NCBI GenBank assembly: GCA_013360915.1
Contig: JABWAT010000002.1
Location: 186,001 to 250,000 of the forward strand
Source: Bacteroidota bacterium
GTDB lineage: Bacteria; Bacteroidota; JABWAT01
Direction: 5' to 3'
DNA length: 64,000 nt
The notes below the pieces were generated by a model, which was not told the DNA's origin, ran no database searches, and was given only the letters and a program-made list of their open reading frames with translations. Each line of letters starts with the position of its first letter. The first letter of the stretch is position 1. Shown here in pieces: positions 1 through 64,000 of the stretch. Position numbers and translations under genes: made by a program.

Positions 1-13
1 ACAGAGGTGTAAA

Positions 14-1189
14 ATGGAACGAGTCGTAATAGAATGCAATGGCGCAGGAGTACTGGAATCCGTCAATTTCCATGTTTGCTACTTCGGAGATATCTCAGAA
101 GCAGCGATGAATGCCATTGTAACTGACATGACGGATGGGGCTGCGACAACAATAGCGGAATTCAATAACCTGTCACAGTCAGAAAAACACATCTATCTCG
201 GACCCTACTTTGCGGATCCTGCTTACGCAAGACCAGCAAAGATTCATTCAAAATCACTCAAAACAAATGGTGCTGAACTCGGTGCGGATTCCGATCTGAT
301 TACCGAGGTTTCCGGCTCTGATGGACAGTCGATGGATATTCTGTTTGTTGGAACGGAATACGGATATGGGTATATCATTAAACGAATGATTTCCGGCGCA
401 TCCGGTTACGAACCGGCAGAATTTGAGTACCAAGATTTACACCTGCATAACGCAGGGTTTTCGATTGCCAGCATACCGGGGTGTATCTATTATTCAACGG
501 GAGCGACATCTGGGCAAGCAAATAATGCAGGAGCTTCAAAAAGCACTCTTTATTATGATGATACAGCAACAAATAATTGGATAAACGTAATTGACGGTCA
601 CCCACGAAAAAGGGCCTATGGACCCCAGGGAAATATTTATGTGCAGGGGGACAATAATGCCGGGGGTTCCACCTATCAGATCCCGAAAGCAATAGCAAAA
701 AGAGATTTTATCTGTTTTGGTGCCAGCCTCAGAAATGTTCCAAACGACCTGAGCACGCTGGCTATTGTCGGAAAAGATTCTGGATATGGAGCCGGAATTA
801 CGGCAAGCGTAGTGAGCGGAAAAATACAGTTTAATGTTGATGGGTGCGTGGCCCTGCTTTGCGATGGGAACTCTGGCCGCCCGAATGTTCCGTCTGCTAA
901 CCGATTCTGGTTCATGTTTGTTGCTCATGACACGCAATCTTATTTGGTTGTAAATGGAGTCACCATGAACGTCATGAGGACCGGCGGAGTGACCCCTCTT
1001 ACAAAAAGCTATTGGACGGGTACCATCCTTGACGCGAGTTCTCTGTGGAGATTTTTCCGAGGGACTGACTATGGGGTGAGCGGTGGACAGCAATGGGAGT
1101 TCGCTCACAGGTTTCTTATCAACAACACCCCGAGTGACGACACAATTACAAAGATCACTGCCCTGATGAACCGGATAAATCTGATCTGA
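14..1189 (+). CDS. Phage structural protein, probably lectin-like, unknown
   Basis: This 391-aa protein starts at an ATG 5 nt after GAGGTG; an upstream gene could end at the TAA at 10-12. I do not recognise a family with certainty. The C-terminal half (about residues 225-391) reads as alternating short beta strands with aromatic residues and a late YLVVNG segment. That style is common to concanavalin/LamG-type lectin domains in phage decoration and receptor-binding proteins. It sits directly before the tail sheath, where neck or head-decoration proteins are usual. It could bind a host glycan or decorate the virion. Function is inferred from fold impression and position only. Confidence 0.5.
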   Translation: MERVVIECNGAGVLESVNFHVCYFGDISEAAMNAIVTDMTDGAATTIAEFNNLSQSEKHIYLGPYFADPAYARPAKIHSKSLKTNGAELGADSDLITEVSGSDGQSMDILFVGTEYGYGYIIKRMISGASGYEPAEFEYQDLHLHNAGFSIASIPGCIYYSTGATSGQANNAGASKSTLYYDDTATNNWINVIDGHPRKRAYGPQGNIYVQGDNNAGGSTYQIPKAIAKRDFICFGASLRNVPNDLSTLAIVGKDSGYGAGITASVVSGKIQFNVDGCVALLCDGNSGRPNVPSANRFWFMFVAHDTQSYLVVNGVTMNVMRTGGVTPLTKSYWTGTILDASSLWRFFRGTDYGVSGGQQWEFAHRFLINNTPSDDTITKITALMNRINLI

Positions 1190-1253
1190 TAAGCATAAAC
1201 ACTGACCAAATGACGGAATATCTTCACCCATTGAACATAAACTGGAGTCCCCC

Positions 1254-2957
1254 ATGGGCGGAATCTTAATTGACGGAAAACTGGTAAAGCTCCCAGGCAC
1301 CTACGTGACAACCAAGGTGCAGGAATCCGGTACTCCCGTATTTTCTAATTTTAACATTGCAGCGATTGTCGGAGAACATTTCATGGGACCGGTTTATTCC
1401 GCGACCCCGGATGACATCATTGAAATGATTCCTGCATTCTCATCCCCATCTGAAGCTGCACGGGTTTATTCTGAAGGGGATATGATTACTCAATTCCGGC
1501 AGATGAGAAAGAAGACCACCAGCCCGGTCCTGATCCTGGGAATGGGAAAGGTGACAAAAGTGTCATTCACGCTGGTAGATGATGCAACCCCAACGCCGAA
1601 TGATGTTGTGACTCTGACCAGTAAGCTGGGCGGAATTCCAACCAATGCCATTTACATGGCTATCACTGCAGTTGGTAATGTGAAAACCGTCACGATTACA
1701 CCGCCACATTTGATCAAACGTCTGGTCGCGGATGCCGCGAGTGGCGCAAAAGTCCTGAAGTTGACAAACGTGGACGGGCTTTATCCGGGAAAAACCATGT
1801 TCCTGTCTAAGTCCGGAACAGGCACTCCTGCTTCCATCACCATTGAATCCGTTGATTCCGTCAACAACACAGTCACATTGACTGCTGCAATTGGTGCAGC
1901 GTACAGCACAGCCAATTTCAGTTTCATTTTCGACAAGGATCTGTCCAGTCAGGAAAAGGCATCATTTGATACGATGACCCTTGAACAGTTTACGAACTGG
2001 ATTAACACCAACAGCCGGATATTTACTGCAGAAATCGAAACAGGTGCCACAACCGCTCCGGTTGCCTTCGCTGAAAAGCATGTTGCATCGATCACGGGAG
2101 CTACACCTGCCACCAATACGGCTTTGGTAGATGCGGATTGGTTGACGTTTACCGATGAATTTTTTGGACTGGCGGAGGCATACTATGCAGCAAGCCGCCT
2201 GAAAATCCGGCACCTTCTGATTAAAAGCACCTCGGCCACTCACCATGGGTATTTGAAAACCATGGCAGCAAACATGAGGGCAGACGGATGGCCAATTCAG
2301 GTATGGACCGGTGTTGCATTGGGTGATCACAACCAGGCAGAGTCCGCATCCACTCATCCGATTGCCCGCGCAAAGGCCCTTGCATCGCAGGATATCATTC
2401 TGGCCGGACACGGACTTGACGGTCTTTCTGCAGCGCTCTCTCTGGCGCCTCGGGCACTCGGGGAAGTTCTGGCAGCCGATACTACCCACAACCTGACCAA
2501 TGACAATATGGATGCTGTTCAGGTTGAAAAGCTCTTCGGAACGAGCAACAAACTCGAAGCCGAACGCTGGCTTTCCGCTGGGGTTCTATTCTGTCAGAGC
2601 AAAGCCGATGGTTTTCGCGTTACCCAAGGGGTGAATACCTATCAGGATCAGAACCGGAACTGGAACGCTCAGGAAAAAGCCACATACCTCATCATGCAGC
2701 GTCAGCTGGCAGATGAATGGAATGCGGATGCAAGGCTGAATTTTGAGGACCTTCATGGTGCAGATAATCTGACTCTCAGTCTGATCTCCGGTCGTGCCGT
2801 TGCCTTCCGTAACACCAAGGTCGATCTCGGAAAAGTCACCGAAGAGACCACGGTATCATCTATCACCAAGACCGAAAACGGATGGAGAGTCGCCTGGGAC
2901 GTTCATTTCCCGAGCGCAGATGACTTCATCGAACTGGTCACGAACATTATAGCCTAA
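1254..2957 (+). CDS. Contractile tail sheath protein
   Basis: A 567-aa protein with the pattern of myovirus tail sheaths. An N-terminal segment has a LPGTYV start and an AAIVGEHFMGPVY strand-turn. A variable central insertion follows (about residues 110-270). The conserved C-terminal half contains QAFR-like contacts around VNTYQDQNR and ends in a beta strand that would cross-link neighbouring subunits. It polymerises around the tube and contracts on infection. The start ATG follows GGAG at 1244-1247. The tube gene begins 10 bp after the stop. Length fits the family (roughly 400-700 aa). Confidence 0.87.
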   Translation: MGGILIDGKLVKLPGTYVTTKVQESGTPVFSNFNIAAIVGEHFMGPVYSATPDDIIEMIPAFSSPSEAARVYSEGDMITQFRQMRKKTTSPVLILGMGKVTKVSFTLVDDATPTPNDVVTLTSKLGGIPTNAIYMAITAVGNVKTVTITPPHLIKRLVADAASGAKVLKLTNVDGLYPGKTMFLSKSGTGTPASITIESVDSVNNTVTLTAAIGAAYSTANFSFIFDKDLSSQEKASFDTMTLEQFTNWINTNSRIFTAEIETGATTAPVAFAEKHVASITGATPATNTALVDADWLTFTDEFFGLAEAYYAASRLKIRHLLIKSTSATHHGYLKTMAANMRADGWPIQVWTGVALGDHNQAESASTHPIARAKALASQDIILAGHGLDGLSAALSLAPRALGEVLAADTTHNLTNDNMDAVQVEKLFGTSNKLEAERWLSAGVLFCQSKADGFRVTQGVNTYQDQNRNWNAQEKATYLIMQRQLADEWNADARLNFEDLHGADNLTLSLISGRAVAFRNTKVDLGKVTEETTVSSITKTENGWRVAWDVHFPSADDFIELVTNIIA

Positions 2958-2967
2958 GAGGGTTCCC

Positions 2968-3501
2968 ATGGCCGATAAACCACAAGTCAATATTAAGGAC
3001 GCCAAAGAGTATAATCAGGCGAAGAGCGGAACCGCGAAGAAAGTTCTGCTGATCGATGCCAGTACATTCGGGGCCGGAGCGCCAGTCGTTATCCTCGGCA
3101 GGATGATCAATTTCAGTTGGAATGAACAGTATGCAGTCGAACCTATCCCCGAACTGAACCGTGAGCAGATCAACGAGGTTGTAAAAGGTGCAATGGGACT
3201 CGGCCAGGCCAGTTTTCAGACATGGGAGACGTTCGGCTCCAACAACGACCTGCCATCGGCTAAGAACCGGCCGGAAATGATTGCCTTTGTCGTTGAAGGG
3301 GATAACGAGAAATTCGCTGGGGCTGTCACCCACTGTTTCATCGGCGTTCATATCACCAATCAGGGAGCGCAATACTCCGGGCAGGGTGGAACTGTTTATC
3401 GGAATGGTTCGGTCGTTTATCGCGAGAGATTGACAGCCGCTGAATATAAGGCCAAGTATGGTGCTGCTTCACCAGACGCACCATTTACCATCGCCAGCTA
3501 A
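2968..3501 (+). CDS. Tail tube protein
   Basis: A 177-aa protein placed immediately after the sheath gene, the usual position of the inner tube subunit in contractile tails. Size and composition fit a gp19-like tube protein: a compact beta-rich fold with repeated short strands (VVILGRMINFSW, FVVEGDNEKFAGAV) and no membrane segment or signal peptide. The start ATG at 2968 follows GAGGG at 2958-2962. The call rests on synteny more than on a motif; a second sheath-associated or tube-initiator protein is the main alternative. Confidence 0.68.
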   Translation: MADKPQVNIKDAKEYNQAKSGTAKKVLLIDASTFGAGAPVVILGRMINFSWNEQYAVEPIPELNREQINEVVKGAMGLGQASFQTWETFGSNNDLPSAKNRPEMIAFVVEGDNEKFAGAVTHCFIGVHITNQGAQYSGQGGTVYRNGSVVYRERLTAAEYKAKYGAASPDAPFTIAS

Positions 3502-3525
3502 TCTTTCATTACACAGAAGGGCACC

Positions 3526-4044
3526 ATGAAAGAAGAAATCACCGTTGAACTGCCGGGAGTAGGTCACTTCCGGTTTAAGGCATATCCGACAATGGCGGAC
3601 CACCTGAGAGTAGATCAGGTCCGCCGGTCCTACATTCCTGATGAGACGTACCAGGATCTGTCAAATCGTCTCGCTCAGATCAAGATGCAGATCAATGATA
3701 TTAACCGGTCACGGTACGGTGACGAAAAGTACAACGAAATCACCGGAAAACTTTCCAGGTTCTATGACAAGCAATTACTGGAACCATTGACTGAAGAAGA
3801 ATCGCGGGAATATGCCGGCCTTGTTGCGATGACCTACCATCCTCAATTCTCACCATTAATGATTGAACTCAACACCCGATTGAGCAATCTGGATAATCTG
3901 GCGATGCTGACAGCAATGGCGATCAACACACCGGTACCCGTTACCGATCTAACCCCTTCACAATTTGCCGATCTCTGGGGAGCCTACGAGGTCTCCCGCA
4001 GGCCCTTTTCTCGCAAGCCTGAAACAACGGTCGCGGGTTCTTGA
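3526..4044 (+). CDS. Tail assembly chaperone, upstream frame (G-like)
   Basis: A 172-aa protein between tube and tape measure, the canonical position of tail assembly chaperones that hold the tape measure during tail growth. It is mostly helical and charged (about residues 40-115). The next gene lies in another frame, overlaps this one and has no convincing start. The pair therefore looks like the G/GT arrangement in which a few ribosomes shift frame to make a fusion. A shift from this frame to the next must occur between 3953, just after the TAA at 3950-3952 in the other frame, and this gene's stop at 4042-4044. The start is supported by GAAGGG just upstream. Confidence 0.65.
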   Translation: MKEEITVELPGVGHFRFKAYPTMADHLRVDQVRRSYIPDETYQDLSNRLAQIKMQINDINRSRYGDEKYNEITGKLSRFYDKQLLEPLTEEESREYAGLVAMTYHPQFSPLMIELNTRLSNLDNLAMLTAMAINTPVPVTDLTPSQFADLWGAYEVSRRPFSRKPETTVAGS

Positions 4045-4405
4045 TTATACCGCACCAGCGCAATTCCACGGCGACATAGAATTTGTTGCCAGATCCAGGC
4101 AGTACGAGAAGAGTCTTTTAGCGAGATTCAGAAAAAAGTACAGTCTCCCTCCAACGGATCCCCGCGTCCAGAACGCAACCATTATGGACCTGCTTGAGGA
4201 TGCAAATGAGGAACTATACGATTGGTATAATGACCTGTATGACCTGTCAAAAGACGGGACGCTTGACCTGATCAGGCGTGACCTGATCGGAGAGGAAGCG
4301 TATATCAGAGAACAACGGGAATCGGGCATGGCAGCGTTATCCGCTTTCCTGAACTCCCCATCAGAGGAAGAACCCCAACCAAAATTCGAGGTCCGGAATG
4401 GATAG
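3953..4405 (+). CDS. Tail assembly chaperone, downstream frame (T-like), made by frameshift
   Basis: This frame is open from 3953 to the stop at 4403-4405. Its only early start-like codon is a TTG at 3965 with no ribosome-binding site; the first ATG is near 4183, well inside coding-looking sequence. The product is rich in helical, charged residues (FVARSRQYEKSLLARFRKK, then an acidic DLLEDANEELYDWYNDLYD segment). Relative to the upstream gene the frame is +1 (equivalently -2). A plausible site is CCC TTT T at 4003-4009, where a P-site UUU can re-pair one base downstream. That would give a fusion of about 292 aa. The tape measure start overlaps its end by 8 bp. Confidence 0.62.
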   Translation, partial: PLHNLPISGEPTRSPAGPFLASLKQRSRVLDYTAPAQFHGDIEFVARSRQYEKSLLARFRKKYSLPPTDPRVQNATIMDLLEDANEELYDWYNDLYDLSKDGTLDLIRRDLIGEEAYIREQRESGMAALSAFLNSPSEEEPQPKFEVRNG

Positions 4406-6440
4406 TCAATCAACAATCGGCGTAAAAGTCCGGGTCGATCTTGAACCAGGTAATTCCGATTCACTCATTCAGGAAATTAACCGGGTTTCAGCAGCAGGAA
4501 ACCTGGGAACCGGCGGACCGGTTGAATCAATCCTGCAGGCCGCCGCCAGTGGACCGAACGGAATCCAGGGTCAGGCAAACCGCGCAAACATCGGACTTGA
4601 AGCCTACCAGTCCGCCATGGACGCTTTTTCTCTGGGAAGCATTAAGGGGAACAAGCACTTCGAAGATTACAATCTTCTGTACCGGGAATGGGACCGCCTG
4701 ACCGACAAAACATCTCCCGAATCGGTCAAACTTCAGGAAAAAATGAAGTCGGCCCTCGACCGGATATACCGAGAGCAGTTCGAAGAATCAAAGAAGATCG
4801 TAGAAGCACGAAGGCAATTACTCAATACTGCATTTGGTCAGGAAGGTGGAAGCGCGATTGCTGACACGATCATGAACCAGGCGAGAGACACCTACCTGAA
4901 CACAAAAGATGCAACCGGTGGATTGGTTCCACCAATGGAGGACGGTGGAAAAGGTGGTATGAATGCAGGATTGGTCCGATATCTTGCTTCATCTGGTTTG
5001 GGTGCGTTAGGCACAGGGTTGAGCCTTTACGCTCAACATGAGACCGCATGGGGGACAACCGCTATGAGTCACTATAACGCCCAAATGAGTTATGAGATGA
5101 ATAAATTAAGCACGGCCCTTGGTTTCCTTGGGACAGTGATTGGTGGAGGCATTGGGTTTGCTTCTGGTGGGGGGCTATTCGGAGTAGCAGCCGGTGGTGC
5201 TATTGGCGCAACACTTGGTGGTCAATTGGCAACGTTTCTTAATATTGATAATGTTAATAAACAGAAGTTCATCAACGCTGTGGACCCAACAATCAACCGT
5301 TCATCGCAGGCATTCGATAATTATTCGGTTTCTGCAATGAGGGCATGGAGACGAGTCGGAGCGGAAAGTCTCTCCGAAAAGAAAAGCTACGAGAGTCTGG
5401 GTTTATCTGATGCAGACATAGTTGCGATGAAAGCAAAGTTCTCTGGTGTCTATGGGTATTCGGATGACCGGTTCGATTCCATGTTAAACTATGCCAAAGC
5501 AAACGGCATGGACCTCATGGAGGTCGCAACCCTGATGGGTTCTGGACGTTTCGGGTTTGATATCGGAACCAGCAATATAGATAACCTTGCCAGACAAGCG
5601 GGCCTGACCACCGGTTCACAGAAAGCAGAACTGGCAGGATGGTTGACCGGCCAGGCAGGATCCGTTTCCCAGATGGGATACTCAGGGCAGGGGATTGGCA
5701 ATGCTATCCTCTCGAGGCTAAATAATCTGAATCCAATCTTCGGAGCGGGTTCCATCTATTCAAATCCACTTGCTTTTGCCGGACAGTCCATGGGTCAGCT
5801 TGACCAATTAACAGGAAGTCTCAGCAACCCAGCACATTTCGCAATTCTGGCACAGGCGTATGGTTTGGGCACCGAAACAGATTACGCAGGATTTCTCAAA
5901 AGGGTAAATCAGGGGTATAACCCAGAAAATCTGAAGGATGTCGCTACTACCCTCAGACGGTTATACGGAGGGGACGAAACCCAAATCAGGCTTGCAATTC
6001 AGAACCTGACAGGTTCAAAAGACAATAATTGGTTGAGCAAAGTCTCCGGGTTCATCTCATCAGGCAATCTTGAGGCACTTAAAGACTACGGAATGTCATC
6101 AGACGACACAAGAGCTGATGGAGTAACATACACAACCCAGGCAGAGAGAGACCGGGCGAGACTACAAAACATTGATTTGCGCACCGGTAAAGAGGCCGCA
6201 GAATTTATTCGGAAGAAGGCTATTGAGGAATCAGAACTTATTAATGACATTCTGATTGGGAGCAAGGACGGACTTGTTAAATATTTTGAGGAGATGAGAA
6301 AAGCCCTAAACGGAATGAGAACCATGATCAACGGGGTGGTGGCAAATGTTACTGCAGACAATGAAAATGTAGTTCAACCAGCAAATAAGGGCAGTTATCA
6401 GATTACCGTCCCTGGTAAATATACGAGTGGCGGAAATTAG
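4398..6440 (+). CDS. Tail tape measure protein
   Basis: A 680-aa protein following the chaperone pair, where the tape measure belongs. It has an N-terminal helical charged region (about residues 60-150). Two hydrophobic glycine-rich stretches follow (about 196-211 and 246-282), with repeated GxxxG spacing such as IGGGIGFASGGGLFG. The C-terminal part is long and helical, with repeated small-residue segments. Such glycine-zipper patches are common in tape measures that insert into or cross the host membrane. If the usual relation of about 1.5 angstrom per residue holds, the tail would be about 100 nm long. It overlaps the chaperone gene by 8 bp and meets the convergent zinc-ribbon gene tail to tail. 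Confidence 0.8.
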   Translation: MDSQSTIGVKVRVDLEPGNSDSLIQEINRVSAAGNLGTGGPVESILQAAASGPNGIQGQANRANIGLEAYQSAMDAFSLGSIKGNKHFEDYNLLYREWDRLTDKTSPESVKLQEKMKSALDRIYREQFEESKKIVEARRQLLNTAFGQEGGSAIADTIMNQARDTYLNTKDATGGLVPPMEDGGKGGMNAGLVRYLASSGLGALGTGLSLYAQHETAWGTTAMSHYNAQMSYEMNKLSTALGFLGTVIGGGIGFASGGGLFGVAAGGAIGATLGGQLATFLNIDNVNKQKFINAVDPTINRSSQAFDNYSVSAMRAWRRVGAESLSEKKSYESLGLSDADIVAMKAKFSGVYGYSDDRFDSMLNYAKANGMDLMEVATLMGSGRFGFDIGTSNIDNLARQAGLTTGSQKAELAGWLTGQAGSVSQMGYSGQGIGNAILSRLNNLNPIFGAGSIYSNPLAFAGQSMGQLDQLTGSLSNPAHFAILAQAYGLGTETDYAGFLKRVNQGYNPENLKDVATTLRRLYGGDETQIRLAIQNLTGSKDNNWLSKVSGFISSGNLEALKDYGMSSDDTRADGVTYTTQAERDRARLQNIDLRTGKEAAEFIRKKAIEESELINDILIGSKDGLVKYFEEMRKALNGMRTMINGVVANVTADNENVVQPANKGSYQITVPGKYTSGGN

Positions 6441-6685
6441 GAACTCTTGTTTACAACATTAAAACTGATCATTGCGGAAAAAGCAAAGACAGCTGCAATG
6501 GTTAACAATGGAATACTATCGTTAGCGATAAATGAGACAAAAAATATGAGAAACAGAACAGCTGACAACCATCCAATCACAAGAAATGGTGTTTTCTTAT
6601 AGATTGACCCGCCGCAGTGATGGCACCGGCTTGCTCTTGCGTCAAGGTCTTTTTTAAAGCAGTGGGGACAGACTCTGGTATCCAT
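6437..6685 (-). CDS. Zinc-ribbon two-TM membrane protein, probable prophage moron
   Basis: A small protein (82 aa from the ATG at 6685) on the strand opposite to all tail genes. It carries two knuckles, CPHC near the start and CHHC about 13 residues later, forming a zinc ribbon. Two hydrophobic helices (about residues 30-50 and 55-73) follow. An ATG six bases further upstream (6691) touches the AAAGGA ribosome-binding site, whereas the 6685 ATG has proper spacing, so I chose 6685. The stop overlaps the end of the tape measure gene by 3 bp. An independent promoter lies upstream. These traits fit a lysogenic-conversion gene expressed from the prophage. No function is known to me. Confidence 0.72.
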   Translation of the reverse strand: MDTRVCPHCFKKDLDARASRCHHCGGSIYKKTPFLVIGWLSAVLFLIFFVSFIANDSIPLLTIAAVFAFSAMISFNVVNKSS

Positions 6686-6705
6686 AAACATCCTTTCGAT
6701 TTACA

Positions 6706-6736
6706 GAAAGTTAGGAAAAATGAGCAATGACAACAA
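6706..6736 (-). promoter_or_regulatory. Bacteroidota-type promoter for the antisense zinc-ribbon gene
   Basis: Read on the minus strand, TTG (6736-6734) is followed after 20 nt by TAACTTTC (6713-6706), one mismatch from TAnnTTTG. The predicted start of transcription is about 20 nt from the ATG at 6685, the same leader length seen at many host promoters in this window. It lies inside the first codons and upstream region of the baseplate hub gene. Confidence 0.5.
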
Positions 6737-8355
6737 CAATTAAGGGACAACCGTCAGTCATTTTCTACCGGTTTTCAACAACCGGGGACCAATCGAACGC
6801 GGTTGACCTTTCTCCGTTTGTTGAATCGCTCCGCATTGACGAGGGAATCCGAAAGGAAATGACCGCGACAATAACGGTCAAAGCGCATGCAACCAAACTG
6901 ATTGCCGGGTCCGCGCAGAAACAATCAGCCTCGTTTCCGTCAGAACACCAGACACTGTTTGAACCATACTCAGGCCTGATCATGATCGTCAAGCCGGACA
7001 GCAAAAACCGAAATCAATACGATTTTGTGGGCTTTCTCTCCGACTATGATTACGACCGGCAAAACGGGAACAACAGAAGGTCCACTCTTACTGCAATCAG
7101 TCTGATGAGCGCGATACTCAGCAGGGAGACCCGGTTCTTTTTCACAGAACCTCAGATGATTGAACAGCTGAAGCAATACCCTGAGTTAGAGGTAATCACT
7201 GAGTGGCTTGCAAAGGCTGCCACCGGCGAAACGGCATGGAATAGTCTCTCTGATCTGGTCACATACGCAATCGAGACCACCAGCACTCTGCAAAACATGA
7301 GCCTCGGGAAAAGTCAATCAGCCGGCGGGGTGAAGCTCCGGGATAAACTGCAGGTATGGGTGAAGGATTACCCGGGAGATACATTTGTCAGGCCAGACTT
7401 TTATTCCTTCCAAGGCAGTCCGAAATCAATGATCGATTCACTGGTGGAACCCAGCCTGTATGCCCAGTATGAGACGATGATTGACGGAAAACCCACCTTC
7501 ATTATCAAACCATTCCCATACGAATACCGAAACCCAGAACTCCGGAAGGCTATCATGTTTCGTTTTGGGGGGACTCAGTATAGTACCATTCAATCACCCG
7601 GTAATACATTGGATGCCGTAGGAAAAACAACACAGGAAATTGCTCTGAGCCGGTATTGGGATGAACCGGGAGCTTTCCATACCGTTGACCGGGATTCGGT
7701 TCCGGGGGAGAGGGTCCGGGTGAATGACAGTGAACTGTTCACAATTCACACAACACGGGCAGCCACAGATGCAACCGCCCCGGCAAAGGATTATATCCTG
7801 AAAAATATTTACAACATCCCGATGATCCGCCGGTATGGAATCCGTCTCCGTCAAACAATTATCAATTCCATTGCTCTTACGGGAAAGGCAGAGCAGGATG
7901 AGATGATCCCGGCCAGCAAAACCGGAACGACAAAAAAAGAAACAGTTCCATCACAGTACAATTCCATCCAGTTCCAGAAGCGGAATTTACTTTATTCCTA
8001 TTACGCCTATCCGTTTTATTACGAGGGAAGTTTCTCGTTCAAGCCGGACCCGGAACGATCACCGATTAATACCGGCGACCGGGTAAAGCTCATGCACATA
8101 CGGAGTGCAGCAGGAAATCCGATTCAGGTCATGATTTCCGGGAAGACCTATCATTGGAATCACGGGGGCGCCTCCATGTACTCATTTTCATTTATCAGAG
8201 GCCATGACCCGGAAATGGTAAAGGCGTTCTGGATGGAGACCGGCAATAAGGCAATCGCAGGGGAGGTGCTGACCGTGACCAGTGATGTTCAGCAGGTGGT
8301 TAAGGCTTTCACCGGATCCCTTCGCGAAATGTGGGAGGATTTTGCGCCAGTATGA
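6727..8355 (+). CDS. Baseplate hub protein (gp27/gpD-like)
   Basis: A 542-aa protein directly downstream of the tape measure and moron and upstream of a spike-like gene, the place of the hub (T4 gp27, P2 gpD, Mu gp44). The first ~130 residues form a beta-rich domain with a repeated short-strand pattern (TATITVKAH, YDFVGFLSDYDYDR). The C-terminal part (about 430-500) contains INTGDRVKLMH and MISGKTYHW, like the second beta barrel of hub proteins. It would form the trimeric adaptor between tube and spike. Assignment is from order, length and secondary-structure impression. Its start follows AGGAAAA. It overlaps the next gene by 4 bp. Confidence 0.6.
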   Translation: MTTTIKGQPSVIFYRFSTTGDQSNAVDLSPFVESLRIDEGIRKEMTATITVKAHATKLIAGSAQKQSASFPSEHQTLFEPYSGLIMIVKPDSKNRNQYDFVGFLSDYDYDRQNGNNRRSTLTAISLMSAILSRETRFFFTEPQMIEQLKQYPELEVITEWLAKAATGETAWNSLSDLVTYAIETTSTLQNMSLGKSQSAGGVKLRDKLQVWVKDYPGDTFVRPDFYSFQGSPKSMIDSLVEPSLYAQYETMIDGKPTFIIKPFPYEYRNPELRKAIMFRFGGTQYSTIQSPGNTLDAVGKTTQEIALSRYWDEPGAFHTVDRDSVPGERVRVNDSELFTIHTTRAATDATAPAKDYILKNIYNIPMIRRYGIRLRQTIINSIALTGKAEQDEMIPASKTGTTKKETVPSQYNSIQFQKRNLLYSYYAYPFYYEGSFSFKPDPERSPINTGDRVKLMHIRSAAGNPIQVMISGKTYHWNHGGASMYSFSFIRGHDPEMVKAFWMETGNKAIAGEVLTVTSDVQQVVKAFTGSLREMWEDFAPV

Positions 8356-9017
8356 ACACCTACTATCCAGATAACAGAAATGAAAACCATGGGAAATACA
8401 CCGGGTATTTCATGAAGGACGAGCATGGAAAACTGATCGGCTTCCAGGCAGACCAGTTGGATCTCTGGTTTAACCTGCAACAAATCAGCATTCTCGAACC
8501 AGCATCACCAGAGCGGTACGGAAAAAACCGGATTATCGCTTACACTCGGACAGAGGAAGAAAGGTACCAGCGTTACGCATGGACTTATCTCGATGGGGAG
8601 AAGTACAAGATTCTGATTCTCGGTCCTATCCGGTCTATTCGTGCATGGCCGGAAGGATATGACTTCCAGGCGAACACCAGCCCAGAGTCGATCGATCTTG
8701 AGAGAGACGGCCCGGATACCTTTGTGGAAGTCACCCGGCAACCAGACAAAGTGACGATCCGGACATCCGGACTTACGGTTACAGCCGACCAGAGTGGTGT
8801 TGCTATTTCAGTCGGAAAACTAACCATTCACAAAACCATATTTAAAGCAGACGCGGAATCCATGAAGGACACGCTACTGGCAATCGCTGAGAGACTGACT
8901 ACATACGTGAAGGGATTTCAGAGTCCTCCGGGGACACAGGGAGGCCCGATAACCAACACATCTGATCTGACAGTGATTCAGGATATAGAGGACGAACTGA
9001 AGAAGGTATTCGAATAA
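8352..9017 (+). CDS. Baseplate spike / assembly protein V-like
   Basis: A 221-aa protein beginning at an ATGA overlap with the hub stop. A GTG at 8331 would lengthen it by seven codons, but GGGAGG at 8333-8338 serves either start and the ATGA coupling matches neighbouring genes. The N-terminal half is mixed beta. Residues about 135-165 read as short repeated strands (TIRTSGLTVTADQSGVAISV) of the kind found in triple-stranded spike helices. The C-terminus has SPPGTQGGPITNTSD then a short helix. This resembles gpV/gp45 spike proteins that pierce the outer membrane. No lysozyme domain is present. Confidence is moderate because no diagnostic motif is seen. Confidence 0.5.
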   Translation: MNTYYPDNRNENHGKYTGYFMKDEHGKLIGFQADQLDLWFNLQQISILEPASPERYGKNRIIAYTRTEEERYQRYAWTYLDGEKYKILILGPIRSIRAWPEGYDFQANTSPESIDLERDGPDTFVEVTRQPDKVTIRTSGLTVTADQSGVAISVGKLTIHKTIFKADAESMKDTLLAIAERLTTYVKGFQSPPGTQGGPITNTSDLTVIQDIEDELKKVFE

Positions 9018-9815
9018 GTGGCACTGTTTTCCATCCCCAGCCTGAACTACATTGTTCTGCAGTTGGTTGAATCCAACGGGATTACCGGAGAAACCCGGGA
9101 GGATGCCATTTTTCTGTTTCAGAGGTTGCCAACCGATATCAGTTACACCTTTTCCGGCCGGGACGTGATCAGTAAAATCGGAACCCGGTTTTACAATGAC
9201 AGTTACACAAAGCAACCAACTCAGGTTTCCATAAACGGAAATATGGGGATGATGGCATTGTGGACCGGCACGAAGTACACGACCGGTCCGGCCAGAGTGG
9301 ATGCAATCGAGGATATCATTGTTTCCCGCCTCGACCAGGTAAACAGCCGGTACTCTAAGGCAAGTCAGCAGAAGGAAAATCAGGATAACCTGACCTTCTA
9401 TCTCAATTTTTATGATTTTATCAACAAACGATATTTTCAGGTTTATCCGGCAAGTATGATGCTCGGCAGGTCTGCCAGCAGGAATCCGTATTCAACCGTC
9501 TATCAATTGAGTCTCATTGAATCCGGCGAAATTATAACCGCAAAGCAGGAGGATGTCATGTTGACCGTTCTCCTGTCTGCCCAGCGGTTGCTGGCAGATG
9601 CAGCAGAAACCGCAAACGCCGCAGTGGATATTCTGATCGGTAATGATGCCGTTCGGGCAATAAGCGCATTCGCGATGCTCACGACAGAGGCCCTTGTGCT
9701 GATAAACGAGATGAATGAGCAGGCATCGGAAATATCTGGAAACCTGATTCAGAACAATCCGTTTAGTGATTTCCTCGCCAGCGCCAGCGTTTTTTCATCG
9801 GAGACCATAAGATGA
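9018..9815 (+). CDS. Baseplate/tail protein of unknown function
   Basis: A 265-aa protein starting at a GTG directly after the preceding stop, with AAGAAGG upstream. The first ~170 residues are beta-rich, with the segment ISYTFSGRDVISKIGTRF and a YFQVYPASMMLGRSAS stretch. The remainder is two to three alanine-rich amphipathic helices (VLLSAQRLLADAAETANAA). Its position between the spike and the gp25-like protein suggests a hub-wedge connector or tail-completion role, as for small LysM-associated or gp53-like proteins. I cannot name a family. It overlaps the next gene by 4 bp (ATGA). Confidence 0.5.
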   Translation: MALFSIPSLNYIVLQLVESNGITGETREDAIFLFQRLPTDISYTFSGRDVISKIGTRFYNDSYTKQPTQVSINGNMGMMALWTGTKYTTGPARVDAIEDIIVSRLDQVNSRYSKASQQKENQDNLTFYLNFYDFINKRYFQVYPASMMLGRSASRNPYSTVYQLSLIESGEIITAKQEDVMLTVLLSAQRLLADAAETANAAVDILIGNDAVRAISAFAMLTTEALVLINEMNEQASEISGNLIQNNPFSDFLASASVFSSETIR

Positions 9816-10684
9816 CAGAACAGCAACAGAAGGTTCTGAACCTGATTGCGAGTTCAAGATATGAACTGTCACTGAGGTATCCGGCGGATCCGGACGATCT
9901 TGATTTTATGGAAGAACCGGTTTATGAAGCGGTTGCCAGTCTTTGGCAACTCGAACGCTCCGTTTACGATATGACGATTGTTGGCCGTGTTCAGAAAAAA
10001 GGGACAAACGGCATAAAGACCATCACTGAGTATTCCAGAAATCCGGGGGAAACGCCGAGAGAGGTGGCGAGGAAGTTTAATGCCAATGTAGAAGACCTGA
10101 TCAATATCAACGGAGGATTGGATGCCTTTTACGCTTCATCTTCGGTTCGGGTCCCTGTCCCGGTATCAGGTATTGTAACCGAACAGTTTGAAAAGGTTCC
10201 GACATTCACCGAGTCCGGAGGGGAGGAACTGCTGGGAACAGACATCACGCGGACGTTTAACCGGAGAAATGTGGGAACAGAGGAAGACCCGTTATACGAT
10301 CTGGACACGTATTCCGGTTATACAAACCTGCAACAGGGAATTGCTCATCGGTTACGAACAGAAATCGGAAACCTGCCATATAACAAACAATTCGGTTTAC
10401 TCCGGACGGTTGTCAGCAGCCCGGCCGAAGTCAGGGATTCAATGAATGCAATTGCCATCGACAGAACGGTCATGGCTGATGCGAGGATATTGGAGATTTC
10501 AGACATCCGGTTTAATGGTGCCAGGGTAGAGGTAGATGCCATTCCGATTACCAAGGCCGTAAATAAATCATCGACCGCTACTGACAACTTTTTTGACGAT
10601 CCGGCGCGGGAATACATCCTGCCGCCACCACCAGAACTGGAAGCGCCGTCAGTCACCTTTATTGAAAGCTATCCATCACTATGA
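9812..10684 (+). CDS. Baseplate wedge gp25-like protein with N-terminal LysM
   Basis: A 290-aa protein with two recognisable parts. Residues about 78-118 look like a LysM module (GETPREVARKFNANVEDL then ININGG). Residues about 135-260 match the gp25/gpW wedge family: LLGTDI near the start, YTNLQQGIAHRLRTEIGNLP in the middle, and a C-terminal strand region. gp25-like proteins join wedge to sheath and start sheath assembly. LysM modules bind peptidoglycan or help assembly in other phage baseplate proteins, but usually as separate genes. The tail ends in a proline-rich linker (PPPPELEAPS). It is coupled by ATGA overlaps on both sides. Confidence 0.75.
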   Translation: MTEQQQKVLNLIASSRYELSLRYPADPDDLDFMEEPVYEAVASLWQLERSVYDMTIVGRVQKKGTNGIKTITEYSRNPGETPREVARKFNANVEDLININGGLDAFYASSSVRVPVPVSGIVTEQFEKVPTFTESGGEELLGTDITRTFNRRNVGTEEDPLYDLDTYSGYTNLQQGIAHRLRTEIGNLPYNKQFGLLRTVVSSPAEVRDSMNAIAIDRTVMADARILEISDIRFNGARVEVDAIPITKAVNKSSTATDNFFDDPAREYILPPPPELEAPSVTFIESYPSL

Positions 10685-11907
10685 GAGAGCCAGAAGCCAT
10701 AACCGCCCGAATGATCCGGACATTCTCTGCCCTGAACGAACAGGTGACTTATTTCGGAGATGACGGGATTGTCCGAAATATTTTCCAATCCATATCACAG
10801 GCATTGGCCGATCAGGAATTGGAACTTGCCCGAGTAAAACGTGCATCCAGCCTGGTGACTGCATCCGGAGATGATCTGGATACGCTTGCGGTGGAGATTT
10901 ATGGAACCAGCCGGAGAGGACCGGCAAAATCAACGGCATTGGTAATTGTTCAAGGTCCGACAGGGGTTCAGGTTCCAGCTGGGACTGCATTTTATCACGC
11001 CACAACCGGTGAGAAGTATGTTTCAAAGAACGGAATTACCATCGGAAGCACAAATCCGGCGGTCCCGGGTTCTCCGAATCCAAACGAACTGTATTTTCCA
11101 GGCTTAGGCAATCCCAGTCTGGAAGGAGCCGATGGTAGTATCAGTTTTGGTCATTGGGTATGGGTAGAAAGCGAAGGGACTGGCAGTAAGACCCGGGCAT
11201 CGGCCAACACGATAACCGTTACTCCAAATGCAGCCTTAACCGTTTTCAATCCGGCACCAACAACAGGTGGAGAGGACACTGAATCTGACTCGGAACTCCG
11301 GTCACGTTTGATCGGGATGAATCTGCTTAGAGCAACCTACACCAACTCATTTTTCGAAAATATTGCTATTGAGGCCAACGACACGATTCAGAAAGCTCTT
11401 GTTCAGTGGACGTATGGTGTTGGCATATCCGTCTTTGTCTGCAACAGGAGTGGGTGCCTCTATACGGCCAACGAACTGACCGCAATCAACGATTATATCG
11501 TCAGCAAGATACCTGCATTCTTCCAGGCCAGCCAGAATACGGTATCATTCGCCTGTTCAACGCAGAACGTCACCTATACTGACATTGCAGTCGAATTCCG
11601 GGGAAAATTCACACCAAGCCCAACCCTGATGGACACCTACATTGCCATTATCGACCGAATGGCCGACCTGTATATCAATCCCGGTCGGTTGACGTTCGGG
11701 CAGCCGGTCTATGATGATTCTGTTGTGAAGGCTATACAGGAGACAGGGCTTGCTTTGGATCTCCAATTAAATTCTGTCCTGCTTAACGGGTCATCTCGGG
11801 TGGATCCTGCATTTAATTCAATATGCAGGATTGGTTCGGTTAAACTCATTGACGACCTGACCAGCCAAACAATCAACCTCAGTCTGATTTCTGCATCCAA
11901 CCCATGA
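10681..11907 (+). CDS. Baseplate J-like protein
   Basis: A 408-aa protein with the layout of the baseplate J family (P2 gpJ, Mu gp47, T4 gp6-like). It has an N-terminal helical bundle with DDLDTLAVEIYG. A beta barrel contains QVPAGTAFYHATTGEKYVS. A linker with VTPNAALTVFNPAPTTGGED then the characteristic ESDSELRSRLIG helix precedes a C-terminal beta region. It forms the wedge ring that triggers sheath contraction. It lies after gp25 and before the gpI-like gene, the conserved W-J-I order. Confidence 0.88.
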   Translation: MREPEAITARMIRTFSALNEQVTYFGDDGIVRNIFQSISQALADQELELARVKRASSLVTASGDDLDTLAVEIYGTSRRGPAKSTALVIVQGPTGVQVPAGTAFYHATTGEKYVSKNGITIGSTNPAVPGSPNPNELYFPGLGNPSLEGADGSISFGHWVWVESEGTGSKTRASANTITVTPNAALTVFNPAPTTGGEDTESDSELRSRLIGMNLLRATYTNSFFENIAIEANDTIQKALVQWTYGVGISVFVCNRSGCLYTANELTAINDYIVSKIPAFFQASQNTVSFACSTQNVTYTDIAVEFRGKFTPSPTLMDTYIAIIDRMADLYINPGRLTFGQPVYDDSVVKAIQETGLALDLQLNSVLLNGSSRVDPAFNSICRIGSVKLIDDLTSQTINLSLISASNP

Positions 11908-13715
11908 GAAATATCAGGAACATACTCAGGCGAATGCCGGTAACCCGGTTCATCCCCTTTATGGATATGAAGCCGGTGTTCTTTCTTCAGGCAGATCGCG
12001 GCATCCGCGAGGTACACACAGATGAACTTCCGAAACTCTCCGAGACCGACCAGATCGACATTACGGAAAACCTGTGGAGAACAGGTAGCGAGAATGTCTA
12101 TTTGTCATCCAACCTGCTTAGGGGAAAGAAGTCTTTCCTGGTTGAGTCTGAGTTTACCGATCTGCTGAGTCAGAATGGAGCCAATGGGAGTTTCCACGAA
12201 AACATCACCGGCTGGCAGTGTAAATCATCCGGTGGTGGTGTTCTGTCCGGCAGGCTTTTCCATGAGACCAACCCGGCTCACATTCAGAAAGGTGCCGGGT
12301 CCCTTCGCCATACCGATGCTGCAAACACAGACAATACAATTGAACCAACCAATACAATTGCGCTCGGTGCAGGAACCCACACATTCTCAGTGTTTGTAAA
12401 GACAGCCAACACACAGACCATTGCCGACCTGATCAGAATTATTAAAGTATCTGACTCGTCTGTCCTTGTGACCAGTGGATCCGTAGAGACAAATAACGTC
12501 TTCCAGCAAATTACAGTCACGTTCTTCACTGCCAGCCCGGTTACTGTCACACCAAAAATCAAAACGGGTACTGCCAATCAGAATATGTGGATTGACTCTG
12601 CCATTTTCTGTCAGTTGACGTTTGCGCCAACCTTCCTCCGTACAAACAGGACAAAACCGAACTTTACATTTTTGGTAGAAGACATACTCGACCAACCATC
12701 GTTCTCGGTCGTCACCTGGTTTAATATCAGGGCATTCGACAACACAGACAGTACTTTCCATATTGTCTGGGAAGGAACCGATGCAGGAAGCCCGGAAAGT
12801 TATATCCGATTAGGATACAATGGACAGACTGGAAAAATCCGGATCGAGATGCAGAATGAACTATCTGAACAGTTTCAGCTTGAGGGGACCCATCCAGCAA
12901 TTGATACCGGCAAGTTCTATGGATTGGCCTTTCAGTATTATCGGACATCAGGTCGTTTCCTGTGGGTGCTGACAGAGGACTCAACCCAGCAGGTCAAAAT
13001 GAGCAATAACGTACAGACCAGCCTGACTATCCCACCATCGCTCAGTGTGGCAAACCTATCGCTCGGTCATAAATACATGGCCAACGACAAACAATCTCTG
13101 TATATCAATGGGGTAACCATTATCTCAGAGACCGTCAGCGAATCAGAGTTGCGGGAATTTCTGCTGTCAACCGATTACCCGTACTCCGTTCAGGAGTCGA
13201 TCTATTACGCGGTTGCAAAGGAGCATTATCGGACGGCCGAGGCAACGCGGAAGGTCGCTGAATTCGGCATCTTTAACGACAGCCATCTGAAGGTGCTACT
13301 CAAAGAACGAGGCCAGTTCCCCCTGATTCTGCCGTGGGCAGAAACTCTCATGACGGCAATCAACTACTATGGATATGACGATCTTCCCGGAGAGAAGCCG
13401 GATGCCAATCAGTACCGGGCCATGGTCTGGAAGGATATTGTACGGGATTACGGCACCATAACAGGCATTGAGAACACAATCAAACTACTGACAAATGATG
13501 AAGATGCAACAGTCAGTTATTCTCCGAGCAGGTATTTTGTCAACGAGCTTTATCCTCCTTCTGACCCCATTTACATGAGCGAGGATTATACGTTCACAGC
13601 CACCTATACCAATAATACAGAAGCCGGCGGCCGGTTTATCCCGGACGATCAGATTCTGGCGTTTATCAATAAATATGTTTGTCCGGTCTACCTGACCCTT
13701 TCAAAGGCCCCATAA
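11904..13715 (+). CDS. Tail protein I-like with embedded lectin/CBM-type domains
   Basis: A 603-aa protein coupled to gene J by ATGA, the slot of tail protein I. The C-terminal ~150 residues fit a gpI-type wedge-to-fibre connector: LPWAETLM, DYGTITGIENTIKLLT and a final FINKYVCPVYLTLS segment. Ahead of it are two beta-sandwich-like stretches. Residues about 110-250 include TIALGAGTHTFSVFVKT, a pattern common in carbohydrate-binding modules of phage proteins. Residues about 255-425 include FSVVTWFNIRAFDN and QSLYINGVTII, typical of LamG/concanavalin folds. The order suggests glycan-binding modules built into the baseplate rather than only on the fibre. Domain names are by impression. Confidence 0.6.
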   Translation: MRNIRNILRRMPVTRFIPFMDMKPVFFLQADRGIREVHTDELPKLSETDQIDITENLWRTGSENVYLSSNLLRGKKSFLVESEFTDLLSQNGANGSFHENITGWQCKSSGGGVLSGRLFHETNPAHIQKGAGSLRHTDAANTDNTIEPTNTIALGAGTHTFSVFVKTANTQTIADLIRIIKVSDSSVLVTSGSVETNNVFQQITVTFFTASPVTVTPKIKTGTANQNMWIDSAIFCQLTFAPTFLRTNRTKPNFTFLVEDILDQPSFSVVTWFNIRAFDNTDSTFHIVWEGTDAGSPESYIRLGYNGQTGKIRIEMQNELSEQFQLEGTHPAIDTGKFYGLAFQYYRTSGRFLWVLTEDSTQQVKMSNNVQTSLTIPPSLSVANLSLGHKYMANDKQSLYINGVTIISETVSESELREFLLSTDYPYSVQESIYYAVAKEHYRTAEATRKVAEFGIFNDSHLKVLLKERGQFPLILPWAETLMTAINYYGYDDLPGEKPDANQYRAMVWKDIVRDYGTITGIENTIKLLTNDEDATVSYSPSRYFVNELYPPSDPIYMSEDYTFTATYTNNTEAGGRFIPDDQILAFINKYVCPVYLTLSKAP

Positions 13716-13716
13716 A

Positions 13717-15372
13717 ATGAGAAGAAACCTAAACCCACTCAACACATCTAACTTCAAAATCAAAGGCTCTGGCCTTGTCCTGCAGGTGTCGGAGGATATC
13801 AGACAGTCCGGTTTGGATAACTTGCTGAGAAACCAGTACATGACAACCGGAGTCCAGGTGAGACCAACCGGTGTCACGTCCGGTGCAATTGTTTATGAGG
13901 CACCAACGCTGGAAATCAGCGGTGGAATTCTGTATATCCGGACGGCCAACTTGCTATTGGAAACCGCAGAAGAACTCTGGAAACAGGTCAAAGTCCGCCC
14001 GGTATCCGGGGCCGCATCCATGGCAAAGTGGATTGCTGGACTGATCATGGACCAGAACGCAAAACTGGATGTTAGTGGACTGGCGACCGGCACCCACACT
14101 GTTTTCGTTGAGCACGCTGTCAACTATCTGTATCCATTCCCGGCCACCTTCCAGAACGGAACGGCCAACGTAAACTTCACAGGAGGGGACCTTACCAGGG
14201 TATATGAAGCCGGTATGAGAATCATGTACGGAGGGACCGCCTACCAGATTCAATCGGTGGATTCCGGGAACAATCGCCTGGTCCTGACAGCGGTCCACGG
14301 ATTAAACCTGTCTGGTGTCTATGTTGAGATTGGTGGTGAGTTTTCACCTTCCGGCCCACAACCTACACTTTCAACTCACTACCGGTTTGTCGAGATGGAC
14401 GGACTAACCATCACTACCTCGGCCGGATCCGTTTCGCCAACCGGCAGAAAGATCAAAGTCGGGGAAATCACCAAGGACGGCGGAGGAGTCTGGACGATTG
14501 ACGTAACGCCATCCAAACTGACAGTTGCTCAATCTGCCATGGCACACAATTTTGACACCTATCTGTCTGGCATTCTAACTGGTGCCCACACCGATAAGGG
14601 TGGTAAAAAGATTCAGAATTTGGGAAGCGGAACAGCATCAGGCGATGCTGTAAACAAAGGACAGCTGGACGGGAAACTGTCAAAAACCGGGGTAGATACC
14701 GTAACCGACAACCGGGAAAACGAGGGAGGAGACCCGGTAGCGCTCTATACCCTGAATCACACCGGCAGCGATACCTACCACCCGTTTTTTGATTTCCTGT
14801 TGGATGGTGTATTGAAAGCCAGGATTAACGCAGACGGAACGATTAAAATCCCATCCCCAACAGAGGATGATCATGCTGCCACATACGGACTGGTTAAAGG
14901 GAAGGTCAGCCTTAACACAGAAGAAACTATATCTGCACTCAAATTATTTGCTCAGGGGATCAAGTTTGCTGCTGATGGGCTGGCTCTCGATTCCTACTTT
15001 CAAAGTTCATCGTTTATTCCGACAGTTGAGGGAGAAGGAGGGTCTGGAACAACCATGAACTATTCTTCCAGGGTTTGCAGTTACATCCGGATCGGGAAAA
15101 TAGTGATTGCGGCATTTAACATAGAATGGGATGAGACCACTACCACATGGTCTGCTGGGATCAAGCTGAGTTTTCCGGAGAACATTTCAACAGCAGGTAT
15201 CATTCTGGGTGACCTGTATCTTCAGCCAGCCGGAGCCGGAACCTACGTCCCGGTTAGAGCGGTCAGACATGCAAACAATGTGGTGCTTTTGTTGAAACAA
15301 TCAGATGGCTTATCTGCTTATGTGACTGATTACCAAAAGATTCAGGGAACTGTTCTGTTTATGATCCAGTGA
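13717..15372 (+). CDS. Tail fibre protein
   Basis: A 551-aa protein, last of the tail genes. The N-terminal ~100 residues would attach it to the baseplate. The middle has beta-repeat character with VTPSKLTVAQSAMAHNFD. Two segments of the kind common in trimeric fibres follow: IQNLGSGTASGDAVNKGQLD near residue 310 and PSPTEDDHAATYGLVKGKV near 385. The C-terminal ~130 residues form a beta-rich domain likely to bind the receptor. No obvious chaperone or inversion system follows, so tail-tip variation by DNA inversion is not indicated. It starts one base after the previous stop. Confidence 0.75.
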   Translation: MRRNLNPLNTSNFKIKGSGLVLQVSEDIRQSGLDNLLRNQYMTTGVQVRPTGVTSGAIVYEAPTLEISGGILYIRTANLLLETAEELWKQVKVRPVSGAASMAKWIAGLIMDQNAKLDVSGLATGTHTVFVEHAVNYLYPFPATFQNGTANVNFTGGDLTRVYEAGMRIMYGGTAYQIQSVDSGNNRLVLTAVHGLNLSGVYVEIGGEFSPSGPQPTLSTHYRFVEMDGLTITTSAGSVSPTGRKIKVGEITKDGGGVWTIDVTPSKLTVAQSAMAHNFDTYLSGILTGAHTDKGGKKIQNLGSGTASGDAVNKGQLDGKLSKTGVDTVTDNRENEGGDPVALYTLNHTGSDTYHPFFDFLLDGVLKARINADGTIKIPSPTEDDHAATYGLVKGKVSLNTEETISALKLFAQGIKFAADGLALDSYFQSSSFIPTVEGEGGSGTTMNYSSRVCSYIRIGKIVIAAFNIEWDETTTTWSAGIKLSFPENISTAGIILGDLYLQPAGAGTYVPVRAVRHANNVVLLLKQSDGLSAYVTDYQKIQGTVLFMIQ

Positions 15373-15410
15373 TTGGCATCAACTATAGATTGTCCTTACT
15401 CTGGTTGATA

Positions 15411-15442
15411 TTGACTATTTAGCCGGAATGGGTCTATATTCG
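15411..15442 (+). promoter_or_regulatory. Promoter of the HicB-like/HicA-like pair
   Basis: TTGACT at 15411-15416 is followed by TATATTCG at 15435-15442. The spacing is 21 nt from TTG to the -7 element, and the same bases also form a near sigma70-like TTGACT-N18-TATATT pair. The predicted leader is about 25 nt, with CAGGAGA at 15454-15460 as ribosome-binding site. This separates the pair transcriptionally from the tail fibre gene. Confidence 0.5.
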
Positions 15443-15469
15443 TCAACCAACCACAGGAGATTGATTGTT

Positions 15470-15700
15470 ATGAAGACGGTACCTTTCATTGTTTATTTTG
15501 TAAAAGACACGGAATTGGGTGGATTCACGGCCTATTCCGAACAGTTCCCAGATGTTATAGCAGAGGGAACGACACAAAAAGATGCCGTGCAAAATCTCAC
15601 AACAGCCATCGCTGCTTCTTTTTCGAGAAGGAAGATGGATAAACCACATACGCCCGGAATTGAATCGAGGGAGTATAAATTACAGTTTGGGTCAATCTGA
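15470..15700 (+). CDS. HicB-like antitoxin-type protein
   Basis: A 76-aa protein from the ATG at 15470, preceded by AGGAGA nine bases upstream; an earlier ATG at 15428 would give 90 aa but lies inside the promoter. The sequence follows the HicB core: an N-terminal strand IVYF, then GGFTAYSEQFPDVIAEG and the helix TTQKDAVQNLTTAIAAS. HicB folds bind and neutralise HicA RNases. No C-terminal ribbon-helix-helix or HTH DNA-binding extension is visible. It ends in the TGATG overlap with the next gene, so the two are co-translated. Position just inside the prophage end suits an accessory immunity or stability module. Confidence 0.6.
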   Translation: MKTVPFIVYFVKDTELGGFTAYSEQFPDVIAEGTTQKDAVQNLTTAIAASFSRRKMDKPHTPGIESREYKLQFGSI

Positions 15701-15993
15701 TGGGTGCAGATCAGGAATCACCATCATACAGAATCAAGTGGGCAGATTTCCAAGACTGGGTTAAAGCCCATGGATGCAGGATCGAGGCCTTCTCAGAGCC
15801 ATACGCTGGGGTGGTGGATGTTATTAAAGATGAGACCGGCAAACGGTTTACGATATACCCTCCGTTTGAAAAACTTAATGCGTACACAGTATATAAGGCA
15901 TGCATGAGACTCGGAATCCCTATGCCTGATTGTGCTAAAGAACAAGAGAAAATACAAAACATTATAGATAATCACCGTAACGGTGAAAAGTGA
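15700..15993 (+). CDS. Possible diverged HicA-like partner
   Basis: A 97-aa protein coupled one base into the HicB-like gene. Its predicted order, helix (WADFQDWVKAHG), three strands (CRIEAFS, GVVDVIKD, KRFTIYPP) and helix (LNAYTVYKACMRLGI), matches the dsRBD-like HicA fold. The strand ending in a proline-containing turn and the last helix are reminiscent of HicA. The GSHH-type segment with the catalytic histidine of HicA is absent; the equivalent place reads SEPYAG. If related, it is either inactive as an RNase, uses other residues, or has another role with HicB. The gene order is also the reverse of the common toxin-first order. Identity uncertain. Confidence 0.4.
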   Translation: MGADQESPSYRIKWADFQDWVKAHGCRIEAFSEPYAGVVDVIKDETGKRFTIYPPFEKLNAYTVYKACMRLGIPMPDCAKEQEKIQNIIDNHRNGEK

Positions 15994-16033
15994 CATCCCT
16001 CAGCAAAATCTGACTAATGGCTGTCAGTTGGCC

Positions 16034-16073
16034 TTCTCACTTTTAAGCCATAAAACGGGCACTTTGGTGAGAA
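16034..16073. repeat. Inverted repeat near the prophage end
   Basis: TTCTCAC (16034-16040) and GTGAGAA (16067-16073) form a 7-bp inverted repeat around a 26-nt loop. It lies between the last prophage gene and the att fragment. No poly-T follows, so it is not a clear terminator. It might be an arm-type site for recombination proteins or coincidental. Confidence 0.25.
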
Positions 16074-16133
16074 AGACATGAAAGAAAACAGGCCAAAACG
16101 AGTCAGAATAGCCATGTTGGAGTGTTTCAGATA

Positions 16134-16180
16134 GACTCTTAATCAGTGGGTCCAAGGTTCGAGTCCTTGATGGTGCACCA
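16134..16180 (+). other. attR: 3' fragment of tRNA-Lys(CTT)
   Basis: The segment has everything of a tRNA from the end of the anticodon stem on. It shows the loop CTCTTAA (anticodon CTT), the 3' anticodon strand TCAGT, variable loop GGGTC, T-arm CAAGG-TTCGAGT-CCTTG with a perfect stem, acceptor strand ATGGTGC, discriminator A and encoded CCA. Upstream there is no D-arm and no GCACCAT acceptor strand. The anticodon stem pairs only for its loop-proximal two base pairs plus a fortuitous outer pair. This is the duplicated core left when a phage integrates into the 3' half of a tRNA gene. The intact gene should be at the left end of the prophage. Confidence 0.85.
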
Positions 16181-16183
16181 CTA

Positions 16184-16211
16184 AAAACCCGTTTCCCGAC
16201 GGGTTTTTTTA
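16184..16211 (+). terminator. Rho-independent terminator of the original tRNA-Lys
   Basis: AAACCCGT and ACGGGTTT form a stem around TTCCCG, followed by a run of seven or more T from about 16204. It lies 4 nt after the encoded CCA, as expected for the host tRNA's own terminator remaining on the chromosomal side of the att site. It would now also stop rightward transcription out of the prophage. Confidence 0.8.
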
Positions 16212-16232
16212 TTTCTTCCCCCCTGAATCCCG

Positions 16233-16264
16233 TTTGATCACCCCATCCGTTTCACGTATCATTG
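16233..16264 (+). promoter_or_regulatory. -33/-7 promoter, possibly giving a leaderless mRNA
   Basis: TTTG (16233-16236), 20 nt, then TATCATTG (16257-16264). The -7 element ends four bases before the ATG at 16268 and no Shine-Dalgarno sequence is visible. If the start point is at the usual distance, the transcript would begin at or next to the start codon. Confidence 0.45.
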
Positions 16265-16267
16265 ACC

Positions 16268-16876
16268 ATGAACCTTTCTTTTCTTGCTTTAGGGGATTCC
16301 TACACCATCGGCGAAGGAGTGTTACACGAAGACCGCTGGCCTTCCCGACTCACCACCCGGCTTCGGGATGAAGGATTTTCCTTCGATCTTCCCCACATCA
16401 TTGCCACCACAGGATGGACCACCACTGATCTGAAGGAAGCGATCCGAAACCACAACCTGAAGCCAGATTATGATCTGGTCAGCCTTCTCATCGGAGTCAA
16501 CAACCAATACCGGGGCTGGCCGGTCAGTGACTATGAAAACGACTTTGCAGAGTTGTTGCAGGATGCCATCCGACTTTCAGGAAACCGCCCGGACCGTGTT
16601 CTGGTACTCTCCATTCCCGACTGGGGCAGAACTCCCTTCGCCTCGGACCGGAATCCGCAGCGGATTTCACAGGAAATTGACTCCTTCAATCAGGTGAACC
16701 AGCATCATTCTTTGAAACGGGGTGTGCATTGGGTCGATGTAACCACCGTGACCCGTCAGACGCCGCTTCCTGAAGACTGGACCACTGATGATGGACTGCA
16801 TCCTTCCGGCATCCTGTATGACCAGTGGGTCCGTCTGGTTCTTCCTCTCATCATTAATCAATTGCGTACATCATGA
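16268..16876 (+). CDS. SGNH/GDSL-family hydrolase
   Basis: A 202-aa protein without a signal peptide, so probably cytoplasmic. It has the SGNH blocks in order: block I LALGDSYTIGEG with the nucleophile Ser near residue 10, block III LIGVNNQYRG with the Asn, and block V DGLHPSG with Asp and His near residue 179. The family covers esterases, lysophospholipases and deacylases; the substrate cannot be read from sequence. I chose the ATG at 16268 over a TTG two codons upstream. It ends in an ATGA overlap with kynureninase, so the two are co-expressed. It is the first chromosomal gene right of the att fragment. Confidence 0.82.
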   Translation: MNLSFLALGDSYTIGEGVLHEDRWPSRLTTRLRDEGFSFDLPHIIATTGWTTTDLKEAIRNHNLKPDYDLVSLLIGVNNQYRGWPVSDYENDFAELLQDAIRLSGNRPDRVLVLSIPDWGRTPFASDRNPQRISQEIDSFNQVNQHHSLKRGVHWVDVTTVTRQTPLPEDWTTDDGLHPSGILYDQWVRLVLPLIINQLRTS

Positions 16877-18141
16877 TTCCGCTAAAGGAGCTATTCGAAG
16901 AAGCCAGGGTGCTGGACAGTCAGGATTCCCTTGCTGCTTTCAGGCAGGACTTTTTTATTCCCGATTCCCCGGTCATTTATCTGGATGGTAATTCACTCGG
17001 CCGGCTCCCGGAAAAGACCCGTACCCGGATCATGGAAGAAATCGATTTCCGGTGGGGAACCCGGCTGATCAGAAGCTGGAATGAGCAGTGGTACCACTTG
17101 TCCCAGGAAACCGGTGATCTGATTGCGCAGGTGATCGGGGCCGATCGGGGTACCGTAATAGTCTGTGATTCGACTTCTGTGAATCTGTACAAACTGGTGA
17201 TGGCGGCTATTAAGGCCCGTCCGGGCCGTTTCACCATCCTGTCCGATGACCTGAATTTCCCATCCGATCTTTATGTGATCCAGGGAATCATTCAGCAATT
17301 GGGTTCTGGTTACCGTCTGGAGTTGATTCACTCGGCCGATGGCCTGTCTGTTCATCCCGAGGACATCGGAAAACATCTCAGATCGGATGTGGCTCTGGTG
17401 GTTCTCAGTCATGTGGCGTTCCGGTCTGCCTGGATGTATCCAATGAAGGAAGTGACGGACCACGTTCACCGGGCAGGTGCCCTGATGCTGTGGGACCTGA
17501 GTCATTCTGCAGGAGCGGTACCTGTTGATCTTTCAGGATCAGGGGCCGATCTGGCTGTGGGCTGTTCCTATAAGTATCTGAACGGGGGACCGGGGGCTCC
17601 GGCCTGGCTGTACATCAGAAAGGACCTCCAGGAAACACTGCAGTCGCCTGTTCAGGGTTGGTTTGGGGCCGATGATCCATTCAATTTCGGATTGGACTAT
17701 AAACCTGCCGATGGAATCAGACGGTTTCTGGCCGGTACACCGCCGGTGCTGTCGCTGTCCTCCATCCCGGCGGGAGTGAACATGATTCTTCAGGCAGGAA
17801 TGCCATCTATCCGTGAAAAATCAGTCCGGCAGAGCGACTGGTTTATCAGAAAGGTGAAAGACCATCTGGTTTCATCCGGCTACTCGCTGCAATCTCCTGA
17901 AAATTCTGTTTTTCGCGGAAGCCATGTGTCTGTTTCTCATCCGAATGCCCGGGAAATCTGTCACCAGCTGATTCATGATCAACCAGAGGTTATTCCCGAC
18001 TTCAGGAAACCAACCATTATCCGGTTTGGTATCACGCCCTTATATACCAGTTACACCGATCTGGCTTATGCCCTGACCGGACTGGAAAAACATGCGTCGG
18101 CCTCATCAGGTGCCCGTGAAATTCCCGGAGAAGTTACCTGA
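16873..18141 (+). CDS. kynU: Kynureninase
   Basis: This 422-aa PLP enzyme cleaves kynurenine or 3-hydroxykynurenine to anthranilate or 3-hydroxyanthranilate and alanine in the cytoplasm. Family features: VIYLDGNSLGRLP at the N-terminus, the phosphate-binding DSTSVNLYKL segment near 99-108, LWDLSHSAGAVPVDL near 206-220, and the Schiff-base lysine K234 in CSYKYLNGGPGAP. WFGADDPFNF then F-x-AGTPPVLSLS near 290-300 are also typical. Length is normal. No tryptophan dioxygenase, formamidase or hydroxylase gene is nearby, so the rest of the pathway must be elsewhere. It shares an operon with the SGNH hydrolase. Confidence 0.92.
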   Translation: MIPLKELFEEARVLDSQDSLAAFRQDFFIPDSPVIYLDGNSLGRLPEKTRTRIMEEIDFRWGTRLIRSWNEQWYHLSQETGDLIAQVIGADRGTVIVCDSTSVNLYKLVMAAIKARPGRFTILSDDLNFPSDLYVIQGIIQQLGSGYRLELIHSADGLSVHPEDIGKHLRSDVALVVLSHVAFRSAWMYPMKEVTDHVHRAGALMLWDLSHSAGAVPVDLSGSGADLAVGCSYKYLNGGPGAPAWLYIRKDLQETLQSPVQGWFGADDPFNFGLDYKPADGIRRFLAGTPPVLSLSSIPAGVNMILQAGMPSIREKSVRQSDWFIRKVKDHLVSSGYSLQSPENSVFRGSHVSVSHPNAREICHQLIHDQPEVIPDFRKPTIIRFGITPLYTSYTDLAYALTGLEKHASASSGAREIPGEVT

Positions 18142-18240
18142 GATCGGCCACGAACAGGAGGAAACTGCATTCTCTGTTTTAACCAGAACTTGTCTGATAC
18201 CCGGTTTCCGGAAAATGCCTGGAAGAGATCCTGATAGATG

Positions 18241-18256
18241 ACGGTATTTTTACCGT
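18241..18256. repeat. Short perfect inverted repeat
   Basis: ACGGTA-TTTT-TACCGT is a perfect 6-bp inverted repeat in the 281-bp gap between kynU and the lipoprotein gene. It lies about 40 bp ahead of a possible -7 element. It may be an operator or small hairpin. The rest of the gap (18142-18422) shows no gene. Confidence 0.3.
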
Positions 18257-18270
18257 GAACAATGGTCATT

Positions 18271-18305
18271 TTTGTCTGAATTGTCCCGGCCTTTTCTTAC
18301 CTTGA
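18271..18305 (+). promoter_or_regulatory. Possible promoter of the lipoprotein gene
   Basis: TTTG at 18271-18274 and TACCTTGA at 18298-18305, 23 nt apart, resemble the -33/-7 pattern with a one-base deviation. The leader would be about 115 nt. The ribosome-binding site AAGAGGAG lies about 10 nt before the ATG at 18423. Confidence 0.3.
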
Positions 18306-18422
18306 GAAAACAGGGGAAATGGTAAAGAGAATTTCAGGACCATTCACCCATCCGGATCGAAACCCGATTTAAACCTTCACGTAGAACGATCCCGGTTTTT
18401 AAATTAACAAGAGGAGTCTGTT

Positions 18423-19511
18423 ATGAGACACTTTTTCAGCCCCACCATCTTTTTGATGGGTTTTCTTCTGTACGCTTGTTCGGAAGAGGCAACCTCGCCC
18501 AACGATGATCCGCAGTCGTTCGAGACACAGAAAAAGGAGGCAATGACCACCTTTGAAAACCGGTTGTATGATCTGTCACAATTGAATGTGGCCACTCCCG
18601 AGCAAATCGGAACCATTGATTTCGAGTCAGCGGCCAACCGTTTTAAAACCCTGCTCGACAGTAAACCCGCCGATCCCGATCTGAATGTGGCATTTGCCAT
18701 GTCGGAAATGTTTGCACTCTACCGTGATGAACACTTCCGCGCTCTGCTCATTTCCATGCGTACTTCTGGTGCCCCTCAGGTACCGGTTGGTGCAAAAGGT
18801 CTGGATCTGGGTTTTCTTCCCTTTAACATGATGGCCATGATGTCTGCCGATCTTCTTGCTGGCAACATGATCACGATGGTAAGAAAAGGAATGCTTGATC
18901 CGGGCGGAATGGCTGTCTGGCAGCAGCATTTTAAAAACAATCTGTTGCCACGGATTGAACGGGCCAGCCGATCCTTTGGCGTTGCCGAGACCTTCCAGCC
19001 CGGTGCCGGAGGTGAATATCAGTTTACCCTGACCGGAAAAATGTACGGATTCCCAACCGGAAAACCCCGCTATATGGATAAAACCGAAATCCACCTCATG
19101 CATGCTTACCTGGAATACATGGCGTTTAATCTGCGGACCTATCTGCTGATCGATTTCACAGCTTCCGATTTTATGGGGATTGATCCTGATTCGATGGAAT
19201 TAGGTGTTCTGCCCGATGAGGTTGTTTTTATGGCGGATGCCGATGTACAGGGAAACGCTGCCATGTCAAACATGGAAAATGTATTCCTGAATCTGACTTC
19301 CTCGGTTGAATACCTGATCGGGGAAACCGATGACCAGTCCGATGATTTAATCAGCAAGAGTCCGGCTCTTACGAATGAGATGTTAATCGGGTATATTTTT
19401 CTCCTGAACCAGTATTACGAGGATATCGACTATTATCTCGGCTATCTTCGGACGTTAATTGAAAACACCGACCTTCCCGATCTTCCCGATCCTCCAGGTC
19501 TTGGATTCTGA
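18423..19511 (+). CDS. Lipoprotein of unknown function
   Basis: A 362-aa protein with a lipoprotein signal: MRHFF, a hydrophobic core, then the lipobox LLYAC with Cys19 as the modified residue. The residues after it (SEEATS) do not settle inner- versus outer-membrane sorting. The mature part is largely helical, with repeated ALF, FAMSEMFALYRDEHF and YLEYMAFNLRTYLL stretches. It has an acidic patch (VGETDDQSDDLIS) near 310 and ends in a DLPDLPDPPG tail. I do not recognise a domain. The following gene, an outer-membrane barrel, overlaps its end in another frame, so the two probably work together. Confidence 0.7.
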   Translation: MRHFFSPTIFLMGFLLYACSEEATSPNDDPQSFETQKKEAMTTFENRLYDLSQLNVATPEQIGTIDFESAANRFKTLLDSKPADPDLNVAFAMSEMFALYRDEHFRALLISMRTSGAPQVPVGAKGLDLGFLPFNMMAMMSADLLAGNMITMVRKGMLDPGGMAVWQQHFKNNLLPRIERASRSFGVAETFQPGAGGEYQFTLTGKMYGFPTGKPRYMDKTEIHLMHAYLEYMAFNLRTYLLIDFTASDFMGIDPDSMELGVLPDEVVFMADADVQGNAAMSNMENVFLNLTSSVEYLIGETDDQSDDLISKSPALTNEMLIGYIFLLNQYYEDIDYYLGYLRTLIENTDLPDLPDPPGLGF

Positions 19512-20877
19512 TCGGCTTTCTTTTTTCCTGTTTCTGGCTGTGGTGGTGCTGAGCCCCATCACAGTCCGTTCACAGGAAATCTCCTCTGCAGGTTCCTGGC
19601 AGCATGTGCTGTCACAGACATCGGCAAAGCAATCCATTCTGCTGTCTGATGCCGATTGGATCCTTCGTTCCGGTGTCCGGTTTCCGTCTGATAGCCTGAC
19701 CGCTTCCTGGTCGGTTAATAGCCTGAAAGCCGATTACACCTCTCACTCCAATAAAACCACCGTCCAAATCCGTTCGGAAACCCGGTCACTAACCGTGGAC
19801 TATTCTCGTTGGTTCAGTATGGGGCATCTGACCGCTTCAGTGAACCATATCCGGGGTTACGGGACTCAGGTGACCGGCGGAGGGCTCAAGGCAGGCGTTC
19901 CCCTGGGCTGGTTTGGCGACTGGACATTCCATGCAGAACGGAGACCCTGGCTGTATGAGCAGCGGTTTACCATTTCTGACTCACGGGCCGTGTTTACTCA
20001 GGGTGGGGCGGATGAGGTCTCAGGAATTTCCCTGACAGACTTGAACATACGGGGCATTCACCTGCGGGCCGACTGGGAAACCGGCAGACGGTTTCCGTTT
20101 GGCAATCAGGATCTTTTTCAGGATAAAGGGACTTACCGGTTCAGGAAAATTTCGGCAGGTCTGGCCGGATTGCAGGCTGGAAACCGATGGTCGGTATTGG
20201 TTTCTTCCTTCAGTCAAACCGGGCATCCGGACCTGGAGTGGAAAGACACCGGGTTTTCCGAAATTCCGGATGAACTTTTTGAAACCTGGTCTGCGGGATT
20301 CTCGATCAGCCGGTCATTGAATGAAAACTGGTCCGGATCGTTGATTGGAACATTTGAAAAGTTTGACCTGAAAGCGGCCGGTTATTTGCAAAGTTTTCCC
20401 TTTGCCAATGGGGCAGTCGCCTTTCTGGGTGATTATTTTTTCTTCGACGTCCGGGCCTCTTACCAACTGGCGGGGCTGCTTGGAGAGGCCAACTGGTCTC
20501 CTTCCGGTACCTGGTCGGTCGGAATCCGGTCGGGTTATACCTGGTTTAAACCCGAACTGGAAACAGAAACGTGGCAGCCCATTGCCTTTCTTCTGGGAAG
20601 ACGGAATGAAAAACAGTCGCGGTTGTCCTGGAAGGCGTTACACCTGGTCCCTGTCAGAATTCGGTTGGAAAAGGAAGGGAAATGGGGTTTTTTCGCCATC
20701 CAGGTTCATCAATGGATTCCGGTTTACCTTGAGAAGCAGGCTGGTAAGGGAACATCGGGCACTTCGGGTGGCGGCAGTTCAGGCGGTGCCCCGAAAAAAT
20801 CAGACTCCGGTTCCTCTGGTTGGGGTGGAACCACCATTCAGGTTTCGTGGGGTGTGTTTCCTTCCTGGTATTGGTGA
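19501..20877 (+). CDS. Outer-membrane beta-barrel protein, unknown
   Basis: The frame is open from a TTG at 19459; a TTG at 19501 gives a protein of about 458 aa with a clean signal peptide (LSFFLFLAVVVLSPITVRSQ) and only 11 bp overlap with the lipoprotein gene, so I prefer it. No strong ribosome-binding site precedes either, suggesting translational coupling. The mature protein alternates aromatic and polar residues in amphipathic strands throughout and ends in a strand closing in YW, as outer-membrane barrels do. Near the C-terminus, between two strands, is a low-complexity Gly-Ser-rich loop of about 30 residues with two Lys-Lys-type positions. Porin, transporter and adhesin are all possible. 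Confidence 0.68.
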   Translation: MDSDRLSFFLFLAVVVLSPITVRSQEISSAGSWQHVLSQTSAKQSILLSDADWILRSGVRFPSDSLTASWSVNSLKADYTSHSNKTTVQIRSETRSLTVDYSRWFSMGHLTASVNHIRGYGTQVTGGGLKAGVPLGWFGDWTFHAERRPWLYEQRFTISDSRAVFTQGGADEVSGISLTDLNIRGIHLRADWETGRRFPFGNQDLFQDKGTYRFRKISAGLAGLQAGNRWSVLVSSFSQTGHPDLEWKDTGFSEIPDELFETWSAGFSISRSLNENWSGSLIGTFEKFDLKAAGYLQSFPFANGAVAFLGDYFFFDVRASYQLAGLLGEANWSPSGTWSVGIRSGYTWFKPELETETWQPIAFLLGRRNEKQSRLSWKALHLVPVRIRLEKEGKWGFFAIQVHQWIPVYLEKQAGKGTSGTSGGGSSGGAPKKSDSGSSGWGGTTIQVSWGVFPSWYW

Positions 20878-20960
20878 GAAGGACCAGACCGGAAACAGGG
20901 AATTGTAACTCTCCCCGATTTTTCCCAATATAAGAGCGTCAACCCGATCCCGGATTTCAC

Positions 20961-21308
20961 ATGAAAACTTTATGGTTGTCAGCAATGCTCTTGCTGGCCG
21001 GTAACTTATCTGGTCAAACGCCATCTTCCCTGATTTCGAAAGACCCCGAGTTGAAATGGATGATTTCTCAGGCAAGGAATGATTTTTATCTGAGCAAATC
21101 TCAGGCTGATTCGCTGGCGGTCCGGATGTATTATTTGCGGATCAAAGCCAGAAAGGCAGGAAAGGCACGGCAGACCGGTGTCCTGCTTGCCAGTGCCGAT
21201 TCACTGGTTCTGAACCATCTCAGGGAAGATCAGCAAATGGAGTACCGGCGGATGCTGAGTTTGCGTCCCACCGACCGGAAATTCTGGAAGTATGACTGGT
21301 TCCGTTAA
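20961..21308 (+). CDS. Small exported protein, unknown
   Basis: A 115-aa protein with an N-terminal signal peptide (MKTLWLSAMLLLAGNLSGQ). The mature part of about 95 residues is helical and basic. It contains SKSQADSLAVRMYYLRIKA and a late LREDQQMEYRRML helix, loosely like the Spy/CpxP-type protein encoded next, 52 bp downstream. It may be a short periplasmic helper from the same origin. I cannot name a family. No strong ribosome-binding site is visible before the ATG. Confidence 0.55.
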   Translation: MKTLWLSAMLLLAGNLSGQTPSSLISKDPELKWMISQARNDFYLSKSQADSLAVRMYYLRIKARKAGKARQTGVLLASADSLVLNHLREDQQMEYRRMLSLRPTDRKFWKYDWFR

Positions 21309-21360
21309 ACCCCCGGTTGCCTGGTGGTATCTAAAATGAAAACCAGGAAAGGATCCACCG

Positions 21361-21762
21361 ATGAAAAGTCTCTTCACAGCCCTCGTACTTGTTTGCTCGC
21401 TGAACCTGTTGGCCCAGCCAGCCGATCCACCCAAACCGATACCTGTCGATAAGCAGGTTGCCTTTCTGAAAACAAAACTGAATCTGACTGCCGATCAGGA
21501 ACAGAAAATCAGGGAGATTCTTGAAAAAGCCGAACAGGAGCGCGAAGCCCTCAGGGAACAGAGAAAGCAGGAAAAGGAAGAGGCGAAAAAATTGGTATCT
21601 GATCGCTTCAAGGCCACAAATGATCAGATTGAATCTGTTTTAACCCCAGAGCAGAAAAAAGAATGGGAAGCCATTAAAGAAAAACGGAAAGAGCGTCGCG
21701 AGGACCGGAAGGATAAGGGCAAATCTGATAGACATAAAGACGGAAAATCGGACAAAAACTGA
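21361..21762 (+). CDS. Spy/CpxP-like (LTxxQ) periplasmic protein
   Basis: A 133-aa exported protein with signal peptide MKSLFTALVLVCSLNLLAQ. The mature part has LNLTADQEQKIREILEKAEQ and, about 45 residues later, VLTPEQKKEWEAI. These are two LTxxQ-type motifs joined by a charged helix, as in Spy/CpxP periplasmic chaperones and sensors. The C-terminus is an extremely charged Lys/Arg/Asp tail (about 25 residues). Proteins of this family bind unfolded proteins or regulate envelope-stress signalling; which applies here is not visible. The ribosome-binding site AGGAT lies just upstream, and a terminator follows 24 bp after the stop. Confidence 0.72.
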   Translation: MKSLFTALVLVCSLNLLAQPADPPKPIPVDKQVAFLKTKLNLTADQEQKIREILEKAEQEREALREQRKQEKEEAKKLVSDRFKATNDQIESVLTPEQKKEWEAIKEKRKERREDRKDKGKSDRHKDGKSDKN

Positions 21763-21786
21763 TTCATTCCCCGACGCATCCATTTT

Positions 21787-21816
21787 AAGCCGGATTGGGA
21801 TTCCCATCCGGCTTTT
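21787..21816 (+). terminator. Terminator overlapping the gatB promoter
   Basis: AAGCCGGAT (21787-21795) pairs with ATCCGGCTT (21806-21814), followed by a T-rich tract. The same stem sequence recurs after gatB. A TTG at 21795-21797 in the loop side, 20 nt before TATTTTTA (21818-21825), forms the likely gatB promoter, so one element both ends and begins transcription. Confidence 0.75.
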
Positions 21817-21825
21817 CTATTTTTA
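21795..21825 (+). promoter_or_regulatory. gatB promoter
   Basis: TTG (21795-21797), 20-nt spacer, TATTTTTA (21818-21825), matching TAnnTTTG except the last base. Predicted leader about 20 nt to the ATG at 21847, with AAGGGA as ribosome-binding site. The -33 element lies inside the upstream terminator hairpin. Confidence 0.45.
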
Positions 21826-21846
21826 CGCCCCAAAGTCAAGGGAACT

Positions 21847-23292
21847 ATGAATCCGAAATACGAAGCCGTTATCGGGCTGGAAGTCCACGCCCAGCTTTCC
21901 ACACGTACCAAAATCTTTTGCGGATGTACCACTACCTTTGGTGCACCTCCGAACAGTCAGGTCTGTCCGGTTTGCCTGGGGATGCCGGGAGTCTTGCCGG
22001 TTTTAAACCGGAAAGTGGTGGAGTATGTGATCAGAATGGGTCTGGCTCATGGTTGTAAAATTGCTCCGGAATCAATTTTTGCCCGGAAGAACTACTTTTA
22101 TCCTGACCTTCCGAAAGGGTATCAGATTTCGCAGTATGAGGAACCCATCTGTGAAGGCGGAACGGTTTCATTCCGGTTGGCAGACGGAACCGAAAAAACC
22201 GTTCGCCTGATGCGGATCCACATGGAAGAGGATGCGGGTAAATCCCTGCATGATCAGAGCCAGGATACGTTTGTGGATCTGAACCGTGCCGGTACACCCC
22301 TGATCGAAATTGTTTCTGAACCCGATTTGCGCAGTCCGGAAGAAGCAGGCGCGTATCTGACCAAACTTCGTCAGACAGTCCGTTACCTCGAAGTCTGCGA
22401 TGGGAACATGGAAGAGGGAAGCCTTCGCTGCGATGCAAACGTCTCGGTTCGTCTGAAAGGTGAAACCCGTTATGGCACCAGAACCGAATTGAAAAACCTC
22501 AACTCCATCAAGTTTGTTGAAAAAGCCATCGAACTGGAAATAAACCGGCACATTGAAGTACTGGAAGAGGGTGGGACCATCATTCAGGCCACCATGCTCT
22601 ACGATCCTCAGCGCCATGAAACACGGGTCATGCGAACCAAGGAAAATGCGCACGATTACCGGTATTTCCCCGAACCTGATCTGGCTAAAATTCATGTCAC
22701 CACCGACATGATTGAAAAAGTCAGGGAATCCATGCCTGAACTTCCCGATGCAAAAAAGGCCCGACTGATGGGCGATTATGGGATTCCGGCCTATGATGCA
22801 GAGGTGCTTTCAACTGATAAGGCGCTTGCAGCTTATTATGAAACCACCTGCCAGCATACCCGGGACTTTAAGGCTGCTTCAAACTGGATCATGGGTGAGG
22901 TGATGCGTGTTCTGAAGGAAAAGGTGATCGACATCCACGACTTTTCACTCAGCCCTCAGCAAATCGCCGGAATCATCAATCTGATCAGCGAAGGAAAAAT
23001 CAGCAATACCATTGGTAAACAACTGTTCGAGGAACTGCTGGTTAACGGAGGCGATCCGCAACAGGTTGTCGAGGCCAAGGGCTGGATTCAGGTATCGGAT
23101 ATGTCTGCCATTGAAGCAGAAATTGACACGGTTCTGGCCGCCAATCCCGAGCAGGTCGGTCAGTATCTGGCTGGCTCTGAAAAACTGTTCGGTTATCTGG
23201 TCGGACAAACCATGAAAGCCATGAAAGGAAAGGGAAATCCAAAAGTGATTAATGACCTTTTGCAGAAAAAATTACAGGCCATGCGTTCCTGA
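21847..23292 (+). CDS. gatB: Asp/Glu-tRNA(Asn/Gln) amidotransferase subunit B
   Basis: This 481-aa GatB is the subunit that binds mischarged tRNA and carries the kinase/transamidase site of GatCAB, which converts Glu-tRNA(Gln) or Asp-tRNA(Asn). Family hallmarks: VIGLEVHAQLSTRTKIFCGC at the start, two zinc-type Cys pairs (CGC and CPVCLG, residues about 26-44), NYFYPDLPKGYQISQYE, and the central MEEGSLRCDANVSVR. The C-terminal helical and YqeY-like tail domain ends in KVINDLLQKKLQ. GatA and GatC are not adjacent. It stands alone between two terminators with the same stem. Confidence 0.96.
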   Translation: MNPKYEAVIGLEVHAQLSTRTKIFCGCTTTFGAPPNSQVCPVCLGMPGVLPVLNRKVVEYVIRMGLAHGCKIAPESIFARKNYFYPDLPKGYQISQYEEPICEGGTVSFRLADGTEKTVRLMRIHMEEDAGKSLHDQSQDTFVDLNRAGTPLIEIVSEPDLRSPEEAGAYLTKLRQTVRYLEVCDGNMEEGSLRCDANVSVRLKGETRYGTRTELKNLNSIKFVEKAIELEINRHIEVLEEGGTIIQATMLYDPQRHETRVMRTKENAHDYRYFPEPDLAKIHVTTDMIEKVRESMPELPDAKKARLMGDYGIPAYDAEVLSTDKALAAYYETTCQHTRDFKAASNWIMGEVMRVLKEKVIDIHDFSLSPQQIAGIINLISEGKISNTIGKQLFEELLVNGGDPQQVVEAKGWIQVSDMSAIEAEIDTVLAANPEQVGQYLAGSEKLFGYLVGQTMKAMKGKGNPKVINDLLQKKLQAMRS

Positions 23293-23317
23293 ACGGATTC
23301 GGTCATCGTTTCTTCTG

Positions 23318-23358
23318 AAGCCGGATCGAGGGGTTTATCTCGTATCCGGCTTTTTTTT
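23318..23358 (+). terminator. Terminator after gatB
   Basis: AAGCCGGAT (23318-23326) and ATCCGGCTT (23344-23352) form a 9-bp stem around a 17-nt loop, with eight T from 23351. The stem is identical to the one before gatB (21787), though the loops differ. Confidence 0.82.
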
Positions 23359-23448
23359 ATCCATTTGATCGCTGTTTGTCAGAATATTATACTGTATAAA
23401 TCAATAAATACAGAATAATAAGTAAAATAATGTGTTAAAAACTGCTAC

Positions 23449-23478
23449 TTGCCGAATAAATTACGTTTAGTATCTTTG
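23449..23478 (+). promoter_or_regulatory. -33/-7 promoter, exact TAnnTTTG
   Basis: CTTG with TTG at 23449-23451, 19 nt, then TATCTTTG at 23471-23478, a perfect -7 consensus of the Bacteroidota sigma factor. The leader is about 25 nt to the ATG at 23507. The sequence between the gatB terminator and this promoter (23359-23448) is AT-rich and otherwise empty. Confidence 0.72.
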
Positions 23479-23506
23479 CGAGCCAAAACAATTATCCGGA
23501 GCAATC

Positions 23507-24646
23507 ATGCGATTTGAAACACGCACCGTCCATGCTGGTGTTGAAAAGGATTCGTCATACAACAGTGTTATCACCCCGATCTATCAGACTTCGACCTTCC
23601 GGTTCGAAGATATCGGTAAGACAAAGGGTTATGATTATACGCGGTCTGGCAATCCGACCAGGACGGCATTGGAAGAAAATCTGGCTGCATTGGAAGGCGG
23701 GGTTTTGGCCCGTGCCGTGGCGACTGGTATGGCAGCCATCAATGTGGTTCTTCACCTGCTCAGATCGGGCGATCATCTGATCTGTACCCATGACTGTTAC
23801 GGAGGAACCGAGCGGATTCTCAGGCTTTATGCCGACTTGTATCAGATTCAGGTGACGTATGTGGATCTGTCTGATGAAGCCGCTCTTCGGCGGGCCTTCA
23901 CTCCGCAAACCCGGATGGTCTGGATAGAAACTCCAAGCAATCCGCTCCTCAATCTGACCAATATTAAAAAGACGGCGGCCATTGCCAGGGAAAGGGGAGC
24001 GCTGACCGTTGTGGATAACACGTTCCTTTCACCAGCCTTTCAGAGACCATTCGAATTGGGTGCCGATCTGGTTATTCATTCTACAACAAAGTACCTGAAC
24101 GGACACAGTGATGTGGTGGGTGGGGCCGTCATTGCCCTTGATCCTGCGGTTGGAGAGCGTGTTTCTTACCTGGTGAATGCACTGGGACAGGCACAGTCTC
24201 CCTTCGAAGCCTGGCTGGTGTTGCGCGGAATCAAGACTCTGGTACCCAGAATGGCGGCCCATCAGATCAATGCGCTGGCGGTTGCCGGGTTCCTTGAAAA
24301 ACACCCGGCCGTTAAGCGGGTCAATTTCCCGGGACTGCCCAGTCACCCGCAGCATGAACTTGCAAAAACGCAGCAGCACGGATTCGGTGGAATGCTTTCA
24401 TTTGAACTGAAAGGCACCATTGACGATGTGAACCGGGTTATGCGGTCAACCCGGCTGTTTGCCGTGGCCGAGTCGCTGGGCGGAATAGAAAGCCTTATCT
24501 GCCATCCGGCAACCATGACACATGCCTCCATGGATCCGGTTTTGAGAGAAAAGGCCGGTATCACCAGCACCATCATCCGTTTATCGGTGGGAATCGAGAA
24601 TACAGCTGATCTGCTCGAAGACCTTGACAAGGCGCTTTCGGCCTGA
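23507..24646 (+). CDS. metB: Cystathionine gamma-synthase/lyase-type PLP enzyme
   Basis: A 379-aa member of the Cys/Met metabolism PLP family. It has YDYTRSGNPTRTALE near 42-56, where Tyr and Arg bind the PLP phosphate of the neighbouring subunit, and ATGMAAI near 72-78. The IETPSNPLL turn, VVDNTF with the ring-binding Asp170, and the Schiff-base lysine K195 in HSTTKYLNGHSD follow. The family includes cystathionine gamma-synthase, gamma-lyase and methionine gamma-lyase, which short motifs do not separate; the symbol is provisional. It is transcribed alone from a strong promoter and followed after 106 bp by tpiA with its own promoter. Confidence 0.83.
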   Translation: MRFETRTVHAGVEKDSSYNSVITPIYQTSTFRFEDIGKTKGYDYTRSGNPTRTALEENLAALEGGVLARAVATGMAAINVVLHLLRSGDHLICTHDCYGGTERILRLYADLYQIQVTYVDLSDEAALRRAFTPQTRMVWIETPSNPLLNLTNIKKTAAIARERGALTVVDNTFLSPAFQRPFELGADLVIHSTTKYLNGHSDVVGGAVIALDPAVGERVSYLVNALGQAQSPFEAWLVLRGIKTLVPRMAAHQINALAVAGFLEKHPAVKRVNFPGLPSHPQHELAKTQQHGFGGMLSFELKGTIDDVNRVMRSTRLFAVAESLGGIESLICHPATMTHASMDPVLREKAGITSTIIRLSVGIENTADLLEDLDKALSA

Positions 24647-24690
24647 TTTCTTGGTTTCGGATTAGAAAAGGTGGGTTTTTTCAGCACACG

Positions 24691-24722
24691 TTTGTCTGTT
24701 TTTGAGCAGAAACCTACCTTTA
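24691..24722 (+). promoter_or_regulatory. tpiA promoter
   Basis: TTTG (24691-24694), 20-nt spacer, TACCTTTA (24715-24722). The leader is about 27 nt to the ATG at 24753. An upstream in-frame TTG (24702) lies inside this promoter and is therefore not the start. Confidence 0.6.
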
Positions 24723-24752
24723 CGCCCGCTTATAAAATTGAAAGGAACCCCC

Positions 24753-25499
24753 ATGCCACAGGTCATTATTGCTGGTAACTGGAAGATGAACAAGAACCTG
24801 GCCGAGTCGGTGCAACTGGCTTCTGAGGTAGCAAAACTGTCAGCAGGTCTTAAACCAGGTGTTGAACTGGTTGTCTGCCCGGTTTTTCCCCATCTGGAAG
24901 CAGTGAAGGAAGTTTTAAAGGGCTCGAAAGTGAAGCTGGGCGCACAGAACTGTTACCCGGCCGACAGCGGGGCCTTCACCGGTGAAGTATCGGGATCGAT
25001 GCTGAAGGCAATCGGTGTTGACTTTGTGATTCTGGGTCACTCTGAACGTCGTCAGTATTTTGGTGAAACCAATCAGTTTATCAATAAGAAAATACAGCAC
25101 GTGCTGGCTCATGGAATGCGGCCGGTTTATTGCGTGGGTGAAACTCTGGAAGAACGGGAAAAGGGAATTACCCTTGAGGTTGTGTCACGTCAGGTGAAAG
25201 AGGGCCTTGAAGGCGTTGCCGACTGCTCAAAACTGGTCATCGCGTATGAACCGGTGTGGGCCATCGGAACCGGCAAAGTGGCCACAACTGCACAGGCCAA
25301 TGAAGTGCATATTCTCATCCGTCAATTACTGGTTGAGTTGTATGGTGCAGCCGGAAAAGAAGTCACCATTCAGTATGGCGGCTCAATGAAACCAGACAAC
25401 GCAGCCGAGTTATTGGCTCAGTCCGAAATTCATGGCGGCCTGATCGGTGGTGCCTCCCTGAAAGCCACCGATTTTCTGGCCATTGCTCAGGCCATCTGA
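24753..25499 (+). CDS. tpiA: Triosephosphate isomerase
   Basis: This 248-aa glycolytic enzyme interconverts dihydroxyacetone phosphate and glyceraldehyde 3-phosphate. Hallmarks: GNWKMN with the active-site Lys near residue 11, GHSERRQYFGE with the catalytic His near 94, YEPVWAIGTGK with the catalytic Glu near 165, and QYGGSMKPDN plus GGLIGGASL for phosphate binding at the C-terminus. Length is typical. The start at 24753 follows AAAGGA at 24741-24746. It is a single-gene unit with its own promoter and terminator. Confidence 0.97.
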   Translation: MPQVIIAGNWKMNKNLAESVQLASEVAKLSAGLKPGVELVVCPVFPHLEAVKEVLKGSKVKLGAQNCYPADSGAFTGEVSGSMLKAIGVDFVILGHSERRQYFGETNQFINKKIQHVLAHGMRPVYCVGETLEEREKGITLEVVSRQVKEGLEGVADCSKLVIAYEPVWAIGTGKVATTAQANEVHILIRQLLVELYGAAGKEVTIQYGGSMKPDNAAELLAQSEIHGGLIGGASLKATDFLAIAQAI

Positions 25500-25523
25500 T
25501 CAGGTTTGTTCCGATTCTGAAAT

Positions 25524-25552
25524 GGGTTGCCCCGCAAAGGCAACCCTTTTTT
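25524..25552 (+). terminator. tpiA terminator
   Basis: GGGTTGCC (25524-25531) and GGCAACCC (25539-25546) form an 8-bp stem with a 7-nt loop, followed by six T. An ORF for the next gene can be extended upstream to a TTG within this hairpin, which shows that extension is not real. Confidence 0.88.
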
Positions 25553-25574
25553 ATTGACCTTCCTCCCGATCCTG

Positions 25575-25605
25575 TTGACTGAAGACCGGCTTTTCTCTAC
25601 CTTAC
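25575..25605 (+). promoter_or_regulatory. Promoter of the HNH gene
   Basis: TTG (25575-25577), 20 nt, TACCTTAC (25598-25605). The fit to TAnnTTTG is partial. The predicted leader to the ATG at 25698 is about 90 nt, longer than most in this window. Confidence 0.42.
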
Positions 25606-25697
25606 TGAAACAGGTTTTTAACTGCAGTCCCCTAACTCCGGTGGAACCCATTAAACCCGGCAATTGGTTTAACGAGCATGAAGGGCGATTCCCGTTT

Positions 25698-26195
25698 ATG
25701 CAGGCATTGATTTTAAATCAGAATTATCAGGCCGTATCGGTCACCGATGCGACACATGCCTTTTTATTGGTATATCTGAACAAAGCCGATCTGCTTGAAA
25801 CCTACGAGGAACGGTTTCTGACCACGGTTAGCAGACAGTTTCCCCTGCCGAGTATAATCAAGCTGAAACGGTATGTGGCCATTCCTTTCCGTTCAATTAT
25901 GCTGAGCCGGAAAAATGTGCTCCGGCGGGATAATAACCGTTGCCAGTATTGTAACAGCACGGGCGGGGATCTGACGGTGGATCATGTGATTCCGCGATCT
26001 CATGGCGGGGCCGATTCCTGGGAAAATCTGGTGGCGGCCTGCCATCGTTGCAATCATAAGAAAGGAAACCGCACACCCGAACAGGCGGGCATGACGCTTC
26101 TGAACAAGCCATTCAAGCCCAATCATGTGCTGTTTCTGCGGCAGACCGTTCCGAATATGCATGATAAATGGAAGCCTTATTTATTTCTGGCGTAA
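25698..26195 (+). CDS. HNH endonuclease family protein
   Basis: A 165-aa protein from the ATG at 25698, the point where family members begin (MQALILNQNYQAVSV). A GTG at 25641 would add 19 residues. The C-terminal half is an HNH domain: CQYC (Cys82, Cys85), LTVDHVIPRSHGG with Asp95-His96, SWENLVAAC with Asn110, and CHRCN (Cys115, Cys118) as the second zinc pair. This subfamily is widespread as a single-copy gene in many phyla. Its role is not established to my knowledge; DNA cleavage or repair is presumed from the domain. It has no neighbouring methylase and does not look like a mobile intron or restriction gene. Confidence 0.85.
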   Translation: MQALILNQNYQAVSVTDATHAFLLVYLNKADLLETYEERFLTTVSRQFPLPSIIKLKRYVAIPFRSIMLSRKNVLRRDNNRCQYCNSTGGDLTVDHVIPRSHGGADSWENLVAACHRCNHKKGNRTPEQAGMTLLNKPFKPNHVLFLRQTVPNMHDKWKPYLFLA

Positions 26196-26203
26196 TCTTT
26201 TAC

Positions 26204-26358
26204 TATATTGCAGGATTCCGGGATTGAGAAATCACCGGAGGGTCTGGCTTCACCTCCTGACCCAGAGGTCCTCCTGCTCACCAAGGTTGACAATCTGACC
26301 TCAAACATTTTTACAACTGACACACTGGGCTTTTAACCAGGTAAAACGAAAAGATTTA
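26204..26358 (+). promoter_or_regulatory. Promoter and unusually long leader of trpS
   Basis: A weak -7 element TATATTGC (26204-26211) with TTA at 26181-26183, 20 nt upstream, would start a leader of about 145 nt, against 17-40 nt at most promoters here. The leader can form GGGTC/GACCC and GGAGG/CCTCC pairings, which exclude each other (about 26236-26270). There is no ATG-started leader ORF and no Trp-codon cluster, and it matches no riboswitch I know. It may be regulatory or simply untranslated sequence. Confidence 0.35.
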
Positions 26359-27336
26359 ATGAAAAAAGTAATTCTGTCCGGAATGCGGCCGACCGGCAGG
26401 CTTCATATTGGTCATTATGTGGGCGCCCTCGAAAATTGGGTGAATCTGCAGGATGAATTCCAAACCTACTTTCTTGTTGCCGACTGGCATGTTCTGACCA
26501 CCAATACCGATTCAGCAAACATTGAAACCCACTCGGTTGACATGATCATGGATTGGATTGCCTCCGGAATTGATCCGGTTAAAAGCCCCATTTTCAGGCA
26601 AAGCCAGGTGAAAGAGCATGCTGAACTGTTCCTGCTCTTTTCAATGCTGATCACCACGGCACGCCTTGAACGAAACCCGACCCTGAAGGAACAGGTGAGA
26701 GATCTGGATATAGAAAGCCTTATTTACGGACATCTCGGCTATCCGGTGCTGCAGGCAGCCGATATTCTGTTGTACAAAGGAAATGTGGTTCCGGTAGGGG
26801 AAGATCAGCTCTCTCATATTGAAATCACCCGTGAAATTGCCAGACGATTCAACAGTCTCTATGGTGAGGTGTTTCCGGAACCCGATCCCAAATTGACAAA
26901 ATTTTCTCGTCTGCCCGGATTGGATGGGAAGGCAAAAATGTCAAAATCCCTGGGGAACACCATTTTCCTTTCCGACCCGCCCGAGGCCATTCTGAGCAGT
27001 GTCCGGCAGGCGGTGACCGACACGCAAAAAGTGCGAAAAAACGATCCGGGCCGTCCGGAAGTCTGTACGGTTTTTACCTATCATCAGAAATTCAATCCTG
27101 CCTCCACCGGGGAAATCGCTGCCGGCTGCCGGTCCGGGGCATTGGGATGTGTCGACTGCAAAAAACAATGTGCAACCGCCATTTCCGCGTTTTTTGAACC
27201 TGTCAGGGAAAAGCGCGCTGCGCTGGAAGCACGTCCTGACGATGTGAGAGATATTCTTGCCGACGGAGAGAAGCGTGCAAAATCCGTTGCGGCCAGCACC
27301 ATGGCCGATGTTCACCGGGCAATGAAACTGGGATAA
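26359..27336 (+). CDS. trpS: Tryptophanyl-tRNA synthetase with probable [4Fe-4S] site
   Basis: This 325-aa class I synthetase charges tRNA(Trp). It carries MRPTGRLHIGHYVGAL with the HIGH signature near residue 16 and KAKMSKSLGN with KMSKS near 194. PVGEDQLSHIEITREIARRFN binds ATP and substrate. The C-terminal part has cysteines at 236, 257, 264 and 267 (C-x20-C-x6-C-x2-C) plus Cys271. This is close to the spacing reported for the iron-sulphur cluster in Thermotoga TrpRS. Most bacterial TrpRS lack it. It heads a cluster that runs with minimal gaps into scpA. Confidence 0.95.
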   Translation: MKKVILSGMRPTGRLHIGHYVGALENWVNLQDEFQTYFLVADWHVLTTNTDSANIETHSVDMIMDWIASGIDPVKSPIFRQSQVKEHAELFLLFSMLITTARLERNPTLKEQVRDLDIESLIYGHLGYPVLQAADILLYKGNVVPVGEDQLSHIEITREIARRFNSLYGEVFPEPDPKLTKFSRLPGLDGKAKMSKSLGNTIFLSDPPEAILSSVRQAVTDTQKVRKNDPGRPEVCTVFTYHQKFNPASTGEIAAGCRSGALGCVDCKKQCATAISAFFEPVREKRAALEARPDDVRDILADGEKRAKSVAASTMADVHRAMKLG

Positions 27337-27337
27337 C

Positions 27338-28108
27338 GTGTACCGCGTTCAGCTCGATCAGTTCGAAGGACCCCTTGATCTTCTCCTGTTTTTTATAAAA
27401 CGGGATGAATTGAATATTTACGATATTCCCATTTCACGGATAACTTCAGAATTTCTGGATTATATACACTTTATCCGGGAAATGGATCTGGAACTGGCCA
27501 GCGATTTTATTTACATGGCCTCGTTTCTGTTGAGTATCAAAGCACGGATGATGCTCCCGCAGGTTCCTGATGAAGATGGTCAGGTGGAAGACCCGCGGGC
27601 CGAACTGACAGCCATGCTGCTGGAGCATAAACAGTTTAAGGAGGCAGCCGCAGAGCTGACCGACTGCGCCAACCGGCAGTCACACCATTTTCCCAGGATT
27701 CAGTTTGCCGGTGAACGACAGCTGGCCGATACCCACGCAGATCCGGGACTGGAAATTGCTTTGCAGGATGTCACTTTGTGGGATCTGATGGTGGTTTACC
27801 GGAAAATCATGCAGGATCAGCCCAAAATCGTCGTTCACGAAATCAAAAAAATTACCATTACCATCGAAGACCAGATCAGTTATATAAAAACCCGGCTTGG
27901 AGCAGTTCCGCGCTTTTCCTTCCGTGAAGTGCTGTCGGATCTCCGTGAAAAAATTGCCGTCGTGATCACCTTTCTGGCCGTTCTCGAAATGGCCAAATTA
28001 CAGCAGGTCACCCTGTTTGTTACCGATGACCTCTCCGACTTTTATATTGTACCACGTGAAACTCCCGATGAAGATACCACCGGTGAAGAAGTAAGTACCT
28101 ATGGATGA
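27338..28108 (+). CDS. scpA: Segregation and condensation protein A
   Basis: This 256-aa kleisin bridges the SMC heads in the condensin complex that compacts and segregates the chromosome. The N-terminus YRVQLDQFEGPLDLLLFFI then DIPISRITSEFLDYI is diagnostic. The middle contains the helical EDPRAELTAMLLEHKQFK segment. The C-terminus has the winged-helix segment VVITFLAVLEMAKLQQVTLF that binds the SMC cap. It starts with GTG one base after the trpS stop and overlaps scpB by 8 bp, so it is translationally coupled. The SMC gene is not in the window. Confidence 0.93.
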   Translation: MYRVQLDQFEGPLDLLLFFIKRDELNIYDIPISRITSEFLDYIHFIREMDLELASDFIYMASFLLSIKARMMLPQVPDEDGQVEDPRAELTAMLLEHKQFKEAAAELTDCANRQSHHFPRIQFAGERQLADTHADPGLEIALQDVTLWDLMVVYRKIMQDQPKIVVHEIKKITITIEDQISYIKTRLGAVPRFSFREVLSDLREKIAVVITFLAVLEMAKLQQVTLFVTDDLSDFYIVPRETPDEDTTGEEVSTYG

Positions 28109-28814
28109 TACACAAGTCCCCCAGACCGGGGCAGACCGTACCGATGATTTGTTTCTGCCGGATGATGTGCTGCTGCCGGTGGTGGAAGGATTGATTTTTG
28201 CTTCCGAAACTCCGCTGGGAATTCCGGCCATCCGTGCCCTTCTGGATGAAGAGTTTGAACAACCGGGAGCCATTACCGATGGCCGGATTGCCGAAGCCAT
28301 CGACCGGCTGAATAAAGATTATGAGCAGCAGAACCGGGTGTTTTTTATTCAGGCCATTGCCGATGGTTATTGTTTTATGACCCGCGAAGCCTTTGCCCCC
28401 TGGGTTTCGAAACTGTACCGGAACAAGCAGGTTAAGCGGATTAACCAGTCAGCCCTCGAAACCCTTTCCATCATTGCCTACAAACAACCCATCAGCAAAC
28501 CAGACATTGAGAACATCCGCCGGAGTAATTCGGATTATGCTGTCAAAATTCTGCTGGAACGGAATCTGATTACGGTGGTGGGACGCGGTGAAACAGTTGG
28601 TAAACCCCTGTTGTATGGAACAACCCGTGAATTTCTCATGCATTTCGGCCTGAAATCGATCCGTGAGTTGCCAAAACTCCGCGAGATTTCCGAAATCATG
28701 AAAGATGATGATTTTGAATTTGAACAGCAGATGCGCATCCGGATGGATTCCCCCGATGGTGAATCTGCACCCGAAAGTACCCCTGAGGATATGAATGAAG
28801 ACACGCAAGCCTGA
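28101..28814 (+). CDS. scpB: Segregation and condensation protein B
   Basis: A 237-aa partner of ScpA made of two winged-helix domains. LPVVEGLIFASETPLGI opens the first domain and INQSALETLSIIAYKQPISK then DIENIRR mark the second. GRGETVGKPLLYGTTREFL follows at about 155-173. The last ~40 residues are an acidic, probably disordered tail (DSPDGESAPESTPEDMNE), within the variation seen in the family. It overlaps scpA by 8 bp and the pseudouridine synthase gene by 20 bp. Confidence 0.93.
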   Translation: MDDTQVPQTGADRTDDLFLPDDVLLPVVEGLIFASETPLGIPAIRALLDEEFEQPGAITDGRIAEAIDRLNKDYEQQNRVFFIQAIADGYCFMTREAFAPWVSKLYRNKQVKRINQSALETLSIIAYKQPISKPDIENIRRSNSDYAVKILLERNLITVVGRGETVGKPLLYGTTREFLMHFGLKSIRELPKLREISEIMKDDDFEFEQQMRIRMDSPDGESAPESTPEDMNEDTQA

Positions 28815-30033
28815 TTACGGTAAACACAATCCCAACCGGAAACCACAGGGCAAAAAGCCCTGGACACCCGAGGATGATGAGCCGAATTTTAATCTGATCT
28901 CCGAAATCGATGAGTACGGAATCCGTAAATCGAAATCGAAAAAATACATTGAAAACGAACACCGGCGTTATGGTTATTCGGTGGATACCCTCCGGGGAAC
29001 AGCCGTGCTGAAGCAACAACAGCATTTACCCAATGTTGAGAAGGTCTGGAGACCCGATACACCGGGGAGTCCCCTGAATCAACGGAATGGTGCCGGAAAA
29101 CCCGATCGTCCCAAGGGGTTTAAGCCGCAGCAAAAGAATAAACCAAGACCTGCCGATAATGGAAAACGGCGCGTCGAAAACGGAACCGGAAACCAGCTGG
29201 TTAAATCGGCTGAGGACCGCCATCCCGACAACCGGAAGAAAAAGCAAAACCGTAAACCCAAATCCAATCCGAATCCCGTTAAAGGGGTTCAGGTCCCGCC
29301 AGTTCCGGGTGAAATCCGGCTGAATAAATACCTGAGCCAGAAGGGAGTTGCCTCACGCCGGAAAGCAGATGAGTTGATCGAGAGTGGAATGGTCAGTGTT
29401 AATCAGGTGGTGGTCAGGGAACTCGGTGCCCGCATCAATCCGGAAAAGGACACCATTCATGTGAATGGAATTCCGGTTACTGGTTCGCTGGATCAGCATT
29501 TTTACCTTGTTCTTAACAAACCGAAGGATACCATCACCACCCGCAGTGACGAAAAAAACCGTTCAATCGTGATGGATCTGATCGAAGAAAGTCTGCGTTC
29601 ACGGGTGGTTCCGGTGGGACGTCTTGATCGTGATACCACCGGTGTTCTGCTGCTAAGCAACGATGGTGATCTGATTCATGCATTGACTCATCCGAGTTTC
29701 GAAATTCCCCGGACCTACCAGGTCCGTTTAAATAAGAAAGTTCTGAAAAAGGACATCAACCGTATTCTGAGCGGAGTCACCATTGATGAGGAATTCATGT
29801 CGGTTTCTGATGCCGGTCACACCGGTGATGATAAAGCCGAGGTATTTCTGACTCTGAAGGAAGGGAAAAACCGCGAAATCAGGCGGATTTTTGAATTTCT
29901 TGGTTATGAAGTCGAAAAACTGGATCGGGTCAACTTCGCCGGCATCACCTGCGAAGGAATCGGACGGGGTGAATACCGGCCGTTAACCCGTGAAGAAATC
30001 AGCTATCTGAAATCGTTGGTGCGCCAGAAGTGA
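28795..30033 (+). CDS. rluB: RluB/RsuA-type 23S rRNA pseudouridine synthase with long basic N-terminus
   Basis: A 412-aa protein. Residues 1 to about 170 are a Lys/Arg/Asn/Pro-rich low-complexity extension (for example KPQGKKPWTPEDDEPNF and NRKKKQNRKPKSNPNP). An S4 RNA-binding domain follows (about 175-225, EIRLNKYLSQKGVASRRKAD). The RsuA/RluB/E/F catalytic domain contains VGRLDRDTTGVLLLSNDGDL with the catalytic Asp. NREIRRIFEFLGYEVEKLDR closes it. Enzymes of this group modify the 23S or 16S rRNA; S4 plus synteny with scpAB favours RluB. Basic tails of this kind are known from relatives in Bacteroidota-type bacteria. Confidence 0.85.
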   Translation: MKTRKPDYGKHNPNRKPQGKKPWTPEDDEPNFNLISEIDEYGIRKSKSKKYIENEHRRYGYSVDTLRGTAVLKQQQHLPNVEKVWRPDTPGSPLNQRNGAGKPDRPKGFKPQQKNKPRPADNGKRRVENGTGNQLVKSAEDRHPDNRKKKQNRKPKSNPNPVKGVQVPPVPGEIRLNKYLSQKGVASRRKADELIESGMVSVNQVVVRELGARINPEKDTIHVNGIPVTGSLDQHFYLVLNKPKDTITTRSDEKNRSIVMDLIEESLRSRVVPVGRLDRDTTGVLLLSNDGDLIHALTHPSFEIPRTYQVRLNKKVLKKDINRILSGVTIDEEFMSVSDAGHTGDDKAEVFLTLKEGKNREIRRIFEFLGYEVEKLDRVNFAGITCEGIGRGEYRPLTREEISYLKSLVRQK

Positions 30034-31415
30034 ATCCACTGACCGTTCTGATTATCGATGACTACCTGCCAACGCTGGATAGTGTTTCCACACTGCTCGA
30101 GTCGTCTGGTTATTCGGTGCTGACCGCTTCAGACGGGCCATCCGGTCTGGAACTTGCCCGGCTGAACCGCATAGATCTGGTTCTGCTCGATGTCAAAATG
30201 CCAGGAATGGATGGATTTGAAGTCATTGATCGTTTGAAACGGGACCGTCCGGACCTGCCGGTGATCATTATCTCTGCACATGACGCTCCCTCCACCGCCC
30301 TCCGGTCTGCGGGACTTGGTGCATTTGAGTTTCTCGAGAAACCGCTCGATTCTGACAAGTTACTGGCTTCCCTTAAAACAGCTCTCGATAAAAAACGGCC
30401 TCAGGCCGATCAGAAAAAGCCCAGAAATCAGGTAGAAGGCACGTTTGATATCATTGGTGTCAGCAAGCCTGTTCAGCAGATCAGGGAACTCATCTACCGG
30501 GTGGCCAAAACCGAAGCCCGCGTGTTGATTACCGGTGAGAATGGCACTGGAAAAGAACTGGTAGCCCGTGCCATTCACCGTCACTCGCACCGGAATCAGG
30601 CCCCGCTGGTCGAAATCAATTGTGCAGCCATTCCGCAGGAACTCATTGAATCCGAACTGTTCGGACATGAAAAGGGATCCTTTACGGGGGCCTCGCAGCA
30701 ACGGATCGGAAAATTTGAACTGGCCAATGGCGGTACGCTGTTTCTCGATGAAATTGGTGACATGTCCCTGCCGGCTCAGGCCAAGGTACTCCGTGCACTT
30801 CAAAACAACATTATCCAGCGGGTTGGTGGAACGGATAACATTCAGGTGGATGTGCGTGTCATTGCAGCCACCAACAAAAAACTTTCAGAAGAAATTGAAG
30901 CCGGCCGGTTCAGAGAAGATCTGTTTCACCGACTGAACGTGATCCCGATCGTCGTTCCACCCCTTCGTGAACGTCGGGATGATATTCCCATTCTGCTCCG
31001 CCATTTTATCAGAGAAATTGCATCGAGACAATCATTGCCTGTGCAGGACATTTCTCAGGAAGCCCTCGATCTGCTGCAGTGGCTAGAGTGGAAAGGAAAT
31101 GTCAGGGAACTTCAGAACATGGCCGAGCGATTGGTCATCATGTCCCACGGACCAGTGATCGGGGAAACCGATGTTCAATTGTTTGTCCCGCGTGACACGG
31201 TCCGTTCCTCACCTCTTTCGAATGATCTGTTCGATCAGACCGACAATTTTCAGGACTTCAAAGACCTTTCCGAAAAGTTGTTTATCAGCAGGAAACTGGA
31301 AAAGTTTGGTTGGAATATCTCAAAAACAGCCGAAGCGCTAGACATTCAGAGAAGCCACCTCTATAACAAAATTGAAAAGTATAAAATCAGACGGACCTCG
31401 GGAGCCGGGGAATGA
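30030..31415 (+). CDS. NtrC-family sigma54-dependent response regulator
   Basis: A 461-aa three-domain activator. The receiver domain (1-115) has Asp10-Asp11, phosphoacceptor Asp54 in [11 protein letters not shown] and Lys104. The AAA+ domain (about 140-370) has Walker A GENGTGKE at 169-176, [11 protein letters not shown] carrying the sigma54-contacting loop as GSFTGA (canonical GAFTGA), [11 protein letters not shown] as Walker B, and [11 protein letters not shown] then [11 protein letters not shown] Fis-type helix-turn-helix lies at the C-terminus ([20 protein letters not shown]). It starts with GTG in a GTGA overlap. No sensor kinase is adjacent, so its signal is unknown. NtrX-like is the closest impression. 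Confidence 0.9.
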
Positions 31416-32095
31416 CCACCGAACCGCTGTTTGAACTGACCGCAGTAAGGAAATCCTTCCAACGGGAAGGACGTGAGCCACTTGAAGTTCTGAAGGGAAT
31501 TGATCTCGGGGTGAACAGAGGCGAATTCCTCACCATCATCGGTAAAAGCGGCTCGGGAAAAAGCACCTTACTTCAGCTGATGGCCGCTTTTGATAAACCC
31601 ACCTCGGGGACCATCCGGTTTAAAGACTCTCCCATGCAAAACTGGGGTGATGCTCAGCTGAGTATTTATCGCAATCAATCGGTTGGATTCATTTTTCAGT
31701 TTCATCATTTGCTGCCCGAGTTTTCTGCCGTCGAGAATGTCAGAATGCCTGCCGTGATCGGAAATCGCAAAATCACCAGAGAGCTGAACCAATCCGTCAT
31801 GGATCTTCTTAATCTGGTGGGCCTGACCGACCGTGCCGACCATAAACCCGGTCAACTGAGCGGTGGTGAACAACAGCGGGTGGCCATTGCACGAGCTCTG
31901 ATCAATAAACCCGATGTCCTTTTTGCTGATGAACCTACCGGTAATCTCGATACTGCAAACTCTGAAATGGTTTTCAATATATTGGAAACGGTTCACCGGC
32001 AACTCGGGACCACCCTGCTGGTAGTGACTCATAATCAGGAACTGGCTGGCAGGGGAACAAGACAACTGGAGTTGAAGGATGGAAATTTTGTCTGA
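31412..32095 (+). CDS. lolD: LolD-like ABC transporter ATPase
   Basis: A 227-aa ATP-binding subunit of the MacB/LolD type. Walker A is GKSGSGKST near residue 45, the Q-loop region is [20 protein letters not shown], the signature is [15 protein letters not shown], and Walker B is [12 protein letters not shown] with His in [18 protein letters not shown] is typical of LolD, which powers release of lipoproteins from the inner membrane. The permeases LolC/E are not in the window, so substrate assignment is by sequence only. It overlaps its neighbours by 4 and 17 bp. Confidence 0.82.
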
Positions 32096-33026
32096 GAAAC
32101 AAACCAATCAGGATGTGGTTGATCAGATCGGCCGGTTAAAAAAAGAACTGAATGCGGTTATTCTGGCTCATTACTATCAGGAAGGGCCAATTCAGGACAT
32201 AGCCGATTTTGTGGGTGATTCACTGGCGCTTGCCCAGGCAGCCGTGAAAACCAATGCCGATATCATTGTTTTTGCCGGTGTGCATTTTATGGCCGAAACA
32301 GCCAAGATTCTCAATCCGGGAAAGAAAGTGCTGTTACCCGATCTCAATGCCGGGTGTTCCCTTGCCGATGATTGCCCTTATGATGATTTCAAAGCATTTA
32401 AGGCCAAACATCCCGGGCACAAGGTAATTTCTTACATCAATTGTTCGGCGGCCATTAAAACCCTCTCCGATGTGATCGTGACCAGTTCAAACGCCGAAAA
32501 GATTGTCAGGTCCTTTCCAGCGGATCAGCCGCTCATTTTTGCTCCGGATAAAAACCTGGGTGCCTTTCTGAACCGCAAACTGGGACGAAACATGGTCCTG
32601 TGGGACGGATCCTGTCAGGTACACGACATTTTCTCGGAAAGTGAACTGATCCGTTTAAAACTCGATCATCCCGGTGCACCGGTTCTGGCCCATCCTGAAT
32701 GCCGGGCAAACATCCTCGATCATGCCGATTACATCGGAAGCACCACGGGGATCCTGAATTATGCGCTTCAGTCCGATAAACGCGAATTCATTGTGGTAAC
32801 CGAACCCGGTATTATTCATCAGATGGAAAAAGCCTTTCCTGATAAATCATTCATTCCTGCACCGGGTGAAGGCGGCTGCGCCTGTAATGAGTGCCCGCAC
32901 ATGAAACTGAATACACTCGAGAAATTGTACCTGTCCATGAAAAACGGATTTCCCGAAATCACCCTCGATGAAGAAACAATCCGTCTGGCCCGTCAACCCA
33001 TTGAACGAATGCTGGCGCTGAGCTGA
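32079..33026 (+). CDS. nadA: Quinolinate synthase
   Basis: A 315-aa [4Fe-4S] enzyme that condenses iminoaspartate with dihydroxyacetone phosphate to quinolinate, the second step of de novo NAD synthesis. [21 protein letters not shown] and [11 protein letters not shown] open the protein. Iron-sulphur ligands are Cys93 ([11 protein letters not shown]), Cys208 (HPECRAN) and a cysteine of [13 protein letters not shown], probably Cys272. It overlaps the LolD-like gene by 17 bp and is followed at once by nadB, so the two enzymes that share the unstable iminoaspartate are co-expressed. nadC is not in the window. Confidence 0.96.
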
Positions 33027-33027
33027 T

Positions 33028-34623
33028 ATGGTGGTGGTTTCGGACTATCTCGTAATCGGTAGCGGAATTGCAGGCCTGACTTTTGCGCTGAAAGCAGCCA
33101 AAACAGGGACTGTGCATATCATTACCAAAAAAGATTCCGCCGAATCGAACACGAACTATGCCCAGGGCGGAATTGCGGCTGTTTTTTCTGAAACCGACTC
33201 CTTTGATGCCCACATTCAGGACACACTGACTGCAGGTGACGGTCTTTGTAACCGTGCTTCGGTCGATATTCTCGTCAAGGAAGGTCCGGAACGGATCAGG
33301 GAACTGATTTCAACCGGTGTCGAATTTTCTTCGGAAAATGGCAGACCCGAATTGATAAAAGAAGGGGGGCACTCAGCCAGCCGTATTCTTCATGCCAGAG
33401 ACCTGACCGGCCGTGAAATTGAAAGGGCCCTGCTGAAAGCTGCCCAGGAACACCCTTCCATCAGAATCCACGAACACCGGCATGCCATCGATCTGATCAC
33501 CAATCATCAGGTCAGAAACGGATTGACTCAGGATGAAAACCGGTGTTATGGTGCGTATGTGTTGAATCCGGCCACCGGTCTGGTTGATGTTTATCAGGCA
33601 AAAGTGACCTTTCTGTCCACAGGCGGAGCCGGCAGGGTTTACCTTCATACCACCAATCCTTCCATTGCCACCGGAGATGGAATTGCCATGGCATGGCGGG
33701 CTGGCACGCCGGTAGCTAACCTGGAATTCATGCAATTTCACCCCACCAGTTTTCAGCTCAGGAATGGCAATCACTTTCTTATTTCAGAGGCCGTTCGTGG
33801 TCATGGTGGCATTCTGAGAACCCGCCGGGGTGAAAGGTTCATGGAAAAGTATGATCCCCGGTTGGAACTGGCGACCCGTGACATTGTAGCCCGCGCCATT
33901 GATCAGGAAATGAAGAAAACGGGTGATGAATCGGTTTTTCTGGATGTCACCCATCTGGAAAGCGAAGAAATTGACCGGTATTTTCCAACCATTGCCGCCA
34001 CCTGCCTGCGCGAAGGAATCGATATCAGAAAGGATTGGATTCCTGTGGTTCCTGCTGCTCACTACATGTGCGGTGGCGTGGTATGTGACTCCGCTGGCCG
34101 GAGCTCGATCAGAAACCTGTTTGTCGGGGGTGAAACCGCCTTTACCGGAGTACATGGCGCTAACCGGCTGGCTTCCAATTCGCTGCTCGAAGCAGTTGTA
34201 TGGGCTCACCGGTCGGTTCAGGAGGCGGAGGCTCTGGTCACCAATGCACCGTTTTTCACTGGCACCATTCCTCCCTGGGATGATAAAAATACCCGTACCA
34301 ATGAAGAGTGGGTTCTGATCTCACACAACATGAAGGAAATCAGAACCCTCATGTGGGATTATGTCGGAATCGTCCGGTCAAACGACCGATTGTCACGTGC
34401 GCGCCGCCGGCTGCAATTTCTTAAGGAAGAAATTGACCATTTCTACAAAACCACCCGTCTGACCCCCGAAATCATTGAACTCAGAAATCTGGCAACCGTG
34501 GCTACCCTTATAGTGGATTGTGCGCTCACCCGCAAAGAGTCGCGCGGACTTCATTATTCACTTTCCTGGCCAACCCGGTCCGATACAGTGGCCGATACCA
34601 TTCTTACCCCTCCAAAGGCTTGA
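33028..34623 (+). CDS. nadB: L-aspartate oxidase
   Basis: A 531-aa flavoprotein that oxidises aspartate to iminoaspartate for NadA. Dinucleotide-binding YLVIGSGIAGLTFALKAA begins near residue 7. SNTNYAQGGIAAVF, EGGHSASRILHARDLTGREI and FMQFHPTSF follow. AAHYMCGGVVCD and the FAD-binding TGVHGANRLASNSLLEAV lie near 360-390. The C-terminal helical domain contains RSNDRLSRARRRLQFL. It begins one base after the nadA stop. A short GC-rich inverted repeat (GCAGGC/GCCTGC, 34624-34640) follows the stop but lacks an immediate T-run. Confidence 0.96.
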   Translation: MVVVSDYLVIGSGIAGLTFALKAAKTGTVHIITKKDSAESNTNYAQGGIAAVFSETDSFDAHIQDTLTAGDGLCNRASVDILVKEGPERIRELISTGVEFSSENGRPELIKEGGHSASRILHARDLTGREIERALLKAAQEHPSIRIHEHRHAIDLITNHQVRNGLTQDENRCYGAYVLNPATGLVDVYQAKVTFLSTGGAGRVYLHTTNPSIATGDGIAMAWRAGTPVANLEFMQFHPTSFQLRNGNHFLISEAVRGHGGILRTRRGERFMEKYDPRLELATRDIVARAIDQEMKKTGDESVFLDVTHLESEEIDRYFPTIAATCLREGIDIRKDWIPVVPAAHYMCGGVVCDSAGRSSIRNLFVGGETAFTGVHGANRLASNSLLEAVVWAHRSVQEAEALVTNAPFFTGTIPPWDDKNTRTNEEWVLISHNMKEIRTLMWDYVGIVRSNDRLSRARRRLQFLKEEIDHFYKTTRLTPEIIELRNLATVATLIVDCALTRKESRGLHYSLSWPTRSDTVADTILTPPKA

Positions 34624-34650
34624 TGCAGGCAACAGGCCTGCCTGCCCTTA

Positions 34651-34681
34651 TTTTATTAATCCGGAGTAATGTTTATATTTA
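34651..34681 (+). promoter_or_regulatory. Promoter of the usp-upp-dacB unit
   Basis: T-rich -33 (TTTT at 34651-34654) and TATATTTA at 34674-34681, about 20 nt apart. Leader about 20 nt to the ATG at 34703. The fit is moderate. Confidence 0.42.
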
Positions 34682-34702
34682 ACGATATTTTCCGGAGAAC
34701 CC

Positions 34703-35554
34703 ATGTGGACGCTCACTAATCTGCTGGTGCCAACCGATTTCAGCAACCATTCCGAACTGGCCATTAAAATTGCCACTCAGGTGGCGAAACCGTTTGGCTC
34801 ACAGCTCGAAATTCTTCATGTCACCGATTTCGAAAAACAATCGGCCGATTATGCCGGTTACAAAGGCAGCAAGGAAAGCCTGATCAAGGTGATTCAGAAT
34901 GAAGCCGAGCTGAAAGTGAATAAGCTGGTGAAGGAACGCGACTGGGGCGGTCTCAAGGTTGTGGGAATCAACATTGTCGGTACCGCCATCGAACGTATCG
35001 TTCACGTGGCACGTCAGCGCAAAACCGGACTGGTGCTGATGGCCACCCGGGGACGGGGAAATGCAACCGATTTTGTTCTGGGATCAACCACGTACAAAGT
35101 GATCCGCACGGCACCCTGCCCGGTGTTATCCATCCCGAATCCGAAAAATGAATTTAAAGTGGAACGGATCCTGTTCCCGACCGATTTTTCTAACAATTCC
35201 TATCTGGGATATGAGTATGCTGTATCCATGGCCCGGCACTGGAACGCTCAATTGAATATCCTTCATGTGGCCGATCAGGATACACCCGACCTGGAGGTGA
35301 TCGAGCAGAAATTCACCGCCCTGAAGTCAGCTGCCTTTGCAGAAGGGGTCATCAATGTGGTGACTCACCTGACCAAGGACCGCGATGCCAGTGATGGAAT
35401 CAAAAATTTCACCGATTCCAAAAACATGGATCTGATTGTGATTGCCACCCATGGTCATGGCGGAGTGAAACAGTACTTTCTGGGCTCCACCACCGTTGAT
35501 GTGGTGACCCGCTCTGCAGTACCCGTGCTTCTTATCCGTCAGTACGAATATTGA
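34703..35554 (+). CDS. Tandem-domain universal stress protein
   Basis: A 283-aa cytoplasmic protein of two Usp domains. The first (residues 1-147) starts NLLVPTDFSNHSELAIKIA and ends with the nucleotide-loop segment FVLGSTTYKVIRTAPCPVL. The second (about 150-283) starts ILFPTDFSNNSYLGYEYA and ends YFLGSTTVDVVTRSAVPVLL. Both halves keep the glycine-rich loop of ATP-binding Usp proteins. Such tandem proteins are made in growth arrest or stress; the specific role is unknown. Its stop overlaps the TTG start of upp. Confidence 0.92.
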   Translation: MWTLTNLLVPTDFSNHSELAIKIATQVAKPFGSQLEILHVTDFEKQSADYAGYKGSKESLIKVIQNEAELKVNKLVKERDWGGLKVVGINIVGTAIERIVHVARQRKTGLVLMATRGRGNATDFVLGSTTYKVIRTAPCPVLSIPNPKNEFKVERILFPTDFSNNSYLGYEYAVSMARHWNAQLNILHVADQDTPDLEVIEQKFTALKSAAFAEGVINVVTHLTKDRDASDGIKNFTDSKNMDLIVIATHGHGGVKQYFLGSTTVDVVTRSAVPVLLIRQYEY

Positions 35555-36198
35555 AACAGGTTCTCCCGTTGGAAAAACAGGTTCACATTATCGATCACCC
35601 GCTCATTAAACGGAATCTCACCGTTTTGCGTGATAAAAATACGCCGAGCCACCGGTTTCGTGAGGTGGTGACCGAATTGAGTATGCTCATGGCCTACGAG
35701 GTGACCAAGGATATCAACCTGCAATCGTATGATATCCAGACCCCGCTCGAAAAAACCACCGGTCACTTTATTTCCGACCAGATTGTGATCATTCCCATTT
35801 TACGGGCTGGTCTGGGAATTCTGGATGGATTCACCCGTTTCCTTCACGAGGCCCGAGTGGGCATGCTGGGTCTGTACCGCGATCACCGTACCCATGAACC
35901 GGTCGAGTATTATTCCAATGTTCCATCCGGATTGGAAAATTCGGTGATTTTGGTGATCGATCCCATGCTCGCCACTGGCGGCAGTGCCATCATGGCTGCG
36001 GATTACCTGAGACGATTGGGCGCAAAAAAAATGAAATTCATTTGTCTGATAGCGGCGCCGGAAGGAATTTCCGCTTTTCATGAAAAGCACCCTGATATTC
36101 CGGTATTCACAGCATCGGTTGACCGGTGCCTGAATCCGAACAAATACATTTTACCCGGACTCGGCGATGCCGGTGACCGGATTTTCGGAACCAACTGA
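35551..36198 (+). CDS. upp: Uracil phosphoribosyltransferase
   Basis: A 215-aa pyrimidine-salvage enzyme that makes UMP from uracil and PRPP. Typical features: HPLIKRNLTVLRDKNTPSH-type N-terminus, IPILRAGLGILDGF, the PRPP loop VIDPMLATGGSAIMAADYL, and the uracil-binding C-terminal GLGDAGDRIFGT. The start is a TTG inside the previous stop (TTGA overlap), so translation is coupled to the Usp gene. Length is normal for the family (about 208-215). Confidence 0.95.
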   Translation: MKQVLPLEKQVHIIDHPLIKRNLTVLRDKNTPSHRFREVVTELSMLMAYEVTKDINLQSYDIQTPLEKTTGHFISDQIVIIPILRAGLGILDGFTRFLHEARVGMLGLYRDHRTHEPVEYYSNVPSGLENSVILVIDPMLATGGSAIMAADYLRRLGAKKMKFICLIAAPEGISAFHEKHPDIPVFTASVDRCLNPNKYILPGLGDAGDRIFGTN

Positions 36199-36215
36199 TC
36201 CCCACAGCTGATTTC

Positions 36216-37577
36216 ATGAGACGAATACCCATTTCAATTTTTATCCCGATTCTTCTCGGGGGACTTACTCTGGTTGCCAGCCAGTTGCAGGCAGCCACCC
36301 CAAAGACTCCTTCACGGCTTTCCGATTACCGGTTCAGTGAGGACATGCCCGACAGCCTGAGGTATGAACTGGTTTCGGATCTGCTAAAGAAAATCATCAG
36401 CCGTAAACCCTACAACCGGACCCGGTTCGGCATCGACATCCGCGAAGTCGGCGGCAGACCAGTCTTCCAGTATCGGGAAGATGCTGCACTGAAACCGGCT
36501 TCGACACTTAAAGTCATCACCACAGCAGTTGCCCTCGAAAAGCTGGGTCCCGAATTCCGATATCATACCGTCATTACCACCGATGGGGAATTGACCGATA
36601 GTGTGCTGGATGGTAATCTCATCATTCACGGCACCGCCGATCCGCAATTGTCTGGATTTTTTGATGGCGAAATCATCGGAATCGTTTCTGAATGGGCCGA
36701 TCAGCTTCAGGCTGCAGGAATCAGGAAAATTACCGGATCGGTGTTCCTGGATAATTCCTATTTTTCTGATGATGATGGCAAGTTGCTCACTAAAACTGCC
36801 ACGGTAGCCTTATTTGATAAGGCCGATAAATCCCAGCTGGTCCGTCAGGTCAGGAACAAGAAGGGCAAACTCATTCAGCAAAAAATCAGATTGCGGCGGT
36901 CTGCCCGTAAATTGGTTCAAATTAATCTGAACAATTACCTGGCCGACCGGTTGGCTGGTGAACTGGCCCGCCGGGATATGATTTCGAACAAAACCGTTGA
37001 ACTGGCTTCTGAACAGCCCGATTCGGTTCAGTTTAATGTACTGATCGCACATCAGTCTCCCTCACTGGCAGAAATCATCAAGCGGACGAACAAGGAAAGC
37101 GACAATTTCTACGCCGATCAGTTGCTGCGTACACTTGGCTATGAAGTTCTGGGAACCGGAAGTCTGGAAGCTGGGATCCGGGTTACCGAGGCGTTTCTGG
37201 CCATCCGGTTGGGAATTGATCATCCCGATCTGACCATTGCCGATGGTTCCGGGCTGAGTCACGAAAACCGCATCACAGCCGATATGTTGGTGCGGACCCT
37301 TGAATACATGGCCATTGCCTCGACCAACAAGGATGTTTTCTACAATTCACTTTCCATCCCAACCATTGACGGAACGCTGGAACGCCGGATCAGACATCCG
37401 CTTGCCACTCAGATCCGCGCAAAAACCGGGAGCATAACCGGTGTGGTGACGCTGACCGGGTATATGAGTACCCAATCGGGAAAAGAGCTGGTTTTCAGCA
37501 TTCTCTGCAACGGTGGTCGTGCTTCACGGCTGAAAAGCCTGGAAGACGAGATTTGTAAACTTCTTCTGAATATCTGA
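36216..37577 (+). CDS. dacB: D-Ala-D-Ala carboxypeptidase/endopeptidase (PBP4, S13)
   Basis: A 453-aa periplasmic penicillin-binding protein with an N-terminal signal segment (IPISIFIPILLGGLTLVASQ, residues about 4-23). Family S13 motifs are in order: SxxK as STLK at 96-99 in LKPASTLKVITTAVALEKLG, the second motif around DGSGLSHENR near residue 345, and KTGS in RAKTGSITGVVTLTGYM near 409. A large insertion between the first two motifs (about 130-290) is typical of the family. It trims or cleaves peptidoglycan cross-links. It follows upp after 17 bp and converges with the next gene. Confidence 0.9.
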   Translation: MRRIPISIFIPILLGGLTLVASQLQAATPKTPSRLSDYRFSEDMPDSLRYELVSDLLKKIISRKPYNRTRFGIDIREVGGRPVFQYREDAALKPASTLKVITTAVALEKLGPEFRYHTVITTDGELTDSVLDGNLIIHGTADPQLSGFFDGEIIGIVSEWADQLQAAGIRKITGSVFLDNSYFSDDDGKLLTKTATVALFDKADKSQLVRQVRNKKGKLIQQKIRLRRSARKLVQINLNNYLADRLAGELARRDMISNKTVELASEQPDSVQFNVLIAHQSPSLAEIIKRTNKESDNFYADQLLRTLGYEVLGTGSLEAGIRVTEAFLAIRLGIDHPDLTIADGSGLSHENRITADMLVRTLEYMAIASTNKDVFYNSLSIPTIDGTLERRIRHPLATQIRAKTGSITGVVTLTGYMSTQSGKELVFSILCNGGRASRLKSLEDEICKLLLNI

Positions 37578-37591
37578 CCAGCAGGTCAGAT
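37572..37591. terminator. Hairpin across two convergent stop codons
   Basis: ATCTGACC-AGCA-GGTCAGAT is a perfect 8-bp stem with a 4-nt loop. Each arm contains the stop codon of one of the two convergent genes (dacB on plus, the unknown gene on minus). No T-run follows on either side, so intrinsic termination is uncertain; it may block read-through or protect 3' ends. Confidence 0.45.
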
Positions 37592-38407
37592 CACCTTACC
37601 AGCTTTCAGACGGTCCCGTTTTTTGATTTCTTCGGGAATGGCCAGATCCTTCAGATCCTGAAAGGTGAATTTCTGAGAATATTTCCTGCTGAGTCTCGTC
37701 CCATTTTCCGTCCGGCGGATTTCTGACCAGGTCGGAGAAAAAGCCCGTCCTGAAAAAACCAGAGAATCGGATCCCACCTTCAGGGTCATGAACCGTTGCC
37801 CGGTCGAATCGGTTTCAAACCGTTCCAGAGTCATCGCTTCTGAACGGAAGGCATAAGCCGCCGTATCCAACATGATTAATTGAACCGACCCGAGGGGGCG
37901 AAGGGCGTTCCAGGCCGAGAGAAATCCGAAGTCCACCTGAAGCGAATCGCGGGTTTCCAGTTCCGTTTCCGGGAGATTCCGATAGTGTTTCACAGGGGCC
38001 AGCCGAGCCAGTTCCGGCTGGAAGTAAAGGTACTGTGAATCGGACCGCAGGGAATCGGCCCCATCCCGTTTCGTTCCGATCACCTTAAAAAACTCGAGAT
38101 GAGCCCAGAGTGGCCGGTTCAGGGAATCGGTAATTAACCGCATGCCAGAGTGCAGATTGTTGCCGGGATAAGACCTTCGGATGATCTCGTAATAATGATA
38201 AATTCCTGCATCGTTGGTCTGAATGGTCTCTGTGCCCAGGGTGTCGCCGGTGGCAGAAAGCACATGATAGGCGGTTTCATTGACGAGGATGGGTTTCACC
38301 GGCAATTGAAAAATCCGGGGGACTCCCTGATACTTGAATGTGATTACATAGACCAGAAATCCCAGCAACATGGCAATTACCACGCCCCGGATCCAATATT
38401 TACTCAT
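37586..38407 (-). CDS. Membrane-anchored protein of unknown function
   Basis: A 273-aa protein from the ATG at 38407, which has CGGAG six bases upstream; an in-frame upstream start at 38482 would add 25 residues without a ribosome-binding site. One N-terminal hydrophobic helix (about residues 7-25, RGVVIAMLLGFLVYVITF) leads to a ~245-residue, beta-rich domain, probably in the periplasm. That domain has repeated short strands such as SQYLYFQPELARL and FMTLKVGSDSLVF. I see no known motif. It is the second of two minus-strand genes, 130 bp downstream of the CYTH gene. Confidence 0.65.
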   Translation of the reverse strand: MSKYWIRGVVIAMLLGFLVYVITFKYQGVPRIFQLPVKPILVNETAYHVLSATGDTLGTETIQTNDAGIYHYYEIIRRSYPGNNLHSGMRLITDSLNRPLWAHLEFFKVIGTKRDGADSLRSDSQYLYFQPELARLAPVKHYRNLPETELETRDSLQVDFGFLSAWNALRPLGSVQLIMLDTAAYAFRSEAMTLERFETDSTGQRFMTLKVGSDSLVFSGRAFSPTWSEIRRTENGTRLSRKYSQKFTFQDLKDLAIPEEIKKRDRLKAGKVI

Positions 38408-38537
38408 GCATACTCCGTGAAATGGCCATGAAAATACCCTAAACGCAGCAAGCTGACAAGAAAGTGCCTGTTTTATGCCCACTCAGTCTGTCATTGATTT
38501 ACAGGTGAGGCATCCGCAGACACACTTTTTGGGTTTC

Positions 38538-39068
38538 TTACCGGGTATTACTCCGAGATTTCCCGTTAAGTAAATCAACATAGGCGGTATCAATTAATGT
38601 GTCGCTGGCAATCTGCAATTCCTGCAGCAACCGGTTTGCCTCATTCAAACCCGATTCACCGGATTCATCATCGCTCAGTACCACCTCCAGTTCGAGAAAG
38701 TTCCCGAGGGATTCCACCTCGTCCAGATGAACGCGGGTTCGGCCAATCAGGTAGAGGGTGCGTCGCTTCCTGACCCTTCCTGCCGTTCCCATGGACCTTT
38801 CCAGCAAAAGACGCATGCCGTCGGGATCGGGCACCGGAACGATCAGATAATCAGAAGTCGCCGGACCGGTCTGATCGGGGCGTTGGTAGAAAATCAGTTC
38901 ACCGGATCCATCGGCAAAAACCCTCAGTTTCAGCCGGCCGGTGGGTGTGTTGAAAAAGGTATCATCCTGATGAAGGAGGGTGGGGCCGGCCGTGGCCAGT
39001 TGTTCAACCAGCCGTCGGGTCTTTGCCGGTTCAACCAATATGGCTTTGATTTCGATGTTGCGTGGCAT
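38538..39068 (-). CDS. CYTH-domain protein
   Basis: A 176-aa protein that begins PRNIEIKAIL, the ExK-type phosphate-binding start of the CYTH superfamily (class IV adenylate cyclases, thiamine triphosphatases, inorganic triphosphatases). FFNTPTGRLKLRVFADGSGELIFYQR and RKRRTLYLIGRTRVHLDEVE match the following tunnel strands. LGNFLELEVVL is the late Glu-rich strand. It would bind a triphosphate with a metal ion in a beta tunnel. Whether it is a cyclase or a triphosphatase cannot be told. Its start faces the regulatory region of the ilv operon. Confidence 0.82.
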   Translation of the reverse strand: MPRNIEIKAILVEPAKTRRLVEQLATAGPTLLHQDDTFFNTPTGRLKLRVFADGSGELIFYQRPDQTGPATSDYLIVPVPDPDGMRLLLERSMGTAGRVRKRRTLYLIGRTRVHLDEVESLGNFLELEVVLSDDESGESGLNEANRLLQELQIASDTLIDTAYVDLLNGKSRSNTR

Positions 39069-39398
39069 GGGAGTTTGTAATAACCGTGAATAAAGGTCTT
39101 AAAGTTGGAATATACAGAAAAGGAGATAGGAATGGGTGAGATTGGTGTCGCCCGGCCACGGACAAACCCGATGAGTTGTAACCCTGAAACCACTACCTTT
39201 TCATCAATATTAACGGCCGTTAATCCCGTCCCGAATTTTAATATTGAAAAGAGTTGATTCGGAAAACATTATTTTCTGAAATGATATCAAATCCGCATAA
39301 AAGATTGTATTGGCAAGAATCCCCGAATAACTAACGGACTGGAAGCGGTTGAATCGGGGTCGGTCATGAGAAAAAGTGGAAGAAAGTGTTGATTGCAG
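39069..39398. other. Divergent intergenic region, no gene seen
   Basis: This stretch separates the CYTH gene from the ilv leader promoter. Short ORFs on both strands lack ribosome-binding sites and protein-like composition. It contains a 16-bp perfect palindrome at 39209-39224 and a weak GAAAA/TTTTC repeat near 39257-39271. Promoters for the minus-strand genes must lie here but none fits the consensus well. Confidence 0.6.
39209..39224. repeat. Perfect 16-bp palindrome
   Basis: ATTAACGGCCGTTAAT is fully self-complementary and lies between the divergent CYTH gene and ilv operon, about 190 bp upstream of the ilv promoter. It has the form of a dimeric repressor operator. No factor is known to me that reads it here. 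Confidence 0.5.
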
Positions 39399-39429
39399 TT
39401 GACTCTCCGAAGAAAATCCGATATCATTG
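39399..39429 (+). promoter_or_regulatory. Promoter of the ilv-leu-cimA-thr operon leader
   Basis: TTGACT (TTG at 39399-39401), 20-nt spacer, TATCATTG (39422-39429), the same -7 variant as at 16257. Transcription would start near 39433, about 36 nt before the leader-peptide ATG and about 360 nt before ilvB. Confidence 0.6.
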
Positions 39430-39468
39430 CTGAAGAATTTAAACAAAAGCCCTTAAAACGCTTTACCA

Positions 39469-39606
39469 ATGAACCAGACAACCACAGCCACAACTTCACT
39501 GTTCAACACCGGGATTCCGGTTGCTGTTTCTGGTTCCGTCACCCGTCCGACTCTCCTTCTTGCAGGCCTTGTGATTCTCCTTAGCGGTATTATTACCCTC
39601 GGATAA
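39469..39606 (+). CDS. Putative attenuation leader peptide rich in Thr, Leu, Ile, Val
   Basis: A 45-codon ORF in the leader of the biosynthetic operon, behind a good promoter. By my count it has 9 Thr, 8 Leu, 4 Val and 4 Ile, 25 of 45 residues. They are clustered as NQTTTATTS at the start and PTLLLAGLVILLSGIITLG at the end. The operon makes exactly these four amino acids. Leader peptides with such runs control ilv and thr operons in enterobacteria by ribosome stalling. A Shine-Dalgarno sequence is not obvious. The C-terminal half is also hydrophobic enough to be a membrane helix, so a small membrane protein is the alternative. Confidence 0.65.
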   Translation: MNQTTTATTSLFNTGIPVAVSGSVTRPTLLLAGLVILLSGIITLG

Positions 39607-39791
39607 ATCTCCGGTCAGCCTGCATCGCCACCCAAACCAAAACCAAACGATGATAGGCTGAAAAAGGCCTCCTGATTAGGTGTTGGAAGATGACCCACGG
39701 ATTCAATTTTTTGGTCTGAGGGATGGTTGGTTATCCGGTTTGCCGGAAGCTGCCTTCAGACCCTTTATGAATGATAAGGATGGAGACGGCA
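39607..39791 (+). promoter_or_regulatory. Structured leader between the peptide and ilvB
   Basis: Several pairings are visible. CAGCCT (39615-39620) pairs with AGGCTG (39655-39660), extended by CATCG/CGATG inside. AAGGCCT (39664-39670) can pair with AGGCCTT inside the leader ORF (39564-39570), right after its Leu-Leu-Leu codons. GGTCTGA (39713-39719) pairs with TCAGACC (39756-39762) around a small CCGG hairpin. A run of six T lies at 39707-39712, but I find no strong stem directly before it, so a classical terminator is not demonstrated. Confidence 0.45.
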
Positions 39792-41519
39792 ATGTTTGAT
39801 ACCAGCAAACCCTTGAATGGGGCCGAAATTTTCCTCGAATCGCTGCGCCGGGAAGGCGTGGATCTGATCTTCGGATATCCGGGCGGCGCAGTCCTCGGGA
39901 TCTACGAAAAGCTGTACGACTGCGATTTCCTCACACACATACTCGTCAGGCATGAACAGGGTGCCACACACATGGCCGAAGGCTATGCCAAAGCTACCGG
40001 AAAAGCCGGTGTGGTGCTCGTTACTTCGGGTCCGGGAGCAACCAATACGGTGACCGGCATTGCCGATGCGTATATGGATTCAATTCCAATGGTCGTGTTT
40101 ACCGGTCAGGTCCCATCGAAACTGATAGGAAACGATGCCTTTCAGGAAGCCGATATTGTGGGAATCACCCGTCCGATCACCAAGCATAACTTTCTCGTGC
40201 GCGATGTGAATGACCTGGCCCCAACCATTAAGAAGGCCTTTTACATCGCTCAATCTGGTCGCCCGGGTCCGGTTCTGGTCGATATGCCCAAGGATATGCT
40301 GGCCGCAACCACGATGTTCAATTATCCCGAATCGGTCGATATCCGCGGGTACAAGCCGACGTATAACGGTCACTCCCAGCAAATCAAAAAAGCTGCCCAG
40401 GTGCTCCGAAAGGCCAAGCGCCCGTTGCTGTATGTGGGTGGAGGCGTGATTTCATCGGGTGCTCACCGCGAGCTGCGCATGCTTGCCAAGGAAGCCGGCC
40501 TTCCTGTCACCATGACTCTTCATGGTCTGGGAGCCTTTCCCATGACCGATTCTCAGTCACTGGGTATGCTGGGCATGCATGGCACGTTTTGGGCCAACAT
40601 GGCCACCGATCACTGCGATGTTCTGGTTTCGCTCGGTGCCAGGTTTGATGACCGCGTAACCGGTAAAGTGGAAACCTTTTCTGCTCAATCCTACAAGATC
40701 CATGTCGATATCGATCCGTCTGCCATTGATAAAAATGTGGTGGTTGACCTGCCCATTGTGGGGGACCTGAAAATGGTTCTTGCCGAACTGCTGACCGAAT
40801 TAACCGAGAGTCCGATTAAAACAGACTATTCTGAATGGTGGGCTCAGTTAAACGAGTGGCGTAATAACTGTCCGCTGGATTATGAAAAGCAGGATGGACG
40901 CCTGAGGGCACAGTTCGTTCTGGAACGCATTTCTGCCAAGACCAACGGTGAAGCTGTGGTGGTAACCGATGTGGGTCAGCATCAGATGTGGACCACTCAG
41001 TTTTATCAGTTCAACAATCCGCGCTCACATATAACCAGCGGCGGTTTGGGAACCATGGGTTTTTCTGTTCCGGCTGCCATTGGTGCCGCTTTTGCCATCA
41101 AAGACCGTCCGGTGGTTTCTATCTCTGGTGATGGCGGATTCCAGATGAATATGCAGGAGTTGATTACAGCCGCCCATCACAATCTGCCGGTGAAGTTTAT
41201 CATCATCAATAACAGTTTTCTTGGCATGGTCCGTCAGTGGCAGGATCTGTTTTACAAGGAAAAGTTCAGTTTTACCAACCTGGGTCCATCGAATCCTGAT
41301 TTCGTCAAAGTGGCCGAGGCCTTTAACTGTGTGGGCATGTCGACCGACAATCCGGCCGAAGTGGATTCGCTTCTCGATCGTGCCATGGCCATCAATGACA
41401 AACCGGTTCTGGTCGAATTCAAAGTGGTGAAAGAGGAGATGGTGTTCCCGATGGTGCCATCCGGCGGGTCGGTGAAAGACATGATGGTTCGGCCACTCGA
41501 TCCCAATCACCTTTTGTAA
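39792..41519 (+). CDS. ilvB: Acetolactate synthase large subunit
   Basis: A ThDP- and FAD-dependent enzyme of 575 aa from the ATG at 39792; GGAG at 39783-39786 supports this start over ATGs at 39771 and 39780. It makes acetolactate for Val/Leu and acetohydroxybutyrate for Ile. Hallmarks: DLIFGYPGGAVL, VRHEQGATHMAEGYAKATGK with the catalytic Glu, GRPGPVLVDMPKD, LGARFDDRVTGK, and the ThDP motif GDGGFQMNMQELITAAHHNLPV ending in NN. It is the first structural gene of the operon and is followed after 12 bp by its regulatory subunit. Confidence 0.96.
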   Translation: MFDTSKPLNGAEIFLESLRREGVDLIFGYPGGAVLGIYEKLYDCDFLTHILVRHEQGATHMAEGYAKATGKAGVVLVTSGPGATNTVTGIADAYMDSIPMVVFTGQVPSKLIGNDAFQEADIVGITRPITKHNFLVRDVNDLAPTIKKAFYIAQSGRPGPVLVDMPKDMLAATTMFNYPESVDIRGYKPTYNGHSQQIKKAAQVLRKAKRPLLYVGGGVISSGAHRELRMLAKEAGLPVTMTLHGLGAFPMTDSQSLGMLGMHGTFWANMATDHCDVLVSLGARFDDRVTGKVETFSAQSYKIHVDIDPSAIDKNVVVDLPIVGDLKMVLAELLTELTESPIKTDYSEWWAQLNEWRNNCPLDYEKQDGRLRAQFVLERISAKTNGEAVVVTDVGQHQMWTTQFYQFNNPRSHITSGGLGTMGFSVPAAIGAAFAIKDRPVVSISGDGGFQMNMQELITAAHHNLPVKFIIINNSFLGMVRQWQDLFYKEKFSFTNLGPSNPDFVKVAEAFNCVGMSTDNPAEVDSLLDRAMAINDKPVLVEFKVVKEEMVFPMVPSGGSVKDMMVRPLDPNHLL

Positions 41520-41531
41520 GAAAGAATTCCG

Positions 41532-42047
41532 ATGAAACGAATTATATCCGTTTGGGTAGAAAACAAATTTGGTGCGCTCAACCGTGTTGCCACGATGTTC
41601 AGCGGCCGTGGGTTTAATATTCACTCCATTTCAATCGGGGTGACCGATGATCCCGATGTCTCGAGAATGACCATTGTCACCTCGGGAGATGACAAAATTC
41701 TCGACCAGATCATTAAACAACTGAACCGGCTGATTGATACGATCAAGGTGGTTGATCTCTCGGCTGAAAAATTTGTGGCCAGGGAACTGGCTCTGATCTC
41801 GGTTTCCTATACGAAATCGACCCGGTCCGAAATTCTGGATCTGGTTGAAATCTTTCAGGGGAAAGTGGTGGATATCACCCATAAAATCCTCACCATGGAA
41901 GTCTCGGGTCCGCCCGAAAAAATCGAAGCGCTGATCAACCTGTGCATCCAGTACGGTATTCGTGAAATTGCGCGGTCGGGTCTGGTCGCCATCAAACGGG
42001 AAGAACAGGAAGTTCACCGGGTGGCAAAAGAAGTTTTGATGTCATAA
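41532..42047 (+). CDS. ilvN: Acetolactate synthase small (regulatory) subunit
   Basis: A 171-aa regulatory subunit. The N-terminal ACT domain ([22 protein letters not shown], then [15 protein letters not shown]) binds valine in relatives and gives feedback inhibition. The C-terminal domain (about 80-165) contains [23 protein letters not shown], typical of IlvH/IlvN long forms. It joins IlvB in the holoenzyme. The gene lies 12 bp after ilvB and 20 bp before ilvC. Confidence 0.95.
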
Positions 42048-42067
42048 AAAAACGAAGGAACAGTCAC

Positions 42068-43084
42068 ATGAAAGTATATTATAACGACGATGCCTCTCTG
42101 GCCCATCTGGAAGGCAAGAAAATTGCGGTGATCGGATTCGGGAGCCAGGGACACGCCCATGCACTGAACCTTCACGATTCCGGACTGACGGTGGCCGTTG
42201 GTCTGCGTAAATCGAGCGCGACATGGGCCAAAGCCGAGGCTACCGGTGTCGCTGTAAAAACCGTTTCTGAAGCGGCTGCCTGGGCCGATGTTATCATGAT
42301 TCTGTTGCCCGATCAGGCTCAGAAGGCCGTATATGATGCCGAAATCGAACCGCATCTGACGGCAGGAAAAACTCTGGCTTTTGCCCATGGTTTCAACATC
42401 CACTACAAGGTGATCACCCCCCCTTCCAACGTCAATGTCATCATGATTGCTCCGAAAAGTCCGGGACATCTCGTTCGCCGGTCTTATCTGCAGGGCAACG
42501 GTGTACCTTGTCTGATCGCCATCTATCAGGATGCAACCGGTACGGCAAAAGATCTGGCACTGGCCTGGGCAAAAGGACTGGGCGGCACTCATGCCGGGGT
42601 TCTGGAAACCTCTTTCAAAGAAGAAACTGAAACCGATCTTTTTGGTGAGCAAGCCGTACTCTGCGGCGGATCTGCAGAACTGATCAAAGCTGGTTTTGAA
42701 ACGCTGGTTGAAGCCGGCTACTCACCTGAACTGGCTTATTTCGAGTGTATGCACGAGCTGAAACTGATTGTGGATCTCTATTTTGAGGGCGGATTAAGCC
42801 GGATGAATTATTCGGTTTCTGATACGGCCGAATATGGCGGAATGACCCGTGGTCCGCGGCTGATCACCTCGGATACCAAGAAGGAAATGAAAAAGATCCT
42901 CGAAGAAATTCAATCGGGACAATTTGCCCGCGAGTTTCTGACCGAACTGAATGGCAGCAAAGCCAATTTTGAAAAACTTCGCAAATCGAACCGCGAGCAT
43001 GCCATTGAACGGGTGGGTGAAAAATTGCGGTCCATGATGAGCTTCCTTTTCAAAAAGGACAAGCGCGAAGAAATCGGCGTGTAA
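42068..43084 (+). CDS. ilvC: Ketol-acid reductoisomerase (class I)
   Basis: A 338-aa NADPH- and Mg-dependent enzyme converting acetolactate and acetohydroxybutyrate to dihydroxy acids. Residues 18-32 contain [17 protein letters not shown], the Rossmann motif; LRKSSATW follows in the cofactor-specificity loop. [39 protein letters not shown] with metal-binding Asp and Glu, and [12 protein letters not shown] are all present. The short length marks class I. The next enzyme of the pathway, IlvD, is not in the operon. Confidence 0.97.
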
Positions 43085-43115
43085 CGAATTAACCAGTAGC
43101 AGACGGAGATTGTCA

Positions 43116-44222
43116 GTGTCAGTATTAAATGCAAAAGTGGTGGTTCTGGCCGGTGATGGAATCGGTCCGGAAGTCATCGAGGCCTCCATTCCGGTCATGA
43201 TGGCCGTCGGTAAACAGTACGGTGTCCGGTTTGAGCTGGAAAACCATCTCTTTGGAGGTTGTTCCATCGATAAACACGGTGTTCCGGTAACCGAAGAAAC
43301 CCTCAACGCGTGTCTGAAAGCCGATGCGGTTCTGCTGGGAGCTGTTGGCGGACCGAAATGGGAGTCGATGCCTCACCACCTGAAACCCGAAGCCGGCCTT
43401 CTTAAACTCAGAAAGGTCCTCGGACTGTATGCGAATCTCCGTCCTGCCAAGGTTTACACCTCCCTGGCCGGAACCTCAACCCTGCGTGAATCGGTGATTA
43501 AGGGTGTTGATCTGGTGGTCGTTCGTGAACTGACCGGCGGGTTGTACTTCGGTGAGCCCCGCGGTCTCGATGAAAATCGTGGCTGGAACACCATGGCCTA
43601 TACCCGCGAGGAAATTGTCCGGATTGCCAGGAATGCCTTTGAACTGGCCAAAAGCCGGCGGCATATTCTCACCTCGGTCGATAAGGCCAATGTGCTGGAA
43701 GTGTCGCAATTCTGGCGTCAGGTGGTGAATGAAGTTGCCAAAGACTATCCGATGATCCGGGTGAACCACATGTATGTCGATAATGCTGCCATGCAACTGG
43801 TCCGGAATCCGGGTCAATTTGATGTGATGCTGACCGAAAACATGTTTGGTGATATCCTCAGTGACATTGCCTCCATGATTCCGGGAAGTCTCGGCATGCT
43901 TCCATCTGCCAGTCTGGGAGATAAACATTCTCTGTATGAACCGGTTCATGGATCGGCTCCTGACATCGCCGGGCAGGATAAAGCCAATCCGATTGCAACC
44001 ATTGCCTCGATTGCCATGATGTTTGACCGCACGTTTAAAATGCACATGGCCGCCGACAGTTTAAATCAGGCCATTGAACGGGTTCTGAATGCCGGATTCC
44101 GTACCGCAGACATTGCCGCCCCCGGAGAGAAGACCGTGGGTACCAGGGAAATGGCAGCCAAAATTGAAGCCTCGTTTTCCGACGTGTATGCCGATCAACC
44201 ATTCGGCTTTGCAGTCGGCTGA
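43116..44222 (+). CDS. leuB: 3-isopropylmalate dehydrogenase
   Basis: A 368-aa NAD-dependent enzyme for the third leucine step. [10 protein letters not shown] is the N-terminal motif, [22 protein letters not shown] carries substrate-binding residues, and [29 protein letters not shown] holds the metal-binding Asp residues and nicotinamide contacts. [18 protein letters not shown] closes the active site. I chose the GTG at 43116, 7 nt after GGAG, over a TTG at 43110. Note that leuB precedes leuA here. Confidence 0.95.
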
Positions 44223-44239
44223 AAGAAAGGAAACCATCC

Positions 44240-45835
44240 ATGCCGGAACGGATTATCATTTTCGACACCACCCTGCGTGACGGCGAACAGTCACCGGGTG
44301 CATCGCTTTCTGTCTTTGAAAAAGTGGAAATTGCCAGACAACTCGAGCGATTGGGTGTGGATGTGATCGAAGCCGGATTTCCGGTTTCCTCTCCTGCACA
44401 GTTCGAAGCCGTTCAGCGGATTTCCGATCAGTCCACAGCGATCATTGCTGGTCTTTGCCGTGCTGTTGAAAAAGACATCCGGACAGCCTATGAGGCGTTA
44501 AAGAATGCACGGCGCAAGCGGATCCATACCTTCACCAGTACTTCCGACATCCATATTCTCGGAAAATTTGGTGATCCGCGGTATGGTCAGACCCTGGCCG
44601 AAAAGCAGCAAACCATTCTTAAGATGACGGTTGATGCCGTTTCCTTTGCCAAAACCCTCACCGCCGATGTGGAATATTCTGCCGAAGATGCCGGCCGTAC
44701 CGATATCGGATATCTGGCCGAGGTGATTGAAGCAGCGATTGCAGCAGGTGCCACCACGGTAAACATCCCCGATACCACCGGTTATTGCATGCCAGAGGAG
44801 TTCGGAAAGAAAATCGCTGAACTGAAACGTCGGGTTAAAAACATCGATCAGGCGGTTATCAGCGTCCACTGTCATAATGACCTCGGGCTGGCCGTAGCCA
44901 ATTCGTTGTCGGCTGTTCTGAATGGGGCCCGTCAGGTCGAATGTACCATCAACGGAATCGGTGAGCGGGCAGGAAATGCCTCGATGGAAGAAATCGTCAT
45001 GGCACTTACCGTCCGGAAAGATCTCTGGCCGTTTGAAACCGGTATTCAGACCCAGGAAATCTACAATTCCAGTAAAATGGTCTCTGCATACACCGGCCTG
45101 ATCGTCCAGCCGAATAAGGCCATTGTGGGCGACAATGCGTTTGCTCATGAATCGGGCATTCATCAGGATGGCGTTCTGAAAAACCGTCAGACTTACGAAA
45201 TCATGACTCCTGAAACGGTTGGGGTACTAAAAAATAAAATTGTTCTTGGCCGTCACTCGGGCCGTCACGGACTTGTGGCCCGGATCCGCGCCATGGGTTT
45301 CGAAATGACCCCCACGGAATTGGACGACCTGTATGAAAAATTCCTCGATGTCGCAGACAAGAAAAAGGAAGTGTATGATGACGATCTGCGGGTGCTGATG
45401 GGTGAGGAAGTACAGCGTCACCATGAGGAACAGGTTTATGATCTGGATTACCTGCAGGTGACACTCGGGTCCACCATTGTTCCGACGGCAACCGTCAGGA
45501 TCAAAACGAAGAACGGTCCGGTTCAGGCCAGTTCGGCAGGTGATGGTCCCGTTGATGCAGCATTTAAAGCACTGGAAGCAGCCACCGGTACTTCATTGAA
45601 AATCGAAAATTATCAGGTCCGGTCGGTTACCAGCGGGCGCGATGCCATGGGTGAGGTCATCTTACGGATCAGAGACAATGGAAAAACGTTCACTGGAAAG
45701 GGCACTTCGACCGATATTATTGAGGCCAGTGTCCGGGCTTATCTGAATGGATTGAATCATAAATTTCATATGGAAAAAATGTGGCAGGACCAAAATGCCA
45801 CGGTTTGGCAGGATAATCCGGTCCGGTTTGTTTAA
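44240..45835 (+). CDS. leuA: 2-isopropylmalate synthase
   Basis: A 531-aa enzyme joining acetyl-CoA and 2-oxoisovalerate, the committed leucine step. IFDTTLRDGEQSPGASLS is the LeuA start with metal-binding Asp. VHCHNDLGLAVANSL carries the two metal-binding His residues, and GIGERAGNASMEEIVMAL follows. The C-terminal ~130 residues (after QVTLGSTIVPTATVRIKT) are the dimeric allosteric leucine-binding domain, so feedback inhibition by leucine is likely. The start has GAAAGGAAA upstream and lies 17 bp after leuB. Confidence 0.95.
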   Translation: MPERIIIFDTTLRDGEQSPGASLSVFEKVEIARQLERLGVDVIEAGFPVSSPAQFEAVQRISDQSTAIIAGLCRAVEKDIRTAYEALKNARRKRIHTFTSTSDIHILGKFGDPRYGQTLAEKQQTILKMTVDAVSFAKTLTADVEYSAEDAGRTDIGYLAEVIEAAIAAGATTVNIPDTTGYCMPEEFGKKIAELKRRVKNIDQAVISVHCHNDLGLAVANSLSAVLNGARQVECTINGIGERAGNASMEEIVMALTVRKDLWPFETGIQTQEIYNSSKMVSAYTGLIVQPNKAIVGDNAFAHESGIHQDGVLKNRQTYEIMTPETVGVLKNKIVLGRHSGRHGLVARIRAMGFEMTPTELDDLYEKFLDVADKKKEVYDDDLRVLMGEEVQRHHEEQVYDLDYLQVTLGSTIVPTATVRIKTKNGPVQASSAGDGPVDAAFKALEAATGTSLKIENYQVRSVTSGRDAMGEVILRIRDNGKTFTGKGTSTDIIEASVRAYLNGLNHKFHMEKMWQDQNATVWQDNPVRFV

Positions 45836-45867
45836 ACGGATTGGTCAACTTAAAGAAGGGAACGACT

Positions 45868-47163
45868 ATGGGAATGACAATCACCGAAAAAATCCTGGCT
45901 AAATCGGCCGGACGGGACCGTGTCACACCGGGTGAATCGGTGTGGCTGAATGTCGATGTACTGATGACGCATGATGTGTGTGGTCCTCCCACCATCGATA
46001 TCTGGAAACGGGAATTTGGTCCCGAAGCCAAAATCTGGGACAAGGAAAAGCTGGTCATTTTCCCTGACCACTACATTTTCACCGCAAACTCACACGCAAA
46101 CGCCAATGTGAACAAATTGCGTCAGTTTGCCGCCGAGTATAACCTGCCGAACTATTACGATGTAGGAACCAGCCGCTACAAGGGTGTTTGCCACATGGCG
46201 CTGGCAGAAGAAGGATACAACGTTCCCGGTACCGTTCTTTTTGGTACCGATTCACACACCTGTACATCGGGTGCTTTCGGAATGTTTTCGACCGGTGTCG
46301 GAAATTCGGATGCTGCCTTTATTCTGGGAACCGGAAAGATTTGGGAAAAAGTCCCGGAATCGATGCTGTTCACCTTCGATGGAGAAATACCTCCTTACCT
46401 GACTGCAAAAGACATGATTCTGCAGATCATCGGGGATATCACCACCGACGGAGCCACCTACCGGGCCATGGAATTCAATGGTGATGGCGTGATGTCTCTT
46501 CCAATCAGTGAGCGGATGACGTTAACCAACATGGCGATTGAAGCGGGTGGAATGAACGGAATCATCGAAGCCGATGCACTGACTGAAGCGTATGTGAAGG
46601 CCCGGACATCGAAACCGTATGAAATTTTCAAATCGGATCCCGATGCAAAATATGTGGCCAAATACCGTTACAACCTGGCCACCATGGAACCACTTGTTGC
46701 CAAACCACACAGTCCGGATAACCGCGATACGGTCCGTAATGTTCAGGGAACGAAACTGACGAAATGTTACATCGGTTCCTGCACAGGTGGCAAACTCGAA
46801 GATTTCATCTTCGCTGCCCGTCTGCTGTTCGGCCAGACAGTAAAGGTTCCGACCTTCCTCGTTCCGGCCAGTACCTGGGTCGATTCTCAACTGGATGTTG
46901 AAACCGTCAATGGGGTTTCCCTGCGTGAAATCTTCCAGAAGGCGGGTTGTATCATGGGTGAATCAAGTTGTGCAGCCTGTCTGGGCGGACCTTCCGATAC
47001 CTTCGGACGGGCCCAGGATCAGGAGGTGATCATTTCCACCACCAACCGGAATTTTCCGGGACGGATGGGTAGTAAAAAATCGTCGGTTTATCTGGCTTCT
47101 GCGCTCACCGTTGCTGCGTCTGCACTGACGGGTGTCATAACCGATCCACGTGATGTGATGTAA
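45868..47163 (+). CDS. leuC: 3-isopropylmalate dehydratase large subunit
   Basis: A 431-aa [4Fe-4S] aconitase-family subunit. The frame is open from a TTG at 45841, but GAAGGG at 45855-45860 fits the ATG at 45868. FPDHYIFTANSHANANVNKLR, GTDSHTCTSGAFGMFSTGVG and the cluster ligands (Cys in KCYIGSCTGGKLED, then Cys-x2-Cys in ESSCAACLGGPSD) are present. It is shorter than the enterobacterial LeuC (about 466 aa) and nearer the HacA/archaeal-type length. It pairs with leuD 17 bp downstream. Confidence 0.94.
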   Translation: MGMTITEKILAKSAGRDRVTPGESVWLNVDVLMTHDVCGPPTIDIWKREFGPEAKIWDKEKLVIFPDHYIFTANSHANANVNKLRQFAAEYNLPNYYDVGTSRYKGVCHMALAEEGYNVPGTVLFGTDSHTCTSGAFGMFSTGVGNSDAAFILGTGKIWEKVPESMLFTFDGEIPPYLTAKDMILQIIGDITTDGATYRAMEFNGDGVMSLPISERMTLTNMAIEAGGMNGIIEADALTEAYVKARTSKPYEIFKSDPDAKYVAKYRYNLATMEPLVAKPHSPDNRDTVRNVQGTKLTKCYIGSCTGGKLEDFIFAARLLFGQTVKVPTFLVPASTWVDSQLDVETVNGVSLREIFQKAGCIMGESSCAACLGGPSDTFGRAQDQEVIISTTNRNFPGRMGSKKSSVYLASALTVAASALTGVITDPRDVM

Positions 47164-47180
47164 GGAAAGGGAAACAGATC

Positions 47181-47744
47181 ATGGAAAAAATCATAACTGG
47201 TAAAGCCTACGTATTGGGTGACAAGATTGATACCGATCAGATCATTCCGGCCGAACATCTTGTCTACAGCCTTTCCGATCCGGAAGAAAAGAAAAAATAT
47301 GGTCAGTATGCCATGTCGGGAGTTCCGCTGAACGAAGCTGGATTACCGGAAGGCAAAAAACCGTTCATCAACGGAGATAACTGGCAATCGGAATACTCCA
47401 TCATCATTGGCGGATCCAATTTCGGATGCGGCTCTTCCCGTGAACATGCGCCCTTTGCCATGCAGGTGGCGGGTGTGAAAGCGGTGATTGCAGAAACCTA
47501 TGCCCGTATTTTCTACCGGAACTGCGTGGATGGTGGTTTTCTGATTCCGTATGAATCATATGAAAAGGTGAATAACCGCATCCGGACCGGAGATGAACTC
47601 GAAGTGGATGTCAAAGCCAATCTGGTTAAAAACCTGACCACTGGCGAAACCATTTTACTGAAACCTCTCGGCGATGTGGTTTCCATCATCGAGGCAGGTG
47701 ACCTGTTTACCTATGCCCGTCAGTCCGGAATGCTGGCCGGATAA
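47181..47744 (+). CDS. leuD: 3-isopropylmalate dehydratase small subunit
   Basis: A 187-aa swivel-domain subunit that completes the LeuCD active site. GKAYVLGDKIDTDQIIPAEH is the LeuD start and GGSNFGCGSSREHAPFAMQ carries the substrate-binding Ser and Arg. The family has no iron-sulphur cluster of its own. It follows leuC by 17 bp and precedes cimA by 9 bp. LeuCD may also serve the citramalate branch, as in other organisms that use CimA. Confidence 0.95.
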   Translation: MEKIITGKAYVLGDKIDTDQIIPAEHLVYSLSDPEEKKKYGQYAMSGVPLNEAGLPEGKKPFINGDNWQSEYSIIIGGSNFGCGSSREHAPFAMQVAGVKAVIAETYARIFYRNCVDGGFLIPYESYEKVNNRIRTGDELEVDVKANLVKNLTTGETILLKPLGDVVSIIEAGDLFTYARQSGMLAG

Positions 47745-47753
47745 GGATCAGCC

Positions 47754-49355
47754 ATGAGTGAACTTTCTCGCATCGAACTGTTCGATACCACCCTGCGTGA
47801 TGGCACGCAGGGCGAGTCGGTCAATGTGTCGGTGAACGACAAACTCATGATCACCCGCAAACTTGATGAGTTCGGGATCGACATCATCGAAGGCGGATGG
47901 CCGGGAAGCAATCCGCGGGATGCCGAGTATTTCAAAAAGGTGAAGTCGCTTGCCGGTCTGAAAGCACGTATTTGTGCATTCGGATCAACGGCCCGCCTGC
48001 TGAACAAGGTGCGTGAGGATCAGAACCTGAATGCGCTTCTGGCCAGTGAAACACCTGTGGTTTCCATTTTTGGAAAAACCTGGCGTCTTCATGCCGATGT
48101 TGCACTGGGAATTACGGCGGAAGAAAATGAGCAACTGATTTTTGAATCGGTCCGGTATCTGGTTTCAGAAGGCCGTCAGGTTGTTTTCGATGCCGAACAT
48201 TTCTTCGATGGCTATAAGGATGATCCAGCCTTTGCGCTGACCATGCTCAAAGCTGCAGTCAGCGGAGGAGCCTCCACACTGGTTCTGTGTGATACCAATG
48301 GGGGAAGTCTCCCGTTTGAGGTGGACCGCATGGTCAGAGAAGTGGTTGCTCAGGTTTCGATTCCCGTTGGAATTCATGCTCATAATGATGGAGAGCTGGC
48401 TGTTGCCAACTCGGTTACTGCCGTCAATGCCGGGGCCACCCATGTGCAGGGAACCATTAACGGTTTCGGGGAGCGGTGCGGCAATGCAAATCTCTGCTCC
48501 ATCATCCCGAATCTGATTCTCAAACTCGGCAGGAAAACCACCCGCCCGGTGGCGCTGGATCAGTTAACAGCCTTGTCCCATTTTGTGGATGAAACGGCCA
48601 ATATGGTGCCGATCAACCGTCAGCCCTTTGTTGGAAAATCCGCTTTTGCCCATAAGGGCGGAATTCACGTCTCGGCCGTTTTGAAAGACGGCCGGTTGTA
48701 CGAACACATTGCACCCGAACAAATTGGTAATCATCAGCGGGTGCTGGTTTCTGACCTGTCGGGGCAAAGTAACATCCGTTATAAGGCCCATCAATTGGGA
48801 ATCAATCTGGATGAGCATCCCGATCTGGCAAGACGTCTGGTCGACCGGATAAAGGCCATGGAATTTAAAGGCTATCAGTTTGACGGGGCCGATGCTTCCT
48901 TCGAACTGCTTCTCCGGACCGAAACGGGTGAATTCCGGCCCTATTTTAATCTGATCGATACCCGTGTTGCGATTTCATCGAACGACATCCGTCAGATTTC
49001 CCACAGTGAAGCAGTCCTGAAACTCGAGGTCGATGGGGAAGTGGAACATACCGCCGCCGATGGAATCGGACCGGTGAATGCCCTTGATAACGCACTTCGC
49101 AAAGCCCTTGGGCGGTTCTATCCTCAGATACATGAAACGGAACTGGTTGATTACAAGGTCCGGGTTCTTGATGAAAAGGATGGAACGAAAGCCAAAGTAC
49201 GTGTACTGATCGAAACGGCTGGTGCCGATTCCTTCTGGGTAACTGTGGGCGTTTCCGAAAATATCATCGAAGCCAGTATGCAGGCACTCATTGACAGTCT
49301 GAATTATAAATTGTTTTGTGACCGTGTTCCTGTCCGCCATCCCGCAGGGGTCTGA
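47754..49355 (+). CDS. cimA: (R)-citramalate synthase
   Basis: A 533-aa LeuA paralogue. LFDTTLRDGTQGESVNVSV is the family start; the GTQGE of this subgroup differs from GEQSP in LeuA. DIIEGGWPGSNPRDAEYF, GIHAHNDGELAVANSV with metal-binding His residues, and GFGERCGNANLCSIIPNL are typical of the long CimA type. A C-terminal LeuA-like regulatory domain is present. It makes citramalate from pyruvate and acetyl-CoA, giving 2-oxobutyrate for isoleucine without threonine deaminase. Its place in the operon, with no ilvA, fits this route. Confidence 0.9.
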   Translation: MSELSRIELFDTTLRDGTQGESVNVSVNDKLMITRKLDEFGIDIIEGGWPGSNPRDAEYFKKVKSLAGLKARICAFGSTARLLNKVREDQNLNALLASETPVVSIFGKTWRLHADVALGITAEENEQLIFESVRYLVSEGRQVVFDAEHFFDGYKDDPAFALTMLKAAVSGGASTLVLCDTNGGSLPFEVDRMVREVVAQVSIPVGIHAHNDGELAVANSVTAVNAGATHVQGTINGFGERCGNANLCSIIPNLILKLGRKTTRPVALDQLTALSHFVDETANMVPINRQPFVGKSAFAHKGGIHVSAVLKDGRLYEHIAPEQIGNHQRVLVSDLSGQSNIRYKAHQLGINLDEHPDLARRLVDRIKAMEFKGYQFDGADASFELLLRTETGEFRPYFNLIDTRVAISSNDIRQISHSEAVLKLEVDGEVEHTAADGIGPVNALDNALRKALGRFYPQIHETELVDYKVRVLDEKDGTKAKVRVLIETAGADSFWVTVGVSENIIEASMQALIDSLNYKLFCDRVPVRHPAGV

Positions 49356-49394
49356 CTCCGTATAATTCCCACCAAAAAACTGAAAGGTATCCGA

Positions 49395-51872
49395 TTGACG
49401 TCCTCTCCCTGGCTGGTACATAAATTCGGTGGCACCTCGGTCGCCAACGCCGACCGGATTGCCAACGTGGCCTCGATTCTGACCAACGATCACAAAGGAA
49501 AAACGGCAGTGGTGGTCTCTGCCATGAGTGGTGTGACCGATGCCCTGCTTGGGTTGCTGGAATCAGCCCGGACCCGTCAGGATGGGGTCTACGATCAGAT
49601 TGATACACTGAGAAAAAAACACCTCGATGCCATCCAGGCCCTGGTACCACCCGATTACCGCACAGAATTGGTGGCCGCCATTCAGGCCGATTTTCATGAT
49701 ATTGAAGACATCCTGCGCAGTGTCTGGATTACCCGTGAATATTCACCCAGGACCCGGGATTTTGTGTCGGGTCTGGGAGAGGTATGGTCGTCCCGGTTTC
49801 TGACAGCCCGTTTCCGTTCACAGGGAATTGAGGCCGTCTGGCTGGATGCGCGTCAGATTCTTGTGGTCGAACCCACCACATCCACACCAAATATTTTATG
49901 GGAACCCTCCCAGAAAAAAATGCAGGATTTTCTCTCTTCTGTGAATCCTGACTGGATGGTCATCACGGGTTTTGTGGCTCAGACCGACGATGGCATTCCT
50001 ACCACATTGGGGCGGAACGGATCGGATTACTCGGGCTCCATTTTCGGAAAACTGCTTCAGGCCGGATCGGTAACCATCTGGACCGATGTGGATGGTGTGA
50101 TGTCTGCCAATCCGAAACAGGTGCCGGGTGCCGTTGTCATTCCCGAAATGACCTATGAGGAAGCCGTTGAACTGGCCTATTTCGGAGCCAAGGTGCTTCA
50201 TCCCAGTACGATGGCTCCAGTGATGGAATCGGGCATTCCCATTTACATCAGAAACACTTTTAATCCCTCTTTTCCGGGAACCCGGATTTTTACCACCTCA
50301 AAAACAGATAACGGAAGTGTGGTCACCGGATTTTCGACCATCGACAAAGTGGCCCTTATCAACGTCGAAGGAACGGGAATGATGGGGGTTCCCGGCATTT
50401 CTGCCCGGCTGTTTTCTGCCCTTCATGAGAAGTCGATTTCGGTTATCCTGATTTCGCAGGCCTCCAGCGAGCATTCTATTTGTTTCGCCGTTCCCGAAAA
50501 TCAGGCCAATCAGGCCAAAAAAGTGGCTGAACATGCGTTTTTTTCCGAAATCCACCATGGAAAAATCAGTTCGGTCACCATTGAGCATCACTGCAGCATT
50601 CTGGCCGCAGTGGGTGAATCCATGTCGGGCAAACCAGGCATTTCCGCGAAGTTTTTCGGGGCACTCGGCAAAGCAGGAGTTAATATCCGGGCCATTGCGC
50701 AGGGATCATCCGAACGGAATATCAGTGTCGTGATTGATGCCGACGAAACCACGAAGGCATTACGTGCTGCTCACTCCGGATTTTATCTGTCGGACCAAAC
50801 CCTGTCTGTGGGGCTGATCGGACCAGGTCATGTCGGAACCACGCTTCTGAACCAGATTGCCTCAGAATCAGCCCGGCTGAAATCCGAATTTGGCATCGAC
50901 ATCCGAATCCGGGGCATCATTTCTTCAAAAAAAATGGTACTCAGCAATCATGGTGTGAATCTGTCCAAATGGAAACACGACCTCGATCAGAGCGAAACCG
51001 AGCCGGATCTTCAGAGTTTTATCAAACATATCCATGCCGATTACTATCCGCACAGCGTCCTGATTGATTGCACGTCCTCTGCAGATATCGCCGGAATGTA
51101 TGTAGACTGGCTTCGTGCCGGAATTCATGTAATCACGCCGAATAAAAAGGCGAATACGGCCGCTTATTCCTATTTTGAAGCCCTCCGGAATGAAGGAAAG
51201 CAGATTCAGAAGCACTTCCTGTATGAAACCACTGTGGGGGCGGGTCTTCCGATTATCGGAACCCTTCGTGATCTGGTTCAGACTGGTGATCAGATCATCC
51301 GGATCGAAGGGGTGCTTTCAGGAACGTTGGGTTACCTGTTCAGTTCTTTCAATGGAAAAGTTCCCTTCAGTCAACTGGTGAAACAGGCGCGGGATTTCGG
51401 ATATACAGAACCCGATCCGCGCGATGACCTTTCCGGAATGGATGTCGTCAGAAAAGTGGTGATCCTGGGAAGGGAAATCGGACTGAAAACGGAAGTGGTG
51501 GATATTCCCGTGGAAAACCTGGTACCTCCATCTCTCAGAAAAGGCAGTATCGAGGAATTTCTCGCTGGTTATTCGGTGTCGGATGAGGCCATGGCAGCCC
51601 GGTATGAGGAGGCAGAGAAGAATGGTCAGGTACTCCGGTATGTTGGTGTGATCGATCCGACTGGCCAGTCCCGGGTTGAACTGCGCACCTATCCGAAGGA
51701 TCACGCGTTTGCCCGTATTCAGGGAAGTGACAACATTGTGGCCTTTACCACCAGACGATATGAGAAACAACCTCTGATCGTTCAGGGACCGGGAGCCGGC
51801 CCTGAAGTAACAGCCGCGGGTGCTTTTGCCGACCTGCTACGGTTATCCGCCTATCTCGGAGGCGTGCTGTAA
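49395..51872 (+). CDS. thrA: Bifunctional aspartokinase/homoserine dehydrogenase
   Basis: An 825-aa fusion that catalyses the first and third steps of threonine synthesis. The aspartokinase part (1 to about 290) has VHKFGGTSVANADRI, the substrate segment DFVSGLGEVWSSRFLTARF and GRNGSDYSGSIFGKLL. Two ACT domains (about 310-465) include NVEGTGMMGVPGISARLFSAL and VNIRAIAQGSSERNISVVI, suggesting threonine feedback. The dehydrogenase part (about 470-825) starts SVGLIGPGHVGTTLL and includes TPNKKANTA and ETTVGAGLPIIGTLRDLV. The start is a TTG with AAAGG upstream. thrB begins on its last base. Confidence 0.95.
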   Translation: MTSSPWLVHKFGGTSVANADRIANVASILTNDHKGKTAVVVSAMSGVTDALLGLLESARTRQDGVYDQIDTLRKKHLDAIQALVPPDYRTELVAAIQADFHDIEDILRSVWITREYSPRTRDFVSGLGEVWSSRFLTARFRSQGIEAVWLDARQILVVEPTTSTPNILWEPSQKKMQDFLSSVNPDWMVITGFVAQTDDGIPTTLGRNGSDYSGSIFGKLLQAGSVTIWTDVDGVMSANPKQVPGAVVIPEMTYEEAVELAYFGAKVLHPSTMAPVMESGIPIYIRNTFNPSFPGTRIFTTSKTDNGSVVTGFSTIDKVALINVEGTGMMGVPGISARLFSALHEKSISVILISQASSEHSICFAVPENQANQAKKVAEHAFFSEIHHGKISSVTIEHHCSILAAVGESMSGKPGISAKFFGALGKAGVNIRAIAQGSSERNISVVIDADETTKALRAAHSGFYLSDQTLSVGLIGPGHVGTTLLNQIASESARLKSEFGIDIRIRGIISSKKMVLSNHGVNLSKWKHDLDQSETEPDLQSFIKHIHADYYPHSVLIDCTSSADIAGMYVDWLRAGIHVITPNKKANTAAYSYFEALRNEGKQIQKHFLYETTVGAGLPIIGTLRDLVQTGDQIIRIEGVLSGTLGYLFSSFNGKVPFSQLVKQARDFGYTEPDPRDDLSGMDVVRKVVILGREIGLKTEVVDIPVENLVPPSLRKGSIEEFLAGYSVSDEAMAARYEEAEKNGQVLRYVGVIDPTGQSRVELRTYPKDHAFARIQGSDNIVAFTTRRYEKQPLIVQGPGAGPEVTAAGAFADLLRLSAYLGGVL

Positions 51873-52855
51873 TGCCGGGATTAAAAACGGAGGCCCTTCA
51901 ACAGAAAGCCTCGGCAATGGCTGGTGAATCGGTGACCGTTTTTTCGCCCGCAACGGTGGCCAATGTGGCCGTTGGATTCGATATTCTCGGTCTGGCCCTG
52001 CATTCGGTTGGTGATACGGTCACAGCTGAAAAGACTGCTGAGCCAGGAGTCAGAATCCGGTCGGTGACCGGACTTCCGCTCGATCTCCCTCTGGATCCTG
52101 CAAAAAACACAGCCGGTTGGGTGGTTATCCGTCTGCTCGAAACAGTGAAACCCGACTTCGGTGTTGAACTTTCGGTTAAAAAGGGAATTCCGCTGGGCAG
52201 CGGCATGGGTGGATCTGCTGCTTCGGCTGTTGGTGCCCTGGTTGCGGTGAATCATTTACTGGAAAAACCGTTGTCGAAACCAGAGTTACTTTCTTACGCC
52301 CTGTTGGGAGAGGAATTGGCCAGCGGAAGTCCGCATGGTGATAACGTGACTCCCTGTTTGTTTGGTGGATTGACCCTGACCCGGAATCTGAATCCGGTTG
52401 ATGTGGTTCAGATACCGGTTCCGGCCAGTCTGATGGTTGTGGTGGTTCATCCCGATTACCGACTGGATACCCGGATGAGCAGGGCGGTTCTGAGAAAAGA
52501 ATTGCCTTTGAAAGATTTTGTTCAGCAATCAGCAAATCTGGCCGGATTTCTGGCTGGTTGCTATACACAGGATATGAACCTGATTGGCCGGAGTTTCCGG
52601 GATGTACTGATTGAGCCCCGTCGTTCGATTCTGATTCCGGGATTTGACCAGGCCAAGTCTGCTGCTCTGGCTGCAGGCGCGCTTGGTTGTTCCATTTCCG
52701 GATCCGGCCCCAGTGTATTTGCATTGGTTCCAGACCGGGCAACCGGTGAAAGTGTGGCATCGGGAATCACGGCCTCTTTTTCCCGCGAGGGAATCACCAG
52801 TTCCTTCTGGATTTCAGAAGTAAACATGGATGGTGCAAAGCGGGTGGTTGCATGA
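51872..52855 (+). CDS. thrB: Homoserine kinase
   Basis: A 327-aa GHMP kinase that phosphorylates homoserine. The ATP-binding motif is KKGIPLGSGMGGSAASAVGA near residue 105, after VFSPATVANVAVGFDILGLA at the N-terminus. SGSGPSVFAL near 272 is the third GHMP motif. The TAATG overlap with thrA gives a first ATG at 51872; a second ATG at 51917 (MAGESVTVF) would remove 15 residues that relatives often lack. It overlaps thrC by 4 bp. Confidence 0.93.
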   Translation: MPGLKTEALQQKASAMAGESVTVFSPATVANVAVGFDILGLALHSVGDTVTAEKTAEPGVRIRSVTGLPLDLPLDPAKNTAGWVVIRLLETVKPDFGVELSVKKGIPLGSGMGGSAASAVGALVAVNHLLEKPLSKPELLSYALLGEELASGSPHGDNVTPCLFGGLTLTRNLNPVDVVQIPVPASLMVVVVHPDYRLDTRMSRAVLRKELPLKDFVQQSANLAGFLAGCYTQDMNLIGRSFRDVLIEPRRSILIPGFDQAKSAALAAGALGCSISGSGPSVFALVPDRATGESVASGITASFSREGITSSFWISEVNMDGAKRVVA

Positions 52856-54114
52856 TTTTCAGAAGCACCCGGCATCAGGCCCCACCCGTTTCCGCCGAAA
52901 AAGCCATTCTGACTGGCCTGGCGCCCGACGGTGGATTGTATGTTCCATCAGGTTTTCCTTCTCTGTCTCCGTTTCCATCCGGAATGCAGTACCCGGAACT
53001 GGCCACCCTGGCCATTCAGCCGTTTTTCAATGAATCGTCCGAAAAGATTGATATCGGTCCGATCATCCGAGACGCATTGAACTTCGAAGTTCCGCTAAAC
53101 TTTTTTGGCAAGGAGACTGCTGTTTTGGAATTGTTCCACGGACCGACAGCGGCGTTTAAGGATGTGGGGGCCCGGTTTCTCGCCGGCGTCATGGCGGCAC
53201 TGAAAAAACCGGGTGATCCGGTAACCACGATTGTGGTGGCCACTTCCGGTGATACCGGCGGAGCGGTTGCCTCTGCCTTTTTCAGAAAGCCCGGATTCGA
53301 GGTCATTATTTTATTTCCGGAAGGAAAAGTTTCTCCCCGTCAGCAGCAGCAACTGACCTGCTGGGGTGAAAATATTTCCTCTTATGCGGTGAAAGGGACG
53401 TTTGATGATTGTCAGCGTCTGGCAAAGGAGGCCTTTGCCACTCCGTCGGTTGCAGGAAACCGTCAACTCAGTTCAGCAAATTCCATCAATCTGGGACGTT
53501 TGTTGCCCCAGATGACCTATTATATTCATGCTTCAATCGGGTTCCGGGCCAGAACAGGCCAATCCCCGGTCATCATTATCCCCAGTGGCAACGTTGGAAA
53601 TGCAGTCGGAGCTGTCTGGGCCCGGGAAATGGGTGCCCCGATCAGAAAAATCGTCCTGGCTGCCAATGCCAACCGGACCATCCCCGATTTCTTCGACACC
53701 GGAAAATGGAGTCCAAGACCCAGTGTGGAGACCCTGGCCAATGCCATGGATGTCGGAAATCCGTCGAATATGGAACGTCTGAGGGACTTGTATCCCGATT
53801 TGTCTCACCTGAAATCCTTCATTGAAACTGCCTCGGTCACCGATGAAGAAATCAGAGAAACCATCATTTCTCATTTTCATAAGACCGGAATGGTGATATG
53901 TCCTCACACGGCAGTTGCAGAAAAAGTGAGACGAACCCGATTTGATGGGGAACCTGCCATGATCGTGGCCACTGCACATCCGGCCAAGTTTGAAACCATC
54001 GTTGAACCCCTCATCGGTCAGCCGGTAGAAATACCCCCGGCCCTTGCCGGATTGTTGCACAGACCGGTTTCAGTCAGACAGATTGAACCTGATCTGCATC
54101 AACTCTTTACCTGA
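52852..54114 (+). CDS. thrC: Threonine synthase
   Basis: A 420-aa PLP enzyme that converts phosphohomoserine to threonine. GLAPDGGLYVPSGFP at the start and ELFHGPTAAFKDVGARFLA with Schiff-base Lys103 are diagnostic of the class with N-terminal extension. TSGDTGGAVASAF, the AVKGTFDDCQRL region, SANSINLGRLLPQ and IPSGNVGNAVGAVWA bind cofactor and substrate. It is the last gene of the operon; a terminator follows the stop within 20 bp. Confidence 0.95.
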   Translation: MIFRSTRHQAPPVSAEKAILTGLAPDGGLYVPSGFPSLSPFPSGMQYPELATLAIQPFFNESSEKIDIGPIIRDALNFEVPLNFFGKETAVLELFHGPTAAFKDVGARFLAGVMAALKKPGDPVTTIVVATSGDTGGAVASAFFRKPGFEVIILFPEGKVSPRQQQQLTCWGENISSYAVKGTFDDCQRLAKEAFATPSVAGNRQLSSANSINLGRLLPQMTYYIHASIGFRARTGQSPVIIIPSGNVGNAVGAVWAREMGAPIRKIVLAANANRTIPDFFDTGKWSPRPSVETLANAMDVGNPSNMERLRDLYPDLSHLKSFIETASVTDEEIRETIISHFHKTGMVICPHTAVAEKVRRTRFDGEPAMIVATAHPAKFETIVEPLIGQPVEIPPALAGLLHRPVSVRQIEPDLHQLFT

Positions 54115-54133
54115 TCGTTTTTACTACCCGCCG

Positions 54134-54159
54134 GCCTGATTGTATCTTTCAGGCTTTTT
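54134..54159 (+). terminator. Operon terminator with embedded rmlA promoter element
   Basis: GCCTGA (54134-54139) and TCAGGC (54149-54154) with five T after form the end of the ilv-thr operon. The loop contains TATCTTTC (54143-54150), a near-consensus -7 element with a T-rich -33 (54119-54122) 20 nt upstream, the likely rmlA promoter. Leader to the ATG at 54175 would be about 24 nt. Confidence 0.65.
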
Positions 54160-54174
54160 ATGAAGGAACCCACC

Positions 54175-55035
54175 ATGAAAGGCATCATCCTCGCCGGCGG
54201 ATCTGGAACCCGTCTTCATCCGCTGACCATCGCGGTCAGCAAACAGCTCATGCCGGTTTACGACAAACCGATGATCTACTATCCGCTCAGTGTTCTGCTG
54301 ATGGCTGGAATCCGTGACATTCTTATCATTTCAACACCCCATGACCTTCCTGGTTTCAGAAAATTGCTTGGTGATGGAACCGGAATCGGATGCCGGTTTA
54401 CCTTTGCCGAACAAGCAGTACCCAACGGATTGGCTCAGGCCTTTGTCATCGGAGAATCCTTCATCGGAAAGGATCCGGTTGCCCTGATCCTGGGAGATAA
54501 CATTTTTTATGGAACAGGATTACAGGAAACGGTTCAGAAATGTTCCCAGCCCGATGGGGGAATCGTATTCGCCTATCAGGTGAGTGATCCGGAACGATAC
54601 GGGGTGGTTGAATTTAATGAGGACGGCAAGGTTCTCTCCATTGAAGAGAAACCGTCTAAGCCAAAGTCGGATTATGCGGTTCCCGGCCTGTATTTCTATG
54701 ACAACTCGGTGGTGGAAATTGCCCGAAACCTGAAACCATCAGCTCGGGGCGAATACGAAATCACCGATGTCAATAATGAATATCTGAAGCGTGGAAAGCT
54801 GAACGTCAAGGTCCTGAGCAGGGGAACTGCCTGGCTGGATACCGGAACCCACGATTCGTTGCTTCAGGCATCAGAATTTGTGCATGTGATCGAGTCACGG
54901 CAAGGGCTGAAAATCGGATGTATCGAGGAAGTGGCCTATCGGAAAGGGTTTATTTCCAAAGAACAACTGTTAAAACTCGCCGATGATCTCAAAAAAAGCG
55001 GATATGGAGAGTACCTTCGCCGGTTGGTCCGCTGA
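54175..55035 (+). CDS. rmlA: Glucose-1-phosphate thymidylyltransferase
   Basis: A 286-aa nucleotidyltransferase making dTDP-glucose from dTTP and glucose 1-phosphate, the entry to dTDP-rhamnose and related sugars. [16 protein letters not shown] is the nucleotide-binding loop. [20 protein letters not shown]-type sequence, ILGDNIFYG with metal-binding Asp, [19 protein letters not shown] and [14 protein letters not shown] are all present. An ATG at 54160 is possible, but AAGGA after it fits the 54175 start. rmlB, rmlC and rmlD are not in the window. Confidence 0.93.
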
Positions 55036-55040
55036 GCCCG

Positions 55041-56264
55041 ATGAAGCATCTGCTGTTTATCAATCAGCACTACTACCCCGACTATGCTGCCACCGGCCAG
55101 TTGCTGGCCGAGTTGTGTGATGATCTGGTCAGCGCCGGGTTTCGGGTAACCGTTATTACCGGCTTTCCTGAACCGGGTACTTTCCCATCGGAAATCCGCC
55201 CTTTAAAGGTTGAGAAAAACGGGATTCTCACCATTTTTCGCCTGTATAATCACCCGGCCGGCAATAAATCCATCCTGAATCGTCTGCTTCATTTTTTCAG
55301 TTTCTGGTTTCTGTCCATCATAAAAAGCCTGACAGTGACCCGGCCTGATCTTGTTTTTGTAATGAGCACACCCCCATTGCTCAACGGGGTAACCGCGAAC
55401 CTGATCCGGTTGATCCGACGAGTACCTTACGTGTATAACGTACAGGATCTTTACCCTGACATTGCAGTCCAGATGGGAACCATCCGAAACCGCCAACTCA
55501 TCCGTCTCAGTGCAGCCATCGAAAATTATATCAACCACCATGCACAGCAGATTGTCACACTCAGTGAACCAATGAAGGATAAAATTGTTTCCCATGGCGT
55601 GGAACCGGGAAAAGTGTCGGTGATTCCCAACTGGAGTGATGGCAACCTGATCAGGCCGGTACAGGATTCGCCCCTCCGGACAGAATGGGACCTCAGGGAC
55701 CGGTTCGTAATCATGTATTCCGGAAACACAGGCATGAGTCAGGGTCTGGACTGGATCATGGAAGCAATGGTTCCCGTGGCTGCCGACCATCCCGATCTGG
55801 TTTTTGTCATCGTGGGCGGGGGAGTGAGGCTGCCACAGCTCAAAGAAAACGCCAACAGGAATGGCTGGACCTTTGTCAGGTTTTTTCCGTTCCAACCCAA
55901 GGAACAATTGGGGCAGTCGCTGGCTGTGGCCGATCTTCATCTGGTCCCTTTGACCGCTGGCATGTCAGATTACCTGGTCCCTTCGAAATTTTATGGCATT
56001 GCTGCGGCAGGCCGGCCTACGTTAGCTCTGGTTGATGAAGGCAGTGAAATTGACCGGATTGTAAGAAGCCAGAACCTTGGTTTTTCGATCCGACATGGCC
56101 AGGCAGATGACTTTCGGTCTGCTATTACTCTGGCCGTGAATGACAGGGACTCCCTCAGAGAAATGGGAGTCAGAGCCCGCCGGTATTTTGATTCCACTCT
56201 CGACCGCACCATTGCAACAAGCGCCTACCGAACACTCCTGAACCGGTTGGTGAACAATGGGTGA
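55041..56264 (+). CDS. WcaI/WbuB-like family 4 glycosyltransferase
   Basis: A 407-aa GT-B transferase. The N-terminal domain starts LLFINQHYYPDYAATGQLLA and contains FVMSTPPLLNGVTA and VYNVQDLYPDIAVQMG, typical of WcaI/WbuB proteins that add deoxyhexoses or aminosugars to lipid-linked surface glycans. The C-terminal donor domain has MYSGNTGMSQGLDWIMEA, FVRFFPFQPKEQLGQSLAVA and LVPSKFYGIAAAGRP. The substrate is unknown. It lies 5 bp after rmlA. Confidence 0.85.
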   Translation: MKHLLFINQHYYPDYAATGQLLAELCDDLVSAGFRVTVITGFPEPGTFPSEIRPLKVEKNGILTIFRLYNHPAGNKSILNRLLHFFSFWFLSIIKSLTVTRPDLVFVMSTPPLLNGVTANLIRLIRRVPYVYNVQDLYPDIAVQMGTIRNRQLIRLSAAIENYINHHAQQIVTLSEPMKDKIVSHGVEPGKVSVIPNWSDGNLIRPVQDSPLRTEWDLRDRFVIMYSGNTGMSQGLDWIMEAMVPVAADHPDLVFVIVGGGVRLPQLKENANRNGWTFVRFFPFQPKEQLGQSLAVADLHLVPLTAGMSDYLVPSKFYGIAAAGRPTLALVDEGSEIDRIVRSQNLGFSIRHGQADDFRSAITLAVNDRDSLREMGVRARRYFDSTLDRTIATSAYRTLLNRLVNNG

Positions 56265-56289
56265 CCGCGGTCATGCGCAAAAATACAGG

Positions 56290-56321
56290 TTAGAGTCCGG
56301 TCCTAACCGGATGTATCTTTG
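56290..56321 (+). promoter_or_regulatory. Promoter with exact -7 before the WecA-like gene
   Basis: TTAG (56290-56293), 20 nt, then TATCTTTG (56314-56321), an exact TAnnTTTG. The leader would be about 14 nt to the ATG at 56339. Confidence 0.55.
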
Positions 56322-56338
56322 CCGCAGAGAATAACCGG

Positions 56339-58000
56339 ATGCAAATATTTTATACAGCCATTCTGGCACTGGCCACTTCCTTTCTGCTGATGCCACTGGT
56401 TATCCGGTTGGCAGAGCGATTAAATCTGGTCGACAAACCGGGTGAACGAAAAGTTCACACCACTTCTATTCCGCGCATCGGTGGTGTGGCCGTGGTGGCT
56501 GCCTTTATCCTTCCGGTCCTGTTGTTTGCCCCCATGACTCCCGTCATGAAGGGAATTCTCTCCGGTGCCATTATCGTCGCCATCGTGGGTCTTCTGGATG
56601 ATATCCTTCAGCTGAATGCCTATGCAAAATTTGCCGGACAGGCTGTTGCCGCCGGGATCGGTATGGCCATGTCGGGATTGGTCATCAACGAGATTGATGT
56701 TTTTGGCATTTTCAAGCTGGATCTCGGGTACTTCGCCTATCCTTTCACCCTGGTCTGGATTGTCGGAATTACCAATGCAATCAATCTGATGGATGGATTG
56801 GATGGCCTGGCCGCCGGAATCGTTGCCATCGCCCTGTTTTTCCTGGGTCTCATCGGATTTCTGACGAACCAATATCTGATCTTGTTTATATCGGCCACCC
56901 TGTTCGGAGCCCTGCTCGGATTCCTGAAATACAACAGTCATCCGGCACAGGTTTTTATGGGCGATGTCGGTTCACTTTTCCTTGGATTTCTTGTTGCCAT
57001 GCTGACGCTTATCGGGTCAGTCCGGTCAGCTGCAGTAATGACATTGGCGCTTCCGCTTACCATTCTCGCCCTGCCTATTCTCGATACAGCCTGGGCATTC
57101 ACGCGCCGGATTCTGAAAGGCACCAATCCGTTTTCCCCGGACAAAAAGCACATTCATCACCGTCTGATGAACATGGGACTTGGTCACGGACTGACGGTCA
57201 TGTTCATGTACGGTGTGGCGACTTTGCTGGGCTTGCTGGGTGTGTTTTCTGTTTATCAGTATGAATTCAGGGATATTTCGCTTTTCATCGTAGCCGCTGG
57301 AATGGTGGCAGCTGCTCTTAAACTGATTGCTTTTATCAGACGACGTCCCACCCTGAAACACCTGTTTAATAAAAAAGTCAAACCGGTTCCTGCAGGAATC
57401 ATGTGGTTGCTCAGAGTCACCCTGTTGCTACCGCTGATTATCAGAAATCTGATTATTGCTGCCCTGCTAATGAATGTGGTTCTGCTGGTGCATACTCCCG
57501 TGGAAGGAATCATCATCGGCATGATTCTTTTCGGGGGCATTTTGTATCTGTACCTCACTCATCAGTCCGATACCTACGAACAATTTTTGATGTTCTTTCT
57601 GTTTCTGGCGGGTGTCTTTATCATTTTCGCTGCAGAGCAGGTGATCGACCCGGTGGTCTGGTTCGAAAGTTTTTCCGCTGAAGTGTTCTCGAATGTATTG
57701 TTTTCCGTGATTGGTGTTCTGATCATCCTGAATATTCTGGTCAAACAGATCAGTGGAAATTTCCTGTCGAATCCGCTTGAGTATTTCATACTTCTGATCG
57801 TCGTTTGTCTGAACCTTCTTCCTCCTGATCTGACCATGGAATACCACCTGGCTGCCGTCAGCATCAAGTCGATTATTCTCTTTCTCGGTTACCGGCTCCT
57901 GCTCGAGTACCATATGCAGCGCAGCCGGCGACTAATCTATGTCACACTCCTGGTGATTGCCTTCACCGTGGGTTATTCATTGGTAAAACTCTATGTCTGA
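56339..58000 (+). CDS. WecA/MraY-type polyprenyl-phosphate sugar-1-phosphate transferase with extra membrane domain
   Basis: A 553-aa inner-membrane enzyme. The first ~330 residues match WecA/TagO: RLNLVDKPGERKVHTTSIPR, GLLDDILQLNAYAKF with the Asp-Asp motif, INLMDGLDGLAAG, and YNSHPAQVFMGDVGSLFLGF; DKKHIHHRLMNMGLGHG is the late conserved loop. It would transfer a HexNAc-1-phosphate to undecaprenyl phosphate and start glycan assembly. Family members end near 350 residues; here about 200 more form roughly six further hydrophobic helices without a motif I know. It overlaps the Wzi-like gene by 8 bp. Confidence 0.88.
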   Translation: MQIFYTAILALATSFLLMPLVIRLAERLNLVDKPGERKVHTTSIPRIGGVAVVAAFILPVLLFAPMTPVMKGILSGAIIVAIVGLLDDILQLNAYAKFAGQAVAAGIGMAMSGLVINEIDVFGIFKLDLGYFAYPFTLVWIVGITNAINLMDGLDGLAAGIVAIALFFLGLIGFLTNQYLILFISATLFGALLGFLKYNSHPAQVFMGDVGSLFLGFLVAMLTLIGSVRSAAVMTLALPLTILALPILDTAWAFTRRILKGTNPFSPDKKHIHHRLMNMGLGHGLTVMFMYGVATLLGLLGVFSVYQYEFRDISLFIVAAGMVAAALKLIAFIRRRPTLKHLFNKKVKPVPAGIMWLLRVTLLLPLIIRNLIIAALLMNVVLLVHTPVEGIIIGMILFGGILYLYLTHQSDTYEQFLMFFLFLAGVFIIFAAEQVIDPVVWFESFSAEVFSNVLFSVIGVLIILNILVKQISGNFLSNPLEYFILLIVVCLNLLPPDLTMEYHLAAVSIKSIILFLGYRLLLEYHMQRSRRLIYVTLLVIAFTVGYSLVKLYV

Positions 58001-59573
58001 CCGTGGCTTCCGTTCCCTTCTGATTCTGACTTTTTTCTTTCTTCCCGTTCTTTCCTCTGCTCAGGTTCATCCATGGATTCAGACCGACAGACAGGAATTT
58101 TTATGGATGAACGAGATGAAGCTCAGATATCCCGGGTCATTCTCACCCTTCGAAAGTTATCCGGCCGATTGGTCCGTCTGGCTCGAGGATCATCAGGTGA
58201 ATCTCCCCACCATGGTTGATGCCTGGAACCAGCAATTGCGATCCGATTATGTGAAGCGCAATGCGGATGAACCTGGTCTGCTTCACGGCCTGCTTTACGG
58301 ATCTCTTCAATCCATGACCAAGCCTGAGTTTGATTATCACGTCAGAGGATCACTGTACGGTGGAATCTGGGGACAATTGGGCGATCACCTGCTGGGTGCC
58401 TCGGTTTTGCAGATCGATTCTGATGCCTCACACGACACCGATTACCGCGGAAGGTGGGTCAACCGGGTCAATGAAACCCGGGTAGATGGCTACCTGATTC
58501 ATAAGTATTCCTACCTGCGGGCTGGTTGGGGCTGGTTCGATATGATGGTGGGGAAACAGAAACTGTCCTGGGGAGCCACACAAACGTCTTCCATGATGCT
58601 CTCCCATGCTGCGCCTCCGGGCGATCTGATCTGGTTCCGGTATCGATGGAAAGCCATTCAGCTTGTACATTTTTTCTCACAGATGGATCATTCCACTTTC
58701 GATAGTTCGGCCTACTTTCAACAACCAACCGAGTTGCAAAGAAACCTTCTGGGAACCCGACTCGAAGCCAGAATCACCAACCGCCTGACGGTGGCTGTCA
58801 GCCAGACTGTCCTGTTTCCAACCACCGGATTCGGTGTCAAACTCAGTTACCTGAATCCGCTGATCACCTTTTTCGGGGAAAGACAAAATACCGGAACAAC
58901 CGCATTGGATGACAATGTCTCCTACAGTTTTGATGGATCTTACCGGTTTCCCGGACTTCATGGTTATGGGTCCGTCATGCTGGATGATGTCTCAATTGAT
59001 GGACTTGTGAGTAACAAAATTGGTTTTCAGGCCGGTCTTGAGTGGTCCGATCCCTTATGGTCGCTTCCTTTGACTGTGGGCCTTGAATGGACCCGCATCA
59101 TGCCAAAAACATACACAGTCAAAGACGCCAATGGTCCTCTGTGGCTGAATTATGTGTTTTATTCGAAAATGATCGATCACAATCTGAAAGATTTGTCAGC
59201 CGGGTCCATTCTTGGACATCCGGCCGGACCCGATTCCTGGCAGGTTTTTTACAAAGCACGCTGGTGGCAGTGGTACCCGGTCTGGCTGGAACTGTCCGGA
59301 CAGTACACGGTCTATGGAAAAGGAAACCTGCTGGTGCCAGACGCAGTCAATGGGTTGAATTATCAGCGAAAACAATTCAGAAATGATAGTCGTCTGACCG
59401 CCACCTGGGAATATAAACCCGGTATGCAGGCCAGCACCTGGCTTCAGTGGATTGCCATCAAAAACCCGGTACATCAGCTGGGATTCCGCAATGATTTGCT
59501 GCTTGGCGTAACCCTGCGCCTCGATCTGGATGGTGCCATGGCGCTGCCCGATGTGCTGGCGGACATCCGGTGA
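57993..59573 (+). CDS. Wzi-like capsule/polysaccharide outer-membrane barrel
   Basis: A 526-aa protein with a signal peptide (FRSLLILTFFFLPVLSSAQ). The mature part is rich in aromatic amphipathic strands typical of an 18- to 20-strand barrel. GGWGWFDMMVGKQKLSWGATQ-type sequence and FNPLI-like YLNPLITFFGERQNTGT resemble Wzi and the wider capsule-assembly family, whose members hold exported polysaccharide at the surface. The coupling to a WecA-like enzyme by overlap supports a polysaccharide role. Porin is an alternative. The last residues (LADIR) do not end in an aromatic residue, unlike classic barrels. Confidence 0.65.
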   Translation: MSDRGFRSLLILTFFFLPVLSSAQVHPWIQTDRQEFLWMNEMKLRYPGSFSPFESYPADWSVWLEDHQVNLPTMVDAWNQQLRSDYVKRNADEPGLLHGLLYGSLQSMTKPEFDYHVRGSLYGGIWGQLGDHLLGASVLQIDSDASHDTDYRGRWVNRVNETRVDGYLIHKYSYLRAGWGWFDMMVGKQKLSWGATQTSSMMLSHAAPPGDLIWFRYRWKAIQLVHFFSQMDHSTFDSSAYFQQPTELQRNLLGTRLEARITNRLTVAVSQTVLFPTTGFGVKLSYLNPLITFFGERQNTGTTALDDNVSYSFDGSYRFPGLHGYGSVMLDDVSIDGLVSNKIGFQAGLEWSDPLWSLPLTVGLEWTRIMPKTYTVKDANGPLWLNYVFYSKMIDHNLKDLSAGSILGHPAGPDSWQVFYKARWWQWYPVWLELSGQYTVYGKGNLLVPDAVNGLNYQRKQFRNDSRLTATWEYKPGMQASTWLQWIAIKNPVHQLGFRNDLLLGVTLRLDLDGAMALPDVLADIR

Positions 59574-59575
59574 AG

Positions 59576-59606
59576 TTGAAGCTTACTTTGATAAATCGTA
59601 CCTTTG
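59576..59606 (+). promoter_or_regulatory. Promoter with exact -7 before the UDP-sugar genes
   Basis: TTG (59576-59578), 20 nt, TACCTTTG (59599-59606), exact TAnnTTTG. Leader about 19 nt, AGGAGA at 59620-59625, ATG at 59629. This shows the frame opened upstream of 59629 is not translated as part of the enzyme. Confidence 0.72.
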
Positions 59607-59628
59607 CAGTCTTTTTAACAGGAGATCT

Positions 59629-60960
59629 ATGAAAATCGCCGTAGTGGGTACCGGATATGTGGGTCTGGTTACCGGAACCTGTCTTGCCGAGACAGGAAAT
59701 CAGGTTGTGTGTGTCGATATCGATGAGAAAAAAGTAGCCAGGCTGAAGAACAAGGAAATCCCCATTTTCGAACCTGGTCTCGAAATTCTTTTCGCCAGAA
59801 ATATCAAAGAAAACCGCCTCACTTTCACTACCAAACTCGAAGAAGGATTCCTGTCCTCCGATATCCTGTTCCTGGCACTTCCGACTCCGCAGGATGAAGA
59901 TGGTTCAGCCGACCTGAAGTATATCCTCGGTGTGGCAGGTGATATCGGAAAGCTGTATGCCAAACATCGGGATGCTGGTTATAAAATCATCATCGACAAA
60001 TCGACGGTTCCGGTTGGGACGGCCGAAAAGGTACGTGCCGAAATTCTGAAATATTCGAATGGCTACACCGATTTTGATGTGGTAAGTAACCCCGAGTTTC
60101 TGCGCGAAGGGTATGCTGTTGAGGATTTCATGAAACCGGATCGCGTGGTGATCGGGGTGTCATCTGAAAAAGCCCGCAAGGTGATGAATGATCTGTATCA
60201 GCCTTTTGTCATGCAGGGAAATCCGATTTACATGATGGATGAACGCTCTGCTGAACTGACAAAGTATGCGGCAAACGCCTTCCTTGCTCTCAAAATTTCT
60301 TTCATGAATGAAATGGCCAACCTGTGTGAAAAGGTGGGAGCCAATGTTGATCAGGTCCGTATTGGAATCGGATCTGATTCCCGTATCGGTAAACGGTTTT
60401 TGTTCCCCGGAATCGGCTATGGCGGATCGTGTTTCCCCAAAGATGTCTCTGCCCTGAACAAGACATCGGAAGATTATAAATACAATTTCCGGATTCTGAA
60501 ATCGGTCATGGAAGTCAATGTGATTCAGAAATCCATTCTGGTTGATCGCCTCAGCGACTTTTTTAAAGGAAACCTCAAAGGGAAAACCATCGGTGTCTGG
60601 GGATTGGCATTTAAGCCGAATACCGATGATATCCGTGAAGCTCCCGCACTTGAAATCATTCAGAAACTGCTGGCTGCCGGTGCAAAAGTTCAGGTTTACG
60701 ATCCCGAAGCCATGGGCAATGTAAAAGCCAGGTTTGGTGACAAACTGATCTATTCCGACAGCAATTATGGAGCCATTCAGGATGCTGATGCCCTGTTGGT
60801 AGCCACTGAATGGAGTGAATTCCGCCGTCCGGATTTCGGTGTGATGAAACGCCTGATGAAACAGGCAGTCATTTTTGACGGCCGTAACATTTATGATCCC
60901 CAATCCATGAAGGAACAGGGATTCGAGTACTTCTCAATCGGGAGACCTGCGCATGTCTGA
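59629..60960 (+). CDS. ugd: UDP-glucose 6-dehydrogenase
   Basis: A 443-aa enzyme that oxidises UDP-glucose twice to UDP-glucuronate. [19 protein letters not shown] is the NAD motif. [29 protein letters not shown] and [20 protein letters not shown] follow. The catalytic Cys268 lies in [12 protein letters not shown], and [18 protein letters not shown] starts the UDP-binding domain. Its product is the substrate of the next gene's enzyme, which overlaps it by 8 bp. Confidence 0.95.
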
Positions 60961-61909
60961 GCAACGGAAAAAAAGAACCCTCATTACCGGTGGTGCCGGA
61001 TTTCTTGGCAGTCACCTGTGTGACCGGTTTCTGGCCGAAGGTCATGAAGTCATTGCCATGGACAACCTGATCACCGGCAATACCGATAATATCGCCCATC
61101 TCATGGGAAATCCGGATTTCCGGTTTATTAAGCATGATGTTACCAACTATATATATATCGATGGTCCGCTCGATTATATCCTGCATTTTGCGTCACCAGC
61201 CAGCCCGATTGACTATCTGAAAATTCCCATTCAGACCCTGAAAGTCGGCAGTCTTGGCACACACAATGCCCTTGGGTTGGCGAAGGCTAAAAAAGCCCGT
61301 TTTCTCATTGCTTCCACTTCAGAAGTGTATGGTGATCCGCTTATTCACCCGCAGACCGAAGATTATTGGGGAAATGTTAATCCCGTCGGATTCCGTGGCT
61401 GCTACGATGAAGCCAAGCGCTTTGCCGAAGCCATCACCATGGCTTACCACCGGTATCATGCGGTTGAAACCCGTATTATCCGCATATTCAACACCTATGG
61501 TCCCCGCATGCGGCTGGATGACGGCCGTGCATTGCCGGCGTTTGTGGGACAGGCCCTTCGTGGTGAAGACCTGACTGTATTTGGTGATGGATCGCAGACC
61601 CGCAGTTTCTGTTATGTGGCCGATCTGGTCGATGGCATTTACCGGTTGCTCATGTCTGATGAAACCGAACCGGTTAACATCGGAAATCCCGATGAAATCA
61701 CCATCCTCCAGTTTGCCGAGGAAGTACTGAAGCTGACAGGCAGCAAAAGTAAAATCGTATACAAACCACTGCCTCAGGATGACCCCAAGGTGCGTCAGCC
61801 CGATATCACCAAGGCAAAAGCGAAACTGGGATGGCAGCCGAAAGTGGGTCGCAGCGAAGGTCTCAAAATCACCCTCGACTATTTCAAGAAGCAGGTCGTT
61901 CCCCGCTGA
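60953..61909 (+). CDS. uxs: UDP-glucuronate decarboxylase (UDP-xylose synthase)
   Basis: A 318-aa short-chain dehydrogenase/reductase that converts UDP-glucuronate to UDP-xylose with bound [20 protein letters not shown] is the Rossmann motif. [10 protein letters not shown] with the Thr/Ser and Glu124 used in decarboxylation is followed by Tyr151-x3-Lys155 in [31 protein letters not shown] is typical of UXS. The membrane anchor of plant and animal enzymes is absent, so it is cytosolic. With ugd it forms a two-step UDP-xylose module. Confidence 0.92.
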
Positions 61910-62532
61910 TGTGGATTCGAAACGGAGTTCTGGTCTGGTGTCTGCTTTTTCCTTCGGTTTTACCGGCCCAATCCTGGTGGTTTACAGCCGGTCTGGGAAT
62001 TTCCAGACATGAATTCTACGAACTGACCGATTTTCTTTCCGGATTCGGTGAGGATTTATCCTCTGGTCAGCAGGTTCTTACGCTTGCGGCAGAATCTTCC
62101 TGGCAACTGACGAAAACGGTTGGACTTGGACTCTCTGTCGATTATGACCTCGCAGGACTGAACTCCGACCTGGATAATCAGATACAAACCTATACCTACC
62201 AGTCGGTTGGGGTGGTGATCCACCCCTTTTACCGGTTTTCCGTTCCGGAAGGGTTGCTTTTTACCGCCGGACCTGAACTCGGCTACCAGTTTTTTTACCT
62301 GGAAACCACCGGTGTGGCTGCCGCTCTCCCCTCAGTCCTTGAAGCGCGTGGATATCAGACCGGACTCCGGGCTGATGGGGCCCTCAAAACCGGAGAGTCC
62401 ATGAACATTCATCTGGCTGCCGGCTTAAGAGTCAAACAGTCTGATTCTGTTCAGTTCGGAAACTCAGATTTCACCTTCCGGAGCCTGGATGCCTGGGTCC
62501 GGTTTGGTGTCTTGTTTGACCTGTCCCCATGA
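61909..62532 (+). CDS. Small outer-membrane beta-barrel protein, unknown
   Basis: A 207-aa protein from the ATG at 61909, which overlaps the preceding stop by one base (TGATG); an in-frame start at 61831 would lie inside uxs and spoil the signal peptide. The signal is [21 protein letters not shown]. The mature ~185 residues alternate hydrophobic and polar residues in strands (SVGVVIHPFYRFSVPEG, FTFRSLDAWVRFGVLFDLS), like an 8-strand OmpA/OmpX-type barrel, and end in an Asp-Leu-Ser-Pro after an aromatic-rich strand. Function unknown. It overlaps the next gene by 4 bp. Confidence 0.68.
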   Translation: MWIRNGVLVWCLLFPSVLPAQSWWFTAGLGISRHEFYELTDFLSGFGEDLSSGQQVLTLAAESSWQLTKTVGLGLSVDYDLAGLNSDLDNQIQTYTYQSVGVVIHPFYRFSVPEGLLFTAGPELGYQFFYLETTGVAAALPSVLEARGYQTGLRADGALKTGESMNIHLAAGLRVKQSDSVQFGNSDFTFRSLDAWVRFGVLFDLSP

Positions 62533-63137
62533 CACCCGGTGAGCGGATGCAGGATCTTGAACTGAAGATCCAGCACCTGACTGCATTGATTGAACCTGCC
62601 TGGCTGGCGCCGCAACCTTTTCCGGATGAACCCGACCTGAGAAAAGCAGTTGCCCTTGTAAAAACCCTCCGGTTGGTTTCTAAAACGGCCGAGCATCAGG
62701 CTGATCGGCTCGATCGGGATTTCATGCGCCAGAAACGATATGGCTTTGAATTGATTCTGATCATTGGTGCCTCTTGGTATTTGCTCGGGAAGGTGGTCAT
62801 GGTACCCACCATCGCCGCTTTGGTCGTATCGGTATTTCTGGGACTGTTGTTCTTCTGGTTTCTCATTTCAGAAGAAAGACGCCAGTATGACCGTGCCCAC
62901 CGGCGTGAACAGGCCGAACGTCATCTTGCCGAGTCTGATCTGATTGCCCTGAGTCTTGAAAAACAGCAACTTGAACTGGAATTGGGAATTCCGGAACTGA
63001 CAGAAGCCGTTGTGGATGAGTGGATAGAAAACAATCGGTTGTGGCACCTGCATGCAAATGAACGGGCCGCCCTGAATGAATGGAAGCGTGAGTTGAACGA
63101 GTTAAGGCGTCGGTTAAATGAATCTGAAAATCGGTAA
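62529..63137 (+). CDS. Two-TM coiled-coil protein, unknown
   Basis: A 202-aa protein with an N-terminal helical region (1-65). Two adjacent hydrophobic helices follow (about 73-90 and 94-112, FELILIIGASWYLLG and IAALVVSVFLGLLFFWFL). The C-terminal half is a long, charged coiled coil (RREQAERHLAESDLIALSLE, then ELNELRRRLNE). The ends are both probably cytoplasmic. No family recognised. It overlaps the preceding barrel gene by 4 bp (ATGA) and dusB by 20 bp, so it is co-translated with both. Confidence 0.65.
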   Translation: MTPGERMQDLELKIQHLTALIEPAWLAPQPFPDEPDLRKAVALVKTLRLVSKTAEHQADRLDRDFMRQKRYGFELILIIGASWYLLGKVVMVPTIAALVVSVFLGLLFFWFLISEERRQYDRAHRREQAERHLAESDLIALSLEKQQLELELGIPELTEAVVDEWIENNRLWHLHANERAALNEWKRELNELRRRLNESENR

Positions 63138-64000
63138 TCTGTCAATTGATCATGCAGTGGTACTGGCTCCCATGGAAGATGTCACCGATCTGCCATTCCG
63201 CCAGATCTGCCGTGAACACGGTGCGGATATCGTCTACACCGAGTTTGTTCCCTCAGAGGCCATTATCCGCCATATTGCAAAATCCACCCGCAAAATGGAC
63301 ATCTCAGAGGAGGAACGCCCGGTAGCCATCCAGATTTTTGGTAACCAGGTCGAGGTCATGGTCGAAGCAGCACGGCATGCTGAGGCCCTGAAACCCGATT
63401 TTCTCGACATCAACTATGGCTGCCCGGCCAAGAAAGTCGCGGGAAGAGGGGCGGGTAGTGGTCTGCTTTGTGTGCCTGATCTGATGACCGATATAACCCG
63501 GGCCATTGTTTCGGCCCTGAAGATACCTGTGACCGCCAAAACCCGCATTGGCTGGGACGCTTCATCTATCAGCATTCTCGATACCGTTGCCCGGATGGAA
63601 CAATGTGGTATCTCTGCCCTCACCATTCATGGCCGGACCCGTGCACAGATGTTTGACGGACGTGCCGACTGGGAGTGGATCGGAAAAGCCAAAAAGGCGG
63701 CCGGTATCCCCATCATCGGAAACGGGGATATCTCCAACCCTGAATATGCACTTGAAGTACTCAACCGATCGGGTGTGGATGGCCTGATGATCGGGCGTGG
63801 TGCTTACGGAAATCCCTGGATTTTCCAGCGAACAAAAACTTTTATCCAAACCGGCGTGATGCCTCCCGAGCCTGAACTGGAAGAGAAAGTCCTGGTTATG
63901 CTTAGGCACCTGAAATATGCCATTGATTATAAAGGCAACCATGGATTGGTGACCTTCAGGAAGCATTATCACAATTACCTGAAAGGATTCCGTGATGCAG
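63118..64000 (+). CDS. dusB: tRNA-dihydrouridine synthase B, 3' end cut by the window
   Basis: The frame starts at the ATG at 63118 and stays open to the end (294 codons). It is an FMN enzyme reducing uridines in the tRNA D-loop. VLAPMEDVTDLPFRQICRE is the family start, adapting APMAGVTD. FLDINYGCPAKKV carries the catalytic Cys102. KTRIGW, TIHGRTRAQMFDGRADW with the His, IPIIGNGDI and GLMIGRGAYGNPWIF hold the FMN phosphate. The C-terminal RNA-binding domain begins near residue 250 and is incomplete. DusB rather than DusA/C is inferred from the NYGCP and GRGAYGNPW forms. Confidence 0.92.
   Translation, partial: MNLKIGNLSIDHAVVLAPMEDVTDLPFRQICREHGADIVYTEFVPSEAIIRHIAKSTRKMDISEEERPVAIQIFGNQVEVMVEAARHAEALKPDFLDINYGCPAKKVAGRGAGSGLLCVPDLMTDITRAIVSALKIPVTAKTRIGWDASSISILDTVARMEQCGISALTIHGRTRAQMFDGRADWEWIGKAKKAAGIPIIGNGDISNPEYALEVLNRSGVDGLMIGRGAYGNPWIFQRTKTFIQTGVMPPEPELEEKVLVMLRHLKYAIDYKGNHGLVTFRKHYHNYLKGFRDA

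Follow-up and report, generated by a model that had tools for sequence, protein, structure and literature searches.

A predicted ribosome-mediated leader attenuator ahead of a branched-chain amino acid operon with appended threonine genes in Bacteroidota

The ilv-leu-cim-thr operon in the window, as the whole 64,000-nucleotide stretch of Bacteroidota DNA that was analysed is called here, is very probably controlled by a ribosome-mediated leader attenuator. The leader would read charged Leu- and Ile-tRNA, and in some lineages Val-tRNA, and would thereby determine how strongly the branched-chain operon is expressed; in the class of the window, thrABC would have been added to this operon. This reading was drawn from the sequence and its comparison with relatives, which supplied the promoter, the leader ORF, the composition of the ORF tail, a hairpin (2:3) with fixed spacing from the stop codon and mutually exclusive folds. 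That a leader peptide controls the operon, as originally predicted, finds strong support in about 60 distinct related loci. Against the attenuator reading stand the lack of a U-tract, partial 3:4 switching, a 1:2 pairing that was not significant in the window and the lack of an evident ribosome-binding site for the leader.

In the proposed mechanism, transcription would begin near position 39433 and the leader ORF would then be translated. With a ribosome stalled at the Leu or Ile codons of the tail, region 2 would pair with region 3 and the operon would be expressed. A ribosome at the stop codon would cover region 2, region 3 would pair with region 4, and expression would be lowered. We infer the translation of the leader, the direction of the response and premature transcription termination as the off state; termination would be intrinsic in Chlorobiaceae and possibly Rho-dependent, or brought about by a second hairpin, in the window. 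The features involved are listed in Table 1.

Table 1. Positions of the leader features and of the operon in the window
Feature	Position	Strand	Remark
Sigma-70-type promoter, TTGACT-17-TATCAT	39399-39427	+	10/12 consensus matches
Leader ORF, 45 codons	39469-39606	+	Head 39469-39543, control tail 39544-39603, stop 39604-39606
Region 1, TGCAGGC in ORF tail	39561-39567	+	Can pair with region 2 (39618-39624)
Small ORF-tail hairpin, GGTATTATTACC	39586-39597	+	Identical in all class-mates; folding not significant in the window
Region 2, 5' arm of post-stop hairpin	39615-39627	+	Conserved, covarying
Region 3, 3' arm of the hairpin (predicted antiterminator 2:3)	39648-39661	+	Conserved, covarying
Region 4, GGCCT	39666-39670	+	Pairs with AGGCT (39655-39659) of region 3; predicted off-state hairpin 3:4
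T6 run	39707-39712	+	About 36 nt past region 4; T-rich patch similarly placed in G001 and G002
Strong hairpin before ilvB, GGTCTGAGGG...CCTTCAGACC	39713-39762	+	Window-specific, absent from class-mates
ilvB-ilvN-ilvC-leuB-leuA-leuC-leuD-cimA-thrA-thrB-thrC	39771-54114	+	NCBIfam; order identical in G001-G003

NCBIfam identified all 11 genes of the operon as they had been predicted, thrA being an aspartokinase/homoserine dehydrogenase. The start of ilvB is probably 39792 rather than 39771, judging from a GGAG 6 nt upstream that is found likewise in the relatives. In the interval 52852-55035 of the window, thrC is followed after about 45 nt by a gene for glucose-1-phosphate thymidylyltransferase, rmlA, in the same orientation; G001-G003 show this as well, and rmlA may belong to the operon transcript. 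The gap ahead of the operon (39068-39771), bordered upstream by a cyaB-like gene on the minus strand (38538-39068), had been described as otherwise empty, and no gene was found in it besides the leader ORF with its promoter.

The class of the window is represented here by four genomes, G000 (the genome of the window) to G003, and comparisons with class-mates cover three genomes. A promoter was present where it had been predicted; given there as TTG-N20, it is better read as the sigma-70-type site TTGACT-17-TATCAT, a form conserved in the class-mates, where TTGACA-17-TATACT and TTGACA-17-TATTAT keep the 17-nt spacer (G001-G003). Promoters with at least 10 of 12 consensus matches were found ahead of 35 of 66 leaders, compared to 2 of 66 shuffled sequences.

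The leader ORF starts with ATG and encodes a peptide of 45 amino acids, MNQTTTATTSLFNTGIPVAVSGSVTRPTLLLAGLVILLSGIITLG, and the predicted count of 25 Leu, Ile, Val and Thr residues was verified. When the gap was shuffled with dinucleotides preserved, 1 of 2000 shuffles contained an ATG ORF, 30 codons or longer, in which these residues reached as high a fraction, and an equally rich segment of 18 residues was just as rare (1/2000). The window has, then, a short ORF with control codons for products of the operon. No ribosome-binding site was evident before the leader ATG when the window sequence was inspected by eye, as would suit a chance ORF in an intergenic gap; with such richness reached in a single shuffle among 2000, and with the ORF conserved in all class-mates and in about 60 loci, a chance origin is scarcely credible.

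The codons of the tails were biased. Among 60 leaders, CTA accounted for 33% of the tail Leu codons versus 5% in ilvB, and ATT for 81% of the Ile codons in tails versus 50% in ilvB. Leu in the window tail was encoded by CTT and CTC only, CTG making up 53% in the operon. Biased codons are a known feature of attenuation leaders (PMC1183508). A requirement for unstructured, G-poor RNA may contribute to the bias of the tails.

All three class-mates carried these 11 genes in identical order, with a leader ORF at the equivalent position, and the loss of the ORF in close relatives, which would have spoken against a leader, was not seen (3/3 kept). The tails of class-mates, LPNLLLLVGLTVLLLGIITVN and LPNLLLLVGLTILLLGIITLK, were close to that of the window, PTLLLAGLVILLSGIITLG, with Val/Ile and Val/Leu exchanges among the differences, whereas the heads diverged. 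Composition was conserved while sequence varied, the pattern that had been proposed as a mark of a leader.

Beyond the class, about 60 distinct loci were found in which a short ORF whose tail is rich in Leu and Ile, its stop codon and a covarying hairpin lie ahead of ilvD, ilvB or leuB. These leaders came from Ignavibacteria, Chlorobia, Rhodothermia, Balneolia and Calditrichota. The order ilvB-ilvN-ilvC-leuB-leuA-leuC-leuD-cimA was common to most lineages examined, and in most of the other lineages the first gene after the element was ilvD. In the window's class ilvD is located elsewhere, apart from the operon, and no separate leader was seen ahead of the relocated gene. Two leaders, L002 and L004, have about 200 nt between the switch and ilvB, with a conserved CTGAGG after a T-rich patch and an ATG close behind. 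This CTGAGG is similar to TCAGAGG, which serves ilvD as ribosome-binding site in Ignavibacteria, and is possibly a remnant from the departure of ilvD.

When 395 Bacteroidota genomes were searched with R1, a covariance model built on the Ignavibacteria-type element, it was detected in 32. Every one of the 30 matches examined lay before ilvD, ilvB or leuB, and 29 of them had an in-register ORF; since R1 includes the ORF tail, an ORF is partly expected in matches, while the downstream genes lie outside the model. Some of these 30 loci duplicate earlier finds, and 60 distinct leaders were left after de-duplication. The R1 search of the window's own genome did not find the window copy even at E 10. 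The window's class is too diverged for the model, and R1 therefore gives no proof of the kinship of the window copy, for which position, ORF tail and architecture argue instead.

The 2:3 hairpin, which the original prediction had missed, covaries; its consensus in the large, Ignavibacteria-type group is GGTCAATCCC...GGGATTGACC. Six of its 12 pairs were changed on both sides, and neither this count nor the covariation score was reached by any of 500 shuffles. The distance from the stop codon to the hairpin had a median of 7.5 nt in 60 loci. The pairing of region 1 with region 2 was kept in the large group as well (pairing held in 89.6% of cells, both sides had changed in 3 pairs, and 1 of 500 shuffles matched the covariation score), with GGGATT/AATCCC replaced by GGAATT/AATTCC in L033 and L034 as a compensatory example; in Balneolia TCTAATTTCTGGC pairs with GCCAGAGGTTAGA. 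Comparison of matched and mismatched energies, together with synonymous shuffles, gave significant 1:2 pairing in several Ignavibacteria, in Balneolia and in L026; the same tests were not significant for the window, the Rhodothermus-type loci, L055, L082 and L097. Pairing of region 3 with region 4 over a short loop was possible in most loci with sequences that differ between lineages, and a column-wise 3:4 count on alignment A2 was uninformative because the loop lengths differ. The pairing of 39564-39570 with 39664-39670 put forward in the original prediction does exist, but it rests on the palindrome AGGCCT, and the pairing is lost in G001 and G002.

In many Ignavibacteria the ORF ends in another hairpin, AGCCTA...TAGGCTAA, of which the stop codon is a part; the leader tails of L032, L034, L045, L048, L054, L127 and others carry such a hairpin. 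The inclusion of the stop codon in this hairpin explains the frequent Gly-stop ending of the ORFs; the hairpin may act as a pause hairpin for RNA polymerase or delay termination at the stop. Codon choice favoured folding of the tail in 21 of 59 tails (p < 0.05 against synonymous draws). Thus both RNA and peptide composition shape the nucleotide sequence of the tail, an argument against a plain small membrane protein with the hydrophobic tail as its transmembrane segment. Such a protein would fit the roughly 20 hydrophobic residues of the tails and the recurrence of short motifs such as LLGII. It would not account for a constant Leu/Ile content in a variable sequence, for the Leu codon bias, for tail nucleotides that, in the large group, pair with the post-stop arm or for a position always ahead of branched-chain genes, and we regard it as very improbable.

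The effect of ribosome position was modelled by partition-function folding of the RNA ahead of the ribosome, as equilibrium folds and with 15 nt assumed between the first A-site base and the leading edge. For stalls at codons -14 to -3, the 2:3 hairpin was formed in nearly all of 60 loci. With the ribosome moved to the last codon or the stop, the mean for 2:3 fell from 0.98 to 0.37 and that for 3:4 rose from 0.00 to 0.26 (60 loci), and at the stop codon 3:4 was the majority state in 28 of the 60. The window switched sharply: 2:3 was 1.00 while the A site held the last Gly codon, and 0.07, with 3:4 at 0.97, with the ribosome at the stop. In G001-G003, 2:3 was mostly retained at the stop codon. 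Mutually exclusive helices that overlap the end of the ORF and are chosen by the ribosome were found computationally, then, and more weakly in G001-G003. In this model the folding behaviour of the window is that expected of a ribosome-mediated attenuator.

Lineages differ in the last step of the mechanism. Neither the window nor its class has a U-tract after region 4, or an intrinsic terminator (3:4 hairpin plus U-tract) before the first gene; the original prediction had likewise failed to identify a convincing terminator. Terminator-like 3:4 hairpins with U-tracts were present in Chlorobiaceae and some Ignavibacteria, and a terminator score below -6 was reached in 18 of 66 loci versus 3 of 66 shuffled ones, with the hairpin allowed anywhere in the stretch. 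Candidates for an intrinsic terminator in the window were rejected: one was a chance-level match inside the ORF, and the hairpin at 39713-39762 is missing from the class-mates. The latter has an inner CCGG-TTTG-CCGG and is followed only by CTTTATG. Between 39709-39718, which overlaps it, and the 2:3 hairpin loop (39633-39642) there is complementarity.

A real switch with a non-intrinsic off state is a serious candidate, which we put at somewhat below an even chance: once the ribosome had left at the leader stop, the RNA would be exposed to Rho, or a structure further downstream would act. Region 4 lacks a U-tract in the window's class and in most Ignavibacteria, and the loop between regions 2 and 3 of the window is A/C-rich and G-poor, both in keeping with this; the terminator-like hairpins of Chlorobiaceae and some Ignavibacteria are not. 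This candidate bears on the final step alone and does not conflict with attenuation by the leader, and Rho-dependent release is the main alternative for the off step in the window. More tentatively, the loci may form one attenuator family over Bacteroidota, Chlorobia and Calditrichota. Its switch would, in most lineages, dispense with an intrinsic terminator and act through Rho or a separate downstream step, and in one class the family would have brought threonine synthesis under the control of branched-chain amino acids.

The original prediction went further and proposed that the leader senses four amino acids, with a Thr head and a Leu/Val/Ile tail matching the genes of the operon. Seven Thr codons among the 25 residues of the window head, and thrABC inside the operon, would agree with such a sensor. 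The Thr-rich head is, however, restricted to the window genome within its class: Thr accounted for 7 of 25 head residues there, compared to 4 of 27 in G001 and 1 of 27 in both G002 and G003, although all four genomes have the same thrABC-bearing operon. Thr control codons were accordingly not conserved among the leaders of the thrABC operons in these four genomes. In the tails Thr was below background, at 2.5% of the last 20 codons versus 5.9% in ilvB (60 leaders). The heads of the 60 leaders contained 8.8% Thr and were A-rich and G-poor, a composition that by itself favours ACN, AAN and CAN codons; the window head is the Thr extreme of this broad distribution, at whose end L045 and L061 also have Thr-rich heads. 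Sensing of Thr could still operate in the window's lineage alone, because any stall before the stop, at Thr codons included, leaves 2:3 formed in the window fold. Overall a single four-amino-acid sensor appears unlikely.

Within the sequence stretches read, thrABC was found behind cimA in the window's class only. Since the leaders of other lineages precede ilv-leu-cim operons with no thrABC found behind cimA, the leader signature is older than the thr linkage. The most economical explanation is that thrABC joined an operon which branched-chain amino acids already controlled. This suggests that an old branched-chain leader took over the threonine genes as the operon grew, rather than that a new four-signal sensor arose.

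An Rfam search of the window and 15 relatives matched no leader family, and no T-box, riboswitch or other Rfam leader family was matched before the operon. In several Ignavibacteria genomes (L126, L127, L129 and L132) the leader is flanked by a SAM riboswitch (RF00162) that scored well above the gathering threshold. The element was not found in the literature on leaders in Bacteroidetes, Chlorobi and Ignavibacteria, a search that took in few subscription journals, and an earlier comparative-genomics prediction is possible. The named arms and control codons make the predicted attenuator testable in cultivable Chlorobium or Rhodothermus, and the missing terminator in most members turns the off step into a testable question.

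The ilvGMEDA, ilvBN, leu and thr operons of E. coli are controlled by ribosome-mediated attenuators (PMC1183508), with which the window element shares a short ORF rich in codons for the products, exclusive hairpins that would be chosen by the ribosome and biased control codons. It differs from them in the antiterminator-like hairpin about 7 nt past the stop, with arms GGTCAATCCC/GGGATTGACC in the large group, in a 3:4 hairpin without a U-tract in the window and in having no Rfam family match. The element would work like a classical attenuator but departs from the strict class, as the terminator is missing in the window. The ilvB-II motif and the ilvBNC attenuator of C. glutamicum (PMC10272879, PMC11857589) also have a branched-chain-rich uORF before ilvB, but one of 15-17 residues, with a clear intrinsic terminator and in Actinobacteria. 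The ilvB-OMG and Leptospira ilvB motifs, compared here by description only, are uORFs before ilvB in various phyla, described as rich in branched-chain and Thr codons (PMC10272879). Leaders before ilvB, cys and leuA in Actinobacteria likewise encode leader peptides ahead of amino acid operons; for the cys leaders, which have no obvious terminators, Rho was proposed, and the sections consulted describe no 2:3 hairpin of the window type (PMC1262725). The leader attenuators of the literature consulted here belong to Proteobacteria and Actinobacteria, apart from a few motifs in other groups; the present element is a predicted one for the main branched-chain operon in several lineages of Bacteroidota and their neighbours.
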